Assembly (NCBI RefSeq): GCF_000349565.1
Contig: NZ_APJN01000081.1
Location: 1 to 64,000, forward strand
DNA from: Curtobacterium flaccumfaciens UCD-AKU
GTDB taxonomy: Bacteria > Actinomycetota > Actinomycetes > Actinomycetales > Microbacteriaceae
Length of the DNA stretch: 64,000 nt
Direction: 5' to 3'
The notes below the pieces were generated by a model. That model was not told where the DNA came from and ran no database searches. It saw only the letters and a program-made list of their open reading frames with translations. Below, one piece after another: positions 1 through 64,000 of this stretch. Positions within the stretch are counted from its first letter, which is position 1. Each line of letters starts with the position of its first letter. The position numbers and the translations under genes are program-made.

Positions 1-40
1 GACAGGAGGCCCGGTGCCAGCTGGCACCGGGCCTCCTGTC
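1..40. terminator. Perfect 40-nt palindrome, terminator-like, copy A of a repeat family
   Basis: The 40 bases read identically on both strands and can form an 18-bp stem with a 4-base loop. The element sits 15 bases beyond the stop codon of ppc, so it probably ends ppc transcription. Its 32-base core is identical to the core of the palindrome at 20881-20920. There is no T-tract, which is usual for high-GC actinobacterial terminators. Confidence 0.75.
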
Positions 41-55
41 CGTGGGGTGGGGGCG

Positions 56-2713
<2,658 letters not shown>

Positions 2714-2854
2714 GGAGTCCTTTCCGGGTCGTCCGGGAGGCTGGTCCCGGGTCCCAGCAGCGTATCGGCACCCGGGGGCGCATGACGTCGACCGTCCGGA
2801 CGGACGCGGGGCGGGGTCCGGGCCCGGGCCCGGTGCCGGGCTGCCGCTGCCGCG

Positions 2855-3538
2855 TCAGGCCGGGACGGAGGCCCCGCCCGGCTCCTGCCGGAACGGCGCA
2901 CGTCGGGCATCGAGGCCGGCGAGCAGCCCGCGGTTCAGCTCGTAGGCCAGCTCGACCTCGGCGATCACCCGTTCCTGCTCGTCGGCCGACCACGGCGCGG
3001 CGTCGAGCTGGGCCCGGTAGGTGTGCTCGAAGTCGCTCGGGTCGGCGACCTGGTCGAAGATGTAGAAGAGGATCCCGTTCGTGTCGAACCCGAACCGCTC
3101 CGCCAGCACCTGCCCGATCACGTGCCCGCCGGACACGTCGCCGAGGTACCGCGTGTAGTGGTGTGCCACGAAGCCGCCGGGCCACTCGGCCGCGACCTCG
3201 TTCAGCCGTCGCACGTACGCGGTCGTCGCGGGCAGCGGGCACACCAGCTCGGACCAGTCCGGGCCGATCAGGTACTCCAGGTCGGCGCGGATCGCCGGCA
3301 TCCGGGTGAGCTGCGCGGTGACGAACGGCGCCGCCACGGGGTGGTCAGCCATGCGCTCCGCCGCCCGCTCGAGCGCGTCGTACACGAAGGCGTACTGTCC
3401 GAGCAGGTCCGCGTAGTCGGCGACGTCGCAGTCGCCGCCGAGCAGGTCCTGCATGAAGCCGCTCGTGGCCGAGGCACCGTGCGAGCGCCGCGTGCGTCGC
3501 CGCAGCAGCTCGGAGAACGGGATGACGGTCGAGTCCAT
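2855..3538 (-). CDS. hmuO: Biliverdin-producing heme oxygenase
   Basis: Opens the heme ring to biliverdin, CO and ferrous iron, releasing iron from captured heme in the cytosol. The 227-aa protein has the proximal heme ligand His20 (RRSHG) and the distal-helix motif YLGDVSGG, both family hallmarks. The ATG is chosen because the next in-frame Met (residue 28) would remove the heme ligand. No Shine-Dalgarno sequence precedes the ATG. A 16-base iron-box-like palindrome ends only three bases upstream, so the transcript may be leaderless and iron-repressed. It is divergent from the siderophore-interacting reductase, consistent with a shared iron-starvation response. Confidence 0.95.
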   Translation of the reverse strand: MDSTVIPFSELLRRRTRRSHGASATSGFMQDLLGGDCDVADYADLLGQYAFVYDALERAAERMADHPVAAPFVTAQLTRMPAIRADLEYLIGPDWSELVCPLPATTAYVRRLNEVAAEWPGGFVAHHYTRYLGDVSGGHVIGQVLAERFGFDTNGILFYIFDQVADPSDFEHTYRAQLDAAPWSADEQERVIAEVELAYELNRGLLAGLDARRAPFRQEPGGASVPA

Positions 3539-3541
3539 GAG

Positions 3542-3557
3542 GTAAGGCTAACCTTAC
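3542..3557. promoter_or_regulatory. Iron-box-like palindrome (DtxR/IdeR type)
   Basis: GTAAGGCTAACCTTAC has 6-base inverted arms around CTAA and resembles the DtxR/IdeR site family built on TTAGGTTAGGCTAACCTAA. It lies in the 84-bp gap between divergent heme oxygenase and siderophore reductase genes, close to the hmuO start codon. Binding of an iron-loaded repressor here would shut hmuO and possibly both genes. The sequence match is seen; the regulator is inferred. Confidence 0.75.
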
Positions 3558-3622
3558 TGATGCGCGCGTCAAGCAGGGATCACCCAGGTGACGCCGAACC
3601 TCCGAGAGGAAGCTCCCCCACG

Positions 3623-4468
3623 ATGAGCTCGAAACCCAAACGCCAGCAGCACGTCTTCGTCGTCGACCGCACCGAGCGACTCTCGCCCCACATGGTGCGC
3701 GTGCACCTGGGCGGCTCGGCGTTCGAGGACTTCGTCGCCCAGGCCGACCCCGACCGCCTCGCCGCCACCGACAAGTACGTGAAGCTCCTGCTCGCGAAGC
3801 CGTCGCTGGGGCTCGTGCCGCCGTACGACCTCGAGGCCCTGCGCGAGACCCTGCCGAAGCACGACCGCCCCGCCCGCCGCACCTACACCGTGCGCGCCGT
3901 CGACCACACCACGCGGACGATCGCGATCGACTTCGTCGTGCACGGCGACGCGGGCCTCGCCGGTCCCTGGGCAGCGTCCGCGCAGCCCGGCGACCGGATC
4001 GCCCTGTCCGGACCCGGCGGCGGCTACGCACCGACCACCGACCCGGCCTTCACGCACGTGCTGCTCGGTGACGACAGCGCCCTGCCCGCGATCGGGGCCG
4101 CACTCGAGTCGATGCCCGACACCGCCACCGGGGTCGCGCTGGTCGAGGTGGCCGGGCCGGCGGACGAGCAGGACCTCCGGCGCCCGGCCGGGGTCGACCT
4201 GCGGTGGCTGCACCGGGACGCCACCGGCGCACAGCCGGGCACGCTCCTGCTGGAGACGGCCCGCGGGCTGCCGCGTGCCTCCCGGCCGGTCCAGGTCTTC
4301 GCGCACGGCGAGCGGACCGCGATGAAGGCGATCCGTCGACTGCTGCAGGACGACTGGGGGCTGGAGAAACGCGAGATGTCGCTGTCGGCGTACTGGGCGC
4401 TCGGTCGTGGCGAGGACGAGTTCCAGGAGGAGAAGCGCGAGCCGGTCGGGGTGATCTTCACCGACTGA
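3623..4468 (+). CDS. Siderophore-interacting protein (FAD-dependent ferric-siderophore reductase)
   Basis: Flavoprotein of the SIP/ViuB family that reduces ferric siderophores in the cytosol with NAD(P)H so that iron is released. The 281-aa protein has the FAD-binding RRTYTVR motif around residue 92, the HGDAGLAGPWA and GDRIALSGPGG segments, a C-terminal pyridine-nucleotide-binding half, and the terminal YWALGRGEDEF motif typical of the family. ATG was chosen because the protein begins with the standard beta-barrel strand shortly after it. A purine-rich GAGAGGAAG lies about 12 bases upstream. Divergent from hmuO with an iron-box-like site between them. Confidence 0.93.
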   Translation: MSSKPKRQQHVFVVDRTERLSPHMVRVHLGGSAFEDFVAQADPDRLAATDKYVKLLLAKPSLGLVPPYDLEALRETLPKHDRPARRTYTVRAVDHTTRTIAIDFVVHGDAGLAGPWAASAQPGDRIALSGPGGGYAPTTDPAFTHVLLGDDSALPAIGAALESMPDTATGVALVEVAGPADEQDLRRPAGVDLRWLHRDATGAQPGTLLLETARGLPRASRPVQVFAHGERTAMKAIRRLLQDDWGLEKREMSLSAYWALGRGEDEFQEEKREPVGVIFTD

Positions 4469-4593
4469 CGGCGGGCCTGCGTGCCCGTTCTAGGTCGGTA
4501 CGCCCGATTCGACCAGGGACGCCCGGCACGCCCGGCGCGCGCAACGGCCGGGAGGCCCGGGGCGCGTCGGTGGGTCCGGCTAGCGTTCGGCGC

Positions 4594-5160
4594 ATGGTCA
4601 CCTCGTCGTGCTGCGTCCCGGGTTGCGCAGGCGTCCTCGCGGACGGACTCGCGGGCGTCCCCCTGTGCGGCGCGCACGTCGCGTTGGTCGCCGACCTCGC
4701 CGCCGAGCACCCCGGCGTCGAGGACGCCCTGCCCGGCCCGTGTCCGGTGTGCGCGTCCCGGATCGGGGTGCGCTACCCCTCCGGTGCGGTGTGCGCCCGA
4801 TGCGAGTGGCGGTGGGGCGAGGTACCCGACGGCGATCTGGCTCCCCCACGGGTCGACGTCGTCTACTACCTGCGCATGCGCGACGACTTCGGCGACCGCA
4901 TCAAGATCGGCACGACGATGAACCCCCGGCAGCGGCTCGCGGCCATCCCGCACCAGGACCTGCTGGCGTTCGAGCTCGGTGACCGGACGCTCGAGCGCCG
5001 GCGGCACGCCACGTTCGCGGCCAGCCGGTACCCGGGTACCGAGTGGTTCCGGGTGACGCCGGAACTGCTCGCCCACGTGGACATCGTCGCCGCCGGGGCC
5101 CACGACCCGTGGGACCTGCACGCGCGGTGGACGAGCGAGGCGCTCGCCTTGCGGGGCTGA
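4594..5160 (+). CDS. Zinc-ribbon plus GIY-YIG-like (T5orf172/MUG113) protein
   Basis: 188-aa protein. The N-terminal half has cysteine/histidine clusters (Cys6, Cys7, Cys11, Cys25, His28, then Cys50, Cys53, Cys67, Cys70) that look like two small zinc-binding modules. The C-terminal half carries VVYYLRM at about 89-95 and IKIGTTMNPRQR around 103-114, the signature of the T5orf172 branch of the GIY-YIG nuclease superfamily. These are often phage or mobile-element proteins that may nick or bind DNA; its own target is unknown. The ATG follows TAGCGT with a 7-base gap, the pattern expected of a leaderless transcript. Confidence 0.75.
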   Translation: MVTSSCCVPGCAGVLADGLAGVPLCGAHVALVADLAAEHPGVEDALPGPCPVCASRIGVRYPSGAVCARCEWRWGEVPDGDLAPPRVDVVYYLRMRDDFGDRIKIGTTMNPRQRLAAIPHQDLLAFELGDRTLERRRHATFAASRYPGTEWFRVTPELLAHVDIVAAGAHDPWDLHARWTSEALALRG

Positions 5161-5209
5161 GCCGCGGCAGGGCGGTCGGGGCGCGTGCGCAGCCGGTCGG
5201 GACGCCTGC

Positions 5210-6760
5210 TCAGGCGGCCTGCAGCATGCGGTCCGCGGTGCGGAGCGAGAGCGCCATGATCGTCAGCGCCGGGTTCGCGATGACCGCGCTCGGGAACACC
5301 GAGTTGTCAGCGATCCACAGGTTCGGGACGTCCCACGAGCGGCCGTCCTGGTCGACGACGGAGGTCTCGCGGTCCGTGCCCATCCGCGCGGTGCCGATGG
5401 TGTGCGCCGTGCGTTCGAGCACCCGGACGTCCTGACCGCCAGCAGCCTCGACGATGGTCGTCATCGTGCGGACCGCGTGGCGGCGGATCGCCTCTTCGTT
5501 CGAGCCCGGGGTGAACGAGACCCGCGCACGCGGGACACCGTGCTCGTCGAGTTCGTCGGTCAGCTGGAGGCGGTTGTCGTCGTACGGCAGGCACTCGGCG
5601 TTGATGCCGACGCCGGCCGAGAACGGGTAGTCGTGCAGCGCCCGGACGAGTTCTGCGCCGCGGAGTCCGCCGCCCCGGACCAGCGAGGTGGCGAAGGTCT
5701 GCGGCTGCGCGCCCAGGCTCTGGATGAGGTAGCCGCCGGCGAAGTCGGCGTCCGCCGGCCGCACGAAGTCCTCGGTGATGATCGACGACGGGTACCCGCG
5801 GTACGAACGCATCGACTCGTCGAACCGCGCCCACACCTGGGTGGCTCCGTGCGCGGTGAAGTTGCGACCGACCTGCCCGCTGCCGTTCGCGACACCGGTG
5901 TGCAGCAGCAGCCGCGGGGTCTCGACACCGCCCGCGGCGAGGACCAGGGACCGGCAGCGCTGGCGGTGCTCGCGCCCACCCGCGGTGTACACGACCGCCT
6001 CGACACGTCCACTCGAGTCGAGCTCGATGCCGTGCACGAAGGACTCCGGTCGGATCTCGGCACCGAAGGCCACGGCCGCCGGCAGGTAGGTCGTGTCCAT
6101 CGACACCTTCGCACCGTTGCGGCACCCCTGGTGGCACGATCCGCAGGACACGCAGGCCTGGCGCAGCCCGTGGTGCTCCTGGTGGCGGTCCTCGGTGGTC
6201 AGCCCGACCGGGGCATCGGTCGCGGTGATGCCTGCGGCAGCGGTGCCGCGCATCATCATGTCCGACGAGGCGTTCCGGGCCGGCGGGCGCATCCGGTAGC
6301 GGCGGGACGGGTCCCACGGGTAGTGCTCGGGACCGGCGACACCGACGTCGTGCTCGACCTGCTCGATCCATCCGGTGAGCTCGGCGTGGCTGATAGGCCA
6401 GTCCTGCCCTTCGCCGCTCTCGGTGCGGAGCCGCAGGTCGTGGGCGCTCGGCCGCGGGGTGAACGCGCCCCAGTGCAGCGTCGAACCGCCGACACCCGTC
6501 CCGCTGTTGTTCGGACCGAAGGCCGTCGGGGCTCCGCCACCGCTCAGCCGCTCGTCCATCCAGTTGATGTCACCGGGGGCGGCGACCTCGTCCGGCACGT
6601 GGTCGCCCGGCTCGGTGTTGCGGCCGGCCTCGAGCGCGACGACCGTCAGGCCACGGCGGGCCAGCGATGTGAGGAGCGGGGCTCCGCCGGCTCCGGTGCC
6701 GACCACCACCACGTCGACGACGTCGTCCGTGCCGTACGTGCGTTGTCCGTCGAGTCTCAT
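5210..6760 (-). CDS. GMC-family FAD-dependent oxidoreductase
   Basis: Large catalytic subunit of an alcohol or sugar dehydrogenase in the glucose-methanol-choline family. The 516-aa protein has the Rossmann GTGAGG at residues 21-26, a CVSCGSCHQGC cysteine cluster near residue 200 that is common in the gluconate/fructose-dehydrogenase-like branch, the HTIGTARMG motif that supplies the active-site base, and NLWIADNSVFP near the C-terminus. Its ATG overlaps the stop codon of the upstream gene (ATGA), so the two are translationally coupled. The partner carries a small-subunit-like domain. Substrate cannot be read from the sequence. Confidence 0.9.
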   Translation of the reverse strand: MRLDGQRTYGTDDVVDVVVVGTGAGGAPLLTSLARRGLTVVALEAGRNTEPGDHVPDEVAAPGDINWMDERLSGGGAPTAFGPNNSGTGVGGSTLHWGAFTPRPSAHDLRLRTESGEGQDWPISHAELTGWIEQVEHDVGVAGPEHYPWDPSRRYRMRPPARNASSDMMMRGTAAAGITATDAPVGLTTEDRHQEHHGLRQACVSCGSCHQGCRNGAKVSMDTTYLPAAVAFGAEIRPESFVHGIELDSSGRVEAVVYTAGGREHRQRCRSLVLAAGGVETPRLLLHTGVANGSGQVGRNFTAHGATQVWARFDESMRSYRGYPSSIITEDFVRPADADFAGGYLIQSLGAQPQTFATSLVRGGGLRGAELVRALHDYPFSAGVGINAECLPYDDNRLQLTDELDEHGVPRARVSFTPGSNEEAIRRHAVRTMTTIVEAAGGQDVRVLERTAHTIGTARMGTDRETSVVDQDGRSWDVPNLWIADNSVFPSAVIANPALTIMALSLRTADRMLQAA

Positions 6761-8136
6761 CGTGCAGCTCCGGTCGTCGGTGCGGTGTCGATCGTGGTGT
6801 GGGGTGCGGGGGCTTCGGGCTCCCAGGCCTCGCGCTCCCCCGCCGCGAACAGTCGGAAGCCCTGCTTGCGGACGCCGTCGCCACCGTTCGCGTAGCCGTC
6901 GAAGTCGATGGCGGCCATGGTGGCGGGGTGCGCGAGCCAGTGCTTCACCAGGTCGACGCTGGCGTCCTCGAACCACGCACGCAGCTGTTCGGCGTCGAGG
7001 CCACCGTCGGCGCGGTACCGACCGACCGCCACGGCCTCGAGCGCCTGGTCGAGCGCACCATCGCGGGCGGGTGCGGCGAGGACGTCGAGCGCGGCACGGT
7101 AGGCCTCGGCGTCCACCGGCAGCCCGTCGGGTCGCCAGCCGTCGCCGAGCCCGGCGGCGAGCTGCGCGTCGACCCGCAGCGCCAGGTCGACCTGGTCGGA
7201 ACCGGGCTGCGGGACGACGATCCTGGCGACCGCGCGGAGGGTGTCCAGCTGCGTCGGGGTGAGGGCCTGCGGTGCGGCGGCCGGGTCATCGGGCAGGGCA
7301 CGAGCGGCGAGCAGGCCCCGGGTGCGGGCGCTGACCCGCGGCGAGGCGATCACGCGGGCGTGCTCCACGGGGACGACCGGTGACCCAGCGACCCGGCGTT
7401 GCCAGAAGTCGCGGATGCGCGCGGCCACGGCCTCGGGCTGCTCCCACGGCAGCAGGTGGGCGGCGCCGTCGACGACGTGGAGCTCGTTGTTCGGCCAGTG
7501 CGGCACGGTCAGGCGGCGCTGGGCGTCGGCATCGAGGTCGCCGTCCTCGGCACCGGCGAGCACGAGGGCGGGCACCGGGTTCGGCGCCGCGTCGGACCAG
7601 TCTTCACGGCTGCCGCGGGTCAGCCAGTCCCGCCAGGCCTCGGGGTCGGTCCGCTTGACGTCCCGCACCGCCGCCGTGTGGCGCGACGGTGCGAGGGCCG
7701 ACGCCGTGTTCGCGGCGACGAACTCCTCGGCGTCGTCGGCGCTGATCGGGCCGTCGGCCGCCCACGACAGCATGGACCGGCGGCGGTCCTCGTCCATCGG
7801 CTCCGGGGCGAGCGGGGACGCGGCGAGGAGCACCACGGCACGCAGGCCGAACAGACCGTTCGCACCGGAGATCGTCCGGTCGGCGACCACCGTGGCGACC
7901 TTGCCGCCCATCGAGTGCCCGAGGAGTACCCATTCGGTCGAGCCGCTCGCGCCGATCGTGCGCTCCACCAGGACGGCCATCTCCTCGACGGTGGTGCCGG
8001 ACGACGCCGGGCTGCGGCCGAAGCCGGGCAGGTCGATGCCGATCAGGTCGAGGTCGCCGACGAGTTCGGCGCGCAGCAGCGCGAACTCCTCGGAACTCGC
8101 GCCGAGGGCGTGGAGACAGAAGACGGTGGTCACCAT
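6757..8136 (-). CDS. Alpha/beta hydrolase fused to a GMC small-subunit-like domain
   Basis: 459-aa two-domain protein. Residues 1 to about 245 are an alpha/beta hydrolase with the nucleophile elbow GHSMGG (Ser75) and a late histidine in DGAAHLLPWE. From about residue 290 the sequence reads LTPTQLDTLRAVARIVVP and ends with a KHWLAHPATMAAIDF segment, resembling the gluconate 2-dehydrogenase subunit 3 family that normally accompanies a GMC oxidoreductase as a separate small protein. The following coupled gene is such an oxidoreductase, which supports this reading. The start could also be the GTG one codon downstream. The fusion joins hydrolysis and oxidation in one operon; substrate unknown. Confidence 0.8.
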   Translation of the reverse strand: MVTTVFCLHALGASSEEFALLRAELVGDLDLIGIDLPGFGRSPASSGTTVEEMAVLVERTIGASGSTEWVLLGHSMGGKVATVVADRTISGANGLFGLRAVVLLAASPLAPEPMDEDRRRSMLSWAADGPISADDAEEFVAANTASALAPSRHTAAVRDVKRTDPEAWRDWLTRGSREDWSDAAPNPVPALVLAGAEDGDLDADAQRRLTVPHWPNNELHVVDGAAHLLPWEQPEAVAARIRDFWQRRVAGSPVVPVEHARVIASPRVSARTRGLLAARALPDDPAAAPQALTPTQLDTLRAVARIVVPQPGSDQVDLALRVDAQLAAGLGDGWRPDGLPVDAEAYRAALDVLAAPARDGALDQALEAVAVGRYRADGGLDAEQLRAWFEDASVDLVKHWLAHPATMAAIDFDGYANGGDGVRKQGFRLFAAGEREAWEPEAPAPHTTIDTAPTTGAAR

Positions 8137-8215
8137 GTATGCCTACCCGTCCCTTGCGGCCGCTCCCAGCCGGGCCGTACCCCGCCGGGTCGTGCGTGTA
8201 CCCCGATCGACGGCG

Positions 8216-9196
8216 TCACCGGGCGTACGCGTCGACGAACAGGGCGCCCCGGAGATCACGCAGGGTGTCCGCCAGGCGATCGACGGTGCGGCCGGAGATG
8301 CCCGACACCTGCAGGTCGTGCGGGCCGAGCGCCGGCAGCCGTCCGGTGCGGATGCGGACGACCTCCCACCCCACGGCGCGGACGGCGCGGTCCTTCTTCC
8401 GGTCGGTCTCCTGCCGCGGGCCGACGTGCTCGAGCCCGTGCCGCCCGGTGGAGTCGTACTCGATGGCGACGCGGAGCTCGGGCAGGATGATGTCGGGCCA
8501 GGCCTCGACGTGGTCGAAGAACGGGCGGTCGAGCCGGATCGCGGAGTGGTCGTAGGTGAACGCGAACCGCTCGGACAGCATGCCCCGGAGCTCGGCCTCG
8601 ACCGCCGAGGCCGTCGCCGGGGCGCAGACGCTCGTGAACGACTCACCCGACGGCAGCCGCGGGGTCTTCGGGCAGATCGTGCGGGGAACGGACTGGGCGC
8701 TCCGCCGTGGCGCCCCACCGGCCGACCCGGCGACGGGCCGACGGGACCGGGAACGGCTCGACGCGACGGCGCCGGCCGGGACCCCGCGCACCGGAGCCGC
8801 GGGCAGCGTCTGTCGTCCGGCACTCCGGACGACCCGCTGCGGCACGGGGACCGCCTGGGGCCAGTCCGACGGCAGCACCGGCCACCGCTGCGGCTGCGCC
8901 TGCACCGCGCACTCGGGGCACCACACGGAGCGGCGCCGCTCACGGCCCGGACGGGACCGCTGTTCGGACGGGGTCGCGACGAACACGTGCCCGACGTCGC
9001 ACTCCCAGGTGAGCAGGACCTCGGCCGCCGGGGGGACCTGGGTCAGGACGACGCCGTGGTTCCAGTCGGGGTGGTACTGCCGGATGAGCACCGGGTACGG
9101 CGCCCAGTCGGCGCGGAACTGACCGACGGCGTACGGCACCGCTTCGCCGCGCGACCACTGTCGGCGGCGCCACCACGCATCGACGGGTTCGGCCAC
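8216..9196 (-). CDS. Zinc-ribbon protein with a PD-(D/E)xK/VSR-like nuclease domain
   Basis: 326 aa from a GTG start. An N-terminal treble-clef-like zinc site is formed by Cys66, His70, Cys93 and Cys96 (WECDVGH and CPEC), followed by a basic, low-complexity linker. The C-terminal third contains PDIILPELRVAIEYDSTG, then DRKKDRAVRAVGWEVVRIR, which matches the D-E-K core of very-short-patch-repair-like restriction-fold nucleases. It may repair or cut DNA; no methyltransferase or defence genes are beside it. The start is preceded by TAGCGT with a 6-base gap, consistent with leaderless transcription. Function is inferred from fold motifs only. Confidence 0.7.
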   Translation of the reverse strand: MAEPVDAWWRRRQWSRGEAVPYAVGQFRADWAPYPVLIRQYHPDWNHGVVLTQVPPAAEVLLTWECDVGHVFVATPSEQRSRPGRERRRSVWCPECAVQAQPQRWPVLPSDWPQAVPVPQRVVRSAGRQTLPAAPVRGVPAGAVASSRSRSRRPVAGSAGGAPRRSAQSVPRTICPKTPRLPSGESFTSVCAPATASAVEAELRGMLSERFAFTYDHSAIRLDRPFFDHVEAWPDIILPELRVAIEYDSTGRHGLEHVGPRQETDRKKDRAVRAVGWEVVRIRTGRLPALGPHDLQVSGISGRTVDRLADTLRDLRGALFVDAYAR

Positions 9197-9280
9197 GCCA
9201 CCACGCTAGGAACGACCACCGACAATCACCGACGTCTCCGACAGCCGCGGATCGTCACCGATCACCCCGATCCGTGACGC

Positions 9281-9360
9281 CGCGTTGCGCCGGATGGCAC
9301 GGTGTTGCGCCGGATGGCACCGTGTTGCGCCGCGTGGCGGGGTGTTGCGCGAGGCGTTGT
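9281..9360 (+). repeat. Four 20-bp tandem repeats upstream of an ABC importer operon
   Basis: Four head-to-tail units of exactly 20 bases share the core GTTGCG, the first two being nearly identical (GTTGCGCCGGATGGCAC). They end 31 bases before the start codon of the permease gene, just upstream of its predicted -35 region. Twenty bases is about two helical turns, so a protein bound to each unit would sit on one face of the DNA. The same GGTGTTGCG string occurs at 16406-16414, in front of the facing monooxygenase operon. Confidence 0.7.
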
Positions 9361-9391
9361 CGGCGGCGTCCGGCCCTCCTACGGTCGCGAC

Positions 9392-10504
9392 ATGACCGAC
9401 ACCACCAGGGCCCCGCAGTGGGAGGCGACCAGCGTCGACGACGCGGGCCGGACGACCGGGGCGAGCCGCGCCTCCAGGCAGGAGCACGCGACCATCGACG
9501 CGGCCGGACGCGCCGCACTCGACCGGCGCGTCGTGCCGTTGCGGCACCCCGCGCGGTGGATCGCCGCCGCCCTTGTGCTCGTCGTGCTGCTGAACTTCGG
9601 CGAGACGTTGTTCACGAACGAGCAGTGGGGCTGGCCCGCCGTCGGGAAGTGGCTGTTCAGTCCGGCGGTGCTGACGGGCCTGCAGCTGACGCTCACCGCG
9701 ACGGCGCTGAGTGCCGTGATCAGCTTCGCGGGCGGCATCGTCGTCGCCGTCGCCCGGCTGTCGCGCAACCCGGTGCTGTCCGGGCTGGCGTGGGGCTACG
9801 TGTGGCTGTTCCGGTCGGTGCCGCTCATCCTGGTGCTCGTCTTCCTGTACAACCTCGGGTCGCTCTACCCGACGATCGGCATCGGGATCCCCTTCGGGCC
9901 GCAGCTCCAGGTGCCGACCGCCAACGTGCTCGGGGACCTGGCGATCGGGGTCATCGGGCTGAGCCTCAGTGAGATCGCCTACGCGTCCGAGATCGTCCGC
10001 GCCGGGGTGCTCGCCGTCGACCACGGGCAGCACGAGGCCGCACAGGCACTCGGGCTCCCCCGTCGCCGGCAGTTCGTGCGGGTGATCCTGCCGCAGGCGC
10101 TGCGGTCGATCGTCCCGGCGTTCGTGAACCAGGTCGTCGGACTGCTGAAGGCCTCGTCACTGCTGTTCTACGTCTCGCTGCTCGACCTGTTCGGCGTGGT
10201 GCAGAACCTGTCGAGCACCTACCCGACGGACATCATCCCGCTGCTCGTCGTCGCCACGATCTGGTACCTCGTGCTCACCAGCGCGGTCTCGATCGTCCAG
10301 TACTACGTCGAGCGGTGGACCGCCCGAGGTTCGGTCCGGACGTTGCCGCCCACGCCGTTCCAGCGGGTGCGGGCCGCCGTGCGTCGCGGTTCCGGACGCG
10401 GGTCGGGACGGCCTGGAGGCCCGGATCGCCCCCGGCAGTCCGCCTCCGCCGCGCGCGTGGTCGCGTCCGGCCCCGCTTCCACCGTCGACGACAGGACCAT
10501 CTGA
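9392..10504 (+). CDS. Amino-acid-type ABC transporter permease
   Basis: Inner-membrane channel subunit of a polar amino acid uptake system (HisMQ family). The 370-aa protein has a long cytoplasmic N-terminus, membrane segments near residues 60-80 and 105-125, and the coupling-loop motif EAAQALGLPRRRQFVRVILPQALR split over two readable parts (EAAQALGLP and VILPQALR), which contacts the ATPase. A hydrophilic basic tail closes it. The ATG follows TACGGT with a 6-base gap and lacks a Shine-Dalgarno sequence, so the operon mRNA may be leaderless. Its stop overlaps the next start (ATGA). Confidence 0.92.
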   Translation: MTDTTRAPQWEATSVDDAGRTTGASRASRQEHATIDAAGRAALDRRVVPLRHPARWIAAALVLVVLLNFGETLFTNEQWGWPAVGKWLFSPAVLTGLQLTLTATALSAVISFAGGIVVAVARLSRNPVLSGLAWGYVWLFRSVPLILVLVFLYNLGSLYPTIGIGIPFGPQLQVPTANVLGDLAIGVIGLSLSEIAYASEIVRAGVLAVDHGQHEAAQALGLPRRRQFVRVILPQALRSIVPAFVNQVVGLLKASSLLFYVSLLDLFGVVQNLSSTYPTDIIPLLVVATIWYLVLTSAVSIVQYYVERWTARGSVRTLPPTPFQRVRAAVRRGSGRGSGRPGGPDRPRQSASAARVVASGPASTVDDRTI

Positions 10505-11277
10505 TGAGCGCAGCGATCAGCATCCACGGAGCCGTCAAGGCGTTCGGCGACACGGTCGTCGTCGACGGCGTCGACCTGTCGCTGCCGTCCGGCAGCGTGA
10601 CCGTCGTCCTCGGCCCCTCCGGTTCGGGCAAGTCCACGCTGCTCCGGGCGATCAACCACCTCGAACCGCTCGACCGCGGGGTCGTCATCGTCGGCGACGA
10701 ACCCATCGGCGTCCGCCTGCGCACCGGCCGCGACGGGGTCCCCCGCTGGAAGGAGTTGCCCGAGCGGCACATCCTGCGGCAGCGGTCGCGGATCGGCTTC
10801 GTGTTCCAGCACTTCAACCTGTTCCCGCACCTGACCGCGCTCGAGAACGTGGCCGAGGGGCCGATCGCCGCCGGGGTCCCCCGTGCCGTGGCGCGCGACC
10901 GCGCGGCGGCCCTGCTCGAGCGCGTCGGACTCGGCGACCGTGGTGACACCCGGCCGCGGCAGCTCTCCGGCGGGCAGCAGCAGCGTGTGGCCATCGCGCG
11001 GGCGCTGGCGCTCGAGCCGTCGGTCGTCCTGCTCGACGAACCGACCTCGGCACTCGACCCGGAGCTCGTCGGCGAGGTGCTCGGGGTCATCCGGGGGTTG
11101 GCGGACACGGGCACCACGCTCGTCATCGTCACGCACGAGATCGCCTTCGCCCGCGAGGTCGCCGACCACGTCGTGTTCCTCGACCACGGGCGGGTCGTCG
11201 AGCAGGGGCCGCCGGCCCAGGTGCTCGACCACCCGCAGCACACCCGCACGCGCGACTTCCTGTCCCGCGTCCGCTGA
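10504..11277 (+). CDS. Amino-acid-type ABC transporter ATP-binding protein
   Basis: Cytoplasmic ATPase that powers the importer encoded on either side. The 257-aa protein shows Walker A GPSGSGKST, the Q-loop FQHFNLFPHLTA, the signature LSGGQQQRVAIARAL, Walker B VVLLDEPTSALDPE and the switch histidine in VTHEI. This layout is typical of GlnQ/HisP/TcyN-type ATPases for polar amino acids. The start overlaps the permease stop by four bases, so it is coupled to it. A solute-binding lipoprotein follows after a 33-bp gap. Confidence 0.95.
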   Translation: MSAAISIHGAVKAFGDTVVVDGVDLSLPSGSVTVVLGPSGSGKSTLLRAINHLEPLDRGVVIVGDEPIGVRLRTGRDGVPRWKELPERHILRQRSRIGFVFQHFNLFPHLTALENVAEGPIAAGVPRAVARDRAAALLERVGLGDRGDTRPRQLSGGQQQRVAIARALALEPSVVLLDEPTSALDPELVGEVLGVIRGLADTGTTLVIVTHEIAFAREVADHVVFLDHGRVVEQGPPAQVLDHPQHTRTRDFLSRVR

Positions 11278-11310
11278 CCCCTGATCCCCGCACGCCCCCC
11301 AAGGAGAACC

Positions 11311-12327
11311 ATGTCCACGATCACCCCGTCCCGCTGGCGCAACCGCGCCGGCTTCCTCTTCCTCGCTGCCGGCGTCGTCGTCGCCCTCGCCGGGTGCTCC
11401 GCGGGCGCTTCCGCCGACACGAGCGGCGCACCCGACGGCTCCGTCACCATCGGCGCCGCCTCGAACGGTGCCGCGAAGGAGACGACCCTCGAGGTCACCG
11501 AGGACACGACGCTGCACGACGCGCTCCCTGCCGCCGTCCGGAAGTCCGGCAAGCTGACGATCGGCGTGGGTGCTCTGCCCGCCGGGTTCCCACCGCTCGC
11601 CTTCACCGGTGACGACCAGAAGACGATCACCGGCTCGGAGCCCGACCTCGGACGGCTCGTCGCCGCGAAGCTCGGGCTGCGCGCGGACGTGCAGAACGCC
11701 ACGTGGGACAACCTGTTCGTCGGCATCGACAGCGGCAAGTACGACGCCGGCTTCTCGAACGTCACGGTCACCGAGCAGCGCAAGGAGAAGTACGACTTCG
11801 CCTCGTACCGGCAGGACAACCTGGCGTTCCAGGTGCTGGCCTCGAGCTCGCTGCGGTTCGACGGCGACCCGTCCGTGCTCGCCGGGAAGACCCTGTCCGT
11901 CAGTTCCGGCACCAACCAGGAGAACATCCTGCTCGAGTGGCAGAAGGAGCTCCGGTCCGAGGGCAAGGACTTCACGATCAAGTACTACCCGGACGGCAAC
12001 GCGGTGAGGCTCGCGCTCGACTCGGGCAAGATCGACGCGTACTTCGGTCCGAACCCGACGATCGCCTACCAGAACACGCAGAGCGAGAGCACCGCGAAGC
12101 CGACGAAGACCGCGGGCACGTACTCCGGCGCCGGCTCGTCACTGCAGGGGCTCATCGCGGCGACGACGAAGCAGGGCAGCGGCATCGCGAAGCCCGTCGC
12201 GGCAGCGATCGACGAACTCATCGAGGACGGTACCTACGCGAAGTGGCTCGCGGCCTACAACCTGTCGAACGAGGCCGTGAAGACGTCCGAGGTGAACCCC
12301 GAGGGTCTGCCGCTCGACAACAGCTGA
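11311..12327 (+). CDS. ABC transporter substrate-binding lipoprotein
   Basis: Surface-anchored receptor of the importer. The 338-aa precursor has a basic N-terminus, a hydrophobic stretch and the lipobox ALAGC with Cys29 as the lipidation site. The mature part has the SBP_bac_3 fold used for amino acids and their sulfur derivatives, including GVGALPAGFPPLAF, the LVAAKLGL region, and SGKYDAGFSNVTVTEQR near residue 145. A strong AAGGAGA precedes the ATG. The gene closes the operon and faces a cluster of flavin monooxygenases across a perfect hairpin terminator, which hints at import of an organosulfur or related compound. Ligand is inferred from context only. Confidence 0.92.
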   Translation: MSTITPSRWRNRAGFLFLAAGVVVALAGCSAGASADTSGAPDGSVTIGAASNGAAKETTLEVTEDTTLHDALPAAVRKSGKLTIGVGALPAGFPPLAFTGDDQKTITGSEPDLGRLVAAKLGLRADVQNATWDNLFVGIDSGKYDAGFSNVTVTEQRKEKYDFASYRQDNLAFQVLASSSLRFDGDPSVLAGKTLSVSSGTNQENILLEWQKELRSEGKDFTIKYYPDGNAVRLALDSGKIDAYFGPNPTIAYQNTQSESTAKPTKTAGTYSGAGSSLQGLIAATTKQGSGIAKPVAAAIDELIEDGTYAKWLAAYNLSNEAVKTSEVNPEGLPLDNS

Positions 12328-12353
12328 CGAGCAAGCGTCGCGTGCGAAGGCTG

Positions 12354-12549
12354 CACCGTGCCCGGTTCCGCATCCCGTGCCCGGTTGGCCGCACCGTGCG
12401 AGCTTGCACGCCCGCACCCAGCGGCCAACACCGCGCCGGCCCGCGAAGGCGGCACGGTGCGGACGGGAGGCACGCGGCGGCCCGGCACCGCGCCTCCAGG
12501 CCGCACCGTGCCCGACTACGCATCCCGTGCCCGGTTCCGCACCGTGCGC
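12354..12549. repeat. Intergenic direct repeats with a GACGGGAGGC palindrome between them
   Basis: Two copies of a block of about 48 bases (around 12354-12401 and 12502-12549) share GCACCGTGCCCG, CGCATCCCGTGCCCGGTT and GCACCGTGCG. Between them lies a palindrome of the GACGGGAGGC family (12462-12499, copy F). No gene is visible. The block looks like accumulated repeat units at the junction of two convergent operons. Confidence 0.6.
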
Positions 12550-12559
12550 TGCGCACGAG

Positions 12560-12599
12560 AACGACTCCGTCGCTGTCGGACGACAGCGACGGAGTCGTT
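12560..12599. terminator. Perfect bidirectional hairpin terminator
   Basis: An 18-bp perfect stem starting AACGACTCCGTCGCTGTC encloses the loop GGAC. It stands between the convergent substrate-binding protein gene and the monooxygenase gene that ends nine bases later, so it can terminate both operons. Confidence 0.85.
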
Positions 12600-12608
12600 C
12601 CGCGTCGG

Positions 12609-13751
12609 TCAGCGCGCGGCGGCCGCCGGCTCAGGCAGGGCGGCGCGCGCCGCCCACTCCGCGGCGAGCAGCTCGTACGAGCGCACCCGGGCGTCGTGGT
12701 CGTGCGTGATCGTGGTGACGAGCAGTTCGTCGGCACCGGTGGCGCGACGGAGCACCTCGAGGCGGTCGGCGACGCGCGCGGCATCGCCCACGAACCGCGT
12801 CGCGAGCCGATCGGCAACGGTGGCTGCAGCGTCGGCTGCGAGCGGGCGCTGCCGGGCCTCGGACGGCGTCGGGTACTCGATCGCCCCGACGCCGGAACGG
12901 ATCGAGTGCACCCACTGGGCGTACCCGAGCCCGAGTTCGTCCGCTTCGGCCGAGGTCGGCGCCACGAGGACGTCGGCCGACACGATGACGTGCGGGGCGT
13001 CCAGCACGCCGGGGCGGAAGGCATCGCGGTACGCCTGCACGGACGCCAGGACCGTGCCCGGCGACGTGTGGTAATTCGCGCCGTAGGGCAGGCCGAGCGC
13101 GCCGGCGGTCCGGGCGCTCTCGCCGCCGGTGGACCCGTGGATCCACAGCTCGATCTCGGCGCCCGCGGCAGGGGGCGCCTCGACCACCCCGCCGTCCCGC
13201 GACCACGTGCCGGCGAACAACCCGCGGATCAGGTCGAGTTCGCCCGCGAACCGGTCGACGTCGCCCGGCACCCGTCCGAGCAGCTCCCCCTGCAGCGCGA
13301 ACCGGCTGCCGGGCGCGATGCGGAACTCGAACGGGGCCGGGACGAGCAGGCCGTCGACGACCTGGTCGGTCCTCGGGACGAGCGAGGGTGGCTTCGGCGT
13401 GCCCGGTGCTGGTGCTCCTGAGCGGCCGAGCCCGAGGTCGATGCGCGGCCCGTACAGCGCGGCGAGCGTGCCGAAGGTCTCGGCGATCTGCAGCCCGCGG
13501 ACGTTGCCGACCAGGGTCGCGGCGCTGCCGACCCGCATGGTCGAGGTGGCTGCGGCGACCGCACCGATGACGACGGTCGGCGCACTGCCGGCGACACCGG
13601 GGTTGAGGTGGTGCTCGGCGAGCCAGTAGCGGGCGTACCCGGCACGTTCCGCGGCGACGGCCAGGTCGACCGTGTTCGCCAGGGCCTCGGCGGGGGTCGA
13701 CCCGCTGCTCACCGGCACGAGGTCGAGGACGGAGAGCGGGACCCGGCTCAT
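12609..13751 (-). CDS. LLM-class flavin-dependent oxidoreductase (MsnO8-like)
   Basis: Luciferase-like FMNH2-dependent monooxygenase of 380 aa. Its N-terminus (LSVLDLVPVSSG, then YWLAEHHLNPG and IDLGLGRSG) is characteristic of the MsnO8/YtmO-type group. It is the last of three overlapping genes; its ATG overlaps the stop of the preceding gene (ATGA). In the B. subtilis ytm operon, a similar enzyme works with an NtaA/DszA-type enzyme and an amino-acid-type importer on S-modified cysteine derivatives, the same set found here. The actual substrate is not readable. Confidence 0.9.
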   Translation of the reverse strand: MSRVPLSVLDLVPVSSGSTPAEALANTVDLAVAAERAGYARYWLAEHHLNPGVAGSAPTVVIGAVAAATSTMRVGSAATLVGNVRGLQIAETFGTLAALYGPRIDLGLGRSGAPAPGTPKPPSLVPRTDQVVDGLLVPAPFEFRIAPGSRFALQGELLGRVPGDVDRFAGELDLIRGLFAGTWSRDGGVVEAPPAAGAEIELWIHGSTGGESARTAGALGLPYGANYHTSPGTVLASVQAYRDAFRPGVLDAPHVIVSADVLVAPTSAEADELGLGYAQWVHSIRSGVGAIEYPTPSEARQRPLAADAAATVADRLATRFVGDAARVADRLEVLRRATGADELLVTTITHDHDARVRSYELLAAEWAARAALPEPAAAAR

Positions 13752-15133
13752 GCGAGCACCCGCTGCCGGTCGAGGACCCGTCCGGGCAGGCCCAGGGTCT
13801 GGCGGAGCGTCGCGCCCTCGTCGTACGACTGCCGGTAGACGCCGCGCTCCTGCAGCAGCGGGACGACCCGGTCGACGAACTCGTCGAGGCCGTACGGGTT
13901 GGTGTGCGGCACGACCACGAAGCCGTCGGTGGCGCGCTCCTGCACGTACCGGTCGATCTCGGCGGCGATGTGTGCGGGCGTCCCGACGAACCCGCCGCGG
14001 GTCGAGACCCGGATGACCAGGTCACGGATCGACAGGTGTTCGGCCGCGGCGAGGTCGCGCCACGACTGCACCAGCGCGGGCACATCGCGGCTGTGACGGA
14101 CACGGCCACGGGTGATGTCGGCCCCCTCCAGGTCCGGCTCGACCGAGGGCAACGGCCCGTCGACGTCGTACGACGACAGGTCACGGTTCCACACCTGCTC
14201 GAGTAACGCGATCGCCGTCGCCGGGCTGACCTGGGCGCGGCGGATCGCACGGGAACGCTCCTCGGCCTCGTCCGCCGTGTCGCCGAGCACGAAGGTCGCG
14301 CCGGGCAGGATCAGCAGCTCGTCCTTCGACCGGCCGACCCGTTCGAGTCGCTCGGTCACGTCGCGGTGGAACGCCTGCGCGTCGTCGAACTCGGTGTGCA
14401 GCGAGAAGATGACCTCGGCGTGCCCGGCGGCGAGGTCGCGGCCCTCGTCGGAGTCGCCGGCCTGCACGATCACCGGGTGTAGCTGAGGGCTGCGCGGGAC
14501 CGGGAACGTACCGGTCACGTCGAACTGCGGGCCGTGGTGGTCGACGTCGTGGATGCGGGAGCGGTCGGCGAAGACGCCGGCGGCCAGCGCCCCGGCGGCG
14601 CCCGACCCGTTTGCCACGATCGCGTCCGACTCCCACGAGTCCCAGAGCTCGCGCGACAGCTCCACGAACTCCGCGGCCCGCGTGTACCGGTCGGCGTGGT
14701 CGAGGAACCCGCCCCGGCGGAAGTTCGCGCCGTGGAACGCGTCCGAGCTCGTCACGACGTTCCAGCCCGCGCGGCCGTCGGTCAGGTGGTCGAGCGTGGC
14801 GAGCTGCTTCGCCAGTTCGACGGGCTCGTTGAAGGTCGTCTGCAGCGTGCCGACGAGCCCGATGTGGTCGGTGACGCCGGCCAGCGCGGCGAGGATCGCG
14901 AGCGTGTTCGGGCGCCCGACGACGTCGAGGTCGTGGATGCGTCCCTTCTGCTCGCGCAACCGCAGCCCCTCGGCGAGGAACAGGAAGTCGAAGCACCCCC
15001 GCTCGGCGTTCCGGGCGAAGTGCTCGAACGACGAGAACGCGATCTGGCTCTCGGCGCGGTCGTCGCTCCAGACGGTGGTGTTGTTGACGCCCGGGAAGTG
15101 GGCGGCGAGGTGGACCTGACGCTTGACGCTCAT
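13748..15133 (-). CDS. NtaA/SnaA/DszA-family FMN-dependent monooxygenase
   Basis: 461-aa flavin monooxygenase of the nitrilotriacetate/dibenzothiophene-sulfone group, which uses FMNH2 delivered by a separate reductase. Family features are visible: HFPGVNNTTVW near the start, FFLAEG-like FLFLAEGLRLRE, GRAGWNVVTS (the family's characteristic glycine-tryptophan-asparagine segment) near residue 140, and RPNTLAILAALA. It sits between two other luciferase-like genes with 4-bp overlaps on both sides. No flavin reductase is encoded in the cluster, so one must be supplied from elsewhere. Confidence 0.92.
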   Translation of the reverse strand: MSVKRQVHLAAHFPGVNNTTVWSDDRAESQIAFSSFEHFARNAERGCFDFLFLAEGLRLREQKGRIHDLDVVGRPNTLAILAALAGVTDHIGLVGTLQTTFNEPVELAKQLATLDHLTDGRAGWNVVTSSDAFHGANFRRGGFLDHADRYTRAAEFVELSRELWDSWESDAIVANGSGAAGALAAGVFADRSRIHDVDHHGPQFDVTGTFPVPRSPQLHPVIVQAGDSDEGRDLAAGHAEVIFSLHTEFDDAQAFHRDVTERLERVGRSKDELLILPGATFVLGDTADEAEERSRAIRRAQVSPATAIALLEQVWNRDLSSYDVDGPLPSVEPDLEGADITRGRVRHSRDVPALVQSWRDLAAAEHLSIRDLVIRVSTRGGFVGTPAHIAAEIDRYVQERATDGFVVVPHTNPYGLDEFVDRVVPLLQERGVYRQSYDEGATLRQTLGLPGRVLDRQRVLA

Positions 15134-16368
15134 GCTGAGACCCCCGAGGAGACGGAACCGACACCGGAACCGACACCGGCACCGGTGACGGCAGGACGCG
15201 CGTACCGGCTGACCGCCGGCGCGATGCCGAGCCGCGTGCGCAGGTCGGCGGTGGGACGGGACGCCACGTCGGCGCGGAGCCCCGCGGTGACGAGCGCCGG
15301 GACGAGCTGCCGCGCGATGGCGGTCGAGTCGATCGGGATGCGCAGCGGACGGAGCCGGACACCGGCGTACCCGAGGGCCCGCAGGTCCGCGATCCGGGTC
15401 ACCAGGTCCGGCACCGTCGTCGCGAGGACGGACGTGTCCGACCCGGAGCCGACCGCGTACGGGGCGCCCGCTGCCGCGTCGAGCGCGGCGAGCTCGTCGG
15501 CGGCGGATGCCGGCGACGACCCGATGAGCACCGCGAGGTCCGCGAGGACCGGACGACGGAGGTCGGACCCGGCCGCCTGCTCGGCGTCACGGACGAGTGC
15601 CAGCGTGTCCCGCGCCTCCCGGCCGTCGAAGCCGGGCGTGACCAGCACGACGTCCGCGGCGTCCACGGCGAACGCCGCCGCGTCGGCGCGGTGTGCCAGC
15701 GCGAACACCGGCGGGCGCCCCTGCGGCGACCGCGGCACGATCGACGCGCCGTGCACCGAGACGAACGACCCGGAGAACGCCGCGTTGTGGATGCGGTCGC
15801 GGTCGATGAAGCGGCCGGTCCTGACGTCGCGGATGATCGCGTCGTCGTCCCAGCTGTCCCAGAGGCGGGAGACGACCTCGGCGGCCTCGCGGGCCTCGTC
15901 GAACAGCGTGGCCGCATCGTCGCCGCCGGGTCGGCGGCCGAACAGCGCGGCCTCGCGGGTCGTCGGGCTCACCTGGATCCGCCACCCGGCTCGCCCCAGC
16001 GAGACGTGGTCGAGGGTCTGGAGGCCCGTGGCGACGTGGAACGGTTCGGTGTGCGTGACCGAGACGGTCGGCACCAGACCGATCGCGCGGGTCGCGGGGG
16101 CGACCGCGTTCGCGACGAGGAGGGCGTCGAGGCGGCCGACGACGGTCGACGTGTCGAGGTCGCCGTCGGCGTCGGTGGGGCCGGCGGTGAAGGAGTCCTC
16201 GAGGGTGACGGCGTCGACGCCGAGCCGGTCCTGCTCGACGACGACGTCGCGCCAGTGCCGGAGGCTCGTGAGGCGCTGTGCTGCCGGGCCGGCGGCGCGC
16301 CAGGCGGCGGGATGCCAGCCGGCGCCCTGCAGCGCGGTGACGAGGGTGATGCGGTCGGGCAGGGTCAT
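15130..16368 (-). CDS. LLM-class flavin-dependent oxidoreductase, divergent
   Basis: First gene of the three-gene monooxygenase operon, 412 aa. It keeps parts of the DszA-type pattern (DRLGVDAVTLEDSF, VSLGRAGWRIQVSPTTREAALFGR divided by short insertions, and SRLWDSWDDDAII), but GWNVVT is replaced by GWRIQVS, so flavin or substrate contacts may differ. A proline/glycine/serine-rich tail of about 20 residues ends the protein. The ATG follows TAGCGT with a 6-base gap, a probable leaderless start. Confidence 0.87.
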   Translation of the reverse strand: MTLPDRITLVTALQGAGWHPAAWRAAGPAAQRLTSLRHWRDVVVEQDRLGVDAVTLEDSFTAGPTDADGDLDTSTVVGRLDALLVANAVAPATRAIGLVPTVSVTHTEPFHVATGLQTLDHVSLGRAGWRIQVSPTTREAALFGRRPGGDDAATLFDEAREAAEVVSRLWDSWDDDAIIRDVRTGRFIDRDRIHNAAFSGSFVSVHGASIVPRSPQGRPPVFALAHRADAAAFAVDAADVVLVTPGFDGREARDTLALVRDAEQAAGSDLRRPVLADLAVLIGSSPASAADELAALDAAAGAPYAVGSGSDTSVLATTVPDLVTRIADLRALGYAGVRLRPLRIPIDSTAIARQLVPALVTAGLRADVASRPTADLRTRLGIAPAVSRYARPAVTGAGVGSGVGSVSSGVSA

Positions 16369-16405
16369 GGGGCGACGCTAGGACGGTTCGGCCGGACGGC
16401 GAAGC

Positions 16406-16415
16406 GGTGTTGCGG
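16406..16415. promoter_or_regulatory. GGTGTTGCGG motif shared with the ABC importer promoter
   Basis: This decamer lies about 40 bases upstream of the first monooxygenase start and repeats the core of the tandem array at 9281-9360. It may be a binding site for a common regulator of importer and oxidases. The match is short and in the opposite orientation relative to its gene. Confidence 0.35.
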
Positions 16416-16481
16416 AACGTGACCGACGGTGTCGCCGTGTGACGCGCGGCGGGGGGCGTCGCGGGCGGCGGGGCGTCGCTC

Positions 16482-16544
16482 GGTGCGAGGTTGTCCACTC
16501 CGTGCGTCGGAGTAGACCGGGCACGGAGTGGGCAACCTCGCACC
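16482..16544. repeat. Long inverted repeat with 24-bp arms
   Basis: The arms (16482-16505 and 16521-16544) begin GGTGCGAGGTTG and match at 23 of 24 positions; the exception can form a G-U pair. The loop is 15 bases. It lies between divergent genes, so it is not placed as a normal terminator. A second, smaller palindrome CCTCGCAC-C-GTGCGAGG follows at 16563-16579 and shares the GTGCGAGG half. Confidence 0.75.
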
Positions 16545-16587
16545 ACACGGGGCCGGTGCGTACCTCGCACCGTGCGAGGATCGCCGG

Positions 16588-17148
16588 ATGGTCTCGTCGT
16601 TCCTGACCCACGCTGAAGTGGTGGTCGACCCCGCGGTCCCGATCGAGTCGTGGGGGCTGTCGCCCGAGGGACGCGTCCGGGCCGCCGCCGCACACCGGCT
16701 CGCGTGGTCACCGGGCTCCCGGCGGATCGTCTCGAGCACCGAGTGCAAGGCCGTCGAGACCGCCGACCTGCTCGCCAGCGCCGTCGGGCTGTCGGTCGAG
16801 CACGACCCCCTGCTGGGCGAGATCGACCGGAGCGCGACTGGCTACCTGCCGCCGTCCGAGTTCGAGGCCGTCGTCGACGCGTTCTTCGCCGCACCCGAGC
16901 AGTCGGTCCGCGGCTGGGAGCGAGCCATCGACGCCCAGGAGCGCATCGTCGCGGCCGCCCGCCGGCACTGCGCCACCGGCGACGTCACGATCGTGTCGCA
17001 CGGTGCGGTCGGCGCGCTGCTCCTGGCCCACCTGCGCGGCGTCCCGATCACGCGCGCCCTCGACCAGCCCGGCATGGGCAGCGTCTTCCGCTTCGACGCG
17101 CCCGCCTGGCGGGCGACCAGCGGCTGGAGACGAGTCCCCGCGATCTGA
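16588..17148 (+). CDS. Histidine-phosphatase-superfamily protein with altered RHG motif
   Basis: 186-aa phosphoglycerate-mutase-like fold. The usual N-terminal RHG is replaced by Thr7-His8-Ala9, so the nucleophilic histidine remains but the phosphate-binding arginine is missing; the second motif arginine also appears as lysine in STECKAVETA. The late catalytic histidine is kept in VSHGA. The protein may therefore be a weak phosphatase or a binding protein. A GAGG ribosome site lies eight bases before the ATG, inside the right arm of an 8-bp palindrome (16563-16579). Confidence 0.8.
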   Translation: MVSSFLTHAEVVVDPAVPIESWGLSPEGRVRAAAAHRLAWSPGSRRIVSSTECKAVETADLLASAVGLSVEHDPLLGEIDRSATGYLPPSEFEAVVDAFFAAPEQSVRGWERAIDAQERIVAAARRHCATGDVTIVSHGAVGALLLAHLRGVPITRALDQPGMGSVFRFDAPAWRATSGWRRVPAI

Positions 17149-17186
17149 CGGGAGGCGCGGGGCGGGGCCGCCACGGGCCTCCCGTC
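17147..17186. terminator. GACGGGAGGC palindrome, copy D
   Basis: GACGGGAGGC and its exact reverse complement GCCTCCCGTC flank a GC-rich centre. The element begins in the last base after the stop codon of the phosphatase-like gene and precedes the stop of the convergent transporter, so it can terminate transcription from both sides. Confidence 0.7.
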
Positions 17187-17217
17187 CGCCGCCTGCGCGG
17201 CCCGACCGCCCCGCTCG

Positions 17218-18240
17218 TCAGACCACGCGCGTCGCGCCCGTCACGGGGCCGGGGGCGGCGTCCTCGTCGTCGGCGTCGTGCAGGGTCCGTTCGGCCTGCC
17301 CGAGCAGGTGGTGCACGGCGAGGCCGATCGAGCGGGCACCGACGACCGCGACGAGCACGCTCAGCAGCGCCAGCAACGTGGCGGTGGGGATCCAGGCGGA
17401 CGGCAGCGCGAGTGCCCGGAACCACTCCACCGCGGCGGTGGCGACCGCGGCGGCCGGGAACACGAACGACCAGAACCCGAGCGAGAACGCCAGGCGGACG
17501 TACCGCGGCAGCAGGGCCAGCTGCACGAGCACCATCAGGACGCCGAGCCCCGCGATGGCCTGCACGGGCAGGGTCACAGCGCCGTCGGTGAGGGCGAACA
17601 CCGACAGGGTGGCGACCGCCGGCGGCGCGACCAGGATCGCCATCGTCGGCACGAGCGGCCCCGGCAGCGCCGGCCGGAACGCCAGCCGGATGAGCAGCAG
17701 GCCGGTCATGACGCCCCAGAAGAACACGCCGACGCCGAGGGCCGGCCAGGACAGCCAGCCGACGCCGACCTCGTGCGTGGCGACCGAGGCGACCAGGGCC
17801 GCGGCGACGGTCGGCAGCAGATAGCCGCCGTGCACGGACTCCAGGGCGAGCCGGCCCTCGAACCAGGTGCTCAGCAGCCAGGCGGCGAACCCGGCAGCTG
17901 TGGCCACGGCGGCGAGCACGACGACCTGCCCGGCGACGGGGGCGAACCGCGCGAGGTCGACGCCGAGCAGCATCGCGGTCGCGGGGACGAGCGCGGCGAT
18001 CGGCCCCTGGGCCGGGTGGCGGAGCTGGTCGACGAGCCGTTCGCCGACGCGTGCGCCCCGGACGGCGTGCGCCCCGAGCAGCCACACCCACGCGACGGCC
18101 GCGATCGCCCAGAACACCTGCGGCACCACGGCGGGCAGGTGCAGCACGGGGGCGGCGTACGACCACGTCTCGGCGAAGCCGGCGAGGCCGAACGGGACGG
18201 CGAGGGTGTTGAGCGGGATGCGGGAAGTGGGTCGTGGCAT
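17218..18240 (-). CDS. SLAC1/TehA-type (TDT family) transporter
   Basis: 340-aa integral membrane protein with about ten hydrophobic segments, beginning with LNTLAVPFGLAGFAETW, the usual first helix of the tellurite-resistance/dicarboxylate transporter family that includes anion channels of the SLAC1 fold. GYLLPTVAAALVAS and FWGVMTGLLLIRLAF are other family-like stretches. A charged acidic tail closes it. The ATG at the first helix is chosen, since the open frame extending far upstream has no plausible protein character. The transported anion is unknown. A second, unrelated-looking TDT member occurs at 58643. Confidence 0.85.
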   Translation of the reverse strand: MPRPTSRIPLNTLAVPFGLAGFAETWSYAAPVLHLPAVVPQVFWAIAAVAWVWLLGAHAVRGARVGERLVDQLRHPAQGPIAALVPATAMLLGVDLARFAPVAGQVVVLAAVATAAGFAAWLLSTWFEGRLALESVHGGYLLPTVAAALVASVATHEVGVGWLSWPALGVGVFFWGVMTGLLLIRLAFRPALPGPLVPTMAILVAPPAVATLSVFALTDGAVTLPVQAIAGLGVLMVLVQLALLPRYVRLAFSLGFWSFVFPAAAVATAAVEWFRALALPSAWIPTATLLALLSVLVAVVGARSIGLAVHHLLGQAERTLHDADDEDAAPGPVTGATRVV

Positions 18241-18308
18241 GGCTCCCCCATTCTCCCGGACGGGTCGGGTGTGCCGGTGCGCGCCCGTGGGCCGTGCGTG
18301 CTCCGCGG

Positions 18309-19130
18309 TCAGGCTGCGGGCAGTTGCTCGCCCGCCTCGATCGCCACGTCGAGCCGGTTCTCGGCGGGCGGCAGCGGGCAGGTCGCGTGCGGGGTGTACG
18401 CGCACGGCAGGTTCGTCGACCGGTTGAAGTCGATGCGGGTGGCACCGTCGGCATCCGGTGCGGCGATGTCGAGACTCCGGTTCGCCGCGTACGTCGTGAC
18501 CCCGCTCGTGCGGTCGGTGAACAGCACGTGCAGGCCGCCGGCGTGCCCGTTGAACGCCAGGAGCGACCGTGGCCCGTCGAGGTCGAACGTCAGGACGCCG
18601 GGGGCCTCGTAGACGTGCAGCAGGCCGTCGACGACGCTGCCGACGGTGACCTCGCGCGGGGTGTCGAACGGCTCGAAGTGGGCGTCCACGACGAAGCGTT
18701 CGGTGGGTGCGTACGCGGGGGTGCCGCGGTACGCGACGCGCGTCGGGTTCGAGGGGTGCCGCGGACGCAGCAGGTCGCTGCCGCCGCGCCGGGCGACCTC
18801 GATCACCACGGTCTCGTCGCCGTCGCGCCACACCACGTTCGTACTCGAGCGCTCCGGCAGCGGGCCGAACCGGTGCGTCCCGCTGACGTGCTGCCCGTCG
18901 ACCTCGATCGTCTCGTCCTCGGCCAGTGCGACCACCGGGCCGTCCTCGTCCGTCGACCAGCTGCCGGGTGCGTCCTCGAAGCGTTCCGGCGTGGCGGTGA
19001 GCCAGCGGATGCTGGTGATCGCGAGGAACCCGTGTTCGCTCGCCCGGGCCTGTTCGTGGTCGTCGTGCCAGGCGGTCCACGCTCCGGCGAAGGTCGGAGC
19101 GGCCGGGGTGGTCGGGTTCGTCGTGCTCAT
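18309..19130 (-). CDS. DUF1684 family protein
   Basis: 273-aa soluble protein with DUF1684 features: FLAITSIRWL near residue 38, GTHRFGPLPERSS, and the strongly conserved C-terminal DFNRSTNLPCAYTPHATCPLPP segment carrying paired cysteines, followed by a short tail. Members are widespread and have no established activity. The ATG follows TACGGT with a 6-base gap and no Shine-Dalgarno sequence, so it may be leaderless. It is divergent from the MetE-like gene over a 382-bp gap. Confidence 0.88.
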   Translation of the reverse strand: MSTTNPTTPAAPTFAGAWTAWHDDHEQARASEHGFLAITSIRWLTATPERFEDAPGSWSTDEDGPVVALAEDETIEVDGQHVSGTHRFGPLPERSSTNVVWRDGDETVVIEVARRGGSDLLRPRHPSNPTRVAYRGTPAYAPTERFVVDAHFEPFDTPREVTVGSVVDGLLHVYEAPGVLTFDLDGPRSLLAFNGHAGGLHVLFTDRTSGVTTYAANRSLDIAAPDADGATRIDFNRSTNLPCAYTPHATCPLPPAENRLDVAIEAGEQLPAA

Positions 19131-19512
19131 GGGTCGACCGTACGACGGGCGGCCCGGCGGCGCGACGATCGTGTCCCCGTGCGTCGGCGGGCGTGCGCGG
19201 GGCGGGGCGGGCGGCGGGACGGGCGGCGCGATGCGCGGCGGCGCGGGCGGCGCGATGCGGAACGACAGCGTCGACGTCGCACGACATCGACCCTGTCGTT
19301 CGCACGCGCCTGTAACCGTCCGCGCGCGCAACGAGCGACCGAGTCGGTGTCGGACGACGTCGGCCATGTCGTTCGACGTCCGCACGCATCCACAGTCGCG
19401 GAACGTAACGGGCCCGATCCCTCGTGGCAGAGTGGCACTGCAGCGCACCGCGAAGCCTCGCGCGCGGCCCCCGACTCCCGACAGTCCGTCCCCATCGAGA
19501 GGAAGGCAGCGC
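19131..19512. other. 382-bp divergent intergenic region with an imperfect palindrome
   Basis: No gene is visible. At 19260-19301 GAACGACAG and CTGTCGTTC enclose a second pair of arms, GTCGACGTCG and CGACATCGAC, leaving almost no loop, so the element is better read as DNA palindrome than hairpin. A partial echo (GACGACGTCGGCCATGTCGTTCGAC) follows near 19350, given here as two half sites. Promoters for both flanking genes must lie here. Confidence 0.5.
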
Positions 19513-20739
19513 ATGCCCTTCGAGAACCCCGACCGCATCCAGGCCACCACCGCCGGATCGCTCCCCCGGACCCCCGAGCTCATCGCCGCGAACGCCGCGC
19601 GGCCCGTCGCCGCCGACGGCTTCACGCTCGAGACCACCGACGAGGTCCGGGCCCTGACGAGCGCGGCCGTCGACGACGTCGTCGCACGGCAGACCGCGCT
19701 CGGCATCACGCAGCCCGGCGACGGCGAGTTCGGCAAGGCGATGTCGAACAGCGTCGACTACGGCGCCTGGTGGGGCTACTCGTTCCAGCGCGTCAGCGGC
19801 CTGAGCCTGACCGACGAGAACATCTTCTCGCAGCATCCGGTCCGGTCCACCCCGGGGAACATCCGGCTGACGAGCTTTCCGGACCGCCGCGACTGGACGA
19901 TCTTCCACGACGCCTACACGGACCCCGAGTCGGGCATCGGCACCGGCAAGAACGCCACCGCGTTCCCGACCACCACCGGCCCGATCACCTACACCGGACA
20001 CGAGGCCGCGGCCACCGACGCCGCGAACCTCGAGCACGCGGTCGAGGCCGCCGGCGTGGACAACGGCTTCATCACGGCACTCTCCCCCGGTTCGGCCGCC
20101 CGCATCGCGAACGAGTACTACGCGACCGAGGAAGAACACATCTGGGCCTGGGCCGATGCTCTGCGCGAGGAGTACACGACGGTCCTCGACGCCGGCCTCG
20201 TGCTGCAGATCGACGACCCCTCGATCGCCGAGAACTGGGACCAGATCAACCCCGAGCCGAGCATCGAGGACTACCGGGCCTTCACCCGCATCCGCGTCGA
20301 GGCGCTCAACCACGCGCTCCGCGGCCTCGACACGAGCCGGGTGCGCTTCCACCTGTGCTGGGGGTCCTGGCACGGCCCGCACACCACCGACATCGAGCTC
20401 CGCCACATCGTCGACCTGATGCTCGAGATCGACGCCGGCGCCTACTCGTTCGAGGCCGCGAACGCCCGCCACGAGCACGAGTGGGCGCTCTGGCAGGACG
20501 TCACGCTGCCCGACGGCAAGGTCATCGTCCCGGGGGTCGTCAGCCACGCCACGAACGTCGTCGAGCACCCCGACCTGGTCGCGCAGCGCATCGAGCGGTT
20601 CGCCTCGGTGGTCGGTCGCGAGCGTGTCATCGCCAGCACCGACTGTGGCCTGGGCGGGCGGGTGCACCCGCAGATCGCCGCGGCGAAGCTCGAGTCGCTC
20701 GGCGAGGGTGCTCGGCGCGCGAGCGCGAAGCTCTTCTAG
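19513..20739 (+). CDS. Cobalamin-independent methionine synthase (MetE C-terminal-like) family protein
   Basis: 408-aa barrel protein like the catalytic C-terminal half of MetE. It starts with the TTAGSLPR segment seen in stand-alone family members and keeps the zinc ligand set: His and Cys in FHLCWGSW, Glu in YSFEAAN, and Cys in ASTDCGLGGR. The MetE N-terminal folate-binding half is absent, so it probably moves a methyl group between a different donor and a thiol, or cleaves a related substrate. GGAAGG precedes the ATG by seven bases. Confidence 0.85.
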   Translation: MPFENPDRIQATTAGSLPRTPELIAANAARPVAADGFTLETTDEVRALTSAAVDDVVARQTALGITQPGDGEFGKAMSNSVDYGAWWGYSFQRVSGLSLTDENIFSQHPVRSTPGNIRLTSFPDRRDWTIFHDAYTDPESGIGTGKNATAFPTTTGPITYTGHEAAATDAANLEHAVEAAGVDNGFITALSPGSAARIANEYYATEEEHIWAWADALREEYTTVLDAGLVLQIDDPSIAENWDQINPEPSIEDYRAFTRIRVEALNHALRGLDTSRVRFHLCWGSWHGPHTTDIELRHIVDLMLEIDAGAYSFEAANARHEHEWALWQDVTLPDGKVIVPGVVSHATNVVEHPDLVAQRIERFASVVGRERVIASTDCGLGGRVHPQIAAAKLESLGEGARRASAKLF

Positions 20740-20781
20740 CCGCCCGTTCCTTCCCAGAACGGCTGCGATCCCTGGCGAGAT

Positions 20782-20820
20782 CGGGCGTACCTGCCACGAA
20801 GATCACGGCAGGTACGCCCG
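20782..20820. terminator. Hairpin with GGTACGCCCG direct repeats
   Basis: CGGGCGTACCTGCC and GGCAGGTACGCCCG form a perfect 14-bp stem around an 11-base loop, just after the MetE-like gene. The string GGTACGCCC recurs twice more in the next 35 bases, so it is also a small repeat cluster. Confidence 0.7.
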
Positions 20821-20880
20821 TTTCGTGCGGGTACGCCCGGTGCCGGCAGGTACGCCCGGATCCGGGCGCACGCACGAGCG

Positions 20881-20920
20881 GACGGGAGGCCCGGTGCCAG
20901 CTGGCACCGGGCCTCCAGTC
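20881..20920. terminator. GACGGGAGGC palindrome, copy B
   Basis: Nearly perfect 40-base palindrome whose 32-base core is identical to the one at 1-40. It ends two bases before the stop codon of the SDR gene, as expected for its terminator; it can also serve the convergent MetE-like gene. Confidence 0.75.
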
Positions 20921-20922
20921 CG

Positions 20923-21882
20923 TCAGCGGCGTCGGCCCAGGGCGACGGCCGCGATCGCCACGAGCGCTCCGGCCCACAGCACCGGGCGCGTGACGCGCCG
21001 TCGCTTCGCGACCCAGCCGCCGTCCGTCGCGTTCGCGGCGTCGGCGGGGGCGTAGAGGTTGCCGTCGGTCGGGGCGCCCTTGCCGCGGAGCGCGAACGTC
21101 TCCACCATCGGCTTCGTGATCTTGTGGAACAGGCCCGGGAACACGTACTGCAGCGGCACGAGCGCTGCCTGCAGTCGCCCGACGAAGCGGTAGCGCTTGG
21201 GGTGCGTGGCGGCGTGCACCACGGCACGGCCGGCACGCTCGACCGAGACGGTGGGCGGCAGCGGGTGCGAGTTCTTGCCGGTGTAGTTGGCGCCGTTCTG
21301 GTAGATCGGGGTGTCGATCGTGGACGGCAGCAGGGCGGTGAACCTGATGCCGGTGCCTGCGAACTCGTCGCCGAGCACGTCGACCAGGCCGAGCGCCGCG
21401 TGCTTGCTCGTCACGTACGCCGACTGGTACGGGGCGGACAGCAGCGACTGGATCGAGCCGACCAGCACGTAGGTGCCCTTCCCGCGCTGCTTCCAGTGCG
21501 GCAGCAGGTGCGTGATGGCGTTGAGGTGCCCGTAGAGATTCGTGTCGACGACGCGCTTGAACGCCTCGGTGGGGGTCTGCTCGAACAGGCCGTAGACGAA
21601 CAGCGCCGCGTTGCCGACGAAGACGTCGATGCGACCGAAGCGCGTCGTGACGGTGCCGATGAGGTCCTTGACCTGGCGCTCGTCGGCGACGTCCGTCGGG
21701 ATCGCGATCGCCTCGGCGCCCAGCTTCCGGCACTCGGCGGCGGCGGCCTCGAGCGAGTCGTGCCCGCGCGCGGCGAGCACGAGTGTGGCGCCCTGCCGGG
21801 CGAACTCGTGTGCGGCGGCCCTCCCGATGCCGCTCGATGCTCCGGTGATGACGACGATCTTCCCGCGGTACCGATGTCCCAT
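20923..21882 (-). CDS. Short-chain dehydrogenase/reductase with C-terminal membrane anchor
   Basis: 319-aa NAD(P)-dependent oxidoreductase of the classical SDR fold. TGASSGIG near residue 14 binds the cofactor, NAAL follows near residue 95, and the catalytic Ser and Tyr-x-x-x-Lys are seen in VGSIQS and YVTSK. The extra C-terminal region carries a basic KRRRVTRP stretch and a hydrophobic VLWAGALVAIAAVAL tail that could hold it at the membrane. AAGGA lies just before the ATG. Substrate unknown. Confidence 0.9.
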   Translation of the reverse strand: MGHRYRGKIVVITGASSGIGRAAAHEFARQGATLVLAARGHDSLEAAAAECRKLGAEAIAIPTDVADERQVKDLIGTVTTRFGRIDVFVGNAALFVYGLFEQTPTEAFKRVVDTNLYGHLNAITHLLPHWKQRGKGTYVLVGSIQSLLSAPYQSAYVTSKHAALGLVDVLGDEFAGTGIRFTALLPSTIDTPIYQNGANYTGKNSHPLPPTVSVERAGRAVVHAATHPKRYRFVGRLQAALVPLQYVFPGLFHKITKPMVETFALRGKGAPTDGNLYAPADAANATDGGWVAKRRRVTRPVLWAGALVAIAAVALGRRR

Positions 21883-21957
21883 GCGTCCTTGGTACCCGTC
21901 GTCGGTCCGTTCCCGCACAGCCGGGCCGTACCCCTGGGCACGGTGCGAAGATGGAGC

Positions 21958-22218
21958 ATGCGCAAGGACGACCTGACCGTCGACGAAGCCGCGGTCATCG
22001 CCGAACACGCCCGCTCCGGTGCCCTCGACGTCGACGACCCCGAGGTGCGGAAGGTCGTCGAGCAGGCGAACCGGGTGCTCGTGCGTGCGCAGATGTGGGG
22101 CGAGGAGCGGAGCCCGAAGCTGCGGCGCCGCCGACGGTTCATCGCCATCGGCGCCCTCGTGATGGTGCTCGTCTGGGTCGCCGGGTTGCTCGTGCCGCTG
22201 GCACTGCGCTTCGGCTGA
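21958..22218 (+). CDS. Small single-pass membrane protein
   Basis: 86-aa protein of unknown function. The first 55 residues are charged and probably helical, followed by a strongly basic RRRRRFIAIG junction and one transmembrane helix (about residues 63-83), which by the positive-inside rule puts the N-terminus in the cytoplasm. Divergent from the SDR gene. Confidence 0.7.
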   Translation: MRKDDLTVDEAAVIAEHARSGALDVDDPEVRKVVEQANRVLVRAQMWGEERSPKLRRRRRFIAIGALVMVLVWVAGLLVPLALRFG

Positions 22219-22343
22219 CGGGTCCGTCAGCGCCGACTGCGGTGTGCGCGGTGTGGACCGAACACGGTCAGACCCTGGTCAGACGCGCCCCGATGGTGCA
22301 TGATCCGACGACCACACCACCGCCGCACTGCAGGGAGCACGAC

Positions 22344-23201
22344 TTGGACCAGCACATCGATCGACGGCGCTTCGTGTCGCTCGGACTCGCAGGCGCTGCC
22401 GCCACCGCGCTCGGCGTCACGGCGATCGGCGCGGACGGGTCGGCGCAGGCGGCGACCGGGGCTGCGGCCCCGACTGCCGAACCCGTCCTGCTCGCCGCCG
22501 ACGAGTTCGACGGCCCGGCCGGCAGTGCACCGAACCCGGCGGTCTGGCGGTACGACCTGGGTGCCGGCGGCTGGGGAAACGCCGAACTGGAGACCTACAC
22601 GGACTCGCGGCGGAACGCGGCGCTCGACGGCGCGGGCAACCTCGTCATCACCGCACAGCGCGAAGCCGACGGCTCGTACACCTCGGCCCGGCTGAAGTCC
22701 GAAGGCGCCTCCACCGCGCAGTTCGGCCGCATCGAGGCGCGGATCCGGATCCCTCGGGGGCAGGGCATCTGGCCGGCGTTCTGGATGCTCGGCGCCGACA
22801 TCGGGCAGGTCGGCTGGCCCGCGTGCGGGGAGATCGACGTCATGGAGAACGTCGGGTACGAGCCGGGGATCGTGCACGGCACGGTGCACGGGCCCGGGTA
22901 CTCCGGTGCCCAGGGCATCTCGGCGTCGTACACGGCTCCGTCCGGCGCAGCGTTCGCCGACGACTTCCACGTGTACGGGGTCGACTGGCGCCCCGGTTCG
23001 ATCACCTGGACGGTCGACGGTGTCGCGTACCGGACCCTCACCCGGGCCGACGTGGGATCGAACCCGTGGGTCTTCGACAAGCCGTTCTTCGTCATCCTCA
23101 ACGTCGCGGTCGGCGGCACGTGGCCCGGGTCGCCCGACGACTCGACGCAGTTCCCGCAGCAGATGACCGTCGACTGGCTGCGGGTCCACCAGAACGCCTA
23201 G
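22344..23201 (+). CDS. Glycoside hydrolase family 16 endo-beta-glucanase, Tat-exported
   Basis: Secreted enzyme that cleaves beta-1,3 or mixed-linkage glucans. The family 16 active site EIDVME is present, with Glu163 as nucleophile, Asp165 and Glu168 as acid/base. The N-terminus DRRRFVSLGLAG followed by an alanine-rich stretch and AQA is a twin-arginine export signal. The TTG start is preferred because GGGAG lies eight bases upstream and the signal begins at once; an in-frame ATG 51 bases upstream (22293) would add 17 residues. The protein has no carbohydrate-binding module. Confidence 0.9.
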   Translation: MDQHIDRRRFVSLGLAGAAATALGVTAIGADGSAQAATGAAAPTAEPVLLAADEFDGPAGSAPNPAVWRYDLGAGGWGNAELETYTDSRRNAALDGAGNLVITAQREADGSYTSARLKSEGASTAQFGRIEARIRIPRGQGIWPAFWMLGADIGQVGWPACGEIDVMENVGYEPGIVHGTVHGPGYSGAQGISASYTAPSGAAFADDFHVYGVDWRPGSITWTVDGVAYRTLTRADVGSNPWVFDKPFFVILNVAVGGTWPGSPDDSTQFPQQMTVDWLRVHQNA

Positions 23202-23228
23202 CCGGGGTCGCGCCGCGGCAGGAGCGTG

Positions 23229-23453
23229 TCAGGGACGACGGTTCGCCCGGGCGACGAGCCACAGGTAGGTGCTGTGCCCGACCAGGGCGAGTCCGAAGAA
23301 CACCGCGGCGACCGCGTACACCCGGTCGAGCTTGCCCTGCCCGATCACGAGCATCACGACGCAGAACACGACGGCGATCGCGAGGACACCGACCTGCACG
23401 GTCGACCAGATCCGTCGGAAGCGCGGCATGCCCGTCTCGTTCACGCCACCCAT
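23229..23453 (-). CDS. Small two-helix membrane protein
   Basis: 74-aa protein with two hydrophobic helices (about 18-38 and 46-66) separated by a short GQGKLDRV loop, ending in a basic tail. No family is recognised. Other in-frame starts (GTG at 23444, ATG at 23429) would shorten it by 3 or 8 residues. Confidence 0.65.
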   Translation of the reverse strand: MGGVNETGMPRFRRIWSTVQVGVLAIAVVFCVVMLVIGQGKLDRVYAVAAVFFGLALVGHSTYLWLVARANRRP

Positions 23454-23467
23454 TCTGCCCGATGCCG

Positions 23468-23806
23468 TCAGTGCTTCTCCGGGTCGTGTCCCCAGTTCAT
23501 GAGCGAGTACCGCCACGGGGTGTCGTGCACGTCGCCGTCGGGGCGCTGCTCCGCGTGCCGGGCGACGTAGCCGACGACCTTCCGCATGTGCGCCAGGTCG
23601 TCGTCGGTGCGGTCGGCCTTGTGCTTCTGGAGGATGCGGATGATGTGCCGACCGCTCTCGTGCCCGGTCGACTCGCCGCCGCCGGAGGGCTTCTGCCCGA
23701 CGGACTTCGACTCGTCGGTGTCGAGCCACCTCCGCAACTCGGTGGCGGTCATGTTCACCGCGTCGTCGAAGTCGGCCCGGGTCTGCTCGTCGTCGTGCTC
23801 GCTCAT
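23468..23806 (-). CDS. DUF3140 family protein
   Basis: 112-aa acidic protein matching the DUF3140 pattern: FDDAVNMTATELRRWL near residue 13, SVGQKPSGGGESTGHESGRHI split by the family's glycine run, and YVARHAEQRP followed by DTPWRYSLMNWGHDP. These proteins are common in actinobacteria and resemble DNA-end or stress-associated proteins in context, but their role is not established. Encoded upstream of the small two-helix protein, 14 bases apart. Confidence 0.85.
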   Translation of the reverse strand: MSEHDDEQTRADFDDAVNMTATELRRWLDTDESKSVGQKPSGGGESTGHESGRHIIRILQKHKADRTDDDLAHMRKVVGYVARHAEQRPDGDVHDTPWRYSLMNWGHDPEKH

Positions 23807-23920
23807 GCGGTCGAGACAACCCGTCGGTCCTGGACGACTGCGCAGTGCGGGCCGGGTCAGATGGGAATGGAACGACCCCGCGCGGTGTCGAACTCTCCAC
23901 TGACCACGAAGGAGCCCACC

Positions 23921-24067
23921 ATGAGCGTCGACCTCCACGAGAGCACCGGCACCCGGATCGTCACCGACGAGCGGACGTGCCTGCAGACGACCGTCCTGCC
24001 GAAGCTGCACGACGAGCGCACCCCGTCCTTCGGCCGCTGGCTCGGACAGATCAACCACACCGGCTGA
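23921..24067 (+). CDS. 48-aa protein of unknown function
   Basis: A clear AAGGAG lies seven bases before the ATG, which supports real translation of this very small gene. The product is hydrophilic, has one cysteine (TDERTCLQTT) and ends FGRWLGQINHTG. No family is recognised. It stands alone between the divergent DUF3140 gene and a methyltransferase. Confidence 0.6.
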   Translation: MSVDLHESTGTRIVTDERTCLQTTVLPKLHDERTPSFGRWLGQINHTG

Positions 24068-24182
24068 GCCGGCACCCGGCGACGGCACGCACGGCCCGGC
24101 CCAGACACCCGGCCCGCCAGGCCCGCCAGGCACGGCCTGTCGCCGCCGAAGTCGCCGTCGCCGGCACTGCTACCGTGCACCC

Positions 24183-25130
24183 ATGTCCTGGGGCCGGCGG
24201 TACTACGCGCTGCAAGCCGTCGGCGGAGCGGCCTGGTGGATCGCCGTCGCCACGCTGCCGTGGGTCCGGACCACCACGCTCGGTTCGCTCGACCCGGTGC
24301 TCGTCGCCGTCTTCGACGTCCCGTTGTTCGTCGTGGCCTCGGCCCTCGCCGCCGCCGGTGTCCGGGCCGCCGCGGTCGTCACGACGGGATGGACCGCCGT
24401 GGTGCTCTGCGCGCTCGCCGTCTGGGCAACGGCCACCGGCGAGGCCGGCTGGGGCGTGCTGATCATGCTCGCGGCCACGATCGGCTCGGTGCTCGCGCTC
24501 GGTCTCGTGCTGCTCGGACGGATCCCGACCGAGTGGGTGACGAGCGGCCCGCTGCGGATCCGCACCGCCGACGCCGACGCCCCGCGGTCCCGGCACGTCG
24601 CCGCGACCGTGCTGCAGATCGTCGTGTTCTGGGGTCTGTTCCTCGGGGTGTTCCCCCTGGTCATCGCGTTCGCGGAGCACCGATGGGGCCTGCACCCGGA
24701 CCTGCCCGCTCCCCTGGTGAGCGCCTCGACCGTCCTCGGGGTGGTCGTGCTCCTGCTGGCGAGCGCACTCGGCATCGCGTCGGCGGCGGCCATGTCGACG
24801 AAGGGCGGCGGCACCCCGCTGCCCTCGGCGACGGCGAACCGCCTGGTCGTCGCGGGGCCGTACCGTTCGGTGCGGAACCCGATGGCCCTGGCCGGCATCA
24901 CCCAGGGCGTCGCCGTCGGCCTGCTGCTGTCGTCGTGGCTGGTCGTCGTCTACGCGGTCGCGGGTTCCGTGGTCTGGAACTGCATCGTCCGACCGCTCGA
25001 GGAAGCCGACCTCGACGAGCGGTTCGGCGACGACTTCCGCCGGTACGCCGAGCAGGTGCGCTGCTGGGTGCCTCGGTGGCCGATCCCCGCTCGGGTGGGC
25101 TCGGTGCCGCTCAGTTCGTCGCGCCGCTGA
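24183..25130 (+). CDS. Isoprenylcysteine carboxyl methyltransferase (ICMT)-like membrane protein
   Basis: 315-aa polytopic protein with about seven hydrophobic segments. The C-terminal part has the ICMT/PEMT signature: LVVAGPYRSVRNPMAL, a hydrophobic helix, then RPLEEADLDERFGDDFRRYAEQV, recognised in two pieces (RPLEEADLDERFG and YAEQVRCWVPR). Such proteins transfer methyl groups from S-adenosylmethionine to lipids or small molecules at the membrane. Bacterial substrates are mostly unknown. The ATG follows TACCGT with a 6-base gap, a probable leaderless start. Confidence 0.85.
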   Translation: MSWGRRYYALQAVGGAAWWIAVATLPWVRTTTLGSLDPVLVAVFDVPLFVVASALAAAGVRAAAVVTTGWTAVVLCALAVWATATGEAGWGVLIMLAATIGSVLALGLVLLGRIPTEWVTSGPLRIRTADADAPRSRHVAATVLQIVVFWGLFLGVFPLVIAFAEHRWGLHPDLPAPLVSASTVLGVVVLLLASALGIASAAAMSTKGGGTPLPSATANRLVVAGPYRSVRNPMALAGITQGVAVGLLLSSWLVVVYAVAGSVVWNCIVRPLEEADLDERFGDDFRRYAEQVRCWVPRWPIPARVGSVPLSSSRR

Positions 25131-25170
25131 GCGGTCCGACGACGCCGGCGTCGTCGTTCGGCGCCGCCGG

Positions 25171-25260
25171 GTCGTCGAGACGCCTCCGTTTCCGGCGGCG
25201 TCTCGACGACGGGGCGGCGTCTCGACGACACGCCGGCGTCTCGACGTGACGCCGGCGTGT
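25171..25260. terminator. Hairpin with repeated GGCGTCTCGACGAC units
   Basis: GTCGTCGAGACGCC and GGCGTCTCGACGAC form a perfect 14-bp stem with a 12-base loop (25171-25210). Two further copies of GGCGTCTCGACG follow within 45 bases. It lies between convergent genes and should act as a terminator. Confidence 0.7.
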
Positions 25261-25280
25261 CCGGACCGGCACCGACACCG

Positions 25281-25320
25281 GCCTGGAGGCGCCAGGCGGC
25301 GCCGCCACGGGCCTCCTGTC
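25281..25320. terminator. GGAGGC palindrome, copy C
   Basis: CTGGAGGCG and GGCCTCCTG flank a GGCGGCGCCGCC centre. It ends two bases before the stop codon of the acetyltransferase gene, in the same position as copies A and B relative to their genes. Confidence 0.6.
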
Positions 25321-25322
25321 CG

Positions 25323-25940
25323 TCAGCCGGCCGGGTCCACCACCGGCGGCCGCGCGGACGGGGCGAGCGCACGGATCCGCTTGGCGGGGACGCCGGCGTA
25401 GACGCCGTGCGCCGCCAGGCGGCCGACCACCACGGCGCCGGCTGCGACCACCACGTCGTGCTCGATGTGGGCCCCCGGCAGGATGGTGGCCCGACCGCCG
25501 ATCCAGACGTGCTCCTCGATGAGGACCGGGCGGCCCGTCGGGACGTCGTTCCACCGGCCGTCGGCGTCGATGTCGTGGTGGCTCGTCATGATGAGCACCT
25601 GCATGCCGATCGCGGTGTTCGCACCGATCGTCACGGGTGCCACGGCCTCGACGGTGACGTTCCGGTTGCAGAACACGCCCCGGCCGATCGTCAGGTGCCT
25701 GGGATCGCCCGTCAGCGAGAACCCGGCGCCCACACCGGACTCCGCGCGGGCCCCGGCGACGAGCAGCAGGAGCCGCCGCACGATCCGCGGCAGCAGCGCC
25801 GACCCGAGCACGGCGGTGAAGAGCAGGTGCTCCCTGGCGTGTGCGGCATCCTCGAGGAGCCGCCGACCGAACGTCGACGGGGCAGCAACCGCCGGAGCGG
25901 GTGCCGAGGTCGGGACGGGTGGTGCTGCTGAGCCGGCCAT
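25323..25940 (-). CDS. Left-handed beta-helix (hexapeptide) acyltransferase
   Basis: 205-aa enzyme of the maltose/galactoside O-acetyltransferase type. Hexapeptide repeats run from about residue 85, including TIGRGVFCNRNVTVEA, IGANTAIG and VWIGGRATILPGAHIEHD, with the family's TSHHDID loop containing the catalytic histidine. It probably acetylates a sugar or surface glycan using acetyl-CoA. The ATG is chosen because GGAG stands five bases upstream; longer frames lack such a site. The acceptor is unknown. Confidence 0.88.
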   Translation of the reverse strand: MAGSAAPPVPTSAPAPAVAAPSTFGRRLLEDAAHAREHLLFTAVLGSALLPRIVRRLLLLVAGARAESGVGAGFSLTGDPRHLTIGRGVFCNRNVTVEAVAPVTIGANTAIGMQVLIMTSHHDIDADGRWNDVPTGRPVLIEEHVWIGGRATILPGAHIEHDVVVAAGAVVVGRLAAHGVYAGVPAKRIRALAPSARPPVVDPAG

Positions 25941-26075
25941 GGGGTCTCCAGTCGTCGTGGCTGCGTGTCCGTGCAGCGCCACCGTAGGACGACGACCGTC
26001 GGCGACCGGCCGGACGACGGGCGGTTGCGGGATTCTTGCGGGGCCGCGCCGCTCGGCGGCCACGCGCCGGCTCGG

Positions 26076-27032
26076 CTACGCGCGTGCGCCGTCGCGGGCG
26101 GTGGACGCCGTCTGCCGGGGCAGCTCGCCGAACTCCTCGCGGTAGCTCCCCGCGAACCGGCCCAGGTGGGCGAACCCGGTGGCACGGGCGATCTCGGCGA
26201 CGCTCCGGCCGTCTCCGGACTCGAGCTGTTCGCGCGCGAGCAGCAGCCGGATCCGACGCAGGTACATCGTCGGGGTGATGCCGTGGTGGCGCTGGAACGC
26301 CGCCTGCACGCCGCGCACGCTCAGGCCGGCGGCCTCGGCGACGTCGTCGACGCTGATCGGTTCGGTGGCGTGCTCGAGCAGGAACGTCTCGGCTCGGGCG
26401 AACCGGGCCGTGGCGGCCACGACCGGTTCGTGCTGGCCGACGGGCCAGTGCGGGATGGCGGTGAGCAGGCCACCGGCCGCGAAGCGGGCGAGTTCCCGCT
26501 CACGCTCGACCGGCACGGTCTCCGGTCCGGCCAGGACCTCCTGGGCGACGGACCGGACCATCAGCCACCAGGCCGCCAGCGGTGCGCCCTCGGGGACGTG
26601 CCGCGGACGGAACTCGAGCGGGCCCGGGGCCCAGTCCCCACGCTCCGCTGCGACCTGCTCGACGATCGCGCGGTCGATGCGCAGGACGTCCTTGTTGCAG
26701 TCGATCCACCGGAAGCGCTGCGGGCCCTGCCGGAACAGCATCGGGCGGCCGATCTGCACCGGCTCGCCGTCGAGCTGCGCGACGCCCGACTTCATCCAGA
26801 CGATCATCATCTCGCTGCCCGGCTCGATCGCTCCGCGCAGGTCGCCCGTGCAGCGGGTGGACTCGAGCGACAGCAGCGACGTCCCGCGGATCCGTTCCTC
26901 GAAGACGAACTCGGCGTCCGTCGGCTCGACCGACAGGTCGTGCGTGGTGTGCGTCCGAGCCAGGGCCTCGGCCGCGACCGACGGCTCGACGGTCTGGATC
27001 TCCCGCAGCAGGCGGTGCATCGTCTCGGGCAC
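26076..27032 (-). CDS. AraC-family transcriptional regulator
   Basis: 318 aa. An N-terminal sensing region (about residues 1-200) precedes an AraC-type double helix-turn-helix: ISVDDVAEAAGLSVRGVQAAFQ and the second half GRSVAEIARATGFAHLGRFA, each a separate DNA-reading helix pair. The GTG start has GGGAGG eight bases upstream; the ATG four codons later is less well spaced. It is divergent from the 109-aa protein gene at 27139, its most likely neighbour target. Inducer unknown. Confidence 0.9.
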   Translation of the reverse strand: MPETMHRLLREIQTVEPSVAAEALARTHTTHDLSVEPTDAEFVFEERIRGTSLLSLESTRCTGDLRGAIEPGSEMMIVWMKSGVAQLDGEPVQIGRPMLFRQGPQRFRWIDCNKDVLRIDRAIVEQVAAERGDWAPGPLEFRPRHVPEGAPLAAWWLMVRSVAQEVLAGPETVPVERERELARFAAGGLLTAIPHWPVGQHEPVVAATARFARAETFLLEHATEPISVDDVAEAAGLSVRGVQAAFQRHHGITPTMYLRRIRLLLAREQLESGDGRSVAEIARATGFAHLGRFAGSYREEFGELPRQTASTARDGARA

Positions 27033-27138
27033 GTGACGATCCTCCCGAGATCTCGGCGTCCGCGCAACGAGCGACGCGCCGGGTTCCTGGACGGCGACCA
27101 GCGAGGGCACTGTTTGCTGTGCTCCAGGAGGTCGCCAC

Positions 27139-27468
27139 ATGAAGCAGATCCAGTACGACCGCTCGACGATCCTGACGAGCGACGACGTGGCCGATGCCGT
27201 GATCGAGTACGCCGCGGCCCTGGCCGGCGGCAACCGGGCGGACACCGTCGCGATCCCCTCGGTGGCGGCGGACGGCACCATGACGACCACCAAGGTGCTC
27301 ATCGGCCCGTCGAGCCAGCTCGTCGTCGCCGATGCCGACGAGGACGAGCTCGAGCGCGAGGACGCGGACTTCGTCGAGCGGTTGCGTGCCGCCGCACTGA
27401 CGTTCGAGCACGACGAGGTGATCCACGCGGACACCCGGTCGGACCTGACCGAGGGGCCCGTGGCCTAG
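27139..27468 (+). CDS. Small conserved-looking protein, paralogue A
   Basis: 109-aa acidic protein of unknown function, preceded by AGGAGG seven bases from the ATG. Its N-terminus (VLTSD-like ILTSDDVADAVIEYAAAL) matches that of the facing gene at 27504-27818 (VLTSDSIAEAVIRYAAAL), and both continue with a threonine-valine beta strand and an acidic DEDELE / DDDLE segment. The pair therefore arose by duplication and inversion or shares an uncharacterised domain. Confidence 0.75.
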   Translation: MKQIQYDRSTILTSDDVADAVIEYAAALAGGNRADTVAIPSVAADGTMTTTKVLIGPSSQLVVADADEDELEREDADFVERLRAAALTFEHDEVIHADTRSDLTEGPVA

Positions 27469-27503
27469 CAGGGCCTGCGGGCGCGGGGAGGTGGACCGCT
27501 GGA

Positions 27504-27818
27504 CTAGCGCCCGAAGTCCGGCGGCTCGGCGCTCGTGTCCACGGCGAGCACCGCTTCGGTGCGGCGCGCGACCTCGAGCAGGAACGCTTCGCCCTCGGGT
27601 TCGAGGTCGTCGTCGGGTGCGGGCTCCACCGCGACCGGGACACCCGGGGCCAGCAACACCTCGACGGTGCTCGCCACCCCGAAGTCGTCGGCGGTGGGGA
27701 TCGACACGACGTCGCTCAGTCGGCTCTGGTGCAGCGCGGCCGCGTAGCGGATCACCGCTTCGGCGATCGAGTCGCTCGTCAGGACACGGACGGTGCCCGC
27801 GTAGTTCACGTACTTCAA
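27504..27818 (-). CDS. Small conserved-looking protein, paralogue B
   Basis: 104 aa from a TTG start, chosen because AGGGAG lies five bases upstream and because the first residues (MKYVNYAG) then align with MKQIQYDR of the facing paralogue. It has the same order of segments: helix with TSDSIAEAVIRYAAAL, a valine-rich strand, an acidic stretch and a C-terminal helix. Function unknown. Confidence 0.75.
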   Translation of the reverse strand: MKYVNYAGTVRVLTSDSIAEAVIRYAAALHQSRLSDVVSIPTADDFGVASTVEVLLAPGVPVAVEPAPDDDLEPEGEAFLLEVARRTEAVLAVDTSAEPPDFGR

Positions 27819-28020
27819 CGTTGCTCCCTGGTGAAGAGGAGCATCCGCCGCGGTGACGGTTCCCTGATCCGGTGCCACGGTAGGCCGCCGTCGGGCCACG
27901 CACACATCTTCGCGGACAGAACGGGGTACGCGGCGCCCGGCCGGTCGGTGCCGGGTGACCGGTGTCGGGGGACGCTCCCCCTGAACCGTCGCCCACCGCG
28001 AGCGGCCTACGTTCTGGCCC

Positions 28021-28518
28021 ATGTCCACGCGAGCGAAGACCGTCACGGCGCTGTTCGGCGCCGCCACCGTAGCCCTGCTGCTCACCGCCTGCGACCCCGG
28101 CGGAGCGCAGAACATCGACCCCGTCGGCAAGGTGCCCGGCTCCGAGCAGAAGTCCCAGTCGGCGCAGTGCGATGTTGCCGCGAGTGCCACCGTCGACATG
28201 ATCGACGAGGCGGTCGGGTCGCACGACACCACCGAGTTCGCGAACGTCCAGGAGGGCGACGGCGGCTGGTACCTCGGTGCGGCGATCGTCCCGGCGGACA
28301 GCAACGACTCGAACGACGACGAGATCACCGTCTGGGCGACCACCGCCGACCCCACGGCCGACGGCTTCGACGGTCCGCTGTACGCCGTGAACGACGTCGC
28401 GAAGCAGGCCGTCGCCGACGAGTCGACCACCACCTCGGACGCGCCGACGCCGTTCGCCGACGACTCCGAGGCCGCCCAGCAGGTCGAGAGCTGCGTCGTC
28501 GAGGCGTCCGACCGCTAG
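28021..28518 (+). CDS. Secreted lipoprotein of unknown function
   Basis: 165-aa precursor with a basic start, hydrophobic core and lipobox LLTAC (Cys near 25). The mature part is acidic and contains two further cysteines (SAQCDVAAS and ESCVVEAS) that could pair. The ATG follows TACGTT with a 7-base gap, a candidate leaderless start. Convergent with another lipoprotein gene. Confidence 0.8.
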   Translation: MSTRAKTVTALFGAATVALLLTACDPGGAQNIDPVGKVPGSEQKSQSAQCDVAASATVDMIDEAVGSHDTTEFANVQEGDGGWYLGAAIVPADSNDSNDDEITVWATTADPTADGFDGPLYAVNDVAKQAVADESTTTSDAPTPFADDSEAAQQVESCVVEASDR

Positions 28519-28535
28519 TCGCCGGACACCCTGCC

Positions 28536-28567
28536 GTGGCCGGTCAGCCCTTGGGCTGGTCGGCCAC
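28536..28567. terminator. Bidirectional hairpin overlapping a gene end
   Basis: GTGGCCGGTCAGCCC pairs with GGGCTGGTCGGCCAC across a TT loop, with two G-U wobbles. It lies after the 28021 lipoprotein stop and includes the last codons and stop of the facing lipoprotein gene. Confidence 0.7.
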
Positions 28568-28897
28568 TTCCACGTCCACGTGGTATTCGTCGCCCCCGTC
28601 GGTGCTGATGGTGGACACCGAGTCGTAGACCACGTCGTAGCCCGCGGTGTTCACGTCGCAGTGCACCTCGGCGCCGTCCTCGATCGCGATGTCGTCCTCG
28701 CCGCAGTCGACCTCGGGCGTCGCGTCCGAGATGTCCGCCAGCGCGTCGACGACGACCTGTTCGAAGGCCTCCGGCGTGACGGTCCGCGAGGACGAAGCGG
28801 TCGAAGTCGACGTCGTCACCGTGCACCCGCTGAGCGTCACCGCCAGCGCGATCGTCGCGGTGAGCGTCGCGAGCGTGGTGGTGGTGCGCTGCTGCAT
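28544..28897 (-). CDS. DUF4333-type lipoprotein
   Basis: 117-aa precursor with lipobox TLSGC. The mature domain has the DUF4333 layout: a helix (EAFEQVVVDALADI), then VDCGEDDIAIEDGAEVHCDV with a cysteine pair, and a terminal strand. Such domains are common on actinobacterial surface lipoproteins; no activity is known. It is convergent with the lipoprotein gene at 28021. Confidence 0.85.
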   Translation of the reverse strand: MQQRTTTTLATLTATIALAVTLSGCTVTTSTSTASSSRTVTPEAFEQVVVDALADISDATPEVDCGEDDIAIEDGAEVHCDVNTAGYDVVYDSVSTISTDGGDEYHVDVEVADQPKG

Positions 28898-29074
28898 GGT
28901 GTCCCCCGTCGTCCCCTGGCCGGTGGCTGCCCCGCGATCGGGGCCGGCCGTTCCCGACGGTAGTCGCCGCGACGGTGCGAGGACGCCGTCTGGTCCGAAT
29001 CCGGTGGCGCACCGGCGGCTGGACGTCCGCCCGGGGTGTCGTGAAGGGGCGCTCAGCCGGTGGGCGAGTTCACT

Positions 29075-29086
29075 AGACGATCGTCT
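29075..29086. promoter_or_regulatory. AGACGATCGTCT operator upstream of the glycosyltransferase
   Basis: Perfect 12-base palindrome, identical to operators at 38456 and 40526. Its centre is 16.5 bases upstream of the -10-like hexamer TACGGT (29097-29102), exactly the spacing found at those promoters, so it probably belongs to the same TetR regulon. Confidence 0.7.
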
Positions 29087-29141
29087 TCTGAACCCCTACG
29101 GTTCCGAACACCCCGTCCTGCCACGAACCGTGAGAGACCGC

Positions 29142-29189
29142 ATGCGCACCCCTCGTCAGACCACACCCCTGATCGGGCCCGGCAGCTGA
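29142..29189 (+). CDS. Possible 15-residue upstream reading frame
   Basis: A short frame MRTPRQTTPLIGPGS begins after GAGAGA and ends one base before the GTG of the glycosyltransferase, which has no ribosome site of its own. It may serve to deliver ribosomes to the next gene. Short size makes this tentative. Confidence 0.3.
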   Translation: MRTPRQTTPLIGPGS

Positions 29190-29190
29190 C

Positions 29191-30378
29191 GTGGCAGCTG
29201 CGAAGGTCACCGTCCTGCTCGTGAGCGACTTCCCGCTGTCGGCGATGCGCGGCGAACGAGCCGCCCTGGTCCAGCAGGCGAAGGCGTTCGCCGCGTCCGG
29301 ACACGTCGTCTGGGTGGCGACTCCCCCGACGAGCGACACCGCCGACCTGCGGAAGTCCGGTGTGCGCCTGCTCGAGGTCGAGCCGTCGATCAGCGTCCCG
29401 GGGGCGGACCTGCCGGTGGTCCGCAACTCGGTGCGGGTGCGTCGGCACCTCGGCACGGTGATGCTCGAGGAACGGATCGGTCTCGTCGTCACCCACTCGG
29501 ACTTCGGTCTCGCCGCCGCAGCCCTGACCACGGCGCGCTCGCTCGGGCTGCCGACGATCCACACCGTGCACGGTTCCGCTCCGATCCGCGGGCGGACCGC
29601 CGCGGCGTTCGCGCCCCTGGCACGTCGTGCCCACCGCGTCGTGACCGGGCTCCGGACCGGCCGGCACCGCGTCGGCGGCCACCCCATGGAGGACGCGCGC
29701 CGCAGGATGGCCGTCGCCGTCTCCGCGGCCGCCGACGTCGTCGTCACCTCGACCACCCGACAGGCGGGAGTCCTGCGTGCCGCCGGCCTGGACGAGGTGC
29801 ACGTCGTGCCCAACGCCATCGGGAACCGCACGGTGACACCGCCGCCACCGCCGGAGCTCGGCCCGCTCCGGCTCGTCTGGGCGTCGCGGTTCACGCCGGA
29901 CAAGCGCCTCGACGTGCTGTTCAACGCGATCCGGCTGGTCGAGATCCGGTTGGGGGCGCACGCGGTCCGGGTCGACGTCGCCGGCGGGACCGTCCCTCCG
30001 ACGCGCACGCCGGTGTCGGTGCGCGTGCACGGCCGCCTGTCCCTGCAGGGCGTCCACGACCTGCTGCTCTGCGGGCACGCAGCGGTCATCTGCTCGCTCG
30101 AGCACGACGGCCAGCCGATGACCGCGCTCGAGGCGTTCCGCGACCACCGTCCGGTCATCGTCTCCGACATCCGTCTGGCGAGCGAGTTCGGATCCGCCGC
30201 CGTCCTGACGGACGACGAGACCGCGTTCGGGCTCGCCACGACGATCATCGAACTCGCCTCGGACCGGGACCTGCTGCGACCGCACACCGACGCCGCGATC
30301 GAGCACGCCCGACTCGCGACGGCGGAACGCCACACCGAGCAGGTCCTCGGGCTCGTCGCGGATCACTGCGGTCCCTGA
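29191..30378 (+). CDS. GT4-like glycosyltransferase
   Basis: 395-aa GT-B-fold enzyme. The N-terminal domain has LLVSDFPLSAMRGERAALVQQ and TIHTVHGS, the C-terminal domain VVPNAIGNR, LVWASRFTPDKRLDVLFNA and the donor-binding CSLEHDGQPMTALEAFRDHRPVI, shown here in pieces (EHDGQPMTALEAF). The GTG start lacks a good ribosome site but follows a short upstream frame. It probably adds a sugar to a cell-surface glycan. Its promoter carries the operator of the surface-protein regulon around 38-41 kb. Confidence 0.85.
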   Translation: MAAAKVTVLLVSDFPLSAMRGERAALVQQAKAFAASGHVVWVATPPTSDTADLRKSGVRLLEVEPSISVPGADLPVVRNSVRVRRHLGTVMLEERIGLVVTHSDFGLAAAALTTARSLGLPTIHTVHGSAPIRGRTAAAFAPLARRAHRVVTGLRTGRHRVGGHPMEDARRRMAVAVSAAADVVVTSTTRQAGVLRAAGLDEVHVVPNAIGNRTVTPPPPPELGPLRLVWASRFTPDKRLDVLFNAIRLVEIRLGAHAVRVDVAGGTVPPTRTPVSVRVHGRLSLQGVHDLLLCGHAAVICSLEHDGQPMTALEAFRDHRPVIVSDIRLASEFGSAAVLTDDETAFGLATTIIELASDRDLLRPHTDAAIEHARLATAERHTEQVLGLVADHCGP

Positions 30379-30443
30379 ACGCACCGTCCCGGAGCGCGCG
30401 GTCCCCGCGGCGACGCGCTCGGCCGTGGGGCCGCCACGGGACG

Positions 30444-30482
30444 GACGGGAGGCACGGTGCAGGCCCGCCCCGAGCCTCCCGC
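30444..30482. repeat. GACGGGAGGC palindrome, copy E
   Basis: GACGGGAGGC and GAGCCTCCCGC flank a GC-rich centre 60 bases after the glycosyltransferase gene, just before a stronger hairpin. Confidence 0.6.
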
Positions 30483-30513
30483 CCGGCGGTGCGTGCCGAC
30501 CACGGCACAGGGA

Positions 30514-30553
30514 GAACGCCCCGATGAGGAGGGGGGATCTCATCGGGGCGTTC
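30514..30553. terminator. Strong bidirectional hairpin terminator
   Basis: GAACGCCCCGATGAG and CTCATCGGGGCGTTC form a perfect 15-bp stem around a 10-base purine-rich loop, between the glycosyltransferase and the convergent ArsR-ArsC gene. Confidence 0.85.
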
Positions 30554-30569
30554 CGTTCGTGGGGCCGCG

Positions 30570-31238
30570 TCAGGCGGCGAGGCGCGCAGCGAGCGCCGTG
30601 GCGCGGGACCGGAGGTCCGCGTAGGTGGCCTCGTACGCGTCCGGCGTGCCGGTGCGCGAGGGGTTCGGCAGTGACCAGTGCAGGCTGTCACCGTCGTCGA
30701 TCGACTCGTGCGCACGGTCGCAGACCGTGACGACCAGGTCGCCGTCGGCGACGACGTCGTGGAAGGACCGCGGGACGTGGTCGCCGAGGTCGAGGCCGTG
30801 GCGCGCACCGACGGCGACCGCGCCGGGGACGATGGCGGGGGCGGGACGCGTCCCGCCGGACAGGGAACCGATCTCGCTGACCTGTGCCCAGACGCCCGCG
30901 GCCAGCGGGGAGCGCGCGGAGTTGCCGGTGCAGACGAACAGCACGCGCGACACCGGGCCCGGCACCGCCGCCGCCCCGTGCGGGACACCGCTCGGTTCGA
31001 GGTGCAGGTAGCTGCGACGGCCGTCGCCGTCGGAGCGGCGCCGCGTGACCAGGCCGGCCTGCTCGAGGACGCGCAGGTGGTGCGCGAGGAGCGGGCCGGA
31101 CAGGCCGAGGGCGGCCCGGACCTCGCTCGGGCTGGCGTCGGAGGCCGCGAGCAGGTCGATGACCGCCAGGCGTGCGACGTCACCGAGGGCCGCGTGCTGC
31201 GCCGCGCGCTGCTCGAGGTCCTGCTGCCGCATGTTCAT
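30570..31238 (-). CDS. ArsR-type repressor fused to an arsenate-reductase-like phosphatase domain
   Basis: 222-aa fusion. Residues 1-90 are a winged helix (ARLAVIDLLAASDASPSEV, LLAHHLRVLEQAGLVTRR) as in ArsR/SmtB repressors. From residue 98 it reads VLFVCTGNSARSP, the low-molecular-weight phosphatase loop with Cys103 and Arg109 used by thioredoxin-coupled arsenate reductases. It is divergent from chrA-arsC, with a small palindrome in the 45-bp gap. The fusion would link metal sensing and arsenate reduction in one protein. An ATG two codons downstream is an alternative start. Confidence 0.88.
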   Translation of the reverse strand: MNMRQQDLEQRAAQHAALGDVARLAVIDLLAASDASPSEVRAALGLSGPLLAHHLRVLEQAGLVTRRRSDGDGRRSYLHLEPSGVPHGAAAVPGPVSRVLFVCTGNSARSPLAAGVWAQVSEIGSLSGGTRPAPAIVPGAVAVGARHGLDLGDHVPRSFHDVVADGDLVVTVCDRAHESIDDGDSLHWSLPNPSRTGTPDAYEATYADLRSRATALAARLAA

Positions 31239-31241
31239 CAG

Positions 31242-31257
31242 TTCAATGTTGACTGAA
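31242..31257. promoter_or_regulatory. ArsR-type operator candidate
   Basis: TTCAATGTTGACTGAA contains the inverted arms TTCA and TGAA and is AT-rich against its surroundings. It lies in the 45-bp gap between the divergent ArsR-ArsC fusion and chrA, where an ArsR dimer would control both. Confidence 0.6.
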
Positions 31258-31283
31258 CCATCTGCCGTCGTCAAGATGAGCGG

Positions 31284-32495
31284 GTGACGACGAGCCCCGA
31301 GCCCCTGCGGTCGTCCGCGGCCTCGGTGTTCCTGGTGTTCCTGCGGCTCGGGCTGACCTCGTTCGGCGGGCCGGTCGCGCACCTCGGGTACTTCCGAGAA
31401 ACCTTCGTGGTGCGTCGGCGGTGGCTGGGCGACGACGCCTACGCCGACCTCGTCGCGCTCTGCCAGTTCCTGCCCGGGCCGGCGTCGAGCCAGGTCGGGA
31501 TGGCACTCGGCCTGCAGCGCGCCGGGCTGCTCGGACTCCTCGCCGCCTGGTGCGGGTTCACGCTGCCGTCCGCGGTGCTGCTCGTCGCGTTCGCCCTGCT
31601 CGTGTCCGGCACGCCCGACATGGCCGGCGCCGGGTGGCTGCTCGGGCTGCAGGCCGCCGCAGCCGCGGTGGTGGCGCAGGCGGTGCTCGGCATGGCGCGC
31701 TCGCTCACGCCGGACCGCCGACGGGCGACCGTCGCTGCCGCAGCCGCGATCGTGGTGCTGCTCGTCCCCGGCCCGGGGCCGCAGGTCGCGGTGATCGCGG
31801 TGTGCGGTGTGGTCGGCGCCGTGTGGCTCCGCGGCGTCGTCGCCGTGGGCGTGGATGCAGGCGCCACCGACACGGGCGGCGCCGTCCGGCTCCCCCGCTG
31901 GGTCGCGGTGTCGGCGCTCGTCGCGTTCGCCGCCCTGCTCGTCGCGGCCCCGATCGCCGCGAACGGCACCGGTGCCGTGCGCCTGTTCGGGGTCTTCGCG
32001 CAGGCGGGCTCGCTCGTCTTCGGCGGCGGCCACGTCGTCCTGCCGCTGCTCGAGTCGCAGACCGTGGCCACACACCTGGTGGGGCACGCCGACTTCCTGG
32101 CCGGGTACGGCGCCGCACAGGCCGTACCCGGGCCGCTGTTCACCTTCGCCGCGTACCTCGGCGCCGTCGCCCACGGCAGCCCCGGCGGGGTCCTCGGCGC
32201 AACCGTCGCACTCGTCGCGATCTTCCTGCCCGCCGCGCTCCTGGTCATCGGCGCACTGCCGTTCTGGCACGTGCTCCGCGCCCTGCCGTGGGCCCGACGC
32301 GTGCTCGCCGGAGTGAACGCGGGGGTCGTCGGGCTCCTCGCCGCAGCGCTCTGGGACCCGGTCATCACCGAGGGGGTCCGCTCGGCACCCGCACTGGCGC
32401 TCGCCGTGGCTGCCTTCACCGCCCTCACCCGCTGGTCCGCTCCCCCGTGGGCCGTCGTCATCGGAGCCGGCCTGCTCGGCGCCGTCGTCCTCTGA
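31284..32495 (+). CDS. chrA: Chromate transporter family protein
   Basis: 403-aa membrane protein made of two homologous halves, as in long ChrA proteins. Each half has the family motif: GLTSFGGPVAHLGYF with LVALCQFLPGPASSQ in the first, and VFGGGHVVLPLLE with GYGAAQAVPGPLF in the second. ChrA proteins export chromate using the proton gradient. Its place between an ArsR-ArsC fusion and arsC, with no Acr3 or ArsB pump nearby, raises the question of which oxyanion it exports. GTG start; no Shine-Dalgarno seen. Confidence 0.9.
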   Translation: MTTSPEPLRSSAASVFLVFLRLGLTSFGGPVAHLGYFRETFVVRRRWLGDDAYADLVALCQFLPGPASSQVGMALGLQRAGLLGLLAAWCGFTLPSAVLLVAFALLVSGTPDMAGAGWLLGLQAAAAAVVAQAVLGMARSLTPDRRRATVAAAAAIVVLLVPGPGPQVAVIAVCGVVGAVWLRGVVAVGVDAGATDTGGAVRLPRWVAVSALVAFAALLVAAPIAANGTGAVRLFGVFAQAGSLVFGGGHVVLPLLESQTVATHLVGHADFLAGYGAAQAVPGPLFTFAAYLGAVAHGSPGGVLGATVALVAIFLPAALLVIGALPFWHVLRALPWARRVLAGVNAGVVGLLAAALWDPVITEGVRSAPALALAVAAFTALTRWSAPPWAVVIGAGLLGAVVL

Positions 32496-32509
32496 TCGGA
32501 GCACCCCGC

Positions 32510-32902
32510 ATGCCCACCGTCCTGTTCGTCTGCGTCCACAACGCCGGCCGTTCCCAGATGGCCGCCGGCTTCCTGCAGCACCTGGCCGGTGACCGCGTCG
32601 ACGTCCGGAGCGCCGGCTCCGAACCGGCCGACCAGCTCAACCCCGTGGTCGTCGAGGCGATGCTCGAGGAGGGCATCGACATCCGGGGCGAGCAGCCCGC
32701 CCTGCTCCGCACCGACGCCGTCCGTGCCGCCGACGTCGTCATCACGATGGGCTGCGGGGACGCCTGCCCGGTGTTCCCCGGCAAGCGCTACGAGGACTGG
32801 GAGCTCCCGGACCCCGCAGGGCTCGACCTCGACGCCGTCCGGCCGATCCGCGACGACGTGCGTGCGCGGGTGCAGGACCTCATCGCCCGGACCGCTCCCT
32901 GA
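32510..32902 (+). CDS. arsC: Arsenate reductase, low-molecular-weight phosphatase type
   Basis: 130-aa enzyme that reduces arsenate to arsenite with thiol cofactors. The phosphate loop is CVHNAGRSQ (Cys8, Arg14) and the resolving cysteines are Cys82 and Cys86 in GCGDACP; the aspartate loop WELPDPAG follows. Fourteen bases separate it from chrA, with GGAG before the ATG, so the two form an operon. Its last 23 bases overlap the end of the convergent hydrolase gene. Confidence 0.93.
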   Translation: MPTVLFVCVHNAGRSQMAAGFLQHLAGDRVDVRSAGSEPADQLNPVVVEAMLEEGIDIRGEQPALLRTDAVRAADVVITMGCGDACPVFPGKRYEDWELPDPAGLDLDAVRPIRDDVRARVQDLIARTAP

Positions 32903-33674
32903 CGCGCTCGAGCAGGCGGTCGACGAGCTGCTCGCGCCACGGGACCGACGACCAGACGTGGTCCGCACCCTCGACCGCGGTGAACGTCGCCCCGCTGAGC
33001 AGTTCGCCGTAGCGCCGACCGTACTCGACCGGGACGATCTCGTCGGCGGTACCGTGCAGCACGTCGACCGGCCCGTCGTACCCGCGCGCCTGGGCGTAGA
33101 CGTCGAGTCCGTCCCGGACCTCGTCGACGAACCCGCGCCCGAGGGCGGTCCCAGCGAAGTCGAACCAGCCGCGGTCGCGGACGGGCGCGAGCGGCTGCCC
33201 CTGGATGGTGTCGTGCACGGCGATGTCGTCGACCACGACCCCGGCCGGCGACCACAGGGTCAGGCTCCGCACCAGGTCGGGGACCCTCGCCGCCGCCATC
33301 GCCGACTCGACGGCGCCCAGGCTGTGGGCGACGACGTGGATCGGTGCCCCCTGGTCGGCCGAGAACGCCCGGATCATCGTGACGACCTGCTCGACCTCGT
33401 CGCCGATCGAGATGTCCGCGAAGCGTCCGTCGCTCGTGCCGTGCCCGAGACGGTCGTAGGAGCGGACCGTCAGACCGCTGTCGGTCAGGGCGGTCGCGGC
33501 CTGCACGAAGAGCTGGCGCGGACCGATCGACGAGTCACCGAACCCGTGCACGAACAGCACCGAGCCGCCGGCAGCCGCGGGCGCCGGGTGGTACTCCCAC
33601 CCCCGGAGCGCCCCGCCCCGGTGCTCGAGCCGGATGCTCGTCAGGGCACGCTCCAGCGGACGTTCCGCAGTCAC
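32880..33674 (-). CDS. Alpha/beta hydrolase (monoglyceride-lipase-like)
   Basis: 264-aa serine hydrolase. FVHGFGDSS supplies the oxyanion-hole region, AHSLGAVES the nucleophilic serine, DVLHGTADEIV the acid, and the late histidine is in GADHVWSS. The sequence resembles lysophospholipase/monoglyceride lipase types. The GTG start lies two bases after the phenolic acid decarboxylase stop, so the genes form an operon; it may release phenolic acids from esters for the decarboxylase, an inference from position. Confidence 0.85.
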   Translation of the reverse strand: MTAERPLERALTSIRLEHRGGALRGWEYHPAPAAAGGSVLFVHGFGDSSIGPRQLFVQAATALTDSGLTVRSYDRLGHGTSDGRFADISIGDEVEQVVTMIRAFSADQGAPIHVVAHSLGAVESAMAAARVPDLVRSLTLWSPAGVVVDDIAVHDTIQGQPLAPVRDRGWFDFAGTALGRGFVDEVRDGLDVYAQARGYDGPVDVLHGTADEIVPVEYGRRYGELLSGATFTAVEGADHVWSSVPWREQLVDRLLERVRERSGR

Positions 33675-33676
33675 GC

Positions 33677-34204
33677 TCAGTTGCTCCGGTCGGCGAACCC
33701 GGCCGGCAGGTCGGCGGGCGCGGTGTCGACGACGGTCTCGTCGTCCTGGCCGACGAACTCGAACAGGGTGATGTGGGCGAACTCGGGGACGACGTAGATC
33801 GGGTAGGTGGGGCCGGCGTCGCGGTACTCGCGCATCCGGTCCAGGTGGTCGTTCTGGAACAGCACGGTCTTGCTGCCGTCCTCCTCGACCCAGTGCGGGA
33901 AGAAGATCGTGCCGTGCAGCACGCGCTCCCCCGGCACCACGGTCACGACGACGCTCGTGCCGGTCGGCTCGTTCCACGACACCTTGTAGACGCCGGCGGT
34001 GAGCACCACGAGGTCGACCTGCTGGTCCTTGACCCAGCGCCCGCCGACCATGCCGGAGTGGATGCGGTAGTCGATGGTGGTGGCGTTCTTGACGTACATC
34101 TCGTACTGCCAGCCGTTGGCGTACGTGTAGATGAACCGGTGTCCGACGATGCCGGAGAGGTCCTGCGACGGGACGGGCTGTGCGACTGAGGTGGTGATCG
34201 TCAT
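33677..34204 (-). CDS. padC: Phenolic acid decarboxylase
   Basis: Converts p-coumaric, ferulic and caffeic acids to vinylphenols, a detoxification common in plant-associated bacteria. The 175-aa protein has [12 protein letters not shown] and [12 protein letters not shown]; Tyr26, Tyr28, Arg56 and Glu79 fall exactly 15 positions after the catalytic residues Tyr11, Tyr13, Arg41 and Glu64 of the B. subtilis enzyme. Divergent from a MarR-type regulator, the usual arrangement for phenolic-acid-induced control. Confidence 0.95.
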
Positions 34205-34267
34205 GCACCCATCCTGCGCCAAACATAGTTTTGTTGCAAACCTTTTTCGAGGACCTAAGCTGAGGAC
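34205..34267. promoter_or_regulatory. Divergent padC/marR control region
   Basis: The 63-bp gap is AT-rich compared with the rest of the window and contains CAAACATAGTTTTG (arms CAAA/TTTG) overlapping AACATAGTTTTGTT (arms AACA/TGTT), a likely MarR dimer site. TAAGCT lies six bases before the marR ATG, consistent with a leaderless marR transcript. Confidence 0.6.
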
Positions 34268-34738
34268 ATGGGCAGCGAGCACGACACCGCAGGACTCCGG
34301 GACATCGCTCGGCGGCTCAGCGACCAGGTCGGCCCGTTCCGCCGCACCCTGCTGAACGCGTCACGCCGTGACGGTGCGCTGCCGGAACTGCCCGACGCCC
34401 AGATCGAGGTGCTGCGACGCCTCGACGAGGCCGGGTGGCTCACGCCGACGGCGCTCGGCCGGTCCCTCGGCCTCGCCCGCTCCACGGTCAGCAACCTCGT
34501 CACCGCGATGGAGCGCGGCGGGCTCGTCCACCGGCGGCTCGCCACCGGCGACGGCCGCAGCACCGAGATCGCCCTGACCGAGCTCGCGTCCGAGCGGCTC
34601 CGGGTCTACGACGCCTCGGCCGAGCACGTCCTGGTCGGCGCGCTCGAACGCCTGGGCCCGGACGGGGTCGACGCGCTGCGCGCCGCGCTGCCCGTCCTCG
34701 CCGAGCTCCGTCTGGCCATCGACGAACCCGGAGCGTAG
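34268..34738 (+). CDS. MarR-family transcriptional regulator
   Basis: 156-aa winged-helix repressor with [21 protein letters not shown] as recognition region and a wing ([13 protein letters not shown]). Divergent from padC and therefore the probable phenolic-acid sensor that represses it until substrate appears. The leaderless start pattern (TAAGCT plus six bases) is seen. Confidence 0.9.
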
Positions 34739-34933
34739 GGATCGGCTGACAGTGCGCGTGAGCCGTCGCACAGGTCCGGCTCGTCGATCACCAGCGGGAG
34801 CGGGTCACCCTGGCAGGGTGTTCGCAGACCACCCGGGAGGCCCGCACCGCGCCTGAGAAGTCGGTCACGGTCGCAGCACGCGACGGCTCCAGGGCGCGCG
34901 GCGGCCCCCAGGGACCGGTTCCATCGTTCTGCC

Positions 34934-35923
34934 GTGCAGACGACATCACTTCTCCCCATCATCGCCAAGGCGTGTGCGGTGGCAGCTCCGGTCGCCATCG
35001 CCGTGTCGCTCGTGGCCGGCCCGGCCGTGGCGGCACCCCTCCACACCTCCACCACCACGACCTCCGCGCACCACACGGTGTCCCGCGCGGCGCGGACCAC
35101 CGAGGGCGGCACGGCCGTCTCGCGGCTCGACCGTCGCGCCGAGCAGCGCAACGAGGCCACCGTCCGGCACCTGTTCCGGTGCGCCTTCCGCTCCCCCGCC
35201 TCGGCGACGGCACGCGCTGCCGCCCGGACCGCCGTGGCATCGGGTGCCGTCGCCCACGGTGCGAAGAGCGCCTCGGGTCCGGCTGCACTGCTCGCCGAGT
35301 TCACCGCCGACCGCGCCCGGGTCCCCGGTGCCCACGCCGTGATCAAGCACATCGCCGGTGACGCCGACCTGGTGGCCGTGCACTGGCAGATCACCGCGAA
35401 GCCGAAGGACGAACGCACCGGTGACGCCGCCGTCGACCTGTTCCGCATGCGCAACGGCCGCATCAGCGAGTGGTGGGCGCTCCGGCAGACGGTCCCGACG
35501 GGCACGCCGGCCAGCGGCAACACGAACAGCATGTTCAGCGACCTGTACCCGGCCGCCAAGCGTGACCACCACCTGACCGAGCGGCAGGAGGAGCACAACC
35601 GGGTGCTCGCGGTGACCGCGTACAACCGGCTGTTCCGCGACCACGACGTGTCCGTGCTGGACGAGAAGTTCGACCCGGCGTACCTGCAGCACAACTCGGT
35701 CGCCGCGAACGGCACCGCCGCGCTCAAGCAGTTCTTCGCCGGCAGTGCCGCGCAGGGTCTGCCGAAGCAGGAGTCCGTCATCTCGCTGGCCGACGGCGAC
35801 CTGGTGTGGACGTTCTCGAAGCAGGTCGGGGCGAAGGCCGACGCACCGTTCGGCGCAGCCGACCTGTTCCGGGTGGACGGCAACCTGATCCGCGAGCACT
35901 GGGACGTCGTCCCGACGAGCTGA
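34934..35923 (+). CDS. Secreted protein with two SnoaL/NTF2-like domains
   Basis: 329 aa from a GTG start. A Sec signal peptide (about residues 1-34, ending AVAAP) leads to two cone-shaped SnoaL-like domains: one with AVIKHIAGDADLVAVHWQ and DLFRMRNGRISEWW (near 150), the second with YNRLFRDHDVSVLDEKF and DLFRVDGNLIREHWD (to the end). Such domains bind small hydrophobic molecules or act as isomerases. Export of this type of protein is unusual and its ligand is unknown. Confidence 0.82.
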   Translation: MQTTSLLPIIAKACAVAAPVAIAVSLVAGPAVAAPLHTSTTTTSAHHTVSRAARTTEGGTAVSRLDRRAEQRNEATVRHLFRCAFRSPASATARAAARTAVASGAVAHGAKSASGPAALLAEFTADRARVPGAHAVIKHIAGDADLVAVHWQITAKPKDERTGDAAVDLFRMRNGRISEWWALRQTVPTGTPASGNTNSMFSDLYPAAKRDHHLTERQEEHNRVLAVTAYNRLFRDHDVSVLDEKFDPAYLQHNSVAANGTAALKQFFAGSAAQGLPKQESVISLADGDLVWTFSKQVGAKADAPFGAADLFRVDGNLIREHWDVVPTS

Positions 35924-35939
35924 GACCGGGCAGCGGGAA

Positions 35940-35973
35940 CCGGAGCCGCGCGTCTCAGGACGCGCGGCTCCGG
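35940..35973. terminator. Perfect bidirectional hairpin overlapping the GrpB-like gene end
   Basis: CCGGAGCCGCGCGTC and its exact complement form a 15-bp stem with loop TCAG. The loop contains the stop codon of the convergent GrpB-like gene, so the right arm is also coding sequence. Confidence 0.85.
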
Positions 35974-36530
35974 CGCGCCCGCTCCTTGATCGCCGTGATG
36001 ACGGCCGTCTTCGCGTCGGCGTAGGCGTTCATGTCGTCCCAGCTCCGGCCGAGCAGCTCCCGCTTGGTGCGCTCGTACAGCGCGCGGTCGTCGGCGTCGA
36101 CGCGCAGGTGGTCGCGGAGGAGCAGGTACTCCTCGACCGCCGTCGCGCCCTGCTCGTAGACGTGCACGTGCACGTCGCGAGCCGGTGTCCGGACCAGGCG
36201 GTGGCCGGGTTCGCGCACGCGGAGCTCGTACCCGGCCGCGAGGAGCTGGTCGAGGTAGGTCGCCTCGGCGGTGATGTCGGCGACGACGACCACGATGTCG
36301 ACGATGGGTTTCGCCGCCAGGCCGGGGACGGCCGTGGAGCCGATGTGCTCGACGACCGCAGCGTCCGCGCCGGAGCCGGGCAGGGCCTCCAGGATGCGTC
36401 GCCGGTGGTCCGCGAAGACCGCAGCCCACCCGCTGTCGGCGGGGTGCAGGGTCACGGTGACCGGTTCTGGGCCGCCGATGATCTCGACGGTCGTGACGTC
36501 CGGTCGGGGGTGGTCCTCGTCATGGTGCAC
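35955..36530 (-). CDS. GrpB/UPF0157 family protein (nucleotidyltransferase-like)
   Basis: 191-aa protein with the GrpB pattern: VEHIGSTAVPGLAAKPIVDIVV near residue 60 (the nucleotidyltransferase-like G-S and D-x-D region, read as GSTAVPGL and KPIVDIVV), a middle HVHVYEQG, and RDHLR through AKTAVITAIKERA. Members resemble nucleotidyltransferases; no reaction is established. The GTG start has no clear ribosome site. A second member lies at 52400. Confidence 0.85.
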   Translation of the reverse strand: MHHDEDHPRPDVTTVEIIGGPEPVTVTLHPADSGWAAVFADHRRRILEALPGSGADAAVVEHIGSTAVPGLAAKPIVDIVVVVADITAEATYLDQLLAAGYELRVREPGHRLVRTPARDVHVHVYEQGATAVEEYLLLRDHLRVDADDRALYERTKRELLGRSWDDMNAYADAKTAVITAIKERARRSRAS

Positions 36531-36573
36531 CCGGCCATGATGGCAGCACCCGGAGCGCGGACCAGAGCAGTCC

Positions 36574-36621
36574 TTGACTTTCCGGCTACGCGTATTAGCC
36601 TTTGAGTTACTACCCGTAGCC
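36574..36621 (+). promoter_or_regulatory. Promoter with TetR-type palindromic operator
   Basis: GGCTACGCGTATTA (36584-36597) and TACTACCCGTAGCC (36608-36621) are inverted copies matching at 12 of 14 positions. TTGACT at 36574 and TAGCCT at 36596 form a -35/-10 pair with a 16-base spacer, overlapped by the palindrome. The TetR gene in this operon is the natural ligand, giving autoregulation. Confidence 0.65.
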
Positions 36622-36635
36622 GAAGGAGCCACGTC

Positions 36636-37484
36636 ATGCTCGAACACCTGGACACCGAGGGCGGCACGATCGCCTACGACCTCTCCGGCTCAGGGCCGCT
36701 CGTGGTCCTCGCCCACGGGATGGGCGACAGCCGCCACTCCTACCGCTTCGTCGTGCCGGAGCTCGTCGCGGCCGGCTACCGGGTCGCGAACGTCGACCTG
36801 CGGGGTTGCGGCGACTCGAGCACCGGGTGGTCCGGGTACGAGCGCTCCGACATCGCACGCGACCTGGTCGCCGTCACCCGGCACCTCGGCGGCCCGGCCG
36901 TGGTCGTCGGGCAGTCGATCAGCGGCGGCGCAGCGACGATCGCCGCGGCCACCGCACCCGACCTGGTCGCCGGCATCGTCGAGCTGGCACCGTTCACGCG
37001 CAAGCAGTCCGTCGACCTCGGTGGGCTCCTGCGCAACCGCCGACACCGCGCCGGCACCGTCCAGCTCGCACGCGTGATGACGAGCGGCAGCCTGCCCGGC
37101 TGGCTCGCGTACCTGGACATCGCGATCCCCGCCAAGCCCGCCGACTGGGCGACCGAGCGCGGCCGCATCGAGACGACCCTGCGGCAACCGGAGCGGCTGG
37201 CGGTCCTCCGCGCCATGACCCGCACGTCGCCCGCCGACGCCGGCGAGCAGCTGGGTGCCGTCCGGTGCCCCGTGCTCGTCGTCGAGGGCAGCGCCGATCC
37301 GGACTGGGCCGACCCCCGCGCCGAGGGCGAGCGCGTCCTCGCCGACCTGCCCGACGGCCTCGGGGAGCTCGCCGTCATCGACGGCGCCGGCCACTACCCC
37401 CACACCGAGACGCCGACTGCACTCCTCGCCCTGCTGCTGCCGTTCCTCGCCCGCACCTTGCCCGTCGCAGGCCCCGTTGCCTAG
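36636..37484 (+). CDS. Alpha/beta hydrolase
   Basis: 282-aa soluble hydrolase with VLAHGMGDS, the nucleophile elbow GQSISGG, the acid in VEGSADPDW and histidine in GAGHYPHTE. GAAGGAG stands seven bases before the ATG. It is the first gene of an operon with a TetR regulator and a small membrane protein; such hydrolases often inactivate a compound sensed by the adjacent TetR. Substrate unknown. Confidence 0.9.
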   Translation: MLEHLDTEGGTIAYDLSGSGPLVVLAHGMGDSRHSYRFVVPELVAAGYRVANVDLRGCGDSSTGWSGYERSDIARDLVAVTRHLGGPAVVVGQSISGGAATIAAATAPDLVAGIVELAPFTRKQSVDLGGLLRNRRHRAGTVQLARVMTSGSLPGWLAYLDIAIPAKPADWATERGRIETTLRQPERLAVLRAMTRTSPADAGEQLGAVRCPVLVVEGSADPDWADPRAEGERVLADLPDGLGELAVIDGAGHYPHTETPTALLALLLPFLARTLPVAGPVA

Positions 37485-38049
37485 GGCGGGGCTCGACCCG
37501 GCGACCGTCACCGAGACCGCGGCGACGCTGGCCGACGAGATCGGTCTGGCCCGACTGAGCATGAGCGTCGTCGCCGACCGCCTCGGGGTGAAGGCACCGT
37601 CGCTGTACAAGCACGTCGACGGACTCGGTGACCTCACGCGCAGGATCGCGATCCTCGGCGCGAACGAGCTCGGGGACGCACTCCGCGACGCCATGCAGGG
37701 GCGCAGCGGCCGGAGTGCGCTCGAGGCGGCGGTGCAGACCGTGCGCCGGAGCGTCCGGGAGCACCCGGCGCGGTACCAGGCAGCCGTCAGCGTCCGGCCG
37801 ACCGACGCCCAGGACCCGCTGGCCGTCGCGCTCGGCCGCACCCTGGCGTCCTTCGCCGCGGCGCTCCGCGACCACCCGCTCGACCCCGCCGACGAGGTCC
37901 ACGCACTCCGGGTGCTCCGCAGCGTCCTGCACGGGTTCGCCACGATCGAGACGTCCGGCGGGTTCCAGATGGACACGGACGTCGATGCGAGTGCTGCGTG
38001 GATGGTCGACTTCCTGGATCGCGGGTTCCGTGCCGCGACGACACGGTGA
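37477..38049 (+). CDS. TetR-family regulator (WHG-type C-terminal domain)
   Basis: 190 aa from a TTG start overlapping the hydrolase stop by eight bases. The N-terminal helix-turn-helix reads LARLSMSVVADRLGVKAPSLYKHV, and the C-terminal part ends with RVLRSVLHGFATIETSGGF, the WHG-like motif of one TetR subgroup. No ATG or GTG is available near the proper start, which is why TTG is chosen. Likely represses its own operon through the palindrome at 36584-36621. Confidence 0.85.
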   Translation: MPRAGLDPATVTETAATLADEIGLARLSMSVVADRLGVKAPSLYKHVDGLGDLTRRIAILGANELGDALRDAMQGRSGRSALEAAVQTVRRSVREHPARYQAAVSVRPTDAQDPLAVALGRTLASFAAALRDHPLDPADEVHALRVLRSVLHGFATIETSGGFQMDTDVDASAAWMVDFLDRGFRAATTR

Positions 38050-38480
38050 CCGTCACCACGGCGGCGCGCGCGTCGAGGCCCGTCGGTCACGACCCGCTCC
38101 GTGGCGGCCTGCGGTTCACGGCGGAGCTCGTCGCATGGGTGGCCGTGCCCTGGGCGCTCTGGCCCCGTTCGCCGGTGCTCGCGATCGCCGCCGTCCTGCT
38201 CCTCGTCGTGCCGCCGGCGGTCTTCGGGACGCCGGGTGACCGCCCCGGCGGCGACCCACCCGTCGCGGCACCGGGAGTGGGGACGATCGCGTCGGTCCTC
38301 GCGCACCTGGTCGGAGCCATCGCCGCGTCCTGGGTCGTCTGGCCGGCTGCGGTCGCGGTCGCCGTCACGGTCCTGTGCGTCGCCGTCGTCATCTCGGAAC
38401 AGCGGCGGTGGCGCGTCCTGGTGGGGCGCGGGCGCGGGCGCGGACGCGGGCGAACAGACGATCGTCTGGCCAAGCGGTAG
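38046..38480 (+). CDS. DUF2568/YrdB-like small membrane protein
   Basis: 144-aa protein with four predicted membrane helices (LRFTAELVAWVAVPWALW, LAIAAVLLLVVPPAVFGT and two more), matching the YrdB family. The GTG overlaps the TetR stop (GTGA), making it the third gene of the operon. The C-terminus is an arginine/glycine run (RGRGRGRGR) encoded by a CGCGGG-like repeat. Function unknown. Confidence 0.8.
   Translation: MTVTTAARASRPVGHDPLRGGLRFTAELVAWVAVPWALWPRSPVLAIAAVLLLVVPPAVFGTPGDRPGGDPPVAAPGVGTIASVLAHLVGAIAASWVVWPAAVAVAVTVLCVAVVISEQRRWRVLVGRGRGRGRGRTDDRLAKR
38455..38468. promoter_or_regulatory. CAGACGATCGTCTG operator
   Basis: Perfect 14-base palindrome. Its centre lies 16.5 bases upstream of the -10-like TAGCGT at 38478. 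It overlaps the end of the preceding gene and controls the secreted protein gene at 38530. Same site as at 29075, 39120 and 40526. Confidence 0.75.
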
Positions 38481-38529
38481 CGTGTGGCGTGGCGACTTCC
38501 GCCACACGCCGTCCACGAAGGGGCCGACC

Positions 38530-39069
38530 ATGTCGCGCAGCACCGACCGGGTCCGGGTGTCACCGATCGTCCTCGCCGCGGGGATCGCCGCGCTCGCCGT
38601 CGCGCTCGCCCTGCCGGCGCCGCCACCGACCACGACGGGTACCGAGACACTCGGCCTCGGGGCATCGGGAGCGCTCGGTGCCGCACTCGGCGCACCGCCC
38701 TCGACGAGCGGCGCGCACCGGTTCGCGATCCGCCCACCACGGACGGTCGGTACCGGCGGAGTCGTGAGCGTGCGCTTCGCCGGGAGGGGCACCCCCGGCG
38801 CCGTCGTGGTCATCCACTACGGCGAACCGCGGGACGGCACCGGGGACGATCGCGTCGCGGAGATCGCGCCGGGCAGCAGCGCGGTGGGTCGGACCGGCCG
38901 GTTCGCCTTCACCGCGGTCCTGCCGGAGTTGCCCCGCGACGCCGATCAGGCGTCCTGGAGCGCCCGACTGATCGACCCGGAGTCGCTGGACGTCATCGGG
39001 CGTGTCGACGGCGTCCACGTGGTCGAGCACACGGACCGCCGCTCCCACGATCCGCGGCCCACCGGATGA
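38530..39069 (+). CDS. Secreted protein, paralogue of the 40596 product
   Basis: 179 aa with an N-terminal signal or anchor helix (IVLAAGIAALAVALALPAP). The exported domain has VSVRFAGRGTPGAVVVIHYG, VGRTGRFAFTAVLPELPRD and LDVIGRVDGVHV, each matched in the same order by the 40596 protein (TFAGAGKPGTLVIVYYD, SGHYRFTAAFPDLPRG, LSVIGRVNG). The pattern suggests a beta-sandwich surface domain. No known family is recognised. GAAGGGG precedes the ATG. Controlled by the AGACGATCGTCT operator. Confidence 0.8.
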   Translation: MSRSTDRVRVSPIVLAAGIAALAVALALPAPPPTTTGTETLGLGASGALGAALGAPPSTSGAHRFAIRPPRTVGTGGVVSVRFAGRGTPGAVVVIHYGEPRDGTGDDRVAEIAPGSSAVGRTGRFAFTAVLPELPRDADQASWSARLIDPESLDVIGRVDGVHVVEHTDRRSHDPRPTG

Positions 39070-39119
39070 GAGGCCGCGCAGGGTGCTGGCCGCCGCTCGG
39101 TACTGCGGTTACGTTCGCT

Positions 39120-39131
39120 AGACGAACGTCT
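39120..39131. promoter_or_regulatory. AGACGAACGTCT operator
   Basis: Near-palindromic copy of the regulon operator, preceded by CT and followed by GGCC as at 40526. It lies 42 bases upstream of the lipoprotein start. The -10 at the expected distance is weak (CAGCGG); TACGTT just upstream is an alternative. Confidence 0.65.
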
Positions 39132-39172
39132 GGCCAGCAGTCAGCGGCGAGACCTGACCACGAGGAGCCCCC

Positions 39173-39700
39173 GTGTCGACACCCCACCGCACACCGTCAT
39201 CCCGATCCGTCTCCGTCCTCCTCGGTGCCGCACTGGCCCTGAGCCTCGGACTCGCCGGCTGCTCCACGGCCGGCTCCGCGGCACCGTCGCCCTCGCCGTC
39301 CCCCGCCGCACAGGGCGACGCGCCCGCGACGACCGACTCGTCCCCCTCGGTCGACGCGACCGTCGCTTCGACGACACTCGGCAAGGTCGTCGTCGACGGC
39401 AAGGGCATGACCGCCTACTACTTCGACGCCGACGTCAAGGACTCCGGCACGAGCACGTGCACCGGTGCGTGCGCGGCGGCGTGGCCGGCGATCGAAGCGT
39501 CGACCACGAAGCCGAAGGTGTCGGGCATCACCGGGACGGTCGGCACCATCAAGGGCGTGGACGGCGGGCGGCAGATCACGATCGACGGGCGCCCGATCTA
39601 CACCTTCGTCGGGGACAAGAAGGCCGGCGACGTGACGGGACAGGGCGACAAGGGCGTCTGGTACGTCGTCAACCCGGACGGCAGCGAGCAGAAGAAGTAG
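39173..39700 (+). CDS. Lipoprotein with repeated Yx(FWY)xxD-type motif
   Basis: 175-aa lipoprotein from a GTG start with GAGGAG upstream. Lipobox GLAGC, then a proline/serine linker, then a domain with TAYYFDADVKD and, later, RPIYTFVGDKKAGD, the paired motif of the COG4315-like lipoprotein family, plus CTGACAAAWPAI between them with two cysteines. Such proteins are surface-exposed and sometimes tied to redox or stress. It is under the TetR operator shared with its neighbours. Confidence 0.87.
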   Translation: MSTPHRTPSSRSVSVLLGAALALSLGLAGCSTAGSAAPSPSPSPAAQGDAPATTDSSPSVDATVASTTLGKVVVDGKGMTAYYFDADVKDSGTSTCTGACAAAWPAIEASTTKPKVSGITGTVGTIKGVDGGRQITIDGRPIYTFVGDKKAGDVTGQGDKGVWYVVNPDGSEQKK

Positions 39701-39707
39701 GCCCGGC

Positions 39708-39736
39708 GCCCCGGTGGACCAGCAGTCCGCCGGGGC
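39708..39736. terminator. Bidirectional hairpin terminator
   Basis: GCCCCGGTGGAC and GTCCGCCGGGGC pair with one mismatch around CAGCA, between the lipoprotein gene and the convergent TetR gene. Confidence 0.75.
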
Positions 39737-39763
39737 CCCTCGGGAGGGGCGAGCCCTGCGGGG

Positions 39764-40417
39764 TCAGTCCCCCGGGGTGGCCGGGTGTCCGCCGACCCGC
39801 ACGGGCTCCACCTGTTCGAGCAAGCCGTGCACGCCGGGCAGTCCGAGCCCGGTGAACAGTGCCGCCCACAGGTCCCGGAGCTGCCCCTCGGTGTCACGGG
39901 TCAGTCGTGCACTCGTCCGGGCCCACATCACCCCGAAGGTCGACGTCAGCACGAGGTCCGCCGCACGAGCCCACTCGGGATCGGTGGCGGGGCCGACACC
40001 CCCGCTCGAAGCCGACAGGTGCCGACGGACGTAGTCGTCCCACGTGAAGACCCGCGGGATCACCTCTCCCGCACCGCGGAGTTCGTGACTCAGACGGATG
40101 GCCCCGGCAGCCACCGGACACCGGATGGCATCGGAACAGGCGGACGTCAGCATGACGAGCAGGTGCTCGAGGCCCTCGGGTTGCGTGATCAGCGAGTCGA
40201 TCACCGCCCAGCGGGCCTGCTGCCGCTCGATGACCGCGAAGGCGAGCTCGTGCTTGGACGAGAAGACGTGGTAGCCGATCGCCGACTTCGGGCGGTCCAT
40301 GGCGGCGGCCACCCGGGCGAACGACGTCCCCGCGTAGCCGTGGCTCGCGAACACCGCCGCCGCGGCCTCGATGATCTGCTCGCGGGTCCGGGTCTTCGCC
40401 TGCTGCCGCTGGTTCAT
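39764..40417 (-). CDS. TetR-family regulator of the surface-protein regulon
   Basis: 217 aa. The helix-turn-helix region reads GYAGTSFARVAAAMDRPKSAIGYHVFSSKHELA, split here as GYAGTSFARVAAAM and KSAIGYHVFSSK, resembling the ScbR/ArpA (butyrolactone-receptor-like) branch of TetR proteins. Two cysteines (SACSDAIRC) lie in the ligand domain. GAGGAG precedes the ATG. Operator copies stand before it and before four neighbouring or distant promoters, so it is the probable repressor of all. The inducer is unknown; a butyrolactone-type signal is only a possibility. Confidence 0.88.
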   Translation of the reverse strand: MNQRQQAKTRTREQIIEAAAAVFASHGYAGTSFARVAAAMDRPKSAIGYHVFSSKHELAFAVIERQQARWAVIDSLITQPEGLEHLLVMLTSACSDAIRCPVAAGAIRLSHELRGAGEVIPRVFTWDDYVRRHLSASSGGVGPATDPEWARAADLVLTSTFGVMWARTSARLTRDTEGQLRDLWAALFTGLGLPGVHGLLEQVEPVRVGGHPATPGD

Positions 40418-40443
40418 CGCACTCCTCGTTCGGGTCTCGGGTC

Positions 40444-40458
40444 ATCATACGAACGTCT
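40444..40458 (-). promoter_or_regulatory. Autoregulatory operator overlapping the tetR -10 box
   Basis: Read on the minus strand, AGACGTTCGTAT is followed without a break by the -10-like TATGAT, which shares its TAT. Repressor bound here would block the tetR promoter itself. Confidence 0.6.
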
Positions 40459-40525
40459 GACAGCACGAGGGGAGCACGCCGTCCGGACGGTTTGCCTCTG
40501 ATCCACTCAGCTTCCGGCATTCGCT

Positions 40526-40537
40526 AGACGATCGTCT
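40526..40537. promoter_or_regulatory. AGACGATCGTCT operator
   Basis: Perfect 12-base palindrome in CTAGACGATCGTCTGGCC; its centre is 16.5 bases before TAGCGT (40548-40553). Controls the secreted protein and protease-like gene pair that starts at 40596. Confidence 0.75.
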
Positions 40538-40595
40538 GGCCCGTTGTTAGCGTTCACGCACACCGAGTCGACCCGAGCCGAACCGAGGAGTCCCC

Positions 40596-41093
40596 ATGCG
40601 TCCCACCCCGTCCACCGCCCGCAAGCCGGCGTCCCGGCGGCTGACCGCGCTCATCGCCGGCGTCGCCCTCGGCGGAGCACTCGCCGCCGGCGCCCTGGTC
40701 CCCGCGCAGGCCGGGGCCGCCACGATCCCGCACACCACGCACACCGCCCACGCCCCGACCCGGTCTGCAGCCGTGGCGTTCACCCTGAAGACCCACGGCG
40801 GACCAGACCGGACGAGCTTCACCGGCACCACCTTCGCCGGCGCCGGCAAGCCCGGCACCCTGGTCATCGTCTACTACGACGCACCGGGCAAGCCCCGCGG
40901 CCTGTTCAGCAAGCACATCGCCGAGGTCACGAGCGGGGACGACATGGTCAGCGCCAGCGGGCACTACCGCTTCACCGCGGCGTTCCCCGACCTGCCGCGC
41001 GGCACGACGACGCTGCACTGGCACGCCCGCCTCGCCGACCCGGACACCCTGTCCGTGATCGGACGCGTCAACGGCACCCGCCGGCTCGGCTGA
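40596..41093 (+). CDS. Secreted protein, paralogue of the 38530 product
   Basis: 165-aa precursor with a Sec signal peptide (ALIAGVALGGALAAGALVP, cleavage near AGAA). The mature domain aligns in order with the 38530 protein and lacks cysteines. GAGGAG stands six bases before the ATG. The next gene follows after three bases. Function unknown. Confidence 0.8.
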   Translation: MRPTPSTARKPASRRLTALIAGVALGGALAAGALVPAQAGAATIPHTTHTAHAPTRSAAVAFTLKTHGGPDRTSFTGTTFAGAGKPGTLVIVYYDAPGKPRGLFSKHIAEVTSGDDMVSASGHYRFTAAFPDLPRGTTTLHWHARLADPDTLSVIGRVNGTRRLG

Positions 41094-41096
41094 ACC

Positions 41097-41921
41097 GTGT
41101 TCCGTCACACGCAAGCGGTGCGCGTCCGCACCCTGGCCGTCGCCCTGTCCGTCGCGGCCGCCGTCGGCATCGCCCTCGCCGGCACCGCACCGGCCTCGGC
41201 TGCCACGAGCGACCCGGACCGCACCGCGGCACCGATCATCGCCGGCACCCAGGTCGGGGTCCCCGGCAGCACCTGCACGGTCGGGGCGGTCCTGACCGCC
41301 AAGGGCTTCCGGAGCCAGGTCACCGCGTACCAGCGGGCGACCAGGTGGGTCGTGCTGGCGAAGCGCTGCGCGCCGCTGCAGGCGCCGGTGCGGCTCGACG
41401 GCGCGGCCGTCGGCAGCGTGGTCTGGCAGTCCGCGGACTCCGACGTCGAGCTCGCGGTCATCCCACCCCTGGCGTGCACGCGCGTCCGGGCGGCCGCCGG
41501 GTCCTGCGACCCGTCCGTCTCGACGTACACGCCGCGAGCATCCGGTCGTGTCTTCACCCGCGTCGACGGCGACCCGGCACGTGCCGCCGTCAACGGCACC
41601 GGCCGGCCCGACGCCGATCCCTTCTGCACCAGCGGGGCGGCGAGCGGGGTGCTCTGCTCCTGGACGGCCACGCGGGTGCCGACAGCGAGCCGTGCCGGCG
41701 CGCAGCACCTCGCCGCCGCACGCACCGATGCCGGCGGGGGCATCGAGCCGGGTGACGCCGGCGGACCGGTGATCAGCGCCACGAACCGGCTGTACGGGAT
41801 CATCTCGGGCGGTTCGACGACGGGCACGACGAGCACGACGAGCACGACGGTTCTGCTCTACACGCCCGTGCAGCAGGTGCTCAGCGAGCTGTTCCGGTAC
41901 CGGCTGGCCCCGGCGTCCTGA
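41097..41921 (+). CDS. Secreted chymotrypsin-fold protein without catalytic His and Ser
   Basis: 274-aa precursor with a Sec signal peptide ending ASA. Its order of segments matches family S1 serine proteases, including the strand before the first active-site loop (RWVVLAKRC), DSDVELAVI with Asp116, and the C-terminal EPGDAGGPVISATNRLYGIISGG, seen as GDAGGPV. The usual TAGHC is AKRC (Arg90 for His) and GDSGGPV is GDAGGPV (Ala221 for Ser), so it cannot be an ordinary serine protease. Six cysteines remain. It may be a binding or scaffold protein. GTG start three bases after the upstream stop, in the TetR-controlled operon. Confidence 0.8.
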   Translation: MFRHTQAVRVRTLAVALSVAAAVGIALAGTAPASAATSDPDRTAAPIIAGTQVGVPGSTCTVGAVLTAKGFRSQVTAYQRATRWVVLAKRCAPLQAPVRLDGAAVGSVVWQSADSDVELAVIPPLACTRVRAAAGSCDPSVSTYTPRASGRVFTRVDGDPARAAVNGTGRPDADPFCTSGAASGVLCSWTATRVPTASRAGAQHLAAARTDAGGGIEPGDAGGPVISATNRLYGIISGGSTTGTTSTTSTTVLLYTPVQQVLSELFRYRLAPAS

Positions 41922-42043
41922 GCCGGCTGCGACCGGGTGGTGCACCCGGCCGCGGCCGTCTCAGCGACTGAGCGCTGCCTCATGACCCGGACACACCCCG
42001 GTCACCTCGCAGCCACTCGGCCGACCACCCACCTCGCGATCCT

Positions 42044-42079
42044 GCGGGGATCCGGACGTCACCGCGTCCGGATCCCCGC
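42044..42079. terminator. Perfect hairpin terminator
   Basis: GCGGGGATCCGGACG and its exact complement form a 15-bp stem with a 6-base loop, after the protease-like gene and 34 bases before the next start. Confidence 0.85.
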
Positions 42080-42113
42080 GACCCCCGGGTCCTGATCAGA
42101 TCGAGGATGCCCC

Positions 42114-43205
42114 GTGCCCCCGCTCCACCGCTCCCCCCTCACCCACTCCCCGCGCACCGCCCGTGTGGCCGCGACCGCACTCGCCGGCCTTGCCGTCGTC
42201 GCCTCCGCCGCGTTCTCCGTCACGGCCGCCCACGCCGACACCGCACTCCAGCCCGCGTTCACCGCCGCGGACCACCCGATCACCGACGTCCCCGGACTGG
42301 TCAACGGTCGCGAGCTCGCCGCGGTGCACGGCCGGTCCGGTCAGACCGTGAACGCTCCGCGGCTGATCCGTTCCGAGTCGCTCGACAAGATCACCGCGGC
42401 CGGGGCCACGACCCTGGCTGACGAGTACCACGTCGACCTCGTCGTCGACCTGCGGACGTCGTCCCAGATCGCCGCGAAGCCCGACGTCGCGATCCCCGGC
42501 GCGCGGCACGTCGACATCTCGATGTTCGGCGCGGACGGCGACTACAGCGACGACACGGCGATGTACCACGACCTGGTCGACAAGGGCCACGTCGACCCGG
42601 CGACCCCCGGGTCGATGATCACCGCCTACCGCCGCGTGCTCCGGATCCTCGCCTCGCACACCAGCGGCACGGTGCTCATCCACTGCTCGCACGGCATGGA
42701 CCGAACCGGCACCGTGGTGGACCTGCTCGACCGGGTCCTCGGCGTGGACAGCGCCGACATCCTGCACGACTACCTGCTCTCGAACACGCAGCTCGGGGTC
42801 ACCTGGGCCACCCCGCAGCTGCTGCAGGGCACCTTCGAGCAGGACATCGCCACCGACTTCGGTGGGATGGACGCGTACCTGCGCGACACCATCGGCGTGA
42901 CGGGGCACGAGGCCGCCGCACTGCGCCAGCGGTTCCTCGTGTCGAGCGACGCCACCGTCTCCTCGATCGCGGTCGCGGGCGTGCGCGTCCACCTGCCCGC
43001 CGCCGCCTCGTCGCAGGGTGCGACGGTGACGGCGCCGGTCCGGACGCTCCGGGCCGCCGACGTCCACGTGCACACGACGAACCCGAACGCGGTCGCCACC
43101 GTGCACGTCTCCGGCCGGACCGCACGCATCACGGTCACCGCGCAGGACGGCACCACGAAGAAGGAGTACCGCCTGACGGTCCGTCGACCGGCGACGCACC
43201 GCTGA
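42114..43205 (+). CDS. Secreted tyrosine/dual-specificity phosphatase
   Basis: 363 aa from a GTG start with GAGG eight bases upstream. A Sec signal peptide (ending AHA) leads to a Y_phosphatase3-like domain: ITDVPGLVNGRELAAV, VVDLRTSSQ with Asp112, and the loop HCSHGMDRTG with nucleophile Cys191 and Arg197. The last 90 residues form a separate beta-rich domain ending in a KKEYRLTV strand, similar to cadherin-like or Ig-like attachment domains. Such exported phosphatases can act on phosphoinositides or phosphotyrosine outside the cell. Confidence 0.87.
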   Translation: MPPLHRSPLTHSPRTARVAATALAGLAVVASAAFSVTAAHADTALQPAFTAADHPITDVPGLVNGRELAAVHGRSGQTVNAPRLIRSESLDKITAAGATTLADEYHVDLVVDLRTSSQIAAKPDVAIPGARHVDISMFGADGDYSDDTAMYHDLVDKGHVDPATPGSMITAYRRVLRILASHTSGTVLIHCSHGMDRTGTVVDLLDRVLGVDSADILHDYLLSNTQLGVTWATPQLLQGTFEQDIATDFGGMDAYLRDTIGVTGHEAAALRQRFLVSSDATVSSIAVAGVRVHLPAAASSQGATVTAPVRTLRAADVHVHTTNPNAVATVHVSGRTARITVTAQDGTTKKEYRLTVRRPATHR

Positions 43206-43241
43206 CCCGACACCGCCACCGGCCGCCACCACCGGCCACCC

Positions 43242-43277
43242 ACGCCGACCGCTCGGACTCCCCCGGGCGGTCGGCGT
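43242..43277 (+). terminator. Hairpin terminator
   Basis: ACGCCGACCGC and GCGGTCGGCGT form a perfect 11-bp stem around a C-rich loop, 36 bases after the phosphatase gene. Confidence 0.75.
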
Positions 43278-43338
43278 GACCAACTGTTCACCACCACCGT
43301 CGCCCGCTCCGGGCGTCCGTCCGGCTACCGTGACACTC

Positions 43339-43371
43339 GTGCAGTCATCTGAACGACGGTGCCCGCGGTGA
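43339..43371 (+). CDS. Possible leaderless 10-residue leader frame before lacI-1
   Basis: TACCGT (43326-43331) stands seven bases before a GTG that opens the frame MQSSERRCPR. Its TGA overlaps an in-frame GTG (43368) of the following LacI gene as GTGA, a coupling layout. Very short, so tentative. Confidence 0.25.
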   Translation: MQSSERRCPR

Positions 43372-44387
43372 CCGGACACCCGGCAGTCCCGACCATCCAC
43401 GACGTCGCAGCACTGGCCGGAGTGTCGAAGTCGGTCGTCTCCCGTGCCCTCGCGGGCTCGTACGGGGTGGCGCCGTCGACGACCGAACGCGTCAAGCGGG
43501 CGGCACTCGACCTGGGCTACGTGGCGAACGCGAACGCCCGCGGCATGTCGGCACACCGCACGCACACGCTCGGGGCGTTCGTCCGTGATGCCTCGACCCC
43601 GTTCTACGGGCACCTGCTCACCGCGTTCCAGCTGCAGGCCGCCGCGCGCGGGTACCGCGTCGTCACCGCCACCGGCGCGGGGTCGTTCCCGGTCAGCGAG
43701 GAACGCCGGGCGCTCGAGACCCTGGTGTCCCTGCGCGTCGAGGGGCTCATCGTCTGCAGCGGCGCGTTGCCCATCGACGACGTCCTGCCGTTCGCCCGAC
43801 GCATCCCGACGGTGGTCTCCGGACGCCCCGAGACGGACCCGGCGGTGAGCAGCGCCTACTGCGACGAGCGCGGCGGCGGTCGCGGCCTCGCCGACCACGT
43901 CGCCGACCTGGGGCACCGTCGCGTCGCCGTGCTGACGGTCACACCGTCCGGGTCCCTGACGCAGTCGGCCCGCACCGACGCGATGGTGCGCCGGCTCCGT
44001 GCGCGCGGCGCCGAGGTGCTCCGGATCCGCTCCGAGGACCACGGCGCGGACCCCGAGGACCTCGACTCGTTCCTCGAGCAGGTCCTCGGCGCCGGCGGCG
44101 TGACGGCGGTCATGGCACCGAGCGACCGCTGGGCCGTCGGTGTGCTCGAGTCGATGCGCCGCCGTGGTCTCCGTGCACCAGACGACCTGTCGGTCACGGG
44201 CTACGACGGGGTCGCGCCGCTCGCCACCGAGCTGCTCGGCATCACCTCGTGGCGACAGCCGCTCGGCCTGATCGGCCGCCTGTCCGTCGACGACGTGGTC
44301 GACCAGATCGACGGCCGTTCGACGGGCGTCGCCCACAACGCCGTCGACGGCACCCTGGTGCCGGGCCGGACCGCCGCACGCGTCTGA
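43359..44387 (+). CDS. LacI-family transcriptional regulator 1
   Basis: 342-aa repressor. The N-terminal helix-turn-helix TIHDVAALAGVSKSVVSRAL and hinge are followed by a periplasmic-binding-protein-like sugar-sensing domain (TLGAFVRDASTPFYGHLL, VEGLIVCSGA, MAPSDRWAVGVL). GTG 43359 is used; GTG 43368 is equally possible and would overlap the stop of a short leader frame. Downstream lie the double GGGAACGTTCCC operator and the phosphodiesterase-LacI pair; either LacI could bind these sites. Confidence 0.92.
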   Translation: MPAVTGHPAVPTIHDVAALAGVSKSVVSRALAGSYGVAPSTTERVKRAALDLGYVANANARGMSAHRTHTLGAFVRDASTPFYGHLLTAFQLQAAARGYRVVTATGAGSFPVSEERRALETLVSLRVEGLIVCSGALPIDDVLPFARRIPTVVSGRPETDPAVSSAYCDERGGGRGLADHVADLGHRRVAVLTVTPSGSLTQSARTDAMVRRLRARGAEVLRIRSEDHGADPEDLDSFLEQVLGAGGVTAVMAPSDRWAVGVLESMRRRGLRAPDDLSVTGYDGVAPLATELLGITSWRQPLGLIGRLSVDDVVDQIDGRSTGVAHNAVDGTLVPGRTAARV

Positions 44388-44463
44388 CCCGGCGTCGCCG
44401 ACACCGATCGTTCACCGTCCCGTCACGGGCCGACGGGTGAGATCCGGGCCGCTCCGGTCGATC

Positions 44464-44500
44464 ATGGGGAACGTTCCCGACGATCGGGAACGTTCCCCAT
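44464..44500. promoter_or_regulatory. Double LacI-type operator
   Basis: Two GGGAACGTTCCC boxes (44467-44478 and 44486-44497) are arranged as one perfect inverted repeat with 17-bp arms and a CGA spacer. Their centres are 19 bases apart, close to two helical turns. The site lies 21 bases before the phosphodiesterase start. Confidence 0.8.
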
Positions 44501-44521
44501 CGACCGACCCCGGACGGACCC

Positions 44522-45172
44522 ATGCCCCAGAACGTCACCGCCAAACTGCCGCGCGACCCGAGCGACCCCTACCGCCACGGCATCTACCTGCGCCCTGATG
44601 CCCGCACCTGCCGCGCCGTCACGGTCGTCACCGACCAGCTCCGCGCGCAGTACGGCCTGGTGTCCGCCGGCGCCTTCCCGCCGCACGCCACGCTCGTCGG
44701 CAGCCAGCCGTTCGGCAGCAACGAGGACCAGGTCATCGCGGCCGTCACGGCGCTGCTCGACTCACGCCCGGCGTTCGACGTCCACAACGCCGGCGTCCGC
44801 GAGCAGGGCATCGGGTTCGTCTACGACGTCGCGACCCGGCCCGACGGCTCGCACAACGACGACTTCGTCCGACTCGCCGCCGACATCGATGCCGTGGTCG
44901 CCCCCTTCCGGCAGCCGATGCAGGTCCCGCCGTCGAACGACTACGACCCGGAGCAGTACCGCGCGCACCTCTCGCTCGCCTCGCACGACCTGTACGTCCG
45001 CCCGGACCTGCACGACGAGGTGGGCGCGTACATCCACGAACTCGACGTCGACGTGCCGACCGGGTTCCGCGGCGACACCGTCGTGCTCTACCGCACCGCG
45101 AGCCCGGACTGGTCCGGCCGCTGGTGGCAGACGATGACCTGGGAGCACGTCCACACCTGGAAGCTCGCCTGA
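44522..45172 (+). CDS. 2H phosphoesterase (2'-5' RNA ligase/cyclic phosphodiesterase-like)
   Basis: 216-aa protein with the two H-x-(T/S) motifs of the 2H superfamily: His55-Ala-Thr in PPHATLVG and His149-Leu-Ser in YRAHLSLAS. Members open 2',3'-cyclic phosphates or act on other cyclic phosphodiesters. It is followed two bases later by a LacI regulator and preceded by a double LacI operator, which ties it to sugar or polyol phosphate use rather than tRNA ligation. Confidence 0.88.
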   Translation: MPQNVTAKLPRDPSDPYRHGIYLRPDARTCRAVTVVTDQLRAQYGLVSAGAFPPHATLVGSQPFGSNEDQVIAAVTALLDSRPAFDVHNAGVREQGIGFVYDVATRPDGSHNDDFVRLAADIDAVVAPFRQPMQVPPSNDYDPEQYRAHLSLASHDLYVRPDLHDEVGAYIHELDVDVPTGFRGDTVVLYRTASPDWSGRWWQTMTWEHVHTWKLA

Positions 45173-45174
45173 CC

Positions 45175-46194
45175 GTGGCCGCCACCCTCCGCGACGTCGC
45201 CGAGCGCTGCGCTGTCTCGCGATCGCTCGTGTCACTCGCCCTGCGGGGCGACGACGGTGTGTCGCGACCACGTCGGGAACTCGCGGTGCGGACGGCGGAC
45301 GAGCTGGGCCTCCCGGTCGGTACGCTCGCCCGGCGACGCGCGCAGGGCGCGCCGCTCGTGCTCGGCGTGCTGGTCACCGAAGCCGCGAACCCGTTCCACG
45401 ACGAAGCCCTCCGGAGCGCACGCGCGACCGCCGAGACCCTGGGGTTCGCGCTCCGCGTCGTGGACGGGTTCCGTGACGCCGCCCGGCTGGCCGACGGCCT
45501 GGAGGCCCTGCACGCCTCCCGCGGGTCGGCCGACGGCGTCCTCGGGGTCGCGGTCCTGAGCAGCCGGGTCGCCCCGGCACGGCTCGCTGCGGTCGCGCGC
45601 GACCTGCCGGTCGCGGTCCTCGGCTCGAGCGGGTCGGGTCTCGCCGGACTCGGACTCGACACCGTGCGCGCCGACGAGGAATCGGGCATGCGCCACCTGG
45701 TGCTCCACCTCGCCGCACTCGGGCACCGGCGCACGTGTTTCGTGGCGGAGTCGGACCACCCCTCGACGACCCGTCGTGCCGTCGCGCACGCCACGGTCTC
45801 GGCGCAGCTCGGCCGGCCCGGTGACCACCGTGTCGACGACGTCGATGCCCTGGCGGCGGACCCGGCGCGGATCGCCCGGCACCTGGGCGACGGGGTGACG
45901 GCGTTCGTCGCGACGAACGACGCGACCGCGGCGCGGCTCGTGGCGATCGCCGACGGCGCGGGACTCGCGCTCCCCCGGATGGCGGCGGTGACCGGGTTCG
46001 ACGGCACCGGTCTCGGCGACCGGCTCGACCTGACGAGCGTCGACCAGCCGCGGGTCCGGATGGGCGCGCGGGCGGTGGAGCTCGTCGTCGAACGGCTGCG
46101 CGGGCGACGCGGTGACCGCCACGAGGTCCTGCCGACGCGCCTGCTGCTGCGGGGGTCGACGGGACGGGCGGTCGCCGGGCACCAGGTCGGCTGA
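45175..46194 (+). CDS. LacI-family transcriptional regulator 2
   Basis: 339 aa from a GTG two bases after the phosphodiesterase stop. DNA-binding segment LRDVAERCAVSRSLVSLALRG, then the ligand domain (VLGVLVTEAANPFHDE, DGVLGVAVLSS, TAFVATNDATAARLV, and SVDQPRVRMGARAVELV at the dimer face). It probably represses its own two-gene operon through the double operator upstream and may also control the sugar importer at 47429, which has the same box. Confidence 0.92.
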   Translation: MAATLRDVAERCAVSRSLVSLALRGDDGVSRPRRELAVRTADELGLPVGTLARRRAQGAPLVLGVLVTEAANPFHDEALRSARATAETLGFALRVVDGFRDAARLADGLEALHASRGSADGVLGVAVLSSRVAPARLAAVARDLPVAVLGSSGSGLAGLGLDTVRADEESGMRHLVLHLAALGHRRTCFVAESDHPSTTRRAVAHATVSAQLGRPGDHRVDDVDALAADPARIARHLGDGVTAFVATNDATAARLVAIADGAGLALPRMAAVTGFDGTGLGDRLDLTSVDQPRVRMGARAVELVVERLRGRRGDRHEVLPTRLLLRGSTGRAVAGHQVG

Positions 46195-46287
46195 GCACCG
46201 CGACGCCGTCGACGGCGCGGCCGGCGGCGGATCGGTCCAGTGGGCGATGCGGTTCAGTGGGCGGTGCCGCTCGGTCGGCGGTGCGGC

Positions 46288-47187
46288 TCAGCCAGCGGTC
46301 GGGTCGGCGGCGGTTCGATCGGCGGCGGCTGCAGCGTCCGTGGAGGTCATCGCCGACAGGTCCTGCACCCGACGGACCAGCTCGGTGTGCGATCCACCGG
46401 CACCGGCAGCGACGTAGTCGTCGGCCAGGTGCGCACGGTCGACGGGCTCGCCCCCGCGGAAGCCCCGGAACCACCCACCGGCCCGCTCGAGCACCAGTGC
46501 CCCGGCGGCGACGTCCCAGGGGTGCGTGGCGAAGCCCATCGTGGCGTCCGACCACCCCGCGGCGACGTGCACCAGGTTGAGTGCGCCGCTGCCGAGGCTG
46601 TGGTGGTGGCGGTACCGCACCGTCAGGTCACGCAGCAGGTCGAACGCCGCGGCCTCGCCGAGCAGGTCGAGGTCCTGCTGCACCGGGAAGCTCGTCAGCA
46701 CCGTCGCGGCGTCGTCGGGGCCGGACGACGAGTGCATCGGCGCACCGTCGAGCCAGGCTCCGTCGTCGTCCGCCGCGAACACGTGGTCGGCGACCGGGTC
46801 GAAGACCACCCCCGCGACGACCTCGCCGTCGACCTCGGCCGCGATCGAGATGCACCAGTACGCGAGTCCGCGGGCGAAGTTCGCCGTGCCGTCGATCGGG
46901 TCGACGATCCACCGCACCACGGCGTCCCCGGTGGTGTCGGCGCTGCCGGGGCCGCCGGTGGTGCCGCCTTCTTCGCCGAGCACGACGGAACCCGGCACCG
47001 CCGCGGTGAGCACCGCGGTGATCGCCTCTTCGGCCGCGCGGTCGTGCAGGGTCACCACGTCGTGCGCATCGCGCTTCGTGCTGATCGTCATCGGGGCGCG
47101 GAACACGGCGAGGAGGTCGGGCGCGACGGCACGCGCGGCATCCTCGGCGATCACCCGGAGCGTCTGGGGAGCAGGAACGGTTCGCAT
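46288..47187 (-). CDS. Inositol-monophosphatase-family phosphatase
   Basis: 299-aa Mg-dependent sugar/polyol phosphatase. Metal ligands are visible in GEEGG (Glu72/73) and WIVDPIDGTANF (Asp96, Asp99), with the third in THPWDVAAGALVLERAGG, seen as HPWDVAAG. It could act on inositol-, fructose-1,6- or histidinol-type phosphates. A weak GGGGA precedes the ATG. Convergent with LacI 2 and divergent from the importer operon, so it may process the imported compound. Confidence 0.9.
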   Translation of the reverse strand: MRTVPAPQTLRVIAEDAARAVAPDLLAVFRAPMTISTKRDAHDVVTLHDRAAEEAITAVLTAAVPGSVVLGEEGGTTGGPGSADTTGDAVVRWIVDPIDGTANFARGLAYWCISIAAEVDGEVVAGVVFDPVADHVFAADDDGAWLDGAPMHSSSGPDDAATVLTSFPVQQDLDLLGEAAAFDLLRDLTVRYRHHHSLGSGALNLVHVAAGWSDATMGFATHPWDVAAGALVLERAGGWFRGFRGGEPVDRAHLADDYVAAGAGGSHTELVRRVQDLSAMTSTDAAAAADRTAADPTAG

Positions 47188-47394
47188 GGTCCCCGGTTGT
47201 ACGACGTCGAGGCCCCTGGACGGCGAACCACGCCGGTCGTCGGCCCGAACCGCAGGTGAACGGGTGGGTGCGAACGGTGAACGGCGGCTCTCCGCCGACG
47301 GAGGGGTTGAACGCCGCGTGAACGGGTGACGGCGGGTGATCGACGCGCCTTGACCCGTCTCCGGCACCCGCCGCAGAGTGGAGTCGTTCCCGGA

Positions 47395-47410
47395 TAGGGA
47401 ACGTTCCCTA
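47395..47410. promoter_or_regulatory. LacI-type operator TAGGGAACGTTCCCTA
   Basis: Perfect 16-base palindrome with the same GGGAACGTTCCC core as the double operator at 44464-44500. It lies 18 bases before the permease start, next to GGAGG, so a bound repressor would block the importer operon. Confidence 0.8.
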
Positions 47411-47428
47411 CTCGGAGGTGTCCGCCCC

Positions 47429-48415
47429 ATGACGGTCCCCGTCACGTCCGGCCTGCTCGCCGGTCCCCCGCGTACCGCGGGATCGCCCCGGCCGCCGCAG
47501 TCGCGGCGTCCAGCACGGGCGGCCCGGTCGGCCCGGTCGTCGTTGCGCTCCGACCGACGGCTCGGTCTGGTGCTCCTCGCACCGGCGCTGCTCGCGTTCG
47601 CGGTCTTCGTCTTCTACCCGCTCGGCCGGGTCCTGGTCCTCAGCACCCAGGGCACCGACATCTTCGGCCAGCCGGCCGGCTCGGTCGGGCTGCAGAACTA
47701 CGTCCGCACGTTCACCGACCCCGCGTTCGGACGGACGATGCTGACCACGGCCGTCTTCTGTGTCGGCGTGGTCGCCGGGCGGATCGTGTTCGGGCTGCTC
47801 GTCGTCGTGCCGCTCACCGTGAAGCTCCGCGGTCTGCCGGTGTTCCGAGCACTCCTGACCGCGCCGATGGTCGTCTCCGTGTCGGCCGGGTCCGTCGCGT
47901 TCGCGGCGATGCTCGCCCCCGGCAACGGGCTGTTGAACACGGTGATCACGCAGTTCGGCGGGGCACCCGTCCCGTTCCTGACGAGCACGCAGTGGGCCCT
48001 GGCGAGCGTCATCGTCGTCACGATCTGGGGGTCGCTCGGGTTCACCGTGCTGCTCCTGCTCGGAGCGTTCGGCGCCATCGACCAGGACGTCATCGAGGCC
48101 GCGCACCTCGACGGGGCCGGCCCCGTCCGGACACTGTGGTCGATCTCGTTGCCACTCGTCACCCCGACGCTCTTCTTCGTGGTCGTGACCGGCACCGTCG
48201 AGGCGTTGACGACCTTCGGACAGATCCAGATCCTGACCGGTGGCGGTCCAGCCGACTCGTCGAAGACCCTCGTCTACGCCATCTACCAGCAGGCGTTCGG
48301 CTCGGGCAGCGCGAACTTCGGCCTCGCCGCCGCGCTCGGGGTCGTGCTGTTCCTGCTGGTCCTGGGGCTGTCGATCGTGCAGTTCGGCGTGCTCGAGAAG
48401 CGGGTGAACTACTGA
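47429..48415 (+). CDS. Sugar/polyol ABC transporter permease (UgpA-like)
   Basis: 328-aa inner-membrane permease with six predicted helices starting at LVLLAPALLAFAVFVFYPL and the coupling motif EAAHLDGAGPVRTLWSISLPLVTPT, read as EAAHLDGAG and LPLVTPT. The first 40 residues are basic and disordered. GGAGG lies ten bases upstream of the ATG. The stop overlaps the next permease start (ATGA). Confidence 0.93.
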   Translation: MTVPVTSGLLAGPPRTAGSPRPPQSRRPARAARSARSSLRSDRRLGLVLLAPALLAFAVFVFYPLGRVLVLSTQGTDIFGQPAGSVGLQNYVRTFTDPAFGRTMLTTAVFCVGVVAGRIVFGLLVVVPLTVKLRGLPVFRALLTAPMVVSVSAGSVAFAAMLAPGNGLLNTVITQFGGAPVPFLTSTQWALASVIVVTIWGSLGFTVLLLLGAFGAIDQDVIEAAHLDGAGPVRTLWSISLPLVTPTLFFVVVTGTVEALTTFGQIQILTGGGPADSSKTLVYAIYQQAFGSGSANFGLAAALGVVLFLLVLGLSIVQFGVLEKRVNY

Positions 48416-49245
48416 TGCGCCCCGTCACCGTCCGCCGGCTCCGGAGCGCCTTCGTCTACGCCTGGCTCGTCATCGCGGTCGTCGTCGTCTGCTTCCCCCT
48501 GTACTACGTGTTCGAGGGCGCACTCACCCCGACCCGGTACCTGGACCAGGGCCTCGCCGGTCTCGTCCCGATCCACCTGACGCTCGACAACATCGTCCGC
48601 GCCACGCAGGTCGTCCCGCTCGGAGCGCAGTTCCTGAACAGCGTCGTCGTCACCCTCGCCCAGACGGTGCTGCAGGTCGTCATCGGCATCATGACCGCCT
48701 ACGCGCTCGTGTTCTGCCGGCTCCGCGGCACCCGTGCCCTGTTCCTCGTCCTGCTCGCCAGCCTGATGATCCCCGGCGAGACGACCCTGATCGCGAACTA
48801 CCTGACCGTGGCGTCCTGGCACCTCATCGACACGCTCCTGGTCGTCTTCCTGCCGTTCGTGGCCTCGGCGCTGACGATCTTCCTGTTCCGCCAGGCGTTC
48901 CTGAGCTTCCCCGACGAGCTGCGGGAAGCCGCGGTCCTCGACGGCGCCGGGCACTTCCGGTTCATCCGGTCCATGCTGCTGCCGCTCACCCGCCCGACGC
49001 TCGTCTCGGTCACGCTCGTGAGCGCGACGGCCGCGTGGAACGGGTTCTTCTGGCCGCTCCTCGTCACCAACTCGCCCGAGCACCGCACCGTGCAGGTCGG
49101 CATCGCCCAGCTGTCCGACGCCGAGGCCGCCGACATCGGCGTGGTCCTGGCCGGCGCCGCCATGGTGACCCTCCCCGTCCTCGTCCTGGTCCTCGTCGCC
49201 CAGCGGTTCCTCGCCGGTGGCCTCACCGCCGGCGCACTCAAGTGA
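48415..49245 (+). CDS. Sugar/polyol ABC transporter permease (UgpE-like)
   Basis: 276-aa partner permease with six helices and the coupling motif EAAVLDGAGHFRFI followed by LPLTRPTL. ATG overlaps the UgpA-like stop. A substrate-binding protein follows after 56 bases. No ATPase gene is present in the cluster; a shared MsiK/UgpC-type ATPase elsewhere must serve it, as is common in actinobacteria. Confidence 0.93.
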   Translation: MRPVTVRRLRSAFVYAWLVIAVVVVCFPLYYVFEGALTPTRYLDQGLAGLVPIHLTLDNIVRATQVVPLGAQFLNSVVVTLAQTVLQVVIGIMTAYALVFCRLRGTRALFLVLLASLMIPGETTLIANYLTVASWHLIDTLLVVFLPFVASALTIFLFRQAFLSFPDELREAAVLDGAGHFRFIRSMLLPLTRPTLVSVTLVSATAAWNGFFWPLLVTNSPEHRTVQVGIAQLSDAEAADIGVVLAGAAMVTLPVLVLVLVAQRFLAGGLTAGALK

Positions 49246-49301
49246 CGACGCACACGTTCCCCTCCCCGATCCCCGCCCGCCCCGCACCCGAAGGACGCAC
49301 C

Positions 49302-50639
49302 ATGCCCACTCGTCGTTCCACCGCCCTCACCGCACTCGCCACCGGCGCCGTCGCGGTCCTCGCCCTGACCGGATGCTCCACGTCGAGCTCGGCGTCGGAG
49401 CGCTCCGGCCCCGTCACCGTCGACTTCTGGCACGCCATGTCCGGTCCGGCGGCGACCGAACTCGACGCCCTCGTCGCACGCTTCAACAAGCAGAACGACC
49501 AGCACATCACCGTCAAGTCGTCGTTCCAGGGCGACTACGCGGCCGTCCAGACGAAGTACACGGCGGCGGTGCAGTCCGGCTCCACGCCCGACCTGCTCAT
49601 GATGAACGACGTGTCGACCGGCTTCATGATCGACTCCGGCCAGACGGTGTCCCCCGCGACGGTGAGCGGCTCGACGTCGAGGACCGACACGATGGCACCG
49701 GCCGTCTCGACCTACTACAGCGACGGCAAGTCGCTCGCGGCGATGCCGTTCTCGGTCTCGATGCCCGTGCTCTACCTGAACAAGGCACTCGTCGCGAAGG
49801 CCGGCCTCGACGCTGCGAAGCCGCCGAAGACGCTGGCCCAGGTCGCGACCTGGGCCGAGAAGATCCACGCCGCGACCGGTGGCTACGGCATGAGCATGAA
49901 CATGGGCGACTCGTGGATGCTCGAGGAACTGAGTGCCTCGGGCGGCCAGCCGTTCTGCACGCCGGACAACGGCCGGAAGGGCAAGCCCGTCACCGGCGTC
50001 TCGCTCACCTCGGACACCCAGGTGCAGTTCATGAGCACGCTGCAGAAGCTGTACCAGGACGGCGCCGCCCTGAACCCCGGCACCGACTCGACCGTGCAGA
50101 ACTCGGCGTTCTCGAGCGACAAGGTCGGGATGCTGCTGACCTCGTCCGGCGCGTACACGACCGTCGACCCGGACGGCTCCAAGTCGGTCGTCGCCCGGTT
50201 CCCCACCACGTCGGACTCCGACGACGCCGGCCAGGTCATCGGCGGCAACGCCCTGTGGATCTCCGGCAAGGGCCACTCGACCGCCGAGCAGAAGGCGTCG
50301 TACACGTTCGCCAAGTGGCTCCAGAGTCCCGACGTGCAGGCCGAGTGGGCGAAGGCGACCGGCTACGTCGCGATGAACACCGACTCCGCGAAGACCACCG
50401 TCGGCAAGCGCTCCCTGTCCGACCCGAACATCGCCACCATGTACCAGCAGCTCACCGACGACCCCACGAGCGTCGCAGCGGCCGGCTGCATCACCGGCGC
50501 GTTCCCGACGGTCCGTGCCACCGTCATCGGAGCCTTCAACCGCATCGTCGAGGGTGCCGACGTCGAGTCGACGATGCAGGACGCGGAACAGCAGGCCGGC
50601 AAGCAGATCGCGTCCTACAACGAGGCCGCCGGCAAGTGA
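49302..50639 (+). CDS. ABC transporter substrate-binding lipoprotein (UgpB-like)
   Basis: 445-aa lipoprotein with lipobox ALTGC and a family 1 solute-binding fold. VDFWHAMSGPAATELDALVARFN and TPDLLMMNDVSTGFMID resemble glycerol-3-phosphate binding proteins (UgpB), shown as FWHAMSG and LVARFN. GAAGGA precedes the ATG. With an inositol-monophosphatase-like gene and a cyclic phosphodiesterase in the same LacI region, a polyol phosphate or glycerophosphodiester ligand is plausible but unproven. Confidence 0.92.
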   Translation: MPTRRSTALTALATGAVAVLALTGCSTSSSASERSGPVTVDFWHAMSGPAATELDALVARFNKQNDQHITVKSSFQGDYAAVQTKYTAAVQSGSTPDLLMMNDVSTGFMIDSGQTVSPATVSGSTSRTDTMAPAVSTYYSDGKSLAAMPFSVSMPVLYLNKALVAKAGLDAAKPPKTLAQVATWAEKIHAATGGYGMSMNMGDSWMLEELSASGGQPFCTPDNGRKGKPVTGVSLTSDTQVQFMSTLQKLYQDGAALNPGTDSTVQNSAFSSDKVGMLLTSSGAYTTVDPDGSKSVVARFPTTSDSDDAGQVIGGNALWISGKGHSTAEQKASYTFAKWLQSPDVQAEWAKATGYVAMNTDSAKTTVGKRSLSDPNIATMYQQLTDDPTSVAAAGCITGAFPTVRATVIGAFNRIVEGADVESTMQDAEQQAGKQIASYNEAAGK

Positions 50640-50761
50640 GCACGGTCGACGCGTGAGCGCCCCGCGAGGCTGACCAAGGGTTCATGGAGCACGGCCGCCG
50701 TTCGCCATACGGTTGTCTGACGAAGCGGGCAGGCAGCCCGCACGACGATCGGAGCCCTGTG

Positions 50762-51955
50762 GTGTCTGCTGCGAACGGCCGGCCCGGCAACGGTGCTCCG
50801 GAACCCCTGCGCATCGTGTTCTCGTTCCCACGGGGACGCGGACACCTCGCACCGATGCTGCCGCTCGCCCGCGCGGCCAGCACTGCCGGACACCGGACGG
50901 CCCTGAGCGGCGCACGCGAGGCAGTCCTCGAACAGACCGGCTTCTCGCACCGGCAACCGCGGGACGTGGAGCTGCCGGCGAGCAGGCCGGGCACCGGCAC
51001 CCTGACCCCGATCGACCCGAGCACGGTGCTCACCCGCGTCCCCCAGGTGTTCCTGGGGGACGCGGCCGCCGGTGCCGTCGTCGACGTCGGACGACTGGTC
51101 ACACGGTGGACCGCTGACCTCGTGGTCTGCGGGGAGTTCGACTTCGGCGCGATGACCGCCGCCGAACGAGCCGGGGTGCCGTGCGTGGTGGTCCTGGCCT
51201 TCGCCTCGGCCGGCGGGACCTGGCGCGAAGCGGTGCGAGAGCCGCTCGAGGCGCTCCGTCGACGCGCGGGACTCGGGCCCGACCCGGAGCAGCACATGCT
51301 CGGCGGCGCGCTCACCGTCGTCCCGTTCCCGGCGTCGATGCGATCCGGGCGCGAGCTGCGTGGCCCGGTGATCCGGATGCGACCGGACACCTGGTCGTCA
51401 CCCCCGTCGGACGCCGCGGCGTGGTTGGCCGCCGGCGACGGACCCCGCGTCTACGTCACGCTCGGCACCGAGTTCAACACGAAGTCCGGCGACCTGTTCG
51501 CTCGGCTGATCGACGCGCTCGCCACCCTGCCTGCGCGGATCCTCGTGACGACCGGACCCTGGGTCGACCCGACGACCTTCCCGGTGCCGGCGGGTCCGGG
51601 GACGATCCGGGTCGAGCAGTACGTGCCGCAGGACTCGGTGCTCGGGCTCGTGGACCTGGTCGTGAACCACGGCGGATCCGGATCGGTGACCGGGGCGCTC
51701 GCGCACGGGGTGCCCCTGCTGGTCCTGCCGCTCGGTGCGGACCAGTTGCCGAACGGCGGCTGCGTCGAGGCCCTGGGCGCCGGACTCGTCCTCGACGCCG
51801 CGACGGCGACCGCGGAGGACATCCGCACCACCGCGTCGCGGCTCCTGACCGACCCGGCGTTCCGCGTCGCCGCCGGACGGATCCGGACCGAGATCGCTGC
51901 CGGCGAGACCCCGGCCGTCGTGCTGGACGCCGTCGAGCGCCTGGTCGGTGGGTGA
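50762..51955 (+). CDS. GT1-family (UDP-glycosyltransferase-like) enzyme
   Basis: 397-aa GT-B enzyme of the macrolide/flavonoid glycosyltransferase type. IVFSFPRGRGHLAPMLPLA opens the acceptor domain (RGRGHLAPMLPL), VYVTLGTEFN the donor domain, and the sugar-nucleotide motif VNHGGSGSVTGALAHGVPLLVLPLGADQ is present in pieces (NHGGSGSVTGAL, LPLGADQ). Two adjacent GTG codons are possible starts; the second is taken because GGAG is seven bases away. It probably glycosylates a small hydrophobic molecule. Confidence 0.9.
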   Translation: MSAANGRPGNGAPEPLRIVFSFPRGRGHLAPMLPLARAASTAGHRTALSGAREAVLEQTGFSHRQPRDVELPASRPGTGTLTPIDPSTVLTRVPQVFLGDAAAGAVVDVGRLVTRWTADLVVCGEFDFGAMTAAERAGVPCVVVLAFASAGGTWREAVREPLEALRRRAGLGPDPEQHMLGGALTVVPFPASMRSGRELRGPVIRMRPDTWSSPPSDAAAWLAAGDGPRVYVTLGTEFNTKSGDLFARLIDALATLPARILVTTGPWVDPTTFPVPAGPGTIRVEQYVPQDSVLGLVDLVVNHGGSGSVTGALAHGVPLLVLPLGADQLPNGGCVEALGAGLVLDAATATAEDIRTTASRLLTDPAFRVAAGRIRTEIAAGETPAVVLDAVERLVGG

Positions 51956-52399
51956 GCGCGCACCGCGGTGACGAGCGCCGATCAGCCCGATGCTCGGCGC
52001 ACCAGGCACGTGTGAGGACGGCGTCTCGCCCGTCCTTCGGAAGGATGCACTCCCCTTCCGCTCGGCCCGCTCGTTGCACCGGGCCAACAGGTTGGGTCCG
52101 AGAGTCCCCGATTCGACCCTCACACGGCGCGAGGGCAGAACGTGGAGCCCGTCAGCAACCACTACGACGCCTTTGCGATGAGCCCGGTCCCCGCTCCCAG
52201 CCCTGACGCCGTCGCTGCCAGCGAGGTCGCCGCTGTGGTGCGTTTGGCGCCCCTTCACCGGGCATTTTTGCGGGACAGGCATGCGGCAACACCCCCGGTC
52301 AGGCGGCAGTACACAACAGAGGCTGTCGAAGGCGGCAACTGTCATGGAGCGGTGAACCACCGCCTTACGGGCACGTTCTGCCGCCCGCCAGACACACCA
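51956..52399. other. 444-bp region without a recognisable gene
   Basis: Just after the glycosyltransferase GCGCCGA and TCGGCGC (51975-52000) could form a weak terminator. The remainder has lower GC and irregular codon structure in all frames compared with the sequence to the left, and marks the left edge of the accessory block. No gene, repeat or integrase site is visible to me. Confidence 0.5.
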
Positions 52400-52927
52400 C
52401 TATTTGTCGTAGACCGGTACGGAAGGAAGACCTCGGTCAGCTCGGGCACGATCAACGATGGACTGGATGACTGCCGTCTTGGCTGCGTTATACGAAGCTC
52501 CGCGCTGCTGAGCTCCCTCTGCGGCAGCAACTTTCGCCGCCTCGTAACGCCTCATGTCCTCGGGGTGGTTGAGGAGCCAATCCCGCAAGATGCGCTGGTT
52601 GTTGTGCTCCCATTCGTCTGCCGTGAAGAAGTGCGCGATACGAAGTCTTCGCCCGTCGCGCTCGAAGACCATCACGGGATGGGAACGCACGCTGCTTCCA
52701 AGTTCCCATCCGCCAGCTTCCAAGCGCTGGCGGTGGGCCTCGAAGTCCGCGCCGTCGCAGACCCGGACTGCAAGATCGATGATTGGCTTCGCGGCCAGAC
52801 CAGGAACAGAGGTCGAGCCGATGTGCTCGACGAGCCAAACACTGTTCCCCAGCTTCTGGATCTCCTCAGCGGCAGCCTCGAATTGGTGTGGCCAGGACGG
52901 ATCGTACGGAACGAGCACAGTTCGCAC
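52400..52927 (-). CDS. GrpB/UPF0157 family protein, second copy
   Basis: 175 aa from a GTG start, close to the common bacterial GrpB length. It begins VLVPYDPSWPHQFEAAAEEI, then VEHIGSTSVPGLAAKPIIDLAV (read as GSTSVPGL and KPIIDL), and ends with YNAAKTAVIQSIVDRA. It is more standard than the 35955 member and has lower-GC codon choice, so it was probably acquired separately. Biochemical role unknown. Confidence 0.88.
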   Translation of the reverse strand: MRTVLVPYDPSWPHQFEAAAEEIQKLGNSVWLVEHIGSTSVPGLAAKPIIDLAVRVCDGADFEAHRQRLEAGGWELGSSVRSHPVMVFERDGRRLRIAHFFTADEWEHNNQRILRDWLLNHPEDMRRYEAAKVAAAEGAQQRGASYNAAKTAVIQSIVDRARADRGLPSVPVYDK

Positions 52928-52983
52928 TCTAGATCCCGCTGCCGTCGAGCCGCTGCCCGGCCACCGATCGGTCTGCGGGACGA

Positions 52984-53256
52984 TCAGCGACCGAACTTGC
53001 CGGTGGTTCGCTTGGACTCCGATCGATCGAGCTGGTGCAGCTCATTCCGAGAGTGCCCGACCGCGGCCATGGCCTCCTTGATGCGCGCGAGCGACAGGTC
53101 TGCGGCGGCCGCTTGTTCCAACAGCCGCGGCATCATCTCGTCGCTCTGGCCGTTGCGATCCCACCCGTTGTTGCCGATGAAGTGCAGCGTCTCGAGAAGG
53201 TCGCGCTGCTGGTTGGTGAAACCGATCCAAGAGAGATCAGCAGGAGGGGTCGTCAT
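52984..53256 (-). CDS. Small hypothetical protein
   Basis: 90-aa soluble protein, rich in helix formers (QQRDLLETLHFIGNNGWDRNG, LLEQAAAADLSLARIKEAM), with no recognised family. The ATG is preferred over a GTG and other starts further upstream. Codon usage is atypical for the window, as for the adjacent GrpB copy. Confidence 0.55.
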   Translation of the reverse strand: MTTPPADLSWIGFTNQQRDLLETLHFIGNNGWDRNGQSDEMMPRLLEQAAAADLSLARIKEAMAAVGHSRNELHQLDRSESKRTTGKFGR

Positions 53257-53562
53257 GACTCGATTCTGCTGGTCCACTCCGGTGTTCGATGACCGATCGT
53301 CCACCGGACACTCCGAGATCTGCGCCAGCCCCCCCCCGGAATCCGTCTGTGGGCAGCTTCGCTCCGTGTCGTCGGAATCGCTTCCTTCGGTGTCGGGACG
53401 TCACGGGTGCGCGAGACGGCTCGCGTGACGAGGGGTTCGGGTGCATACTGGTGGTGTCTTCGGACCCGGTAGTGGGGCTTGCCGGACCCAACCTCGACAG
53501 TTGTCGACAACAGTCCCTATCTCAGCTGGTCGCGTTTCTGCGCGCCTGAGGTAGGGAGTGTC
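53257..53562. promoter_or_regulatory. Leader region of the fluoride cassette
   Basis: 306 bases without a gene. It contains a run of nine C (near 53330), the 10-base palindrome TTGTCGACAA (53501-53510), a possible operator, and a hairpin over the first ribosome site (53515-53556). I looked for the fluoride riboswitch (crcB motif) pattern and did not find it. Confidence 0.6.
53515..53556 (+). ncRNA. Hairpin sequestering the first ribosome site of the fluoride cassette
   Basis: CCCTATCTCAG (53515-53525) pairs with CTGAGGTAGGG (53546-53556), 11 positions with one G-U, enclosing an inner CGCG/CGCG helix. The right arm contains the GTAGGG part of the Shine-Dalgarno sequence of the universal stress protein gene, seven bases before its ATG. 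Folding would hide the site, so a signal could switch translation of the whole cassette. Confidence 0.5.
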
Positions 53563-54069
53563 ATGACAGCACCAATAGGTACCGGACCGGTCGTCGTCGG
53601 TGTCCTACCCGGCCTCGCGCCGGCGGTGATCGAGGTTGCGTCGTCCATCGCGCGGCGCTTCGGTACGACGCTGGTGTGCGTCAGCGTGGATGCGTCGCTC
53701 ATCGATGCCGGTACGCGCTCGGACGGGTCGGTGATGGCGGAACCGATCGACCCTGACACCGCTGACACGACACCGCAGGGCTTGTCTGACAGTGACGAGG
53801 CGGCAGTACGTGCTGCCGCAACGACCTACGGCGTCGACGTCACGTTCGTTGCCGGTGTCGGGGATCCGAGCCGGGCATTGTCGCAGGTGGCCGAAGACCG
53901 CGACGCGGCGATGCTGGTCGTCGGGGCCAGGACGGGAGCGGGTCGAATCGCGGAGTTCTTCACGGGGTCGGTCGCGGCACGACTGACCCATCGCCAGCAC
54001 CGTTCAGTGCTCGTGGTGCCCGTTGATCCGGTCGGGTTCGATGCCCCGCTGCCGTGGGACACCCCGTGA
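53563..54069 (+). CDS. Universal stress protein (UspA family)
   Basis: 168-aa single-domain protein. The first strand VVVGVLPGLAPAVIEVA is less standard than usual, but the C-terminal ATP-site pattern is clear: AMLVVGARTGAGRIAEFFTGSVAARLTHRQHRSVLVVP, read as VVGARTG and GSVAARLTH. It is the first gene of the fluoride cassette. UspA proteins bind ATP and help cells survive stress. GTAGGGAG lies upstream of the ATG and the stop overlaps the next start (GTGA). Confidence 0.9.
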   Translation: MTAPIGTGPVVVGVLPGLAPAVIEVASSIARRFGTTLVCVSVDASLIDAGTRSDGSVMAEPIDPDTADTTPQGLSDSDEAAVRAAATTYGVDVTFVAGVGDPSRALSQVAEDRDAAMLVVGARTGAGRIAEFFTGSVAARLTHRQHRSVLVVPVDPVGFDAPLPWDTP

Positions 54070-54809
54070 CCGGCCAGCTTGTTCTGCTCCGCCACGGACA
54101 GAGCACTGCGAACGATGCCGGCACCTTCACCGGCTTGCGAGACGTCGCGCTGACCGAACAGGGCACCGCCGAAGCGAATCGGGCTGGGTTGCTGCTCCTG
54201 CATGCGGGCATCCGACCGGACCTCGTGCTCACGTCGACGCTCGAGCGGGCGCTCCACACGGCGGAGCTCGTCACCGACGTCGTCGGACGTGATGCGCCGA
54301 TCGAGTCGTCGTGGCGGTTGAACGAGCGGAACTACGGCGCACTCACCGGCATGTCCAAGCAGAGTACGCAAGCGGCGTTGGGGGCGGAGCAGTTCTTCGC
54401 TGTTCGCCGGACCCGCACGGGTCGGCCGCCACGCATGTCGATCCGCGCGTGGTTGGCGCTCCGGCGGACGCCGGCGCTTCGTGGACTGCCGTGGGCGGCA
54501 GTTCGTCGAACCGAGACACTGTCCGACGTCATCCTCCGGGTCCGACCCGTCCTGTCGGACCGAATCACCCCGGCACTCCGCGACGGGCAGACAGTGCTCG
54601 TCGTCGCGCACGGCAACTCATTGCGGGCACTGTGTGCCTGCATGGACGGCCTGACCGACGGTGAGCTCGCGGACCTGAACCTCCCCACGGGCGAACCCCT
54701 GGTCTACCGGTTCGACGGCGACGGTGGGTTCTGTCCGCGGGGTGGGGAGTACCTGCATCCGGCAGCACGAGCAGCAGCGGCAGCGGTCGCTGCGGAAGGT
54801 GGAACATGA
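54066..54809 (+). CDS. gpmA: 2,3-bisphosphoglycerate-dependent phosphoglycerate mutase
   Basis: Glycolytic enzyme that interconverts 3- and 2-phosphoglycerate, the step before enolase. The 247-aa length is exactly that of GpmA proteins. LVLLRHGQS holds the phosphorylated histidine (His10), followed by GLRDVALTEQG, the substrate-specific RLNERNYGALTG and the second histidine in VAHGNSLRAL. An alanine-rich tail closes it. Start GTG overlaps the Usp stop; the stop overlaps crcB-1. As a cassette gene it is probably an additional copy to the chromosomal one. Confidence 0.92.
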   Translation: MTGQLVLLRHGQSTANDAGTFTGLRDVALTEQGTAEANRAGLLLLHAGIRPDLVLTSTLERALHTAELVTDVVGRDAPIESSWRLNERNYGALTGMSKQSTQAALGAEQFFAVRRTRTGRPPRMSIRAWLALRRTPALRGLPWAAVRRTETLSDVILRVRPVLSDRITPALRDGQTVLVVAHGNSLRALCACMDGLTDGELADLNLPTGEPLVYRFDGDGGFCPRGGEYLHPAARAAAAAVAAEGGT

Positions 54810-55309
54810 CCTCCAGAACGGACACGGACCTGCCCGATGGGCAGCTCCCGCCCGACCCGGACATCGACGCCGATGACCCGGAACGTATCGCCAGGCCAGT
54901 GCATCTGCGGTGGCGGTACCTCGGTGTCGTCGCACTCGGCGGCGCCATCGGTACCGCCGCACGTGACGGACTCAGCACCGCGTTCCCCGCTCAGCACGGG
55001 GTGTCCTGGGCGATCTTCTGGATCAACATCGCCGGCGCGCTCCTACTCGGTGTGCTGCTGGAACACCTCGCGCATCGCGGACCTGACGAAGGGCGCCGCC
55101 GGGCACTGCGCCTGCTTCTGGGAACCGGTGTCCTCGGCGGGTTCACCACCTACAGCACCCTCGCGACCAGCACCGCGGTGTTGTTCCTCGCCGGCCGCGG
55201 GTTGTCCGGCACCGGGTACGGGCTCCTGACGGTCCTGGCCGGCGCGATCGCCACCGGGAGCGGCCTCGCGATCGCGGGCTTGGTCCGACCGAACGGAGCC
55301 ACATCATGA
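54806..55309 (+). CDS. crcB: Fluoride channel/exporter CrcB (Fluc), subunit 1
   Basis: Membrane fluoride channel subunit that lets toxic F- leave the cell. 167 aa, longer than usual because of an acidic N-terminal extension of about 35 residues. Family motifs: [25 protein letters not shown] with the pore asparagine, and [12 protein letters not shown] with the conserved phenylalanine and threonine-serine track. It overlaps both neighbours by four bases. Tandem unequal CrcB pairs usually form heterodimers. Confidence 0.95.
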
Positions 55310-55677
55310 GCGCCCTGGCATTCCTCAGCGTCGCTGTCGCTGGCGGCGTCGGCGCGGCCGCACGGTTCTTCGTGGATGGTGCGATCAACCGGGGTCGGCA
55401 GTTCCGGCTCCCGGTCGGGACGCTGACGATCAACATCACCGGCTCGTTCCTGCTGGGCTTGATCACCGGCGCCGCCGGTCACCTCGGCGCTACCCCCGTC
55501 GCGCTGCTCGGAACCGGGCTCATGGGTGGCTACACCACGTTCAGCACCGCCAGCTTCGAGACCGTCCGCCTCGCACGCACCGGCCGCACCACCGCGGCTG
55601 CCGTGAACGGGCTCGGGATGCTCGTCGTCTCCGTCGCCGCAGCCGCCGGGGGCGTCACCCTCGGCACCCTCACTTGA
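55306..55677 (+). CDS. crcB: Fluoride channel/exporter CrcB (Fluc), subunit 2
   Basis: 123 aa, the standard CrcB length, with [26 protein letters not shown] and [13 protein letters not shown]. It is not a close copy of subunit 1, in line with a heterodimeric channel in which both subunits supply pore residues. ATG overlaps the subunit 1 stop; pyrophosphatase starts 26 bases after its stop. Confidence 0.95.
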
Positions 55678-55703
55678 CCATCCGACTGGGAGAAGAACAG
55701 CTC

Positions 55704-56189
55704 ATGCACTTCGACATCACGATCGAGATCCCCCGCGGCAGCGGCAACAAGTACGAGGTCGACCACGCCACCGGACGGATCCGCCTGGACCGGGCGGTGT
55801 TCACCAGCATGGTGTTCCCGCAGGACTACGGCTCGATCGACGACACGCTCGGCGATGACGGCGACCCCCTCGACGCACTCGTGCTGCTGCCCCGGCCCAC
55901 GTTCCCCGGCGTCGTCGTCGACGTCCGCCCGGTCGGGATGCTCCGCATGGTCGACGAGAACGGCGGCGATGACAAGATCCTCACCGTCCCCGCCGGAGAC
56001 GTCCGCTTCGACCACGTCCAGGACATCTCCGACGTCGCCGAGCCGGTCTTGGCGGAGATCGAGCACTTCTTCGCCCACTACAAGGAGATCGAGCACGGCA
56101 AGCACGTCACCACCAGCGGGTGGGCGAACCGTGTCGACGCCGAAGCCATCATCCGCTCCGCACAGGAACGGTTCACCCCGCACCCCTGA
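55704..56189 (+). CDS. ppa: Inorganic pyrophosphatase, family I
   Basis: Hydrolyses pyrophosphate to drive biosynthesis; the enzyme is strongly inhibited by fluoride. 161 aa with [44 protein letters not shown] (the metal-binding [11 protein letters not shown] region), and VPAGDVRFD further on. ATG 55704 is chosen because it gives the family N-terminus and has GGAG upstream; an in-frame TTG at 55674 would overlap the crcB-2 stop. An extra copy in the fluoride cassette. Confidence 0.95.
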
Positions 56190-56227
56190 CCGGCACCCGC
56201 GCACCATCCAGTGCGCGCCCTGAACCG

Positions 56228-56288
56228 CCGTGGGGAGGCAACTGGCGCCCAGTGATCGCCAGGAGGTCGTCCCTCCGCCTCCCCGCGG
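56228..56288 (+). ncRNA. Candidate three-way-junction RNA before enolase
   Basis: Outer stem CCGTGGGGAGGC / GCCTCCCCGCGG (56228-56239, 56277-56288; 12 pairs, one G-U) encloses CTGGCG / CGCCAG (56242-56262, 9-base loop) and GAGG / CCTC (56263-56275). Only three bases are unpaired at the junction. It lies 39 bases before the enolase ATG in the gap between ppa and eno. It may be a terminator of ppa, an mRNA stabiliser or a regulatory element. It does not match the known fluoride riboswitch. Confidence 0.45.
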
Positions 56289-56327
56289 CCCACACCAGCA
56301 CGACCAACCCGAAAGGCGACAACCGCC

Positions 56328-57662
56328 ATGAACGACTACATCAGCAACGTCCACCACACCACCCACCATCAGGGCGAGTACGTGACCCACACCAGCCGCC
56401 CCGTCACCATCAGAAGCCTGCACGGCTCCCGGATCCTCGACTCCCGCGGCTGCCCGACGATCCAGGTGCGTCTCGAGCTCGAGGACGGCACCGTCGTCAC
56501 CGGTGACGCCCCCGCAGGCGCATCGACCGGCGCGCATGAGGCTGTCGAGCTTCGCGACGGCGGCAGCAGCTACGGCGGCCGCGACGTGAGCCAGGCGCTG
56601 CACCTCATCGCGACGGACGTCGCACCGATGATCACCGGTCAGTCGTGGACCTCGATCGGGCAGGTCGACGCCGCCCTCGCTGCCCTCGACGGCACCCCGA
56701 ACTACCGCCGGCTCGGTGCGAACAGTGTCGTCGCGACGTCGATCGCCCTGGCACGCGCTCTCGCCGCCGCAGCGGAGCTGCCGCTCTGGCGTTGGATCGC
56801 AGACGTCACCGGCAGCACGCCCCGCCTGCCCGTCCCGCACTTCAACGTGCTCAACGGCGGAGCGCACGCAGCGAATGCGCTCGACTTCCAGGAGTTCATG
56901 ATCGCCCCGGTGAACGCCGACACCATGACCGACGCGGTTCGGATCGGGTCGGACGTGTACCACGCACTGGCGGCACTGGTCCGGGAACGGTTCGGCAGTC
57001 TCGGTCTCGGGGACGAAGGCGGCTTCGCCCCATCGATCGCCGCGCCCGAGGAGGCCCTCGACCTCCTCGTCGCCGCGATCAGTGCCGCTGGCTACGAGCC
57101 CGGCGTCGACACCGTCGCGATCGCACTCGACCCGGCGGCGAACGAGTTCGCGCTCGGCGACGGTAGCTACCGGGTCGTGGATCGCCGTCTCGACCGCGCA
57201 GGCATGGTCGACTACTACCGCGACCTCACCAGCCGGTATCCGATCCGGAGCATCGAAGACGGCTTCTCCGAAGATGACCACGGCGGCTGGAAGGCGATGT
57301 CGTCCGCGCTCGGCGGCATGCTCCAGATCGTCGGCGACGATCTCTACGTCACCGATCCACAGCGCATCCGCGACGGCGGGAAGGACGGGCTCTCGAACGC
57401 AGCGCTCATCAAGCCGAACCAGATCGGCACCGTCTCCCAGACCCTCGACGCGATCGGCGTCGCACGCTCGCTCGGGATGCGGAGCATGGTGTCGCACCGG
57501 TCCGGAGAGACCACCGACACGTTCATCGCGGACCTCGTCGTCGGCACCGGAACCGGGCAGATCAAGTCAGGCGCCCCCGCCCGCGGAGAACGCGTCGCGA
57601 AGTACAACCGGCTCACCGAGATCGCGGAGAACAATCCGGAGCTGCCCTACGGGCTGCGCTGA
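56328..57662 (+). CDS. eno: Enolase, divergent second-type copy
   Basis: Dehydrates 2-phosphoglycerate to phosphoenolpyruvate; classical enolases are inhibited by fluoride with phosphate. 444 aa, with an N-terminal extension of about 25 residues (MNDYISNVHHTTHHQ) before the standard fold. Active-site segments are kept: GASTGAHEAVELRD, NVLNGGAHA, GDEGGFAP, SIEDGFSEDD, the catalytic lysine in LIKPNQIGT, SHRSGETTD and GQIKSGAPARGER. The usual DSRGNPT is DSRGCPT and the metal-site strand reads ALDPAANEF. AAAGG precedes the ATG by 12 bases. Probably a fluoride-tolerance isoform. Confidence 0.93.
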   Translation: MNDYISNVHHTTHHQGEYVTHTSRPVTIRSLHGSRILDSRGCPTIQVRLELEDGTVVTGDAPAGASTGAHEAVELRDGGSSYGGRDVSQALHLIATDVAPMITGQSWTSIGQVDAALAALDGTPNYRRLGANSVVATSIALARALAAAAELPLWRWIADVTGSTPRLPVPHFNVLNGGAHAANALDFQEFMIAPVNADTMTDAVRIGSDVYHALAALVRERFGSLGLGDEGGFAPSIAAPEEALDLLVAAISAAGYEPGVDTVAIALDPAANEFALGDGSYRVVDRRLDRAGMVDYYRDLTSRYPIRSIEDGFSEDDHGGWKAMSSALGGMLQIVGDDLYVTDPQRIRDGGKDGLSNAALIKPNQIGTVSQTLDAIGVARSLGMRSMVSHRSGETTDTFIADLVVGTGTGQIKSGAPARGERVAKYNRLTEIAENNPELPYGLR

Positions 57663-58573
57663 CCCCGACCGGTCACCTCGTGGGCGACGCGCAGGAAAGC
57701 AGAAACAGCTGGCTGGGGCTCTCCCGACCAGATCGCCCGCAACGGCCGGGCAAGTGGCGCTCCAGAGAGCGGGACCCGCACCAGCGACCCGTCGTTGATG
57801 TCGGCGGCGACCGTGCGAAGGCTCATCACCGCCGGTGCAATCCCAGCCTGCGCGTTCGCCCGGATGATGCTCGTGGTCTCCAGCACCGCGGCCGGAACCG
57901 ACATGTTCAAACCGGCCTCCCTGAGCCATGCGGCGAGGGTCGCGCGAGTCCCGGAACCTTCTTCCCGCAGGAGCAGAGCCGTCGCCGCCAGGACCTCCGC
58001 ACTGATCCCGGTCGACCGAGCCCAGGGATGGCCCGGCGCAACGACGACCGCGAGCTCATCGTCCGCGATCACCTGCGCGGACACACCTGCTGCCGTCACC
58101 GGGGTTTCCGTGAACCCGAGGTTCGCGCCACCCGACTGCACGAGGTCCGTCACCGCGGCGGAGTTGCCCGCGATCAAACGCACCCGCACGTCGGGTTCAC
58201 GGCGTCGGAATTCGAGCAGCCAGCCCGGCAGCAGCAGCTCCGCGATCGTCTGTGACGCTGCGACGACGAGCGAACCCGTGGGAGCCCGCAGCGCAGCCAC
58301 TCCTGCCTCGAGGTGGCGAGACCCGTCGAGGACCGGTCCGGCCAGCCCGACGACGAGCCGGCCGGTCTCGGTCAGCACCGACCCCGTGGTCGAGCGGTGC
58401 ACCAACAAGTGGCCGACCATGCGCTCGGCGACCCGGATCCGAGCAGACACTGCCTGTTGCGTGACGCCGAGCGCTCCAGCGGCAGCGGAGAAGGAGCCGG
58501 TCTCGGCGACGCATGCGAGCGCGTCGAGTGTGTCGAGGTCGAACGTTCGGTCCGTGAGTCGCCGTAGTGCCAC
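57647..58573 (-). CDS. LysR-family transcriptional regulator
   Basis: 308-aa regulator. Winged helix FDLDTLDALACVAETGSFSAAAGALGVTQQAVSARIR, shown as TGSFSAAAGALGVTQQAVS, and a co-inducer domain beginning GSLVVAASQTIAELLLPGWLLEF. The GTG start is a choice based on the usual distance to the helix-turn-helix; TTG two codons upstream is also possible. Divergent from a TDT transporter, its likely target. Its end overlaps the enolase end by 16 bases, convergent. Confidence 0.9.
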   Translation of the reverse strand: MALRRLTDRTFDLDTLDALACVAETGSFSAAAGALGVTQQAVSARIRVAERMVGHLLVHRSTTGSVLTETGRLVVGLAGPVLDGSRHLEAGVAALRAPTGSLVVAASQTIAELLLPGWLLEFRRREPDVRVRLIAGNSAAVTDLVQSGGANLGFTETPVTAAGVSAQVIADDELAVVVAPGHPWARSTGISAEVLAATALLLREEGSGTRATLAAWLREAGLNMSVPAAVLETTSIIRANAQAGIAPAVMSLRTVAADINDGSLVRVPLSGAPLARPLRAIWSGEPQPAVSAFLRVAHEVTGRGQRSP

Positions 58574-58642
58574 AACCAACGATTGTGCCCCGCCAAGAGG
58601 TTCCCGGTACCGCCAGAGGCAGGATTCGCGCAGGCTTGGCCC

Positions 58643-59809
58643 ATGACAACGCTCCGCACCGACCCTGCACCCGCGAACGGTAGCCAGCTGCCCCAACGGC
58701 CGCAGACGACGTTGTTCCGTGACCTGGAGCGGCCAGGCCTGATCGTGTCGAATCTCACACCGAACTGGTTCGCATCAATCATGGGCACTGGGATCGTCGC
58801 TGTCGCAGCTGCGTCACTCCCACTGCAGTTCCCCGGTCTGCGCATCGCGGCGACGGTCGTGTGGGCGATCGCCGCGGTGCTCCTCGTCGCCCTCACGATC
58901 GCGACGGTGCTGCACTGGATCCGCTACCGGAGCACCGCAGCCAGGCACCACCTCAACCCGGTCATCTCCCACTTCTACGGCGCACCACCGATGGCGTTCC
59001 TCACCGTCGGCGCCGGGACACTCCTGCTCGGCAAGGACTGGGTCGGCCTGCCCGCCGCCGTCACCATCGACTGGGTCCTGTGGACCATCGGCACCATCGG
59101 AGGGCTGCTCACGGCAGTCCTGGTGCCGTACCTGGCGTTCATCCGCCACGAGAACAAGCCCGACTCCGCGTTCGGCGGCTGGCTGATGCCCATCGTCCCG
59201 CCGATGGTGTCCGCCTCCACCGGCGCCCTGCTGCTGCCGTACGCTCCCGCCGGACAGGCGCGGGAGACGCTGCTGTGGTCCTGCTACGGCTTCTTCGGGC
59301 TCAGTCTCGTGACGTCGCTGGTCGTGATCACGCTGATCTGGAACCGGCTCGCGCACCACAAGGTCGGGGCCGCCGGCATGGTGCCGACCCTGTGGATCGT
59401 CCTCGGACCCGTCGGACAATCCATCACGGCGGTGAACCTCCTCGCATCGAACGCACCCACCGTCGTCGACGCATCCACCGCCCACGCGCTCCTCGTCGTG
59501 GCGCTGGTGTACGGGTTCGCGATGCTCGGCTTCGCGCTGCTGTGGACCGTCATCGCCCTCGCGGTCACCGTCCGGACCGCCCGCGAACACCTGCCGTTCA
59601 GCCTGACCTGGTGGTCGTTCACGTTCCCCGTCGGCACCTGCGTCACCGGACTCAACGGGCTCGCCCTGCACTCAGGCCTGACCGTCGTTGCCGTCCTCGC
59701 CGTCATCTACTACGCCGGCCTCGTCGCCGCATGGATCACCGTTGCCCTTCGCACCTTTCACGGATCCGTCATCCGTGGCACCCTGCTGGCACCGCCACAG
59801 CCGTCATGA
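58643..59809 (+). CDS. SLAC1-fold TDT-family anion transporter
   Basis: 388-aa membrane protein with ten hydrophobic helices. LTPNWFASIMGTGIVAVAAASLP is the characteristic first helix (WFASIMGTGI), followed by SHFYGAPPMAFLTVG and WSFTFPVGTCVTGLNGLA near the end. Proteins of this subgroup include sulfite exporters and dicarboxylate transporters. Its LysR partner and place beside a fluoride cassette do not settle the substrate. The stop overlaps the next start (ATGA). Confidence 0.9.
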   Translation: MTTLRTDPAPANGSQLPQRPQTTLFRDLERPGLIVSNLTPNWFASIMGTGIVAVAAASLPLQFPGLRIAATVVWAIAAVLLVALTIATVLHWIRYRSTAARHHLNPVISHFYGAPPMAFLTVGAGTLLLGKDWVGLPAAVTIDWVLWTIGTIGGLLTAVLVPYLAFIRHENKPDSAFGGWLMPIVPPMVSASTGALLLPYAPAGQARETLLWSCYGFFGLSLVTSLVVITLIWNRLAHHKVGAAGMVPTLWIVLGPVGQSITAVNLLASNAPTVVDASTAHALLVVALVYGFAMLGFALLWTVIALAVTVRTAREHLPFSLTWWSFTFPVGTCVTGLNGLALHSGLTVVAVLAVIYYAGLVAAWITVALRTFHGSVIRGTLLAPPQPS

Positions 59810-60378
59810 GTACCCCCGAGGAACTCGCTGACGTTCGATCGCTGAACGGTCTTGCGGAGACGTGGCGGACCGCGCCCGACGGCAGCCGACGGTTCGTCCC
59901 GAGCTTCGACCCACGATCCGGCGGCAGATCCAGCCGCGTCCTGGTCCTGATGCAGTCGCCCGGCCCCCAGACCATCGCCGCAGCGCACGCAGCCATCTGC
60001 AGCGAGGACAACCCGGGCCCGACCGCGGCCGCGTTCCGAGCAGCCCGTATCGAGTCAGGGCTCGCACGCGGCGAGTACGTCCGCTGGAACCTCATCCCAT
60101 GGGAACTGCCCGACCGCGTGCGACTCGCGGACGTCGACGAGGGGCGGCATGGCCTTGCCACACTGCTCGCGGCGCTGCCCGCTCTCACTGCGATCGTCAC
60201 GTACGGGGCCGTCGCCCTCGACGGCGTCATGCGACACCTCACCCTGGACGAGCACCCCCGACTCCTCCCGGTCATCGCAGCACCACATCCGTCTCCCGCC
60301 AACGGCCGCCATCGCTCGGAACAACACTTCCGTTCCGTGCAAGCACTCCGGCTCGCCGCGCGAGCGCGACCCACGTAA
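59806..60378 (+). CDS. Uracil-DNA-glycosylase-superfamily-like protein
   Basis: 190 aa. VLVLMQSPGPQT, EDNPGPTAAAFRAAR and YVRWNLIPWELPD resemble the motif blocks of the uracil-DNA-glycosylase superfamily (substrate loop, phosphate and base pocket), and AAPHPSPAN near the end resembles its catalytic HPSP segment. It may remove damaged bases or be a non-enzymatic relative. Coupled to the transporter by a 4-bp overlap. Confidence 0.75.
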   Translation: MSTPEELADVRSLNGLAETWRTAPDGSRRFVPSFDPRSGGRSSRVLVLMQSPGPQTIAAAHAAICSEDNPGPTAAAFRAARIESGLARGEYVRWNLIPWELPDRVRLADVDEGRHGLATLLAALPALTAIVTYGAVALDGVMRHLTLDEHPRLLPVIAAPHPSPANGRHRSEQHFRSVQALRLAARARPT

Positions 60379-60473
60379 CAAACACCTCCGATTCCGCTGC
60401 ACCGGAGCTTGAGCAGGTCGGAGCGTGGCTCAGACCGGCGTGTCTTGGAGCGAAACCCAGTTCCTGCATCCAC

Positions 60474-61121
60474 GTGCCGCTACCGCGCCGGTCGGTCGAG
60501 TTTCGCTCCGTTCTCCTCACGGGTCACCTCCTCGGGTACGCGCGCGTGTCCACCACCGACCAGGACGCGTCGCTGTAGATCGATGTGCTCAACGCCGTCG
60601 GCTGCTGCCGCGTGTTCGTCGACACCATCTCCGGCTCGCTCCGACACCCGCCCGAGCTCGACAAGCTCCTCGACCAGCTCCGCGCCGGCGACACCCTCGT
60701 CGTCTGGCGGCTCGATCGGCAAGGTCGCTCCATCCGGCACCTCATCGACCACCTGCACGCCCTCGCTGAGCGCGGCAGCGGGCTCCGCTCGCTGCAGGAG
60801 ACCATCGACACCACCTCGCCCGGCGGGCGGCTCGTGTTCCACGTCTTCGCCGCACTGGCGGAGTTCGAACGGGACCTCAGCAAGGAACGCACGAACGCCG
60901 GCCGTGCCGCCGCCCGAGCCCGCGGCCGGACCGGTGGCCGTCCGTCGCGGCTCTCCGTGGACCAGGTGCGCACCGCGCGCCGGCTCGACGAGCAGCAAGC
61001 GATGACCGTCGCGCAGATCGGCGACGTCCTCCGCGTCAGCCCCACCACCATCTACCGGGCTCTCGGCCGTCACACTGAACCAGTCACCGCGAGGCGGTCC
61101 AGGCCCGCACCCAACCTGTAG
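60474..61121 (+). pseudogene. Serine resolvase/invertase broken by an in-frame amber codon
   Basis: The N-terminal resolvase motif LLGYARVSTTDQDASL, with the catalytic serine, is followed by TAG at 60576-60578 and then, in the same frame, IDVLNAVGCCRVFVDT and the whole rest of a Tn3-type resolvase (VVWRLDRQGRS, TTSPGGRLVFHVFAALAEFERDL, and the C-terminal Hin-like helix-turn-helix). Family members have glutamine at the stop position, so a single C-to-T change (CAG to TAG) explains it. A GTG at 60585 could restart a 178-aa protein without the catalytic serine. The exact 5' end is uncertain; no clear start precedes GYARVS. Confidence 0.85.
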
Positions 61122-61226
61122 CCAGCGCTGGGACGCGCGCGACTGAGCCCGACACCGACCGCCGCGAAAACGACGACACAGAGCGAACCCGCTCACAGCC
61201 CGGAGGCCCCACCACGGCATGAGCCC

Positions 61227-62069
61227 TCAGCGCACCAGGCAGATCGTGCGGAAGTCGACGTCCGGACCGGGCCGCGTGTACGACGAGGTGCTCTCGAGCC
61301 AGTCGGCTGTGGGTGAGATCTGGTCGGGGACCAGGTCCGCCTCGGAGCGGGCACCGATGCCCTCGGACTCCCAGTACGAGCGGACGCGGTCCACGTCGCG
61401 GTTCGCACCCTCGATCATCGTGTGGTCCTCGGGCAGGAGCTCCTTGCCGTCGGCGTCGGTGTACTCCCCCGGGGCGTACCAGTACGTCCACCGCACCCCC
61501 TGGTGGGCGTTCGACAGCTTGCACTCCTCGCTGTACGCACCACCGGCTCGCTCACCATCGCGGTAGGCGGACTTCCGGTCGCCGCCGAGGATCCGCACGG
61601 TGCGGTCCCCGATCCGTTCGAGTGTGGCCCCGGCGTCGCCGTCGGCGAAGTGCCGCTCGGCGGCGGTCGCCGGCTGCGCCCTCTGCCGGGCGTCGGCGGC
61701 CATGCTCCGCACCTGTGACGTCAGGACCAGACCGTTCCACGGCACGGCGATGACCAGCACGACGATCGCCGCGACCACGGCGGCCAGCGAGTGCCGCCGT
61801 TCGCGCCGGCGAGCCCGGACCTGCACGACGAGCACCACCGCCGGGATCCCCACGGCCAGCGCGGCCCCGATCACCAGCCGGGTCAGCACGCCCCCTGGGC
61901 CGAGCCGGTCGTCCATCGACCCGAAGTCACGCTCCAGGTACGCCCCGATCTGGACCACCCAACTCACGACGAGCAGCACCGGCAACACGAGCGCGATGGC
62001 GATCGCGTTGCCCCGTCCCGTCGTCGGGCCCGTCCCGTGGTCGCGCCAGTCCTGCTGTTCCGTGCTCAT
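61227..62069 (-). CDS. Membrane protein with an extracellular domain, unknown function
   Basis: 280 aa. Two or three helices (IAIALVLPVLLVVSWVVQIG; VLTRLVIGAALAVGIPAVVLVV; LAAVVAAIVVLVIAVPW) are followed by a soluble C-terminal domain of about 150 residues with cysteines in YSEECKLSN and RTICLVR that could form a disulfide. No family recognised. Divergent from the 62193 gene. Confidence 0.75.
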   Translation of the reverse strand: MSTEQQDWRDHGTGPTTGRGNAIAIALVLPVLLVVSWVVQIGAYLERDFGSMDDRLGPGGVLTRLVIGAALAVGIPAVVLVVQVRARRRERRHSLAAVVAAIVVLVIAVPWNGLVLTSQVRSMAADARQRAQPATAAERHFADGDAGATLERIGDRTVRILGGDRKSAYRDGERAGGAYSEECKLSNAHQGVRWTYWYAPGEYTDADGKELLPEDHTMIEGANRDVDRVRSYWESEGIGARSEADLVPDQISPTADWLESTSSYTRPGPDVDFRTICLVR

Positions 62070-62192
62070 GTCCGCCCCGCCCCCGTGGTGTCGGGACCAT
62101 CCTGCCAGCAGAACGCACCACCGGCCCCGCGACCGTCGCCTCCGTTCCACCCCCGAAGCGGTGGTGCCGCAGCGGCACCGGTTGCTGCCAAG

Positions 62193-62714
62193 ATGACCGA
62201 CGTGACCACGACCACTCCCCACGCCGATCCCGACGCCGCTGCCGGCGACTTCGAAGGCGGATGGTTCTGCATCGACGACGACGTGGAGCACCTGGACTAC
62301 CTGGTGTGGCGCCCCGCCACGGACACCGACGCCGCTGCTGCAGCCCCGGGCCCGGCCGCCGTCATCGTCGGCGGCGAACCGCGTGAGCACATCGGTTCGA
62401 CGCTCCCGCTGGCGCAGCTGCCGGAACTCGACGCGGCACGTCAGCGCACCGTGCGGAAGCTCTGGAGCAGTCTGATCAACCTCGTCGTGGGCGCGATCGT
62501 CATCACGGTGCTCGAGCTGTCCGGGCTGCCCTGGCGAACGGATCTCGGCAGACAGCTCCTGATCGGACTCGGGACGATCCTGCCGACCACGTCGCTCTGC
62601 ACCGCGATCTGGTGGCGCATCACCCGTGACCCCTCGGGCGCAGTCGTGCGCAAGATGGGCGGACACCGGACCCGCCAGCAGTACGACCAGCAGCGCGCCG
62701 TCCTCGACCGCTGA
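62193..62714 (+). CDS. Two-helix membrane protein, unknown function
   Basis: 173-aa protein with an acidic N-terminal half (GGWFCIDDDVEHLDYLVW) and two hydrophobic helices (about 95-115 and 125-145), ending in a basic cytoplasmic-like tail (RKMGGHRTRQQYDQ). No ribosome site is evident. A GTG three codons on is an alternative start. Function unknown. Confidence 0.7.
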   Translation: MTDVTTTTPHADPDAAAGDFEGGWFCIDDDVEHLDYLVWRPATDTDAAAAAPGPAAVIVGGEPREHIGSTLPLAQLPELDAARQRTVRKLWSSLINLVVGAIVITVLELSGLPWRTDLGRQLLIGLGTILPTTSLCTAIWWRITRDPSGAVVRKMGGHRTRQQYDQQRAVLDR

Positions 62715-62729
62715 CCGCGCCGCGGCCCC

Positions 62730-64000
62730 TCACCGAACCCGCGCCGTCGCCGTCACCGCGGCCGCACCCGCAGCACCCGCACCACCCGCAGCAGACTCCG
62801 GCTCCGACGACGGCCGGACCCCGCGCCCGGGCCGCAGCACCGCGTCCACCCGCTCACGGTCGAGCGCACCCTGCCACCGCGCCACCACCAGCGTCGCGAC
62901 GCAGTTGCCGAGCAGGTTCACGCTCACCCGCATCGCGTCCATGATCCGGTCGGCGCCGAGCAGCAGCGCGACGCCCGCGACCGGGAACAGCCCGAGACTC
63001 GTCGCCGTCGCGGACAGCGCCAGGAACGACGACCCCGGCACCCCGGCCATGCCCTTCGACGTCAGCAGCAGCACCCCGAGCGCGGCGACCTGCTGCTCGA
63101 GCGTCAACGGCACCCCGAACGCCTGCGTCAGGAACAGCAGCGAGATCGACAGGTAGATCGCTGCCCCGTCCAGGTTGAACGAGTACCCCGTCGGCACGAC
63201 GAGCCCGGCGACGCTCCGTGAGACGCCGACCTCGGTGAGCCGGGTGATCATCCGCGGCAGCACGGCCTCGGTCGACGCGGTGCCGAGGGCCAGCCCGAAC
63301 TCGGCCCGGGTGTGCCACACGAACCGCCAGATCGGCACCCCGGACAGCAGCCGCCCACCGACGAGCAACGCCACGATGAACACCGCGGCGGCGCCGTAGC
63401 AGGCGGCGATGAGGAGTCCGTACGACCCCAGGGTGTCGACGCCGTACTGCCCCACCACGTACGCCATCGCGCCGAACGCACCGAGCGGCGACAGGCGCAT
63501 GACCCAGCCCAGGATCCGGTAGACGACCTCGAGGCACAGGTCGAGCCCCCGGACCAGCGGCCGCGCACGCTCGCTCCCGATCGCGGCGATGGCCGCGCCG
63601 ACGAACACCGCGAAGACGAGCACCTGCAGGATGTCGTTCGTCGCGAACGCGTTCACGACGCTCGACGGGATGAGGTCGAGGATGAAGGTGCCGGCGTCCG
63701 GAGCCGTGCCGCCCGCGGTCTTCGCCGCCACGGCCGAGGCGTCGAGCGACGACGGGTCGATCCGCAGGCCGGCGCCGGGGCGCACGAGGTTGCCGACCAG
63801 CAGACCGAACACGAGCGCACACGACGACGCGAGCAGGAAGTAGACCATCGCCTTGCCGGCGATCCGTCCCACCGACCGCAGGTCGCCGACGTGCACGATG
63901 CCGGTCACCACGACGATGAAGACGAGCGGCGCGATCACCATCTCGATCAGGCGGATGAACCCCTGCCCGACGACGTTGAGCACCGGCGCCGCGGCCGGGA
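62730..64000 (-). CDS. Dicarboxylate/amino-acid:cation symporter (DAACS family), 5' end missing
   Basis: Uptake carrier of the DctA/GltP fold. The visible part starts within the second helix region (GQGFIRLIEMVIAPLVFIVVVTGI) and runs to the C-terminus. Family hallmarks are GTASTEAVLP (the serine-rich hairpin equivalent), VVPTGYSFNLDGAAIYLSI (the NxxD substrate/cation site in GYSFNLDG) and LLTSKGMAGVPGSSFLAL. The first 30-40 residues lie beyond the window. A proline/alanine-rich tail ends the protein. Confidence 0.93.
   Translation of the reverse strand, partial: PAAAPVLNVVGQGFIRLIEMVIAPLVFIVVVTGIVHVGDLRSVGRIAGKAMVYFLLASSCALVFGLLVGNLVRPGAGLRIDPSSLDASAVAAKTAGGTAPDAGTFILDLIPSSVVNAFATNDILQVLVFAVFVGAAIAAIGSERARPLVRGLDLCLEVVYRILGWVMRLSPLGAFGAMAYVVGQYGVDTLGSYGLLIAACYGAAAVFIVALLVGGRLLSGVPIWRFVWHTRAEFGLALGTASTEAVLPRMITRLTEVGVSRSVAGLVVPTGYSFNLDGAAIYLSISLLFLTQAFGVPLTLEQQVAALGVLLLTSKGMAGVPGSSFLALSATATSLGLFPVAGVALLLGADRIMDAMRVSVNLLGNCVATLVVARWQGALDRERVDAVLRPGRGVRPSSEPESAAGGAGAAGAAAVTATARVR

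Follow-up and report, generated by a model that had tools for sequence, protein, structure and literature searches.

The window that we analyzed, a 64,000 nt stretch of the Curtobacterium flaccumfaciens genome, contains a run of genes on the forward strand that encode a universal stress protein (usp, 53563–54069; PF00582), a phosphoglycerate mutase-like protein of the His_Phos_1 type (gpm, 54054–54809; PF00300), two subunits of a fluoride channel (crcB, 54806–55309 and 55306–55677; both PF02537), an inorganic pyrophosphatase (ppa, 55704–56189; PF00719), and a second copy of enolase (eno, 56328–57662; PF00113/PF03952). The usp, gpm, and two crcB genes overlap successively by 4–16 nt, gpm overlapping both usp and the first crcB. 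A further eno homologue lies at G000:C6 of the same genome (E 7e-115). The gene for a LysR-type regulator (57647–58573, reverse strand; PF03466/PF00126) is convergent with eno; this gene also occurs in the clusters carried by the Micrococcus and Clavibacter plasmids described below. Between the stop codon of ppa (56189) and the ATG of eno (56328) lies the structured element that is the main subject of this analysis (56228–56288, forward strand).

It had been predicted from the sequence that this element forms a compact three-way junction, and folding reproduced every part of that claim. A 12 bp outer stem (56228–56239 paired with 56277–56288) encloses a first inner hairpin (56243–56261; 5 bp and a 9 nt loop at 56248–56256 that contains AGUGAU), a second inner hairpin (56262–56276; a 5 nt loop and a stem of 5 bp that is shortened to 3 bp in the consensus), and a junction with three unpaired bases, AAC. 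The minimum free energy (MFE) is −39.2 kcal/mol, compared with a mean of −24.8 (SD 3.0) for shuffled sequences (z −4.80), and none of 200 shuffles equaled it. The 12 bp stem and the two inner hairpins were retained in the MFE structures of four other versions of the element (z −3.2 to −4.8); the 3′ hairpin is the weakest part, since one version retains just 2 bp of it and one centroid lacks it altogether. The fold is also self-contained: no pairs left the element when it was folded within 171 nt of context. In the window and in two homologous loci (L023 and L037), the pair probability of the outer stem was 0.91–1.00, the expected number of pairs from the element to the outside was 0.0–0.14, and the probability of being unpaired averaged 0.55–0.59 over the 20 nt that precede the eno start. 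No expression platform was seen in the three sequences folded with context. Kissing between the loops of the inner hairpins was considered by eye and rejected, as it requires several G-U pairs and is disrupted in one variant.

Searches with Rfam gave no match over the window at gathering score, and at E ≤ 10 the region 55600–56500 gave two weak matches, both outside the element, and none to the fluoride riboswitch family RF01734. The element therefore fits neither RF01734 nor any other Rfam family, and the original prediction was right to place it outside the fluoride riboswitch consensus. Its topology is also different, because in RF01734 the loop of a hairpin forms a pseudoknot with a 3′ strand, and the whole lies in the 5′ untranslated region of a first gene, whereas the element is a nested junction inside a run of genes. 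Nor did we observe the general features of a riboswitch, namely an aptamer with an alternative fold or a sequestered signal.

A promoter/terminator scan returned nothing at the element. It ends in CCCACACC and has no U-tract, and so lacks the combination of GC stem and U-tract that defines a classical (L-shaped) terminator. It does have the long GC-rich stem, the absence of a U-tract, and the position at a gene end (38 nt past the ppa stop) that characterize I-shaped terminators, and in GC-rich Streptomyces, structured 3′ ends without a U-tract are a recognized group according to one study (PMC8269248, citing Mitra 2009). The element differs from the I-shaped terminators of that study in having two inner hairpins with conserved loops and in lying inside an operon.

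The genome itself is rich in U-less hairpins. The pattern GGGAGGC-N(2-30)-GCCTCC occurs 160 times on one strand and 147 times on the other (a large share of the sites matching on both), compared with 4 and 6 for a control. Among the matches listed, these palindromes are mostly 33 nt long, and their inner arms vary and stay self-complementary. Copies are present in the window at 12465, 17150, 20884, and 30447, and hairpins also occur at 1–40 and 25279. With neighbors assigned by a simple gene caller, 14 copies of the 33 nt form lay in convergent gaps (five), tandem gaps (seven), divergent gaps (none), within a gene (one), and in a place without called neighbors (one). They look like repeated U-less terminators, and they resemble the repeated TRIT terminators of mycobacteria. 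The element shares with them the stem word GGGAGGC/GCCTCC and the lack of a U-tract, and the copies checked, like the element, are mostly intergenic. It does not belong to their family, however: at 61 nt it is branched, single-copy, and carried on mobile DNA, whereas the palindromes are mostly simple 33 nt hairpins with at least 160 matches. A check for the same sequence at unrelated gene ends found no second copy of the element in its own genome, the next best match to its model scoring 20.4 bits (E 5.6), and we rejected the idea that it is a repeated terminator copied around the genome.

A model of the element built from 11 distinct sequences (R1) detected it in 35 of the 66 genomes searched within the genus. 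Across the order, in a search with stricter filters that lose weak matches, R1 found it in one of 396 genomes, that of the window. A pattern scan of a contig collection yielded 114 stretches, 37 of which were confirmed by the model (21/80 and 16/34); the other 77 were taken as chance. The confirmed stretches come from Curtobacterium, Amnibacterium, Plantibacter, Microbacterium, Frondihabitans, other Microbacteriaceae, and Tersicoccus. Two fluoride clusters within one genome occur in the cases of L080 (G022:C21) and L067 (G003:C3).

The element also occurs where the genes around it are different. In one genome (G052) it lies 21 nt past the second crcB, and neither ppa nor eno was found in the cluster; on another contig (G003:C9) it follows a remnant of ppa, and eno was not found; and in G061 and on plasmid pCff119 it follows ppa, with eno downstream as a remnant only. 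That the element is present without an intact eno argues against a switch dedicated to eno and favors a function where the upstream transcript ends, although this presence may reflect recent loss alone. A more distant relative in a further genome (G026) is 64 nt long, with a score of 33.6 bits that corresponds to E 0.00034 in 88 kb and to E 0.014 over the whole genome. It keeps the 12 bp outer stem and has two inner hairpins that differ in sequence (z −4.3), and it lies between the gene for a 268-residue protein without a Pfam match and an aquaporin gene (MIP).

To compare conservation along the locus, we used 13 clusters in which the ppa end, the element, and 600 nt of eno could each be located, leaving aside clusters with short flanks, unmatched motifs, or an identical element plus spacers. 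Pairs with an eno identity below 95% were treated as diverged. Over the 63 diverged pairs, which are not independent of one another, mean identity was 94.1% in the element, 86.9% in the last 300 nt of ppa, and 80.2% in the first 600 nt of eno, and it was 46.8% and 59.4% in the spacers before and after the element. The element was more conserved than ppa in 60 of these pairs and more conserved than eno in all 63. Given the narrow and horizontally spread range of taxa, part of this conservation may stem from recent shared ancestry or recombination. At L080 and L067, an element 98% identical to that of the window stands beside a ppa that is just 84% identical, which suggests recombination in the gap.

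Among 14 distinct sequences, 98.6% of 293 cells were paired in the structure (100% in the outer stem), the AGUGAU of the first loop was invariant, and the loop bases GGUCGUCC were nearly so. The compensatory changes that the original prediction had proposed to look for were present in one part of the structure: of the 21 pairs, two had two-sided changes, each within the outer stem, and 4 of 500 shuffles reached this count. With 11 sequences, the same count gave one two-sided pair and was reached by 42 of 500 shuffles. Covariation support for the outer stem, which also tolerates U-G and G-U pairs, is thus weak. The inner hairpins had no two-sided changes and two unpaired cells in each, so that they are supported by conservation and energy and not by covariation. 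Together, these observations support the conclusion that the element is a conserved structured RNA in a fluoride-resistance operon.

Loops that hardly change, presented on a rigid fold around an almost empty junction, could also be read as the mark of an RNA that binds a protein or RNase, in which case a host factor would recognize the loops and cut the operon mRNA or control eno. The relative in G026 speaks against this, as it keeps the topology with different hairpin sequences, and the adjoining LysR gene is an inconstant neighbor that was not found at L047, L079, or L082. We regard a protein- or RNase-binding RNA as possible but rather unlikely.

Of 72,556 plasmid records, nine contained the element (E 1e-5), from Micrococcus luteus, Clavibacter phaseoli, and Curtobacterium flaccumfaciens; another 15 records, the best of them at E about 2, were at the level of chance. 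The Micrococcus plasmid carries the whole cluster with its gene order unchanged, and genes for a recombinase and a Mu-type transposase follow a few kilobases downstream. Because it is found on plasmids and in several genera, the fluoride-resistance cluster is mobile, among soil and plant bacteria. This mobility, the nearby recombinase and transposase genes, and a weak match of the reverse strand to the model are all compatible with a DNA-level site, that is, a 12 bp palindrome serving as an operator or as a recombination or transposon end, with the RNA fold being incidental. In complete clusters, however, the element lies within the run of genes and not at its edge, its asymmetric inner hairpins are conserved, the U-G and G-U pairs tolerated in the stem fit an RNA, and the genome has no further copy. 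A DNA-level site is therefore improbable.

A second structured RNA, which was discovered by comparing usp starts among relatives, lies at the head of the operon (53465–53523, forward strand). The loop of its first hairpin (53466–53485) forms a pseudoknot in which 53474–53479 pair with 53512–53517, and a second hairpin follows the first (53494–53507). In the proposed expression platform (53515–53556, forward strand), 53515–53523 pair with the Shine-Dalgarno sequence at 53548–53556. The platform strand overlaps the pseudoknot strand at 53515–53517, and this sharing of the 3′ strand of the leader suggests a translational ON switch.

The leader has the architecture of RF01734, with a P1 hairpin carrying an 8 nt loop, an AAC linker, a second hairpin, and a pseudoknot between loop and 3′ strand, and it stands before fluoride-response genes, with crcB, eno, or usp downstream. 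It differs from RF01734 in that the loop has GUG and not AUG, CAAC-R replaces CUGAUG, and scores fall below gathering where tested. The RF01734 model did not match the leader of the window even at E ≤ 10, and gave no match at gathering score for the leaders of 20 loci, its four hits at these loci falling elsewhere in L083 and L084. Of 11 leader places, seven matched on the same strand at 19.8–27.3 bits (cut-off 34), and the leader places L231, L242, L266, and L270 gave no match at E ≤ 5. Conversely, an RF01734 hit over the cut-off (L041) scored 19 bits with the leader model R2. One sequence (L285, 3451–3513, in G105) is intermediate between the canonical riboswitch with an AUG loop and the variant leader, and matches both models. 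Two genomes, which have a related eno cluster with a different gene order, contain canonical RF01734 besides variant leaders (G026, L083 4652–4724 and 13855–13924; G073, L084 6441–6514 and 17310–17380). Other Rfam candidates were rejected: a V_AS7 match in L085 scored 46.3 bits, where gathering requires 90, and matches to miRNA, sRNA, and snoRNA families were below gathering score.

Leader model R2, built from 10 sequences, matched 67 of 398 genomes of the family at E ≤ 0.001 (51 of them reaching at least 35 bits) and 68 of 394 genomes of the class Actinomycetes (43 reaching at least 35 bits), both searches being run with stricter filters that lose weak matches. The leader also precedes another crcB in the genome of the window (G000:C18). 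The first gene after it at 61 distinct loci was crcB (34), usp (20), gpm (1), eno (1), or none of these (5). In an alignment of 54 distinct sequences, drawn mainly from the best-scoring loci, the leader hairpins were 97.1% paired and had two-sided changes at 7 of 11 pairs, and their covariation score was reached by none of 500 shuffles. The 8 nt loop was GUGGGGCY in 53 of the 54, with its partner RGUCCC downstream; the variable pair of the pseudoknot was UA in 32, CG in 17, and UG in 5, and the other five pairs were constant. We read the leader, from sequence comparison that included the solved fluoride aptamer base by base, as a variant fluoride riboswitch with fluoride as its presumed ligand.

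We paired elements and leaders by fixed motifs in the window and in loci over 5 kb, merging copies with identical flanks. A leader lay 0.9–2.8 kb upstream of all 16 distinct elements that had at least 2.79 kb of upstream sequence; the remaining 4 of the 20 had at most 2.4 kb, which is too short to judge. The relative in G026 has its variant leader 0.9 kb upstream. In the window, where the distance is 2.76 kb, the leader is likely to be the fluoride sensor of the operon, and with a fluoride-riboswitch-like leader already at the operon head, a second sensor is not needed.

This bears on the suggestion, made in the original prediction, that the element itself gives fluoride- or metabolite-responsive control of eno. 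A riboswitch or aptamer for fluoride, 2-phosphoglycerate, or magnesium would suit a structured RNA with conserved loops upstream of eno in a fluoride operon. The near absence of a junction leaves little room for a binding pocket, however, and there is neither an alternative fold nor a strongly sequestered ribosome site; moreover, the element is found without eno. We consider such a switch very unlikely, and a fluoride- or enolase-responsive role of the element is not supported.

We favor the interpretation that the element is an intra-operon transcript boundary, either a partial terminator or a 3′ stabilizer, that uncouples eno from usp-gpm-crcB-crcB-ppa, and we give it roughly an even chance of being correct. 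In the mRNA, the element would fold autonomously downstream of ppa, forming a three-way junction of high stability. Some transcripts would end there, as at an I-shaped, U-less partial terminator, and/or the element would shield the usp-gpm-crcB-crcB-ppa message from 3′ exonucleases; we infer termination or stabilization from its structure and position. In either case, eno would be expressed at a level unlike that of the genes before it. The fluoride response would be set at the leader (53465–53556), which would sense fluoride and gate the ribosome site of usp, with the overlapping genes presumably following by coupling. The element would then divide the usp-to-ppa block from eno, and it probably determines the level at which this last gene is expressed.

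There is a precedent for unequal expression within such an operon. The fluoride operon of Enterobacter cloacae FRM gives a full and a shorter mRNA, and its upstream genes are induced about 100-fold and its downstream genes about 10-fold (PMC5533749). In the same text, that operon resembles the one studied here in its gene set (ppaC, usp, eno, gpm, and crcB) and in the single fluoride riboswitch at its head, and the transposases on both of its sides recall the mobile cluster described above. It differs in gene order, in its Mn-dependent ppaC, in a sixth gene, and in having a canonical RF01734, and the text covered names no structure at the internal boundary (PMC5533749). Because U-less hairpins are common at gene ends and because of the Enterobacter precedent, a partial terminator or 3′ stabilizer is the most economical explanation of the element. 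We also count in its favor that the relative in G026, which has a like topology, separates two other genes in an operon that likewise starts with a leader.

Processive antitermination RNAs, which include EAR of eps operons and the put RNA of phage HK022, offer a further model, in which the element would help polymerase to reach eno; a compact RNA that lies within the operon and ahead of its last gene in complete clusters, together with a relative between two genes in G026, would suit this, but the range is narrow, the operon is short, and the element occurs in clusters that lack an intact downstream operon gene, which leaves this the least credible of the explanations considered.

We class the element as a boundary structure, branched and conserved, that lies within an operon. 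Structured RNAs between the genes of one operon include EAR (also called epsC RNA) and the REP-type intercistronic hairpins, and the element is like these in position and differs in being without any Rfam match. The invariant AGUGAU is unexplained by a plain terminator or stabilizer, neither of which needs conserved loop bases. A bolder proposal is that the element represents a new class of intra-operon regulatory RNA, whose loops are bound by a host factor or by polymerase and which, with the leader that Rfam misses, tunes eno under fluoride stress; we hold this to be a long shot. In the literature listings and passages covered, we found no earlier description of the element or of the leader variant, and nothing that joins fluoride, Curtobacterium, and crcB.

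The leader is perhaps of more interest than the element. It is widespread among actinobacteria, is apparently a variant fluoride riboswitch, and has been missed by the Rfam cut-off. A 2024 review puts the share of Fluc (crcB) genes under riboswitch control at only about 15% and credits Streptomyces cattleya with extensive riboswitch-based regulation (PMC11139923). Variant leaders could increase that share, and given the regulation in S. cattleya, the leader variant may be known in part already. For the element, the wider meaning lies in gene dosage. Fluoride operons need enolase and pyrophosphatase to keep running during fluoride export, and little is known of how doses are tuned within such operons; a conserved, single-copy, structured RNA at an internal boundary, carried along with the operon from one genus to another, makes such tuning of gene dose testable.
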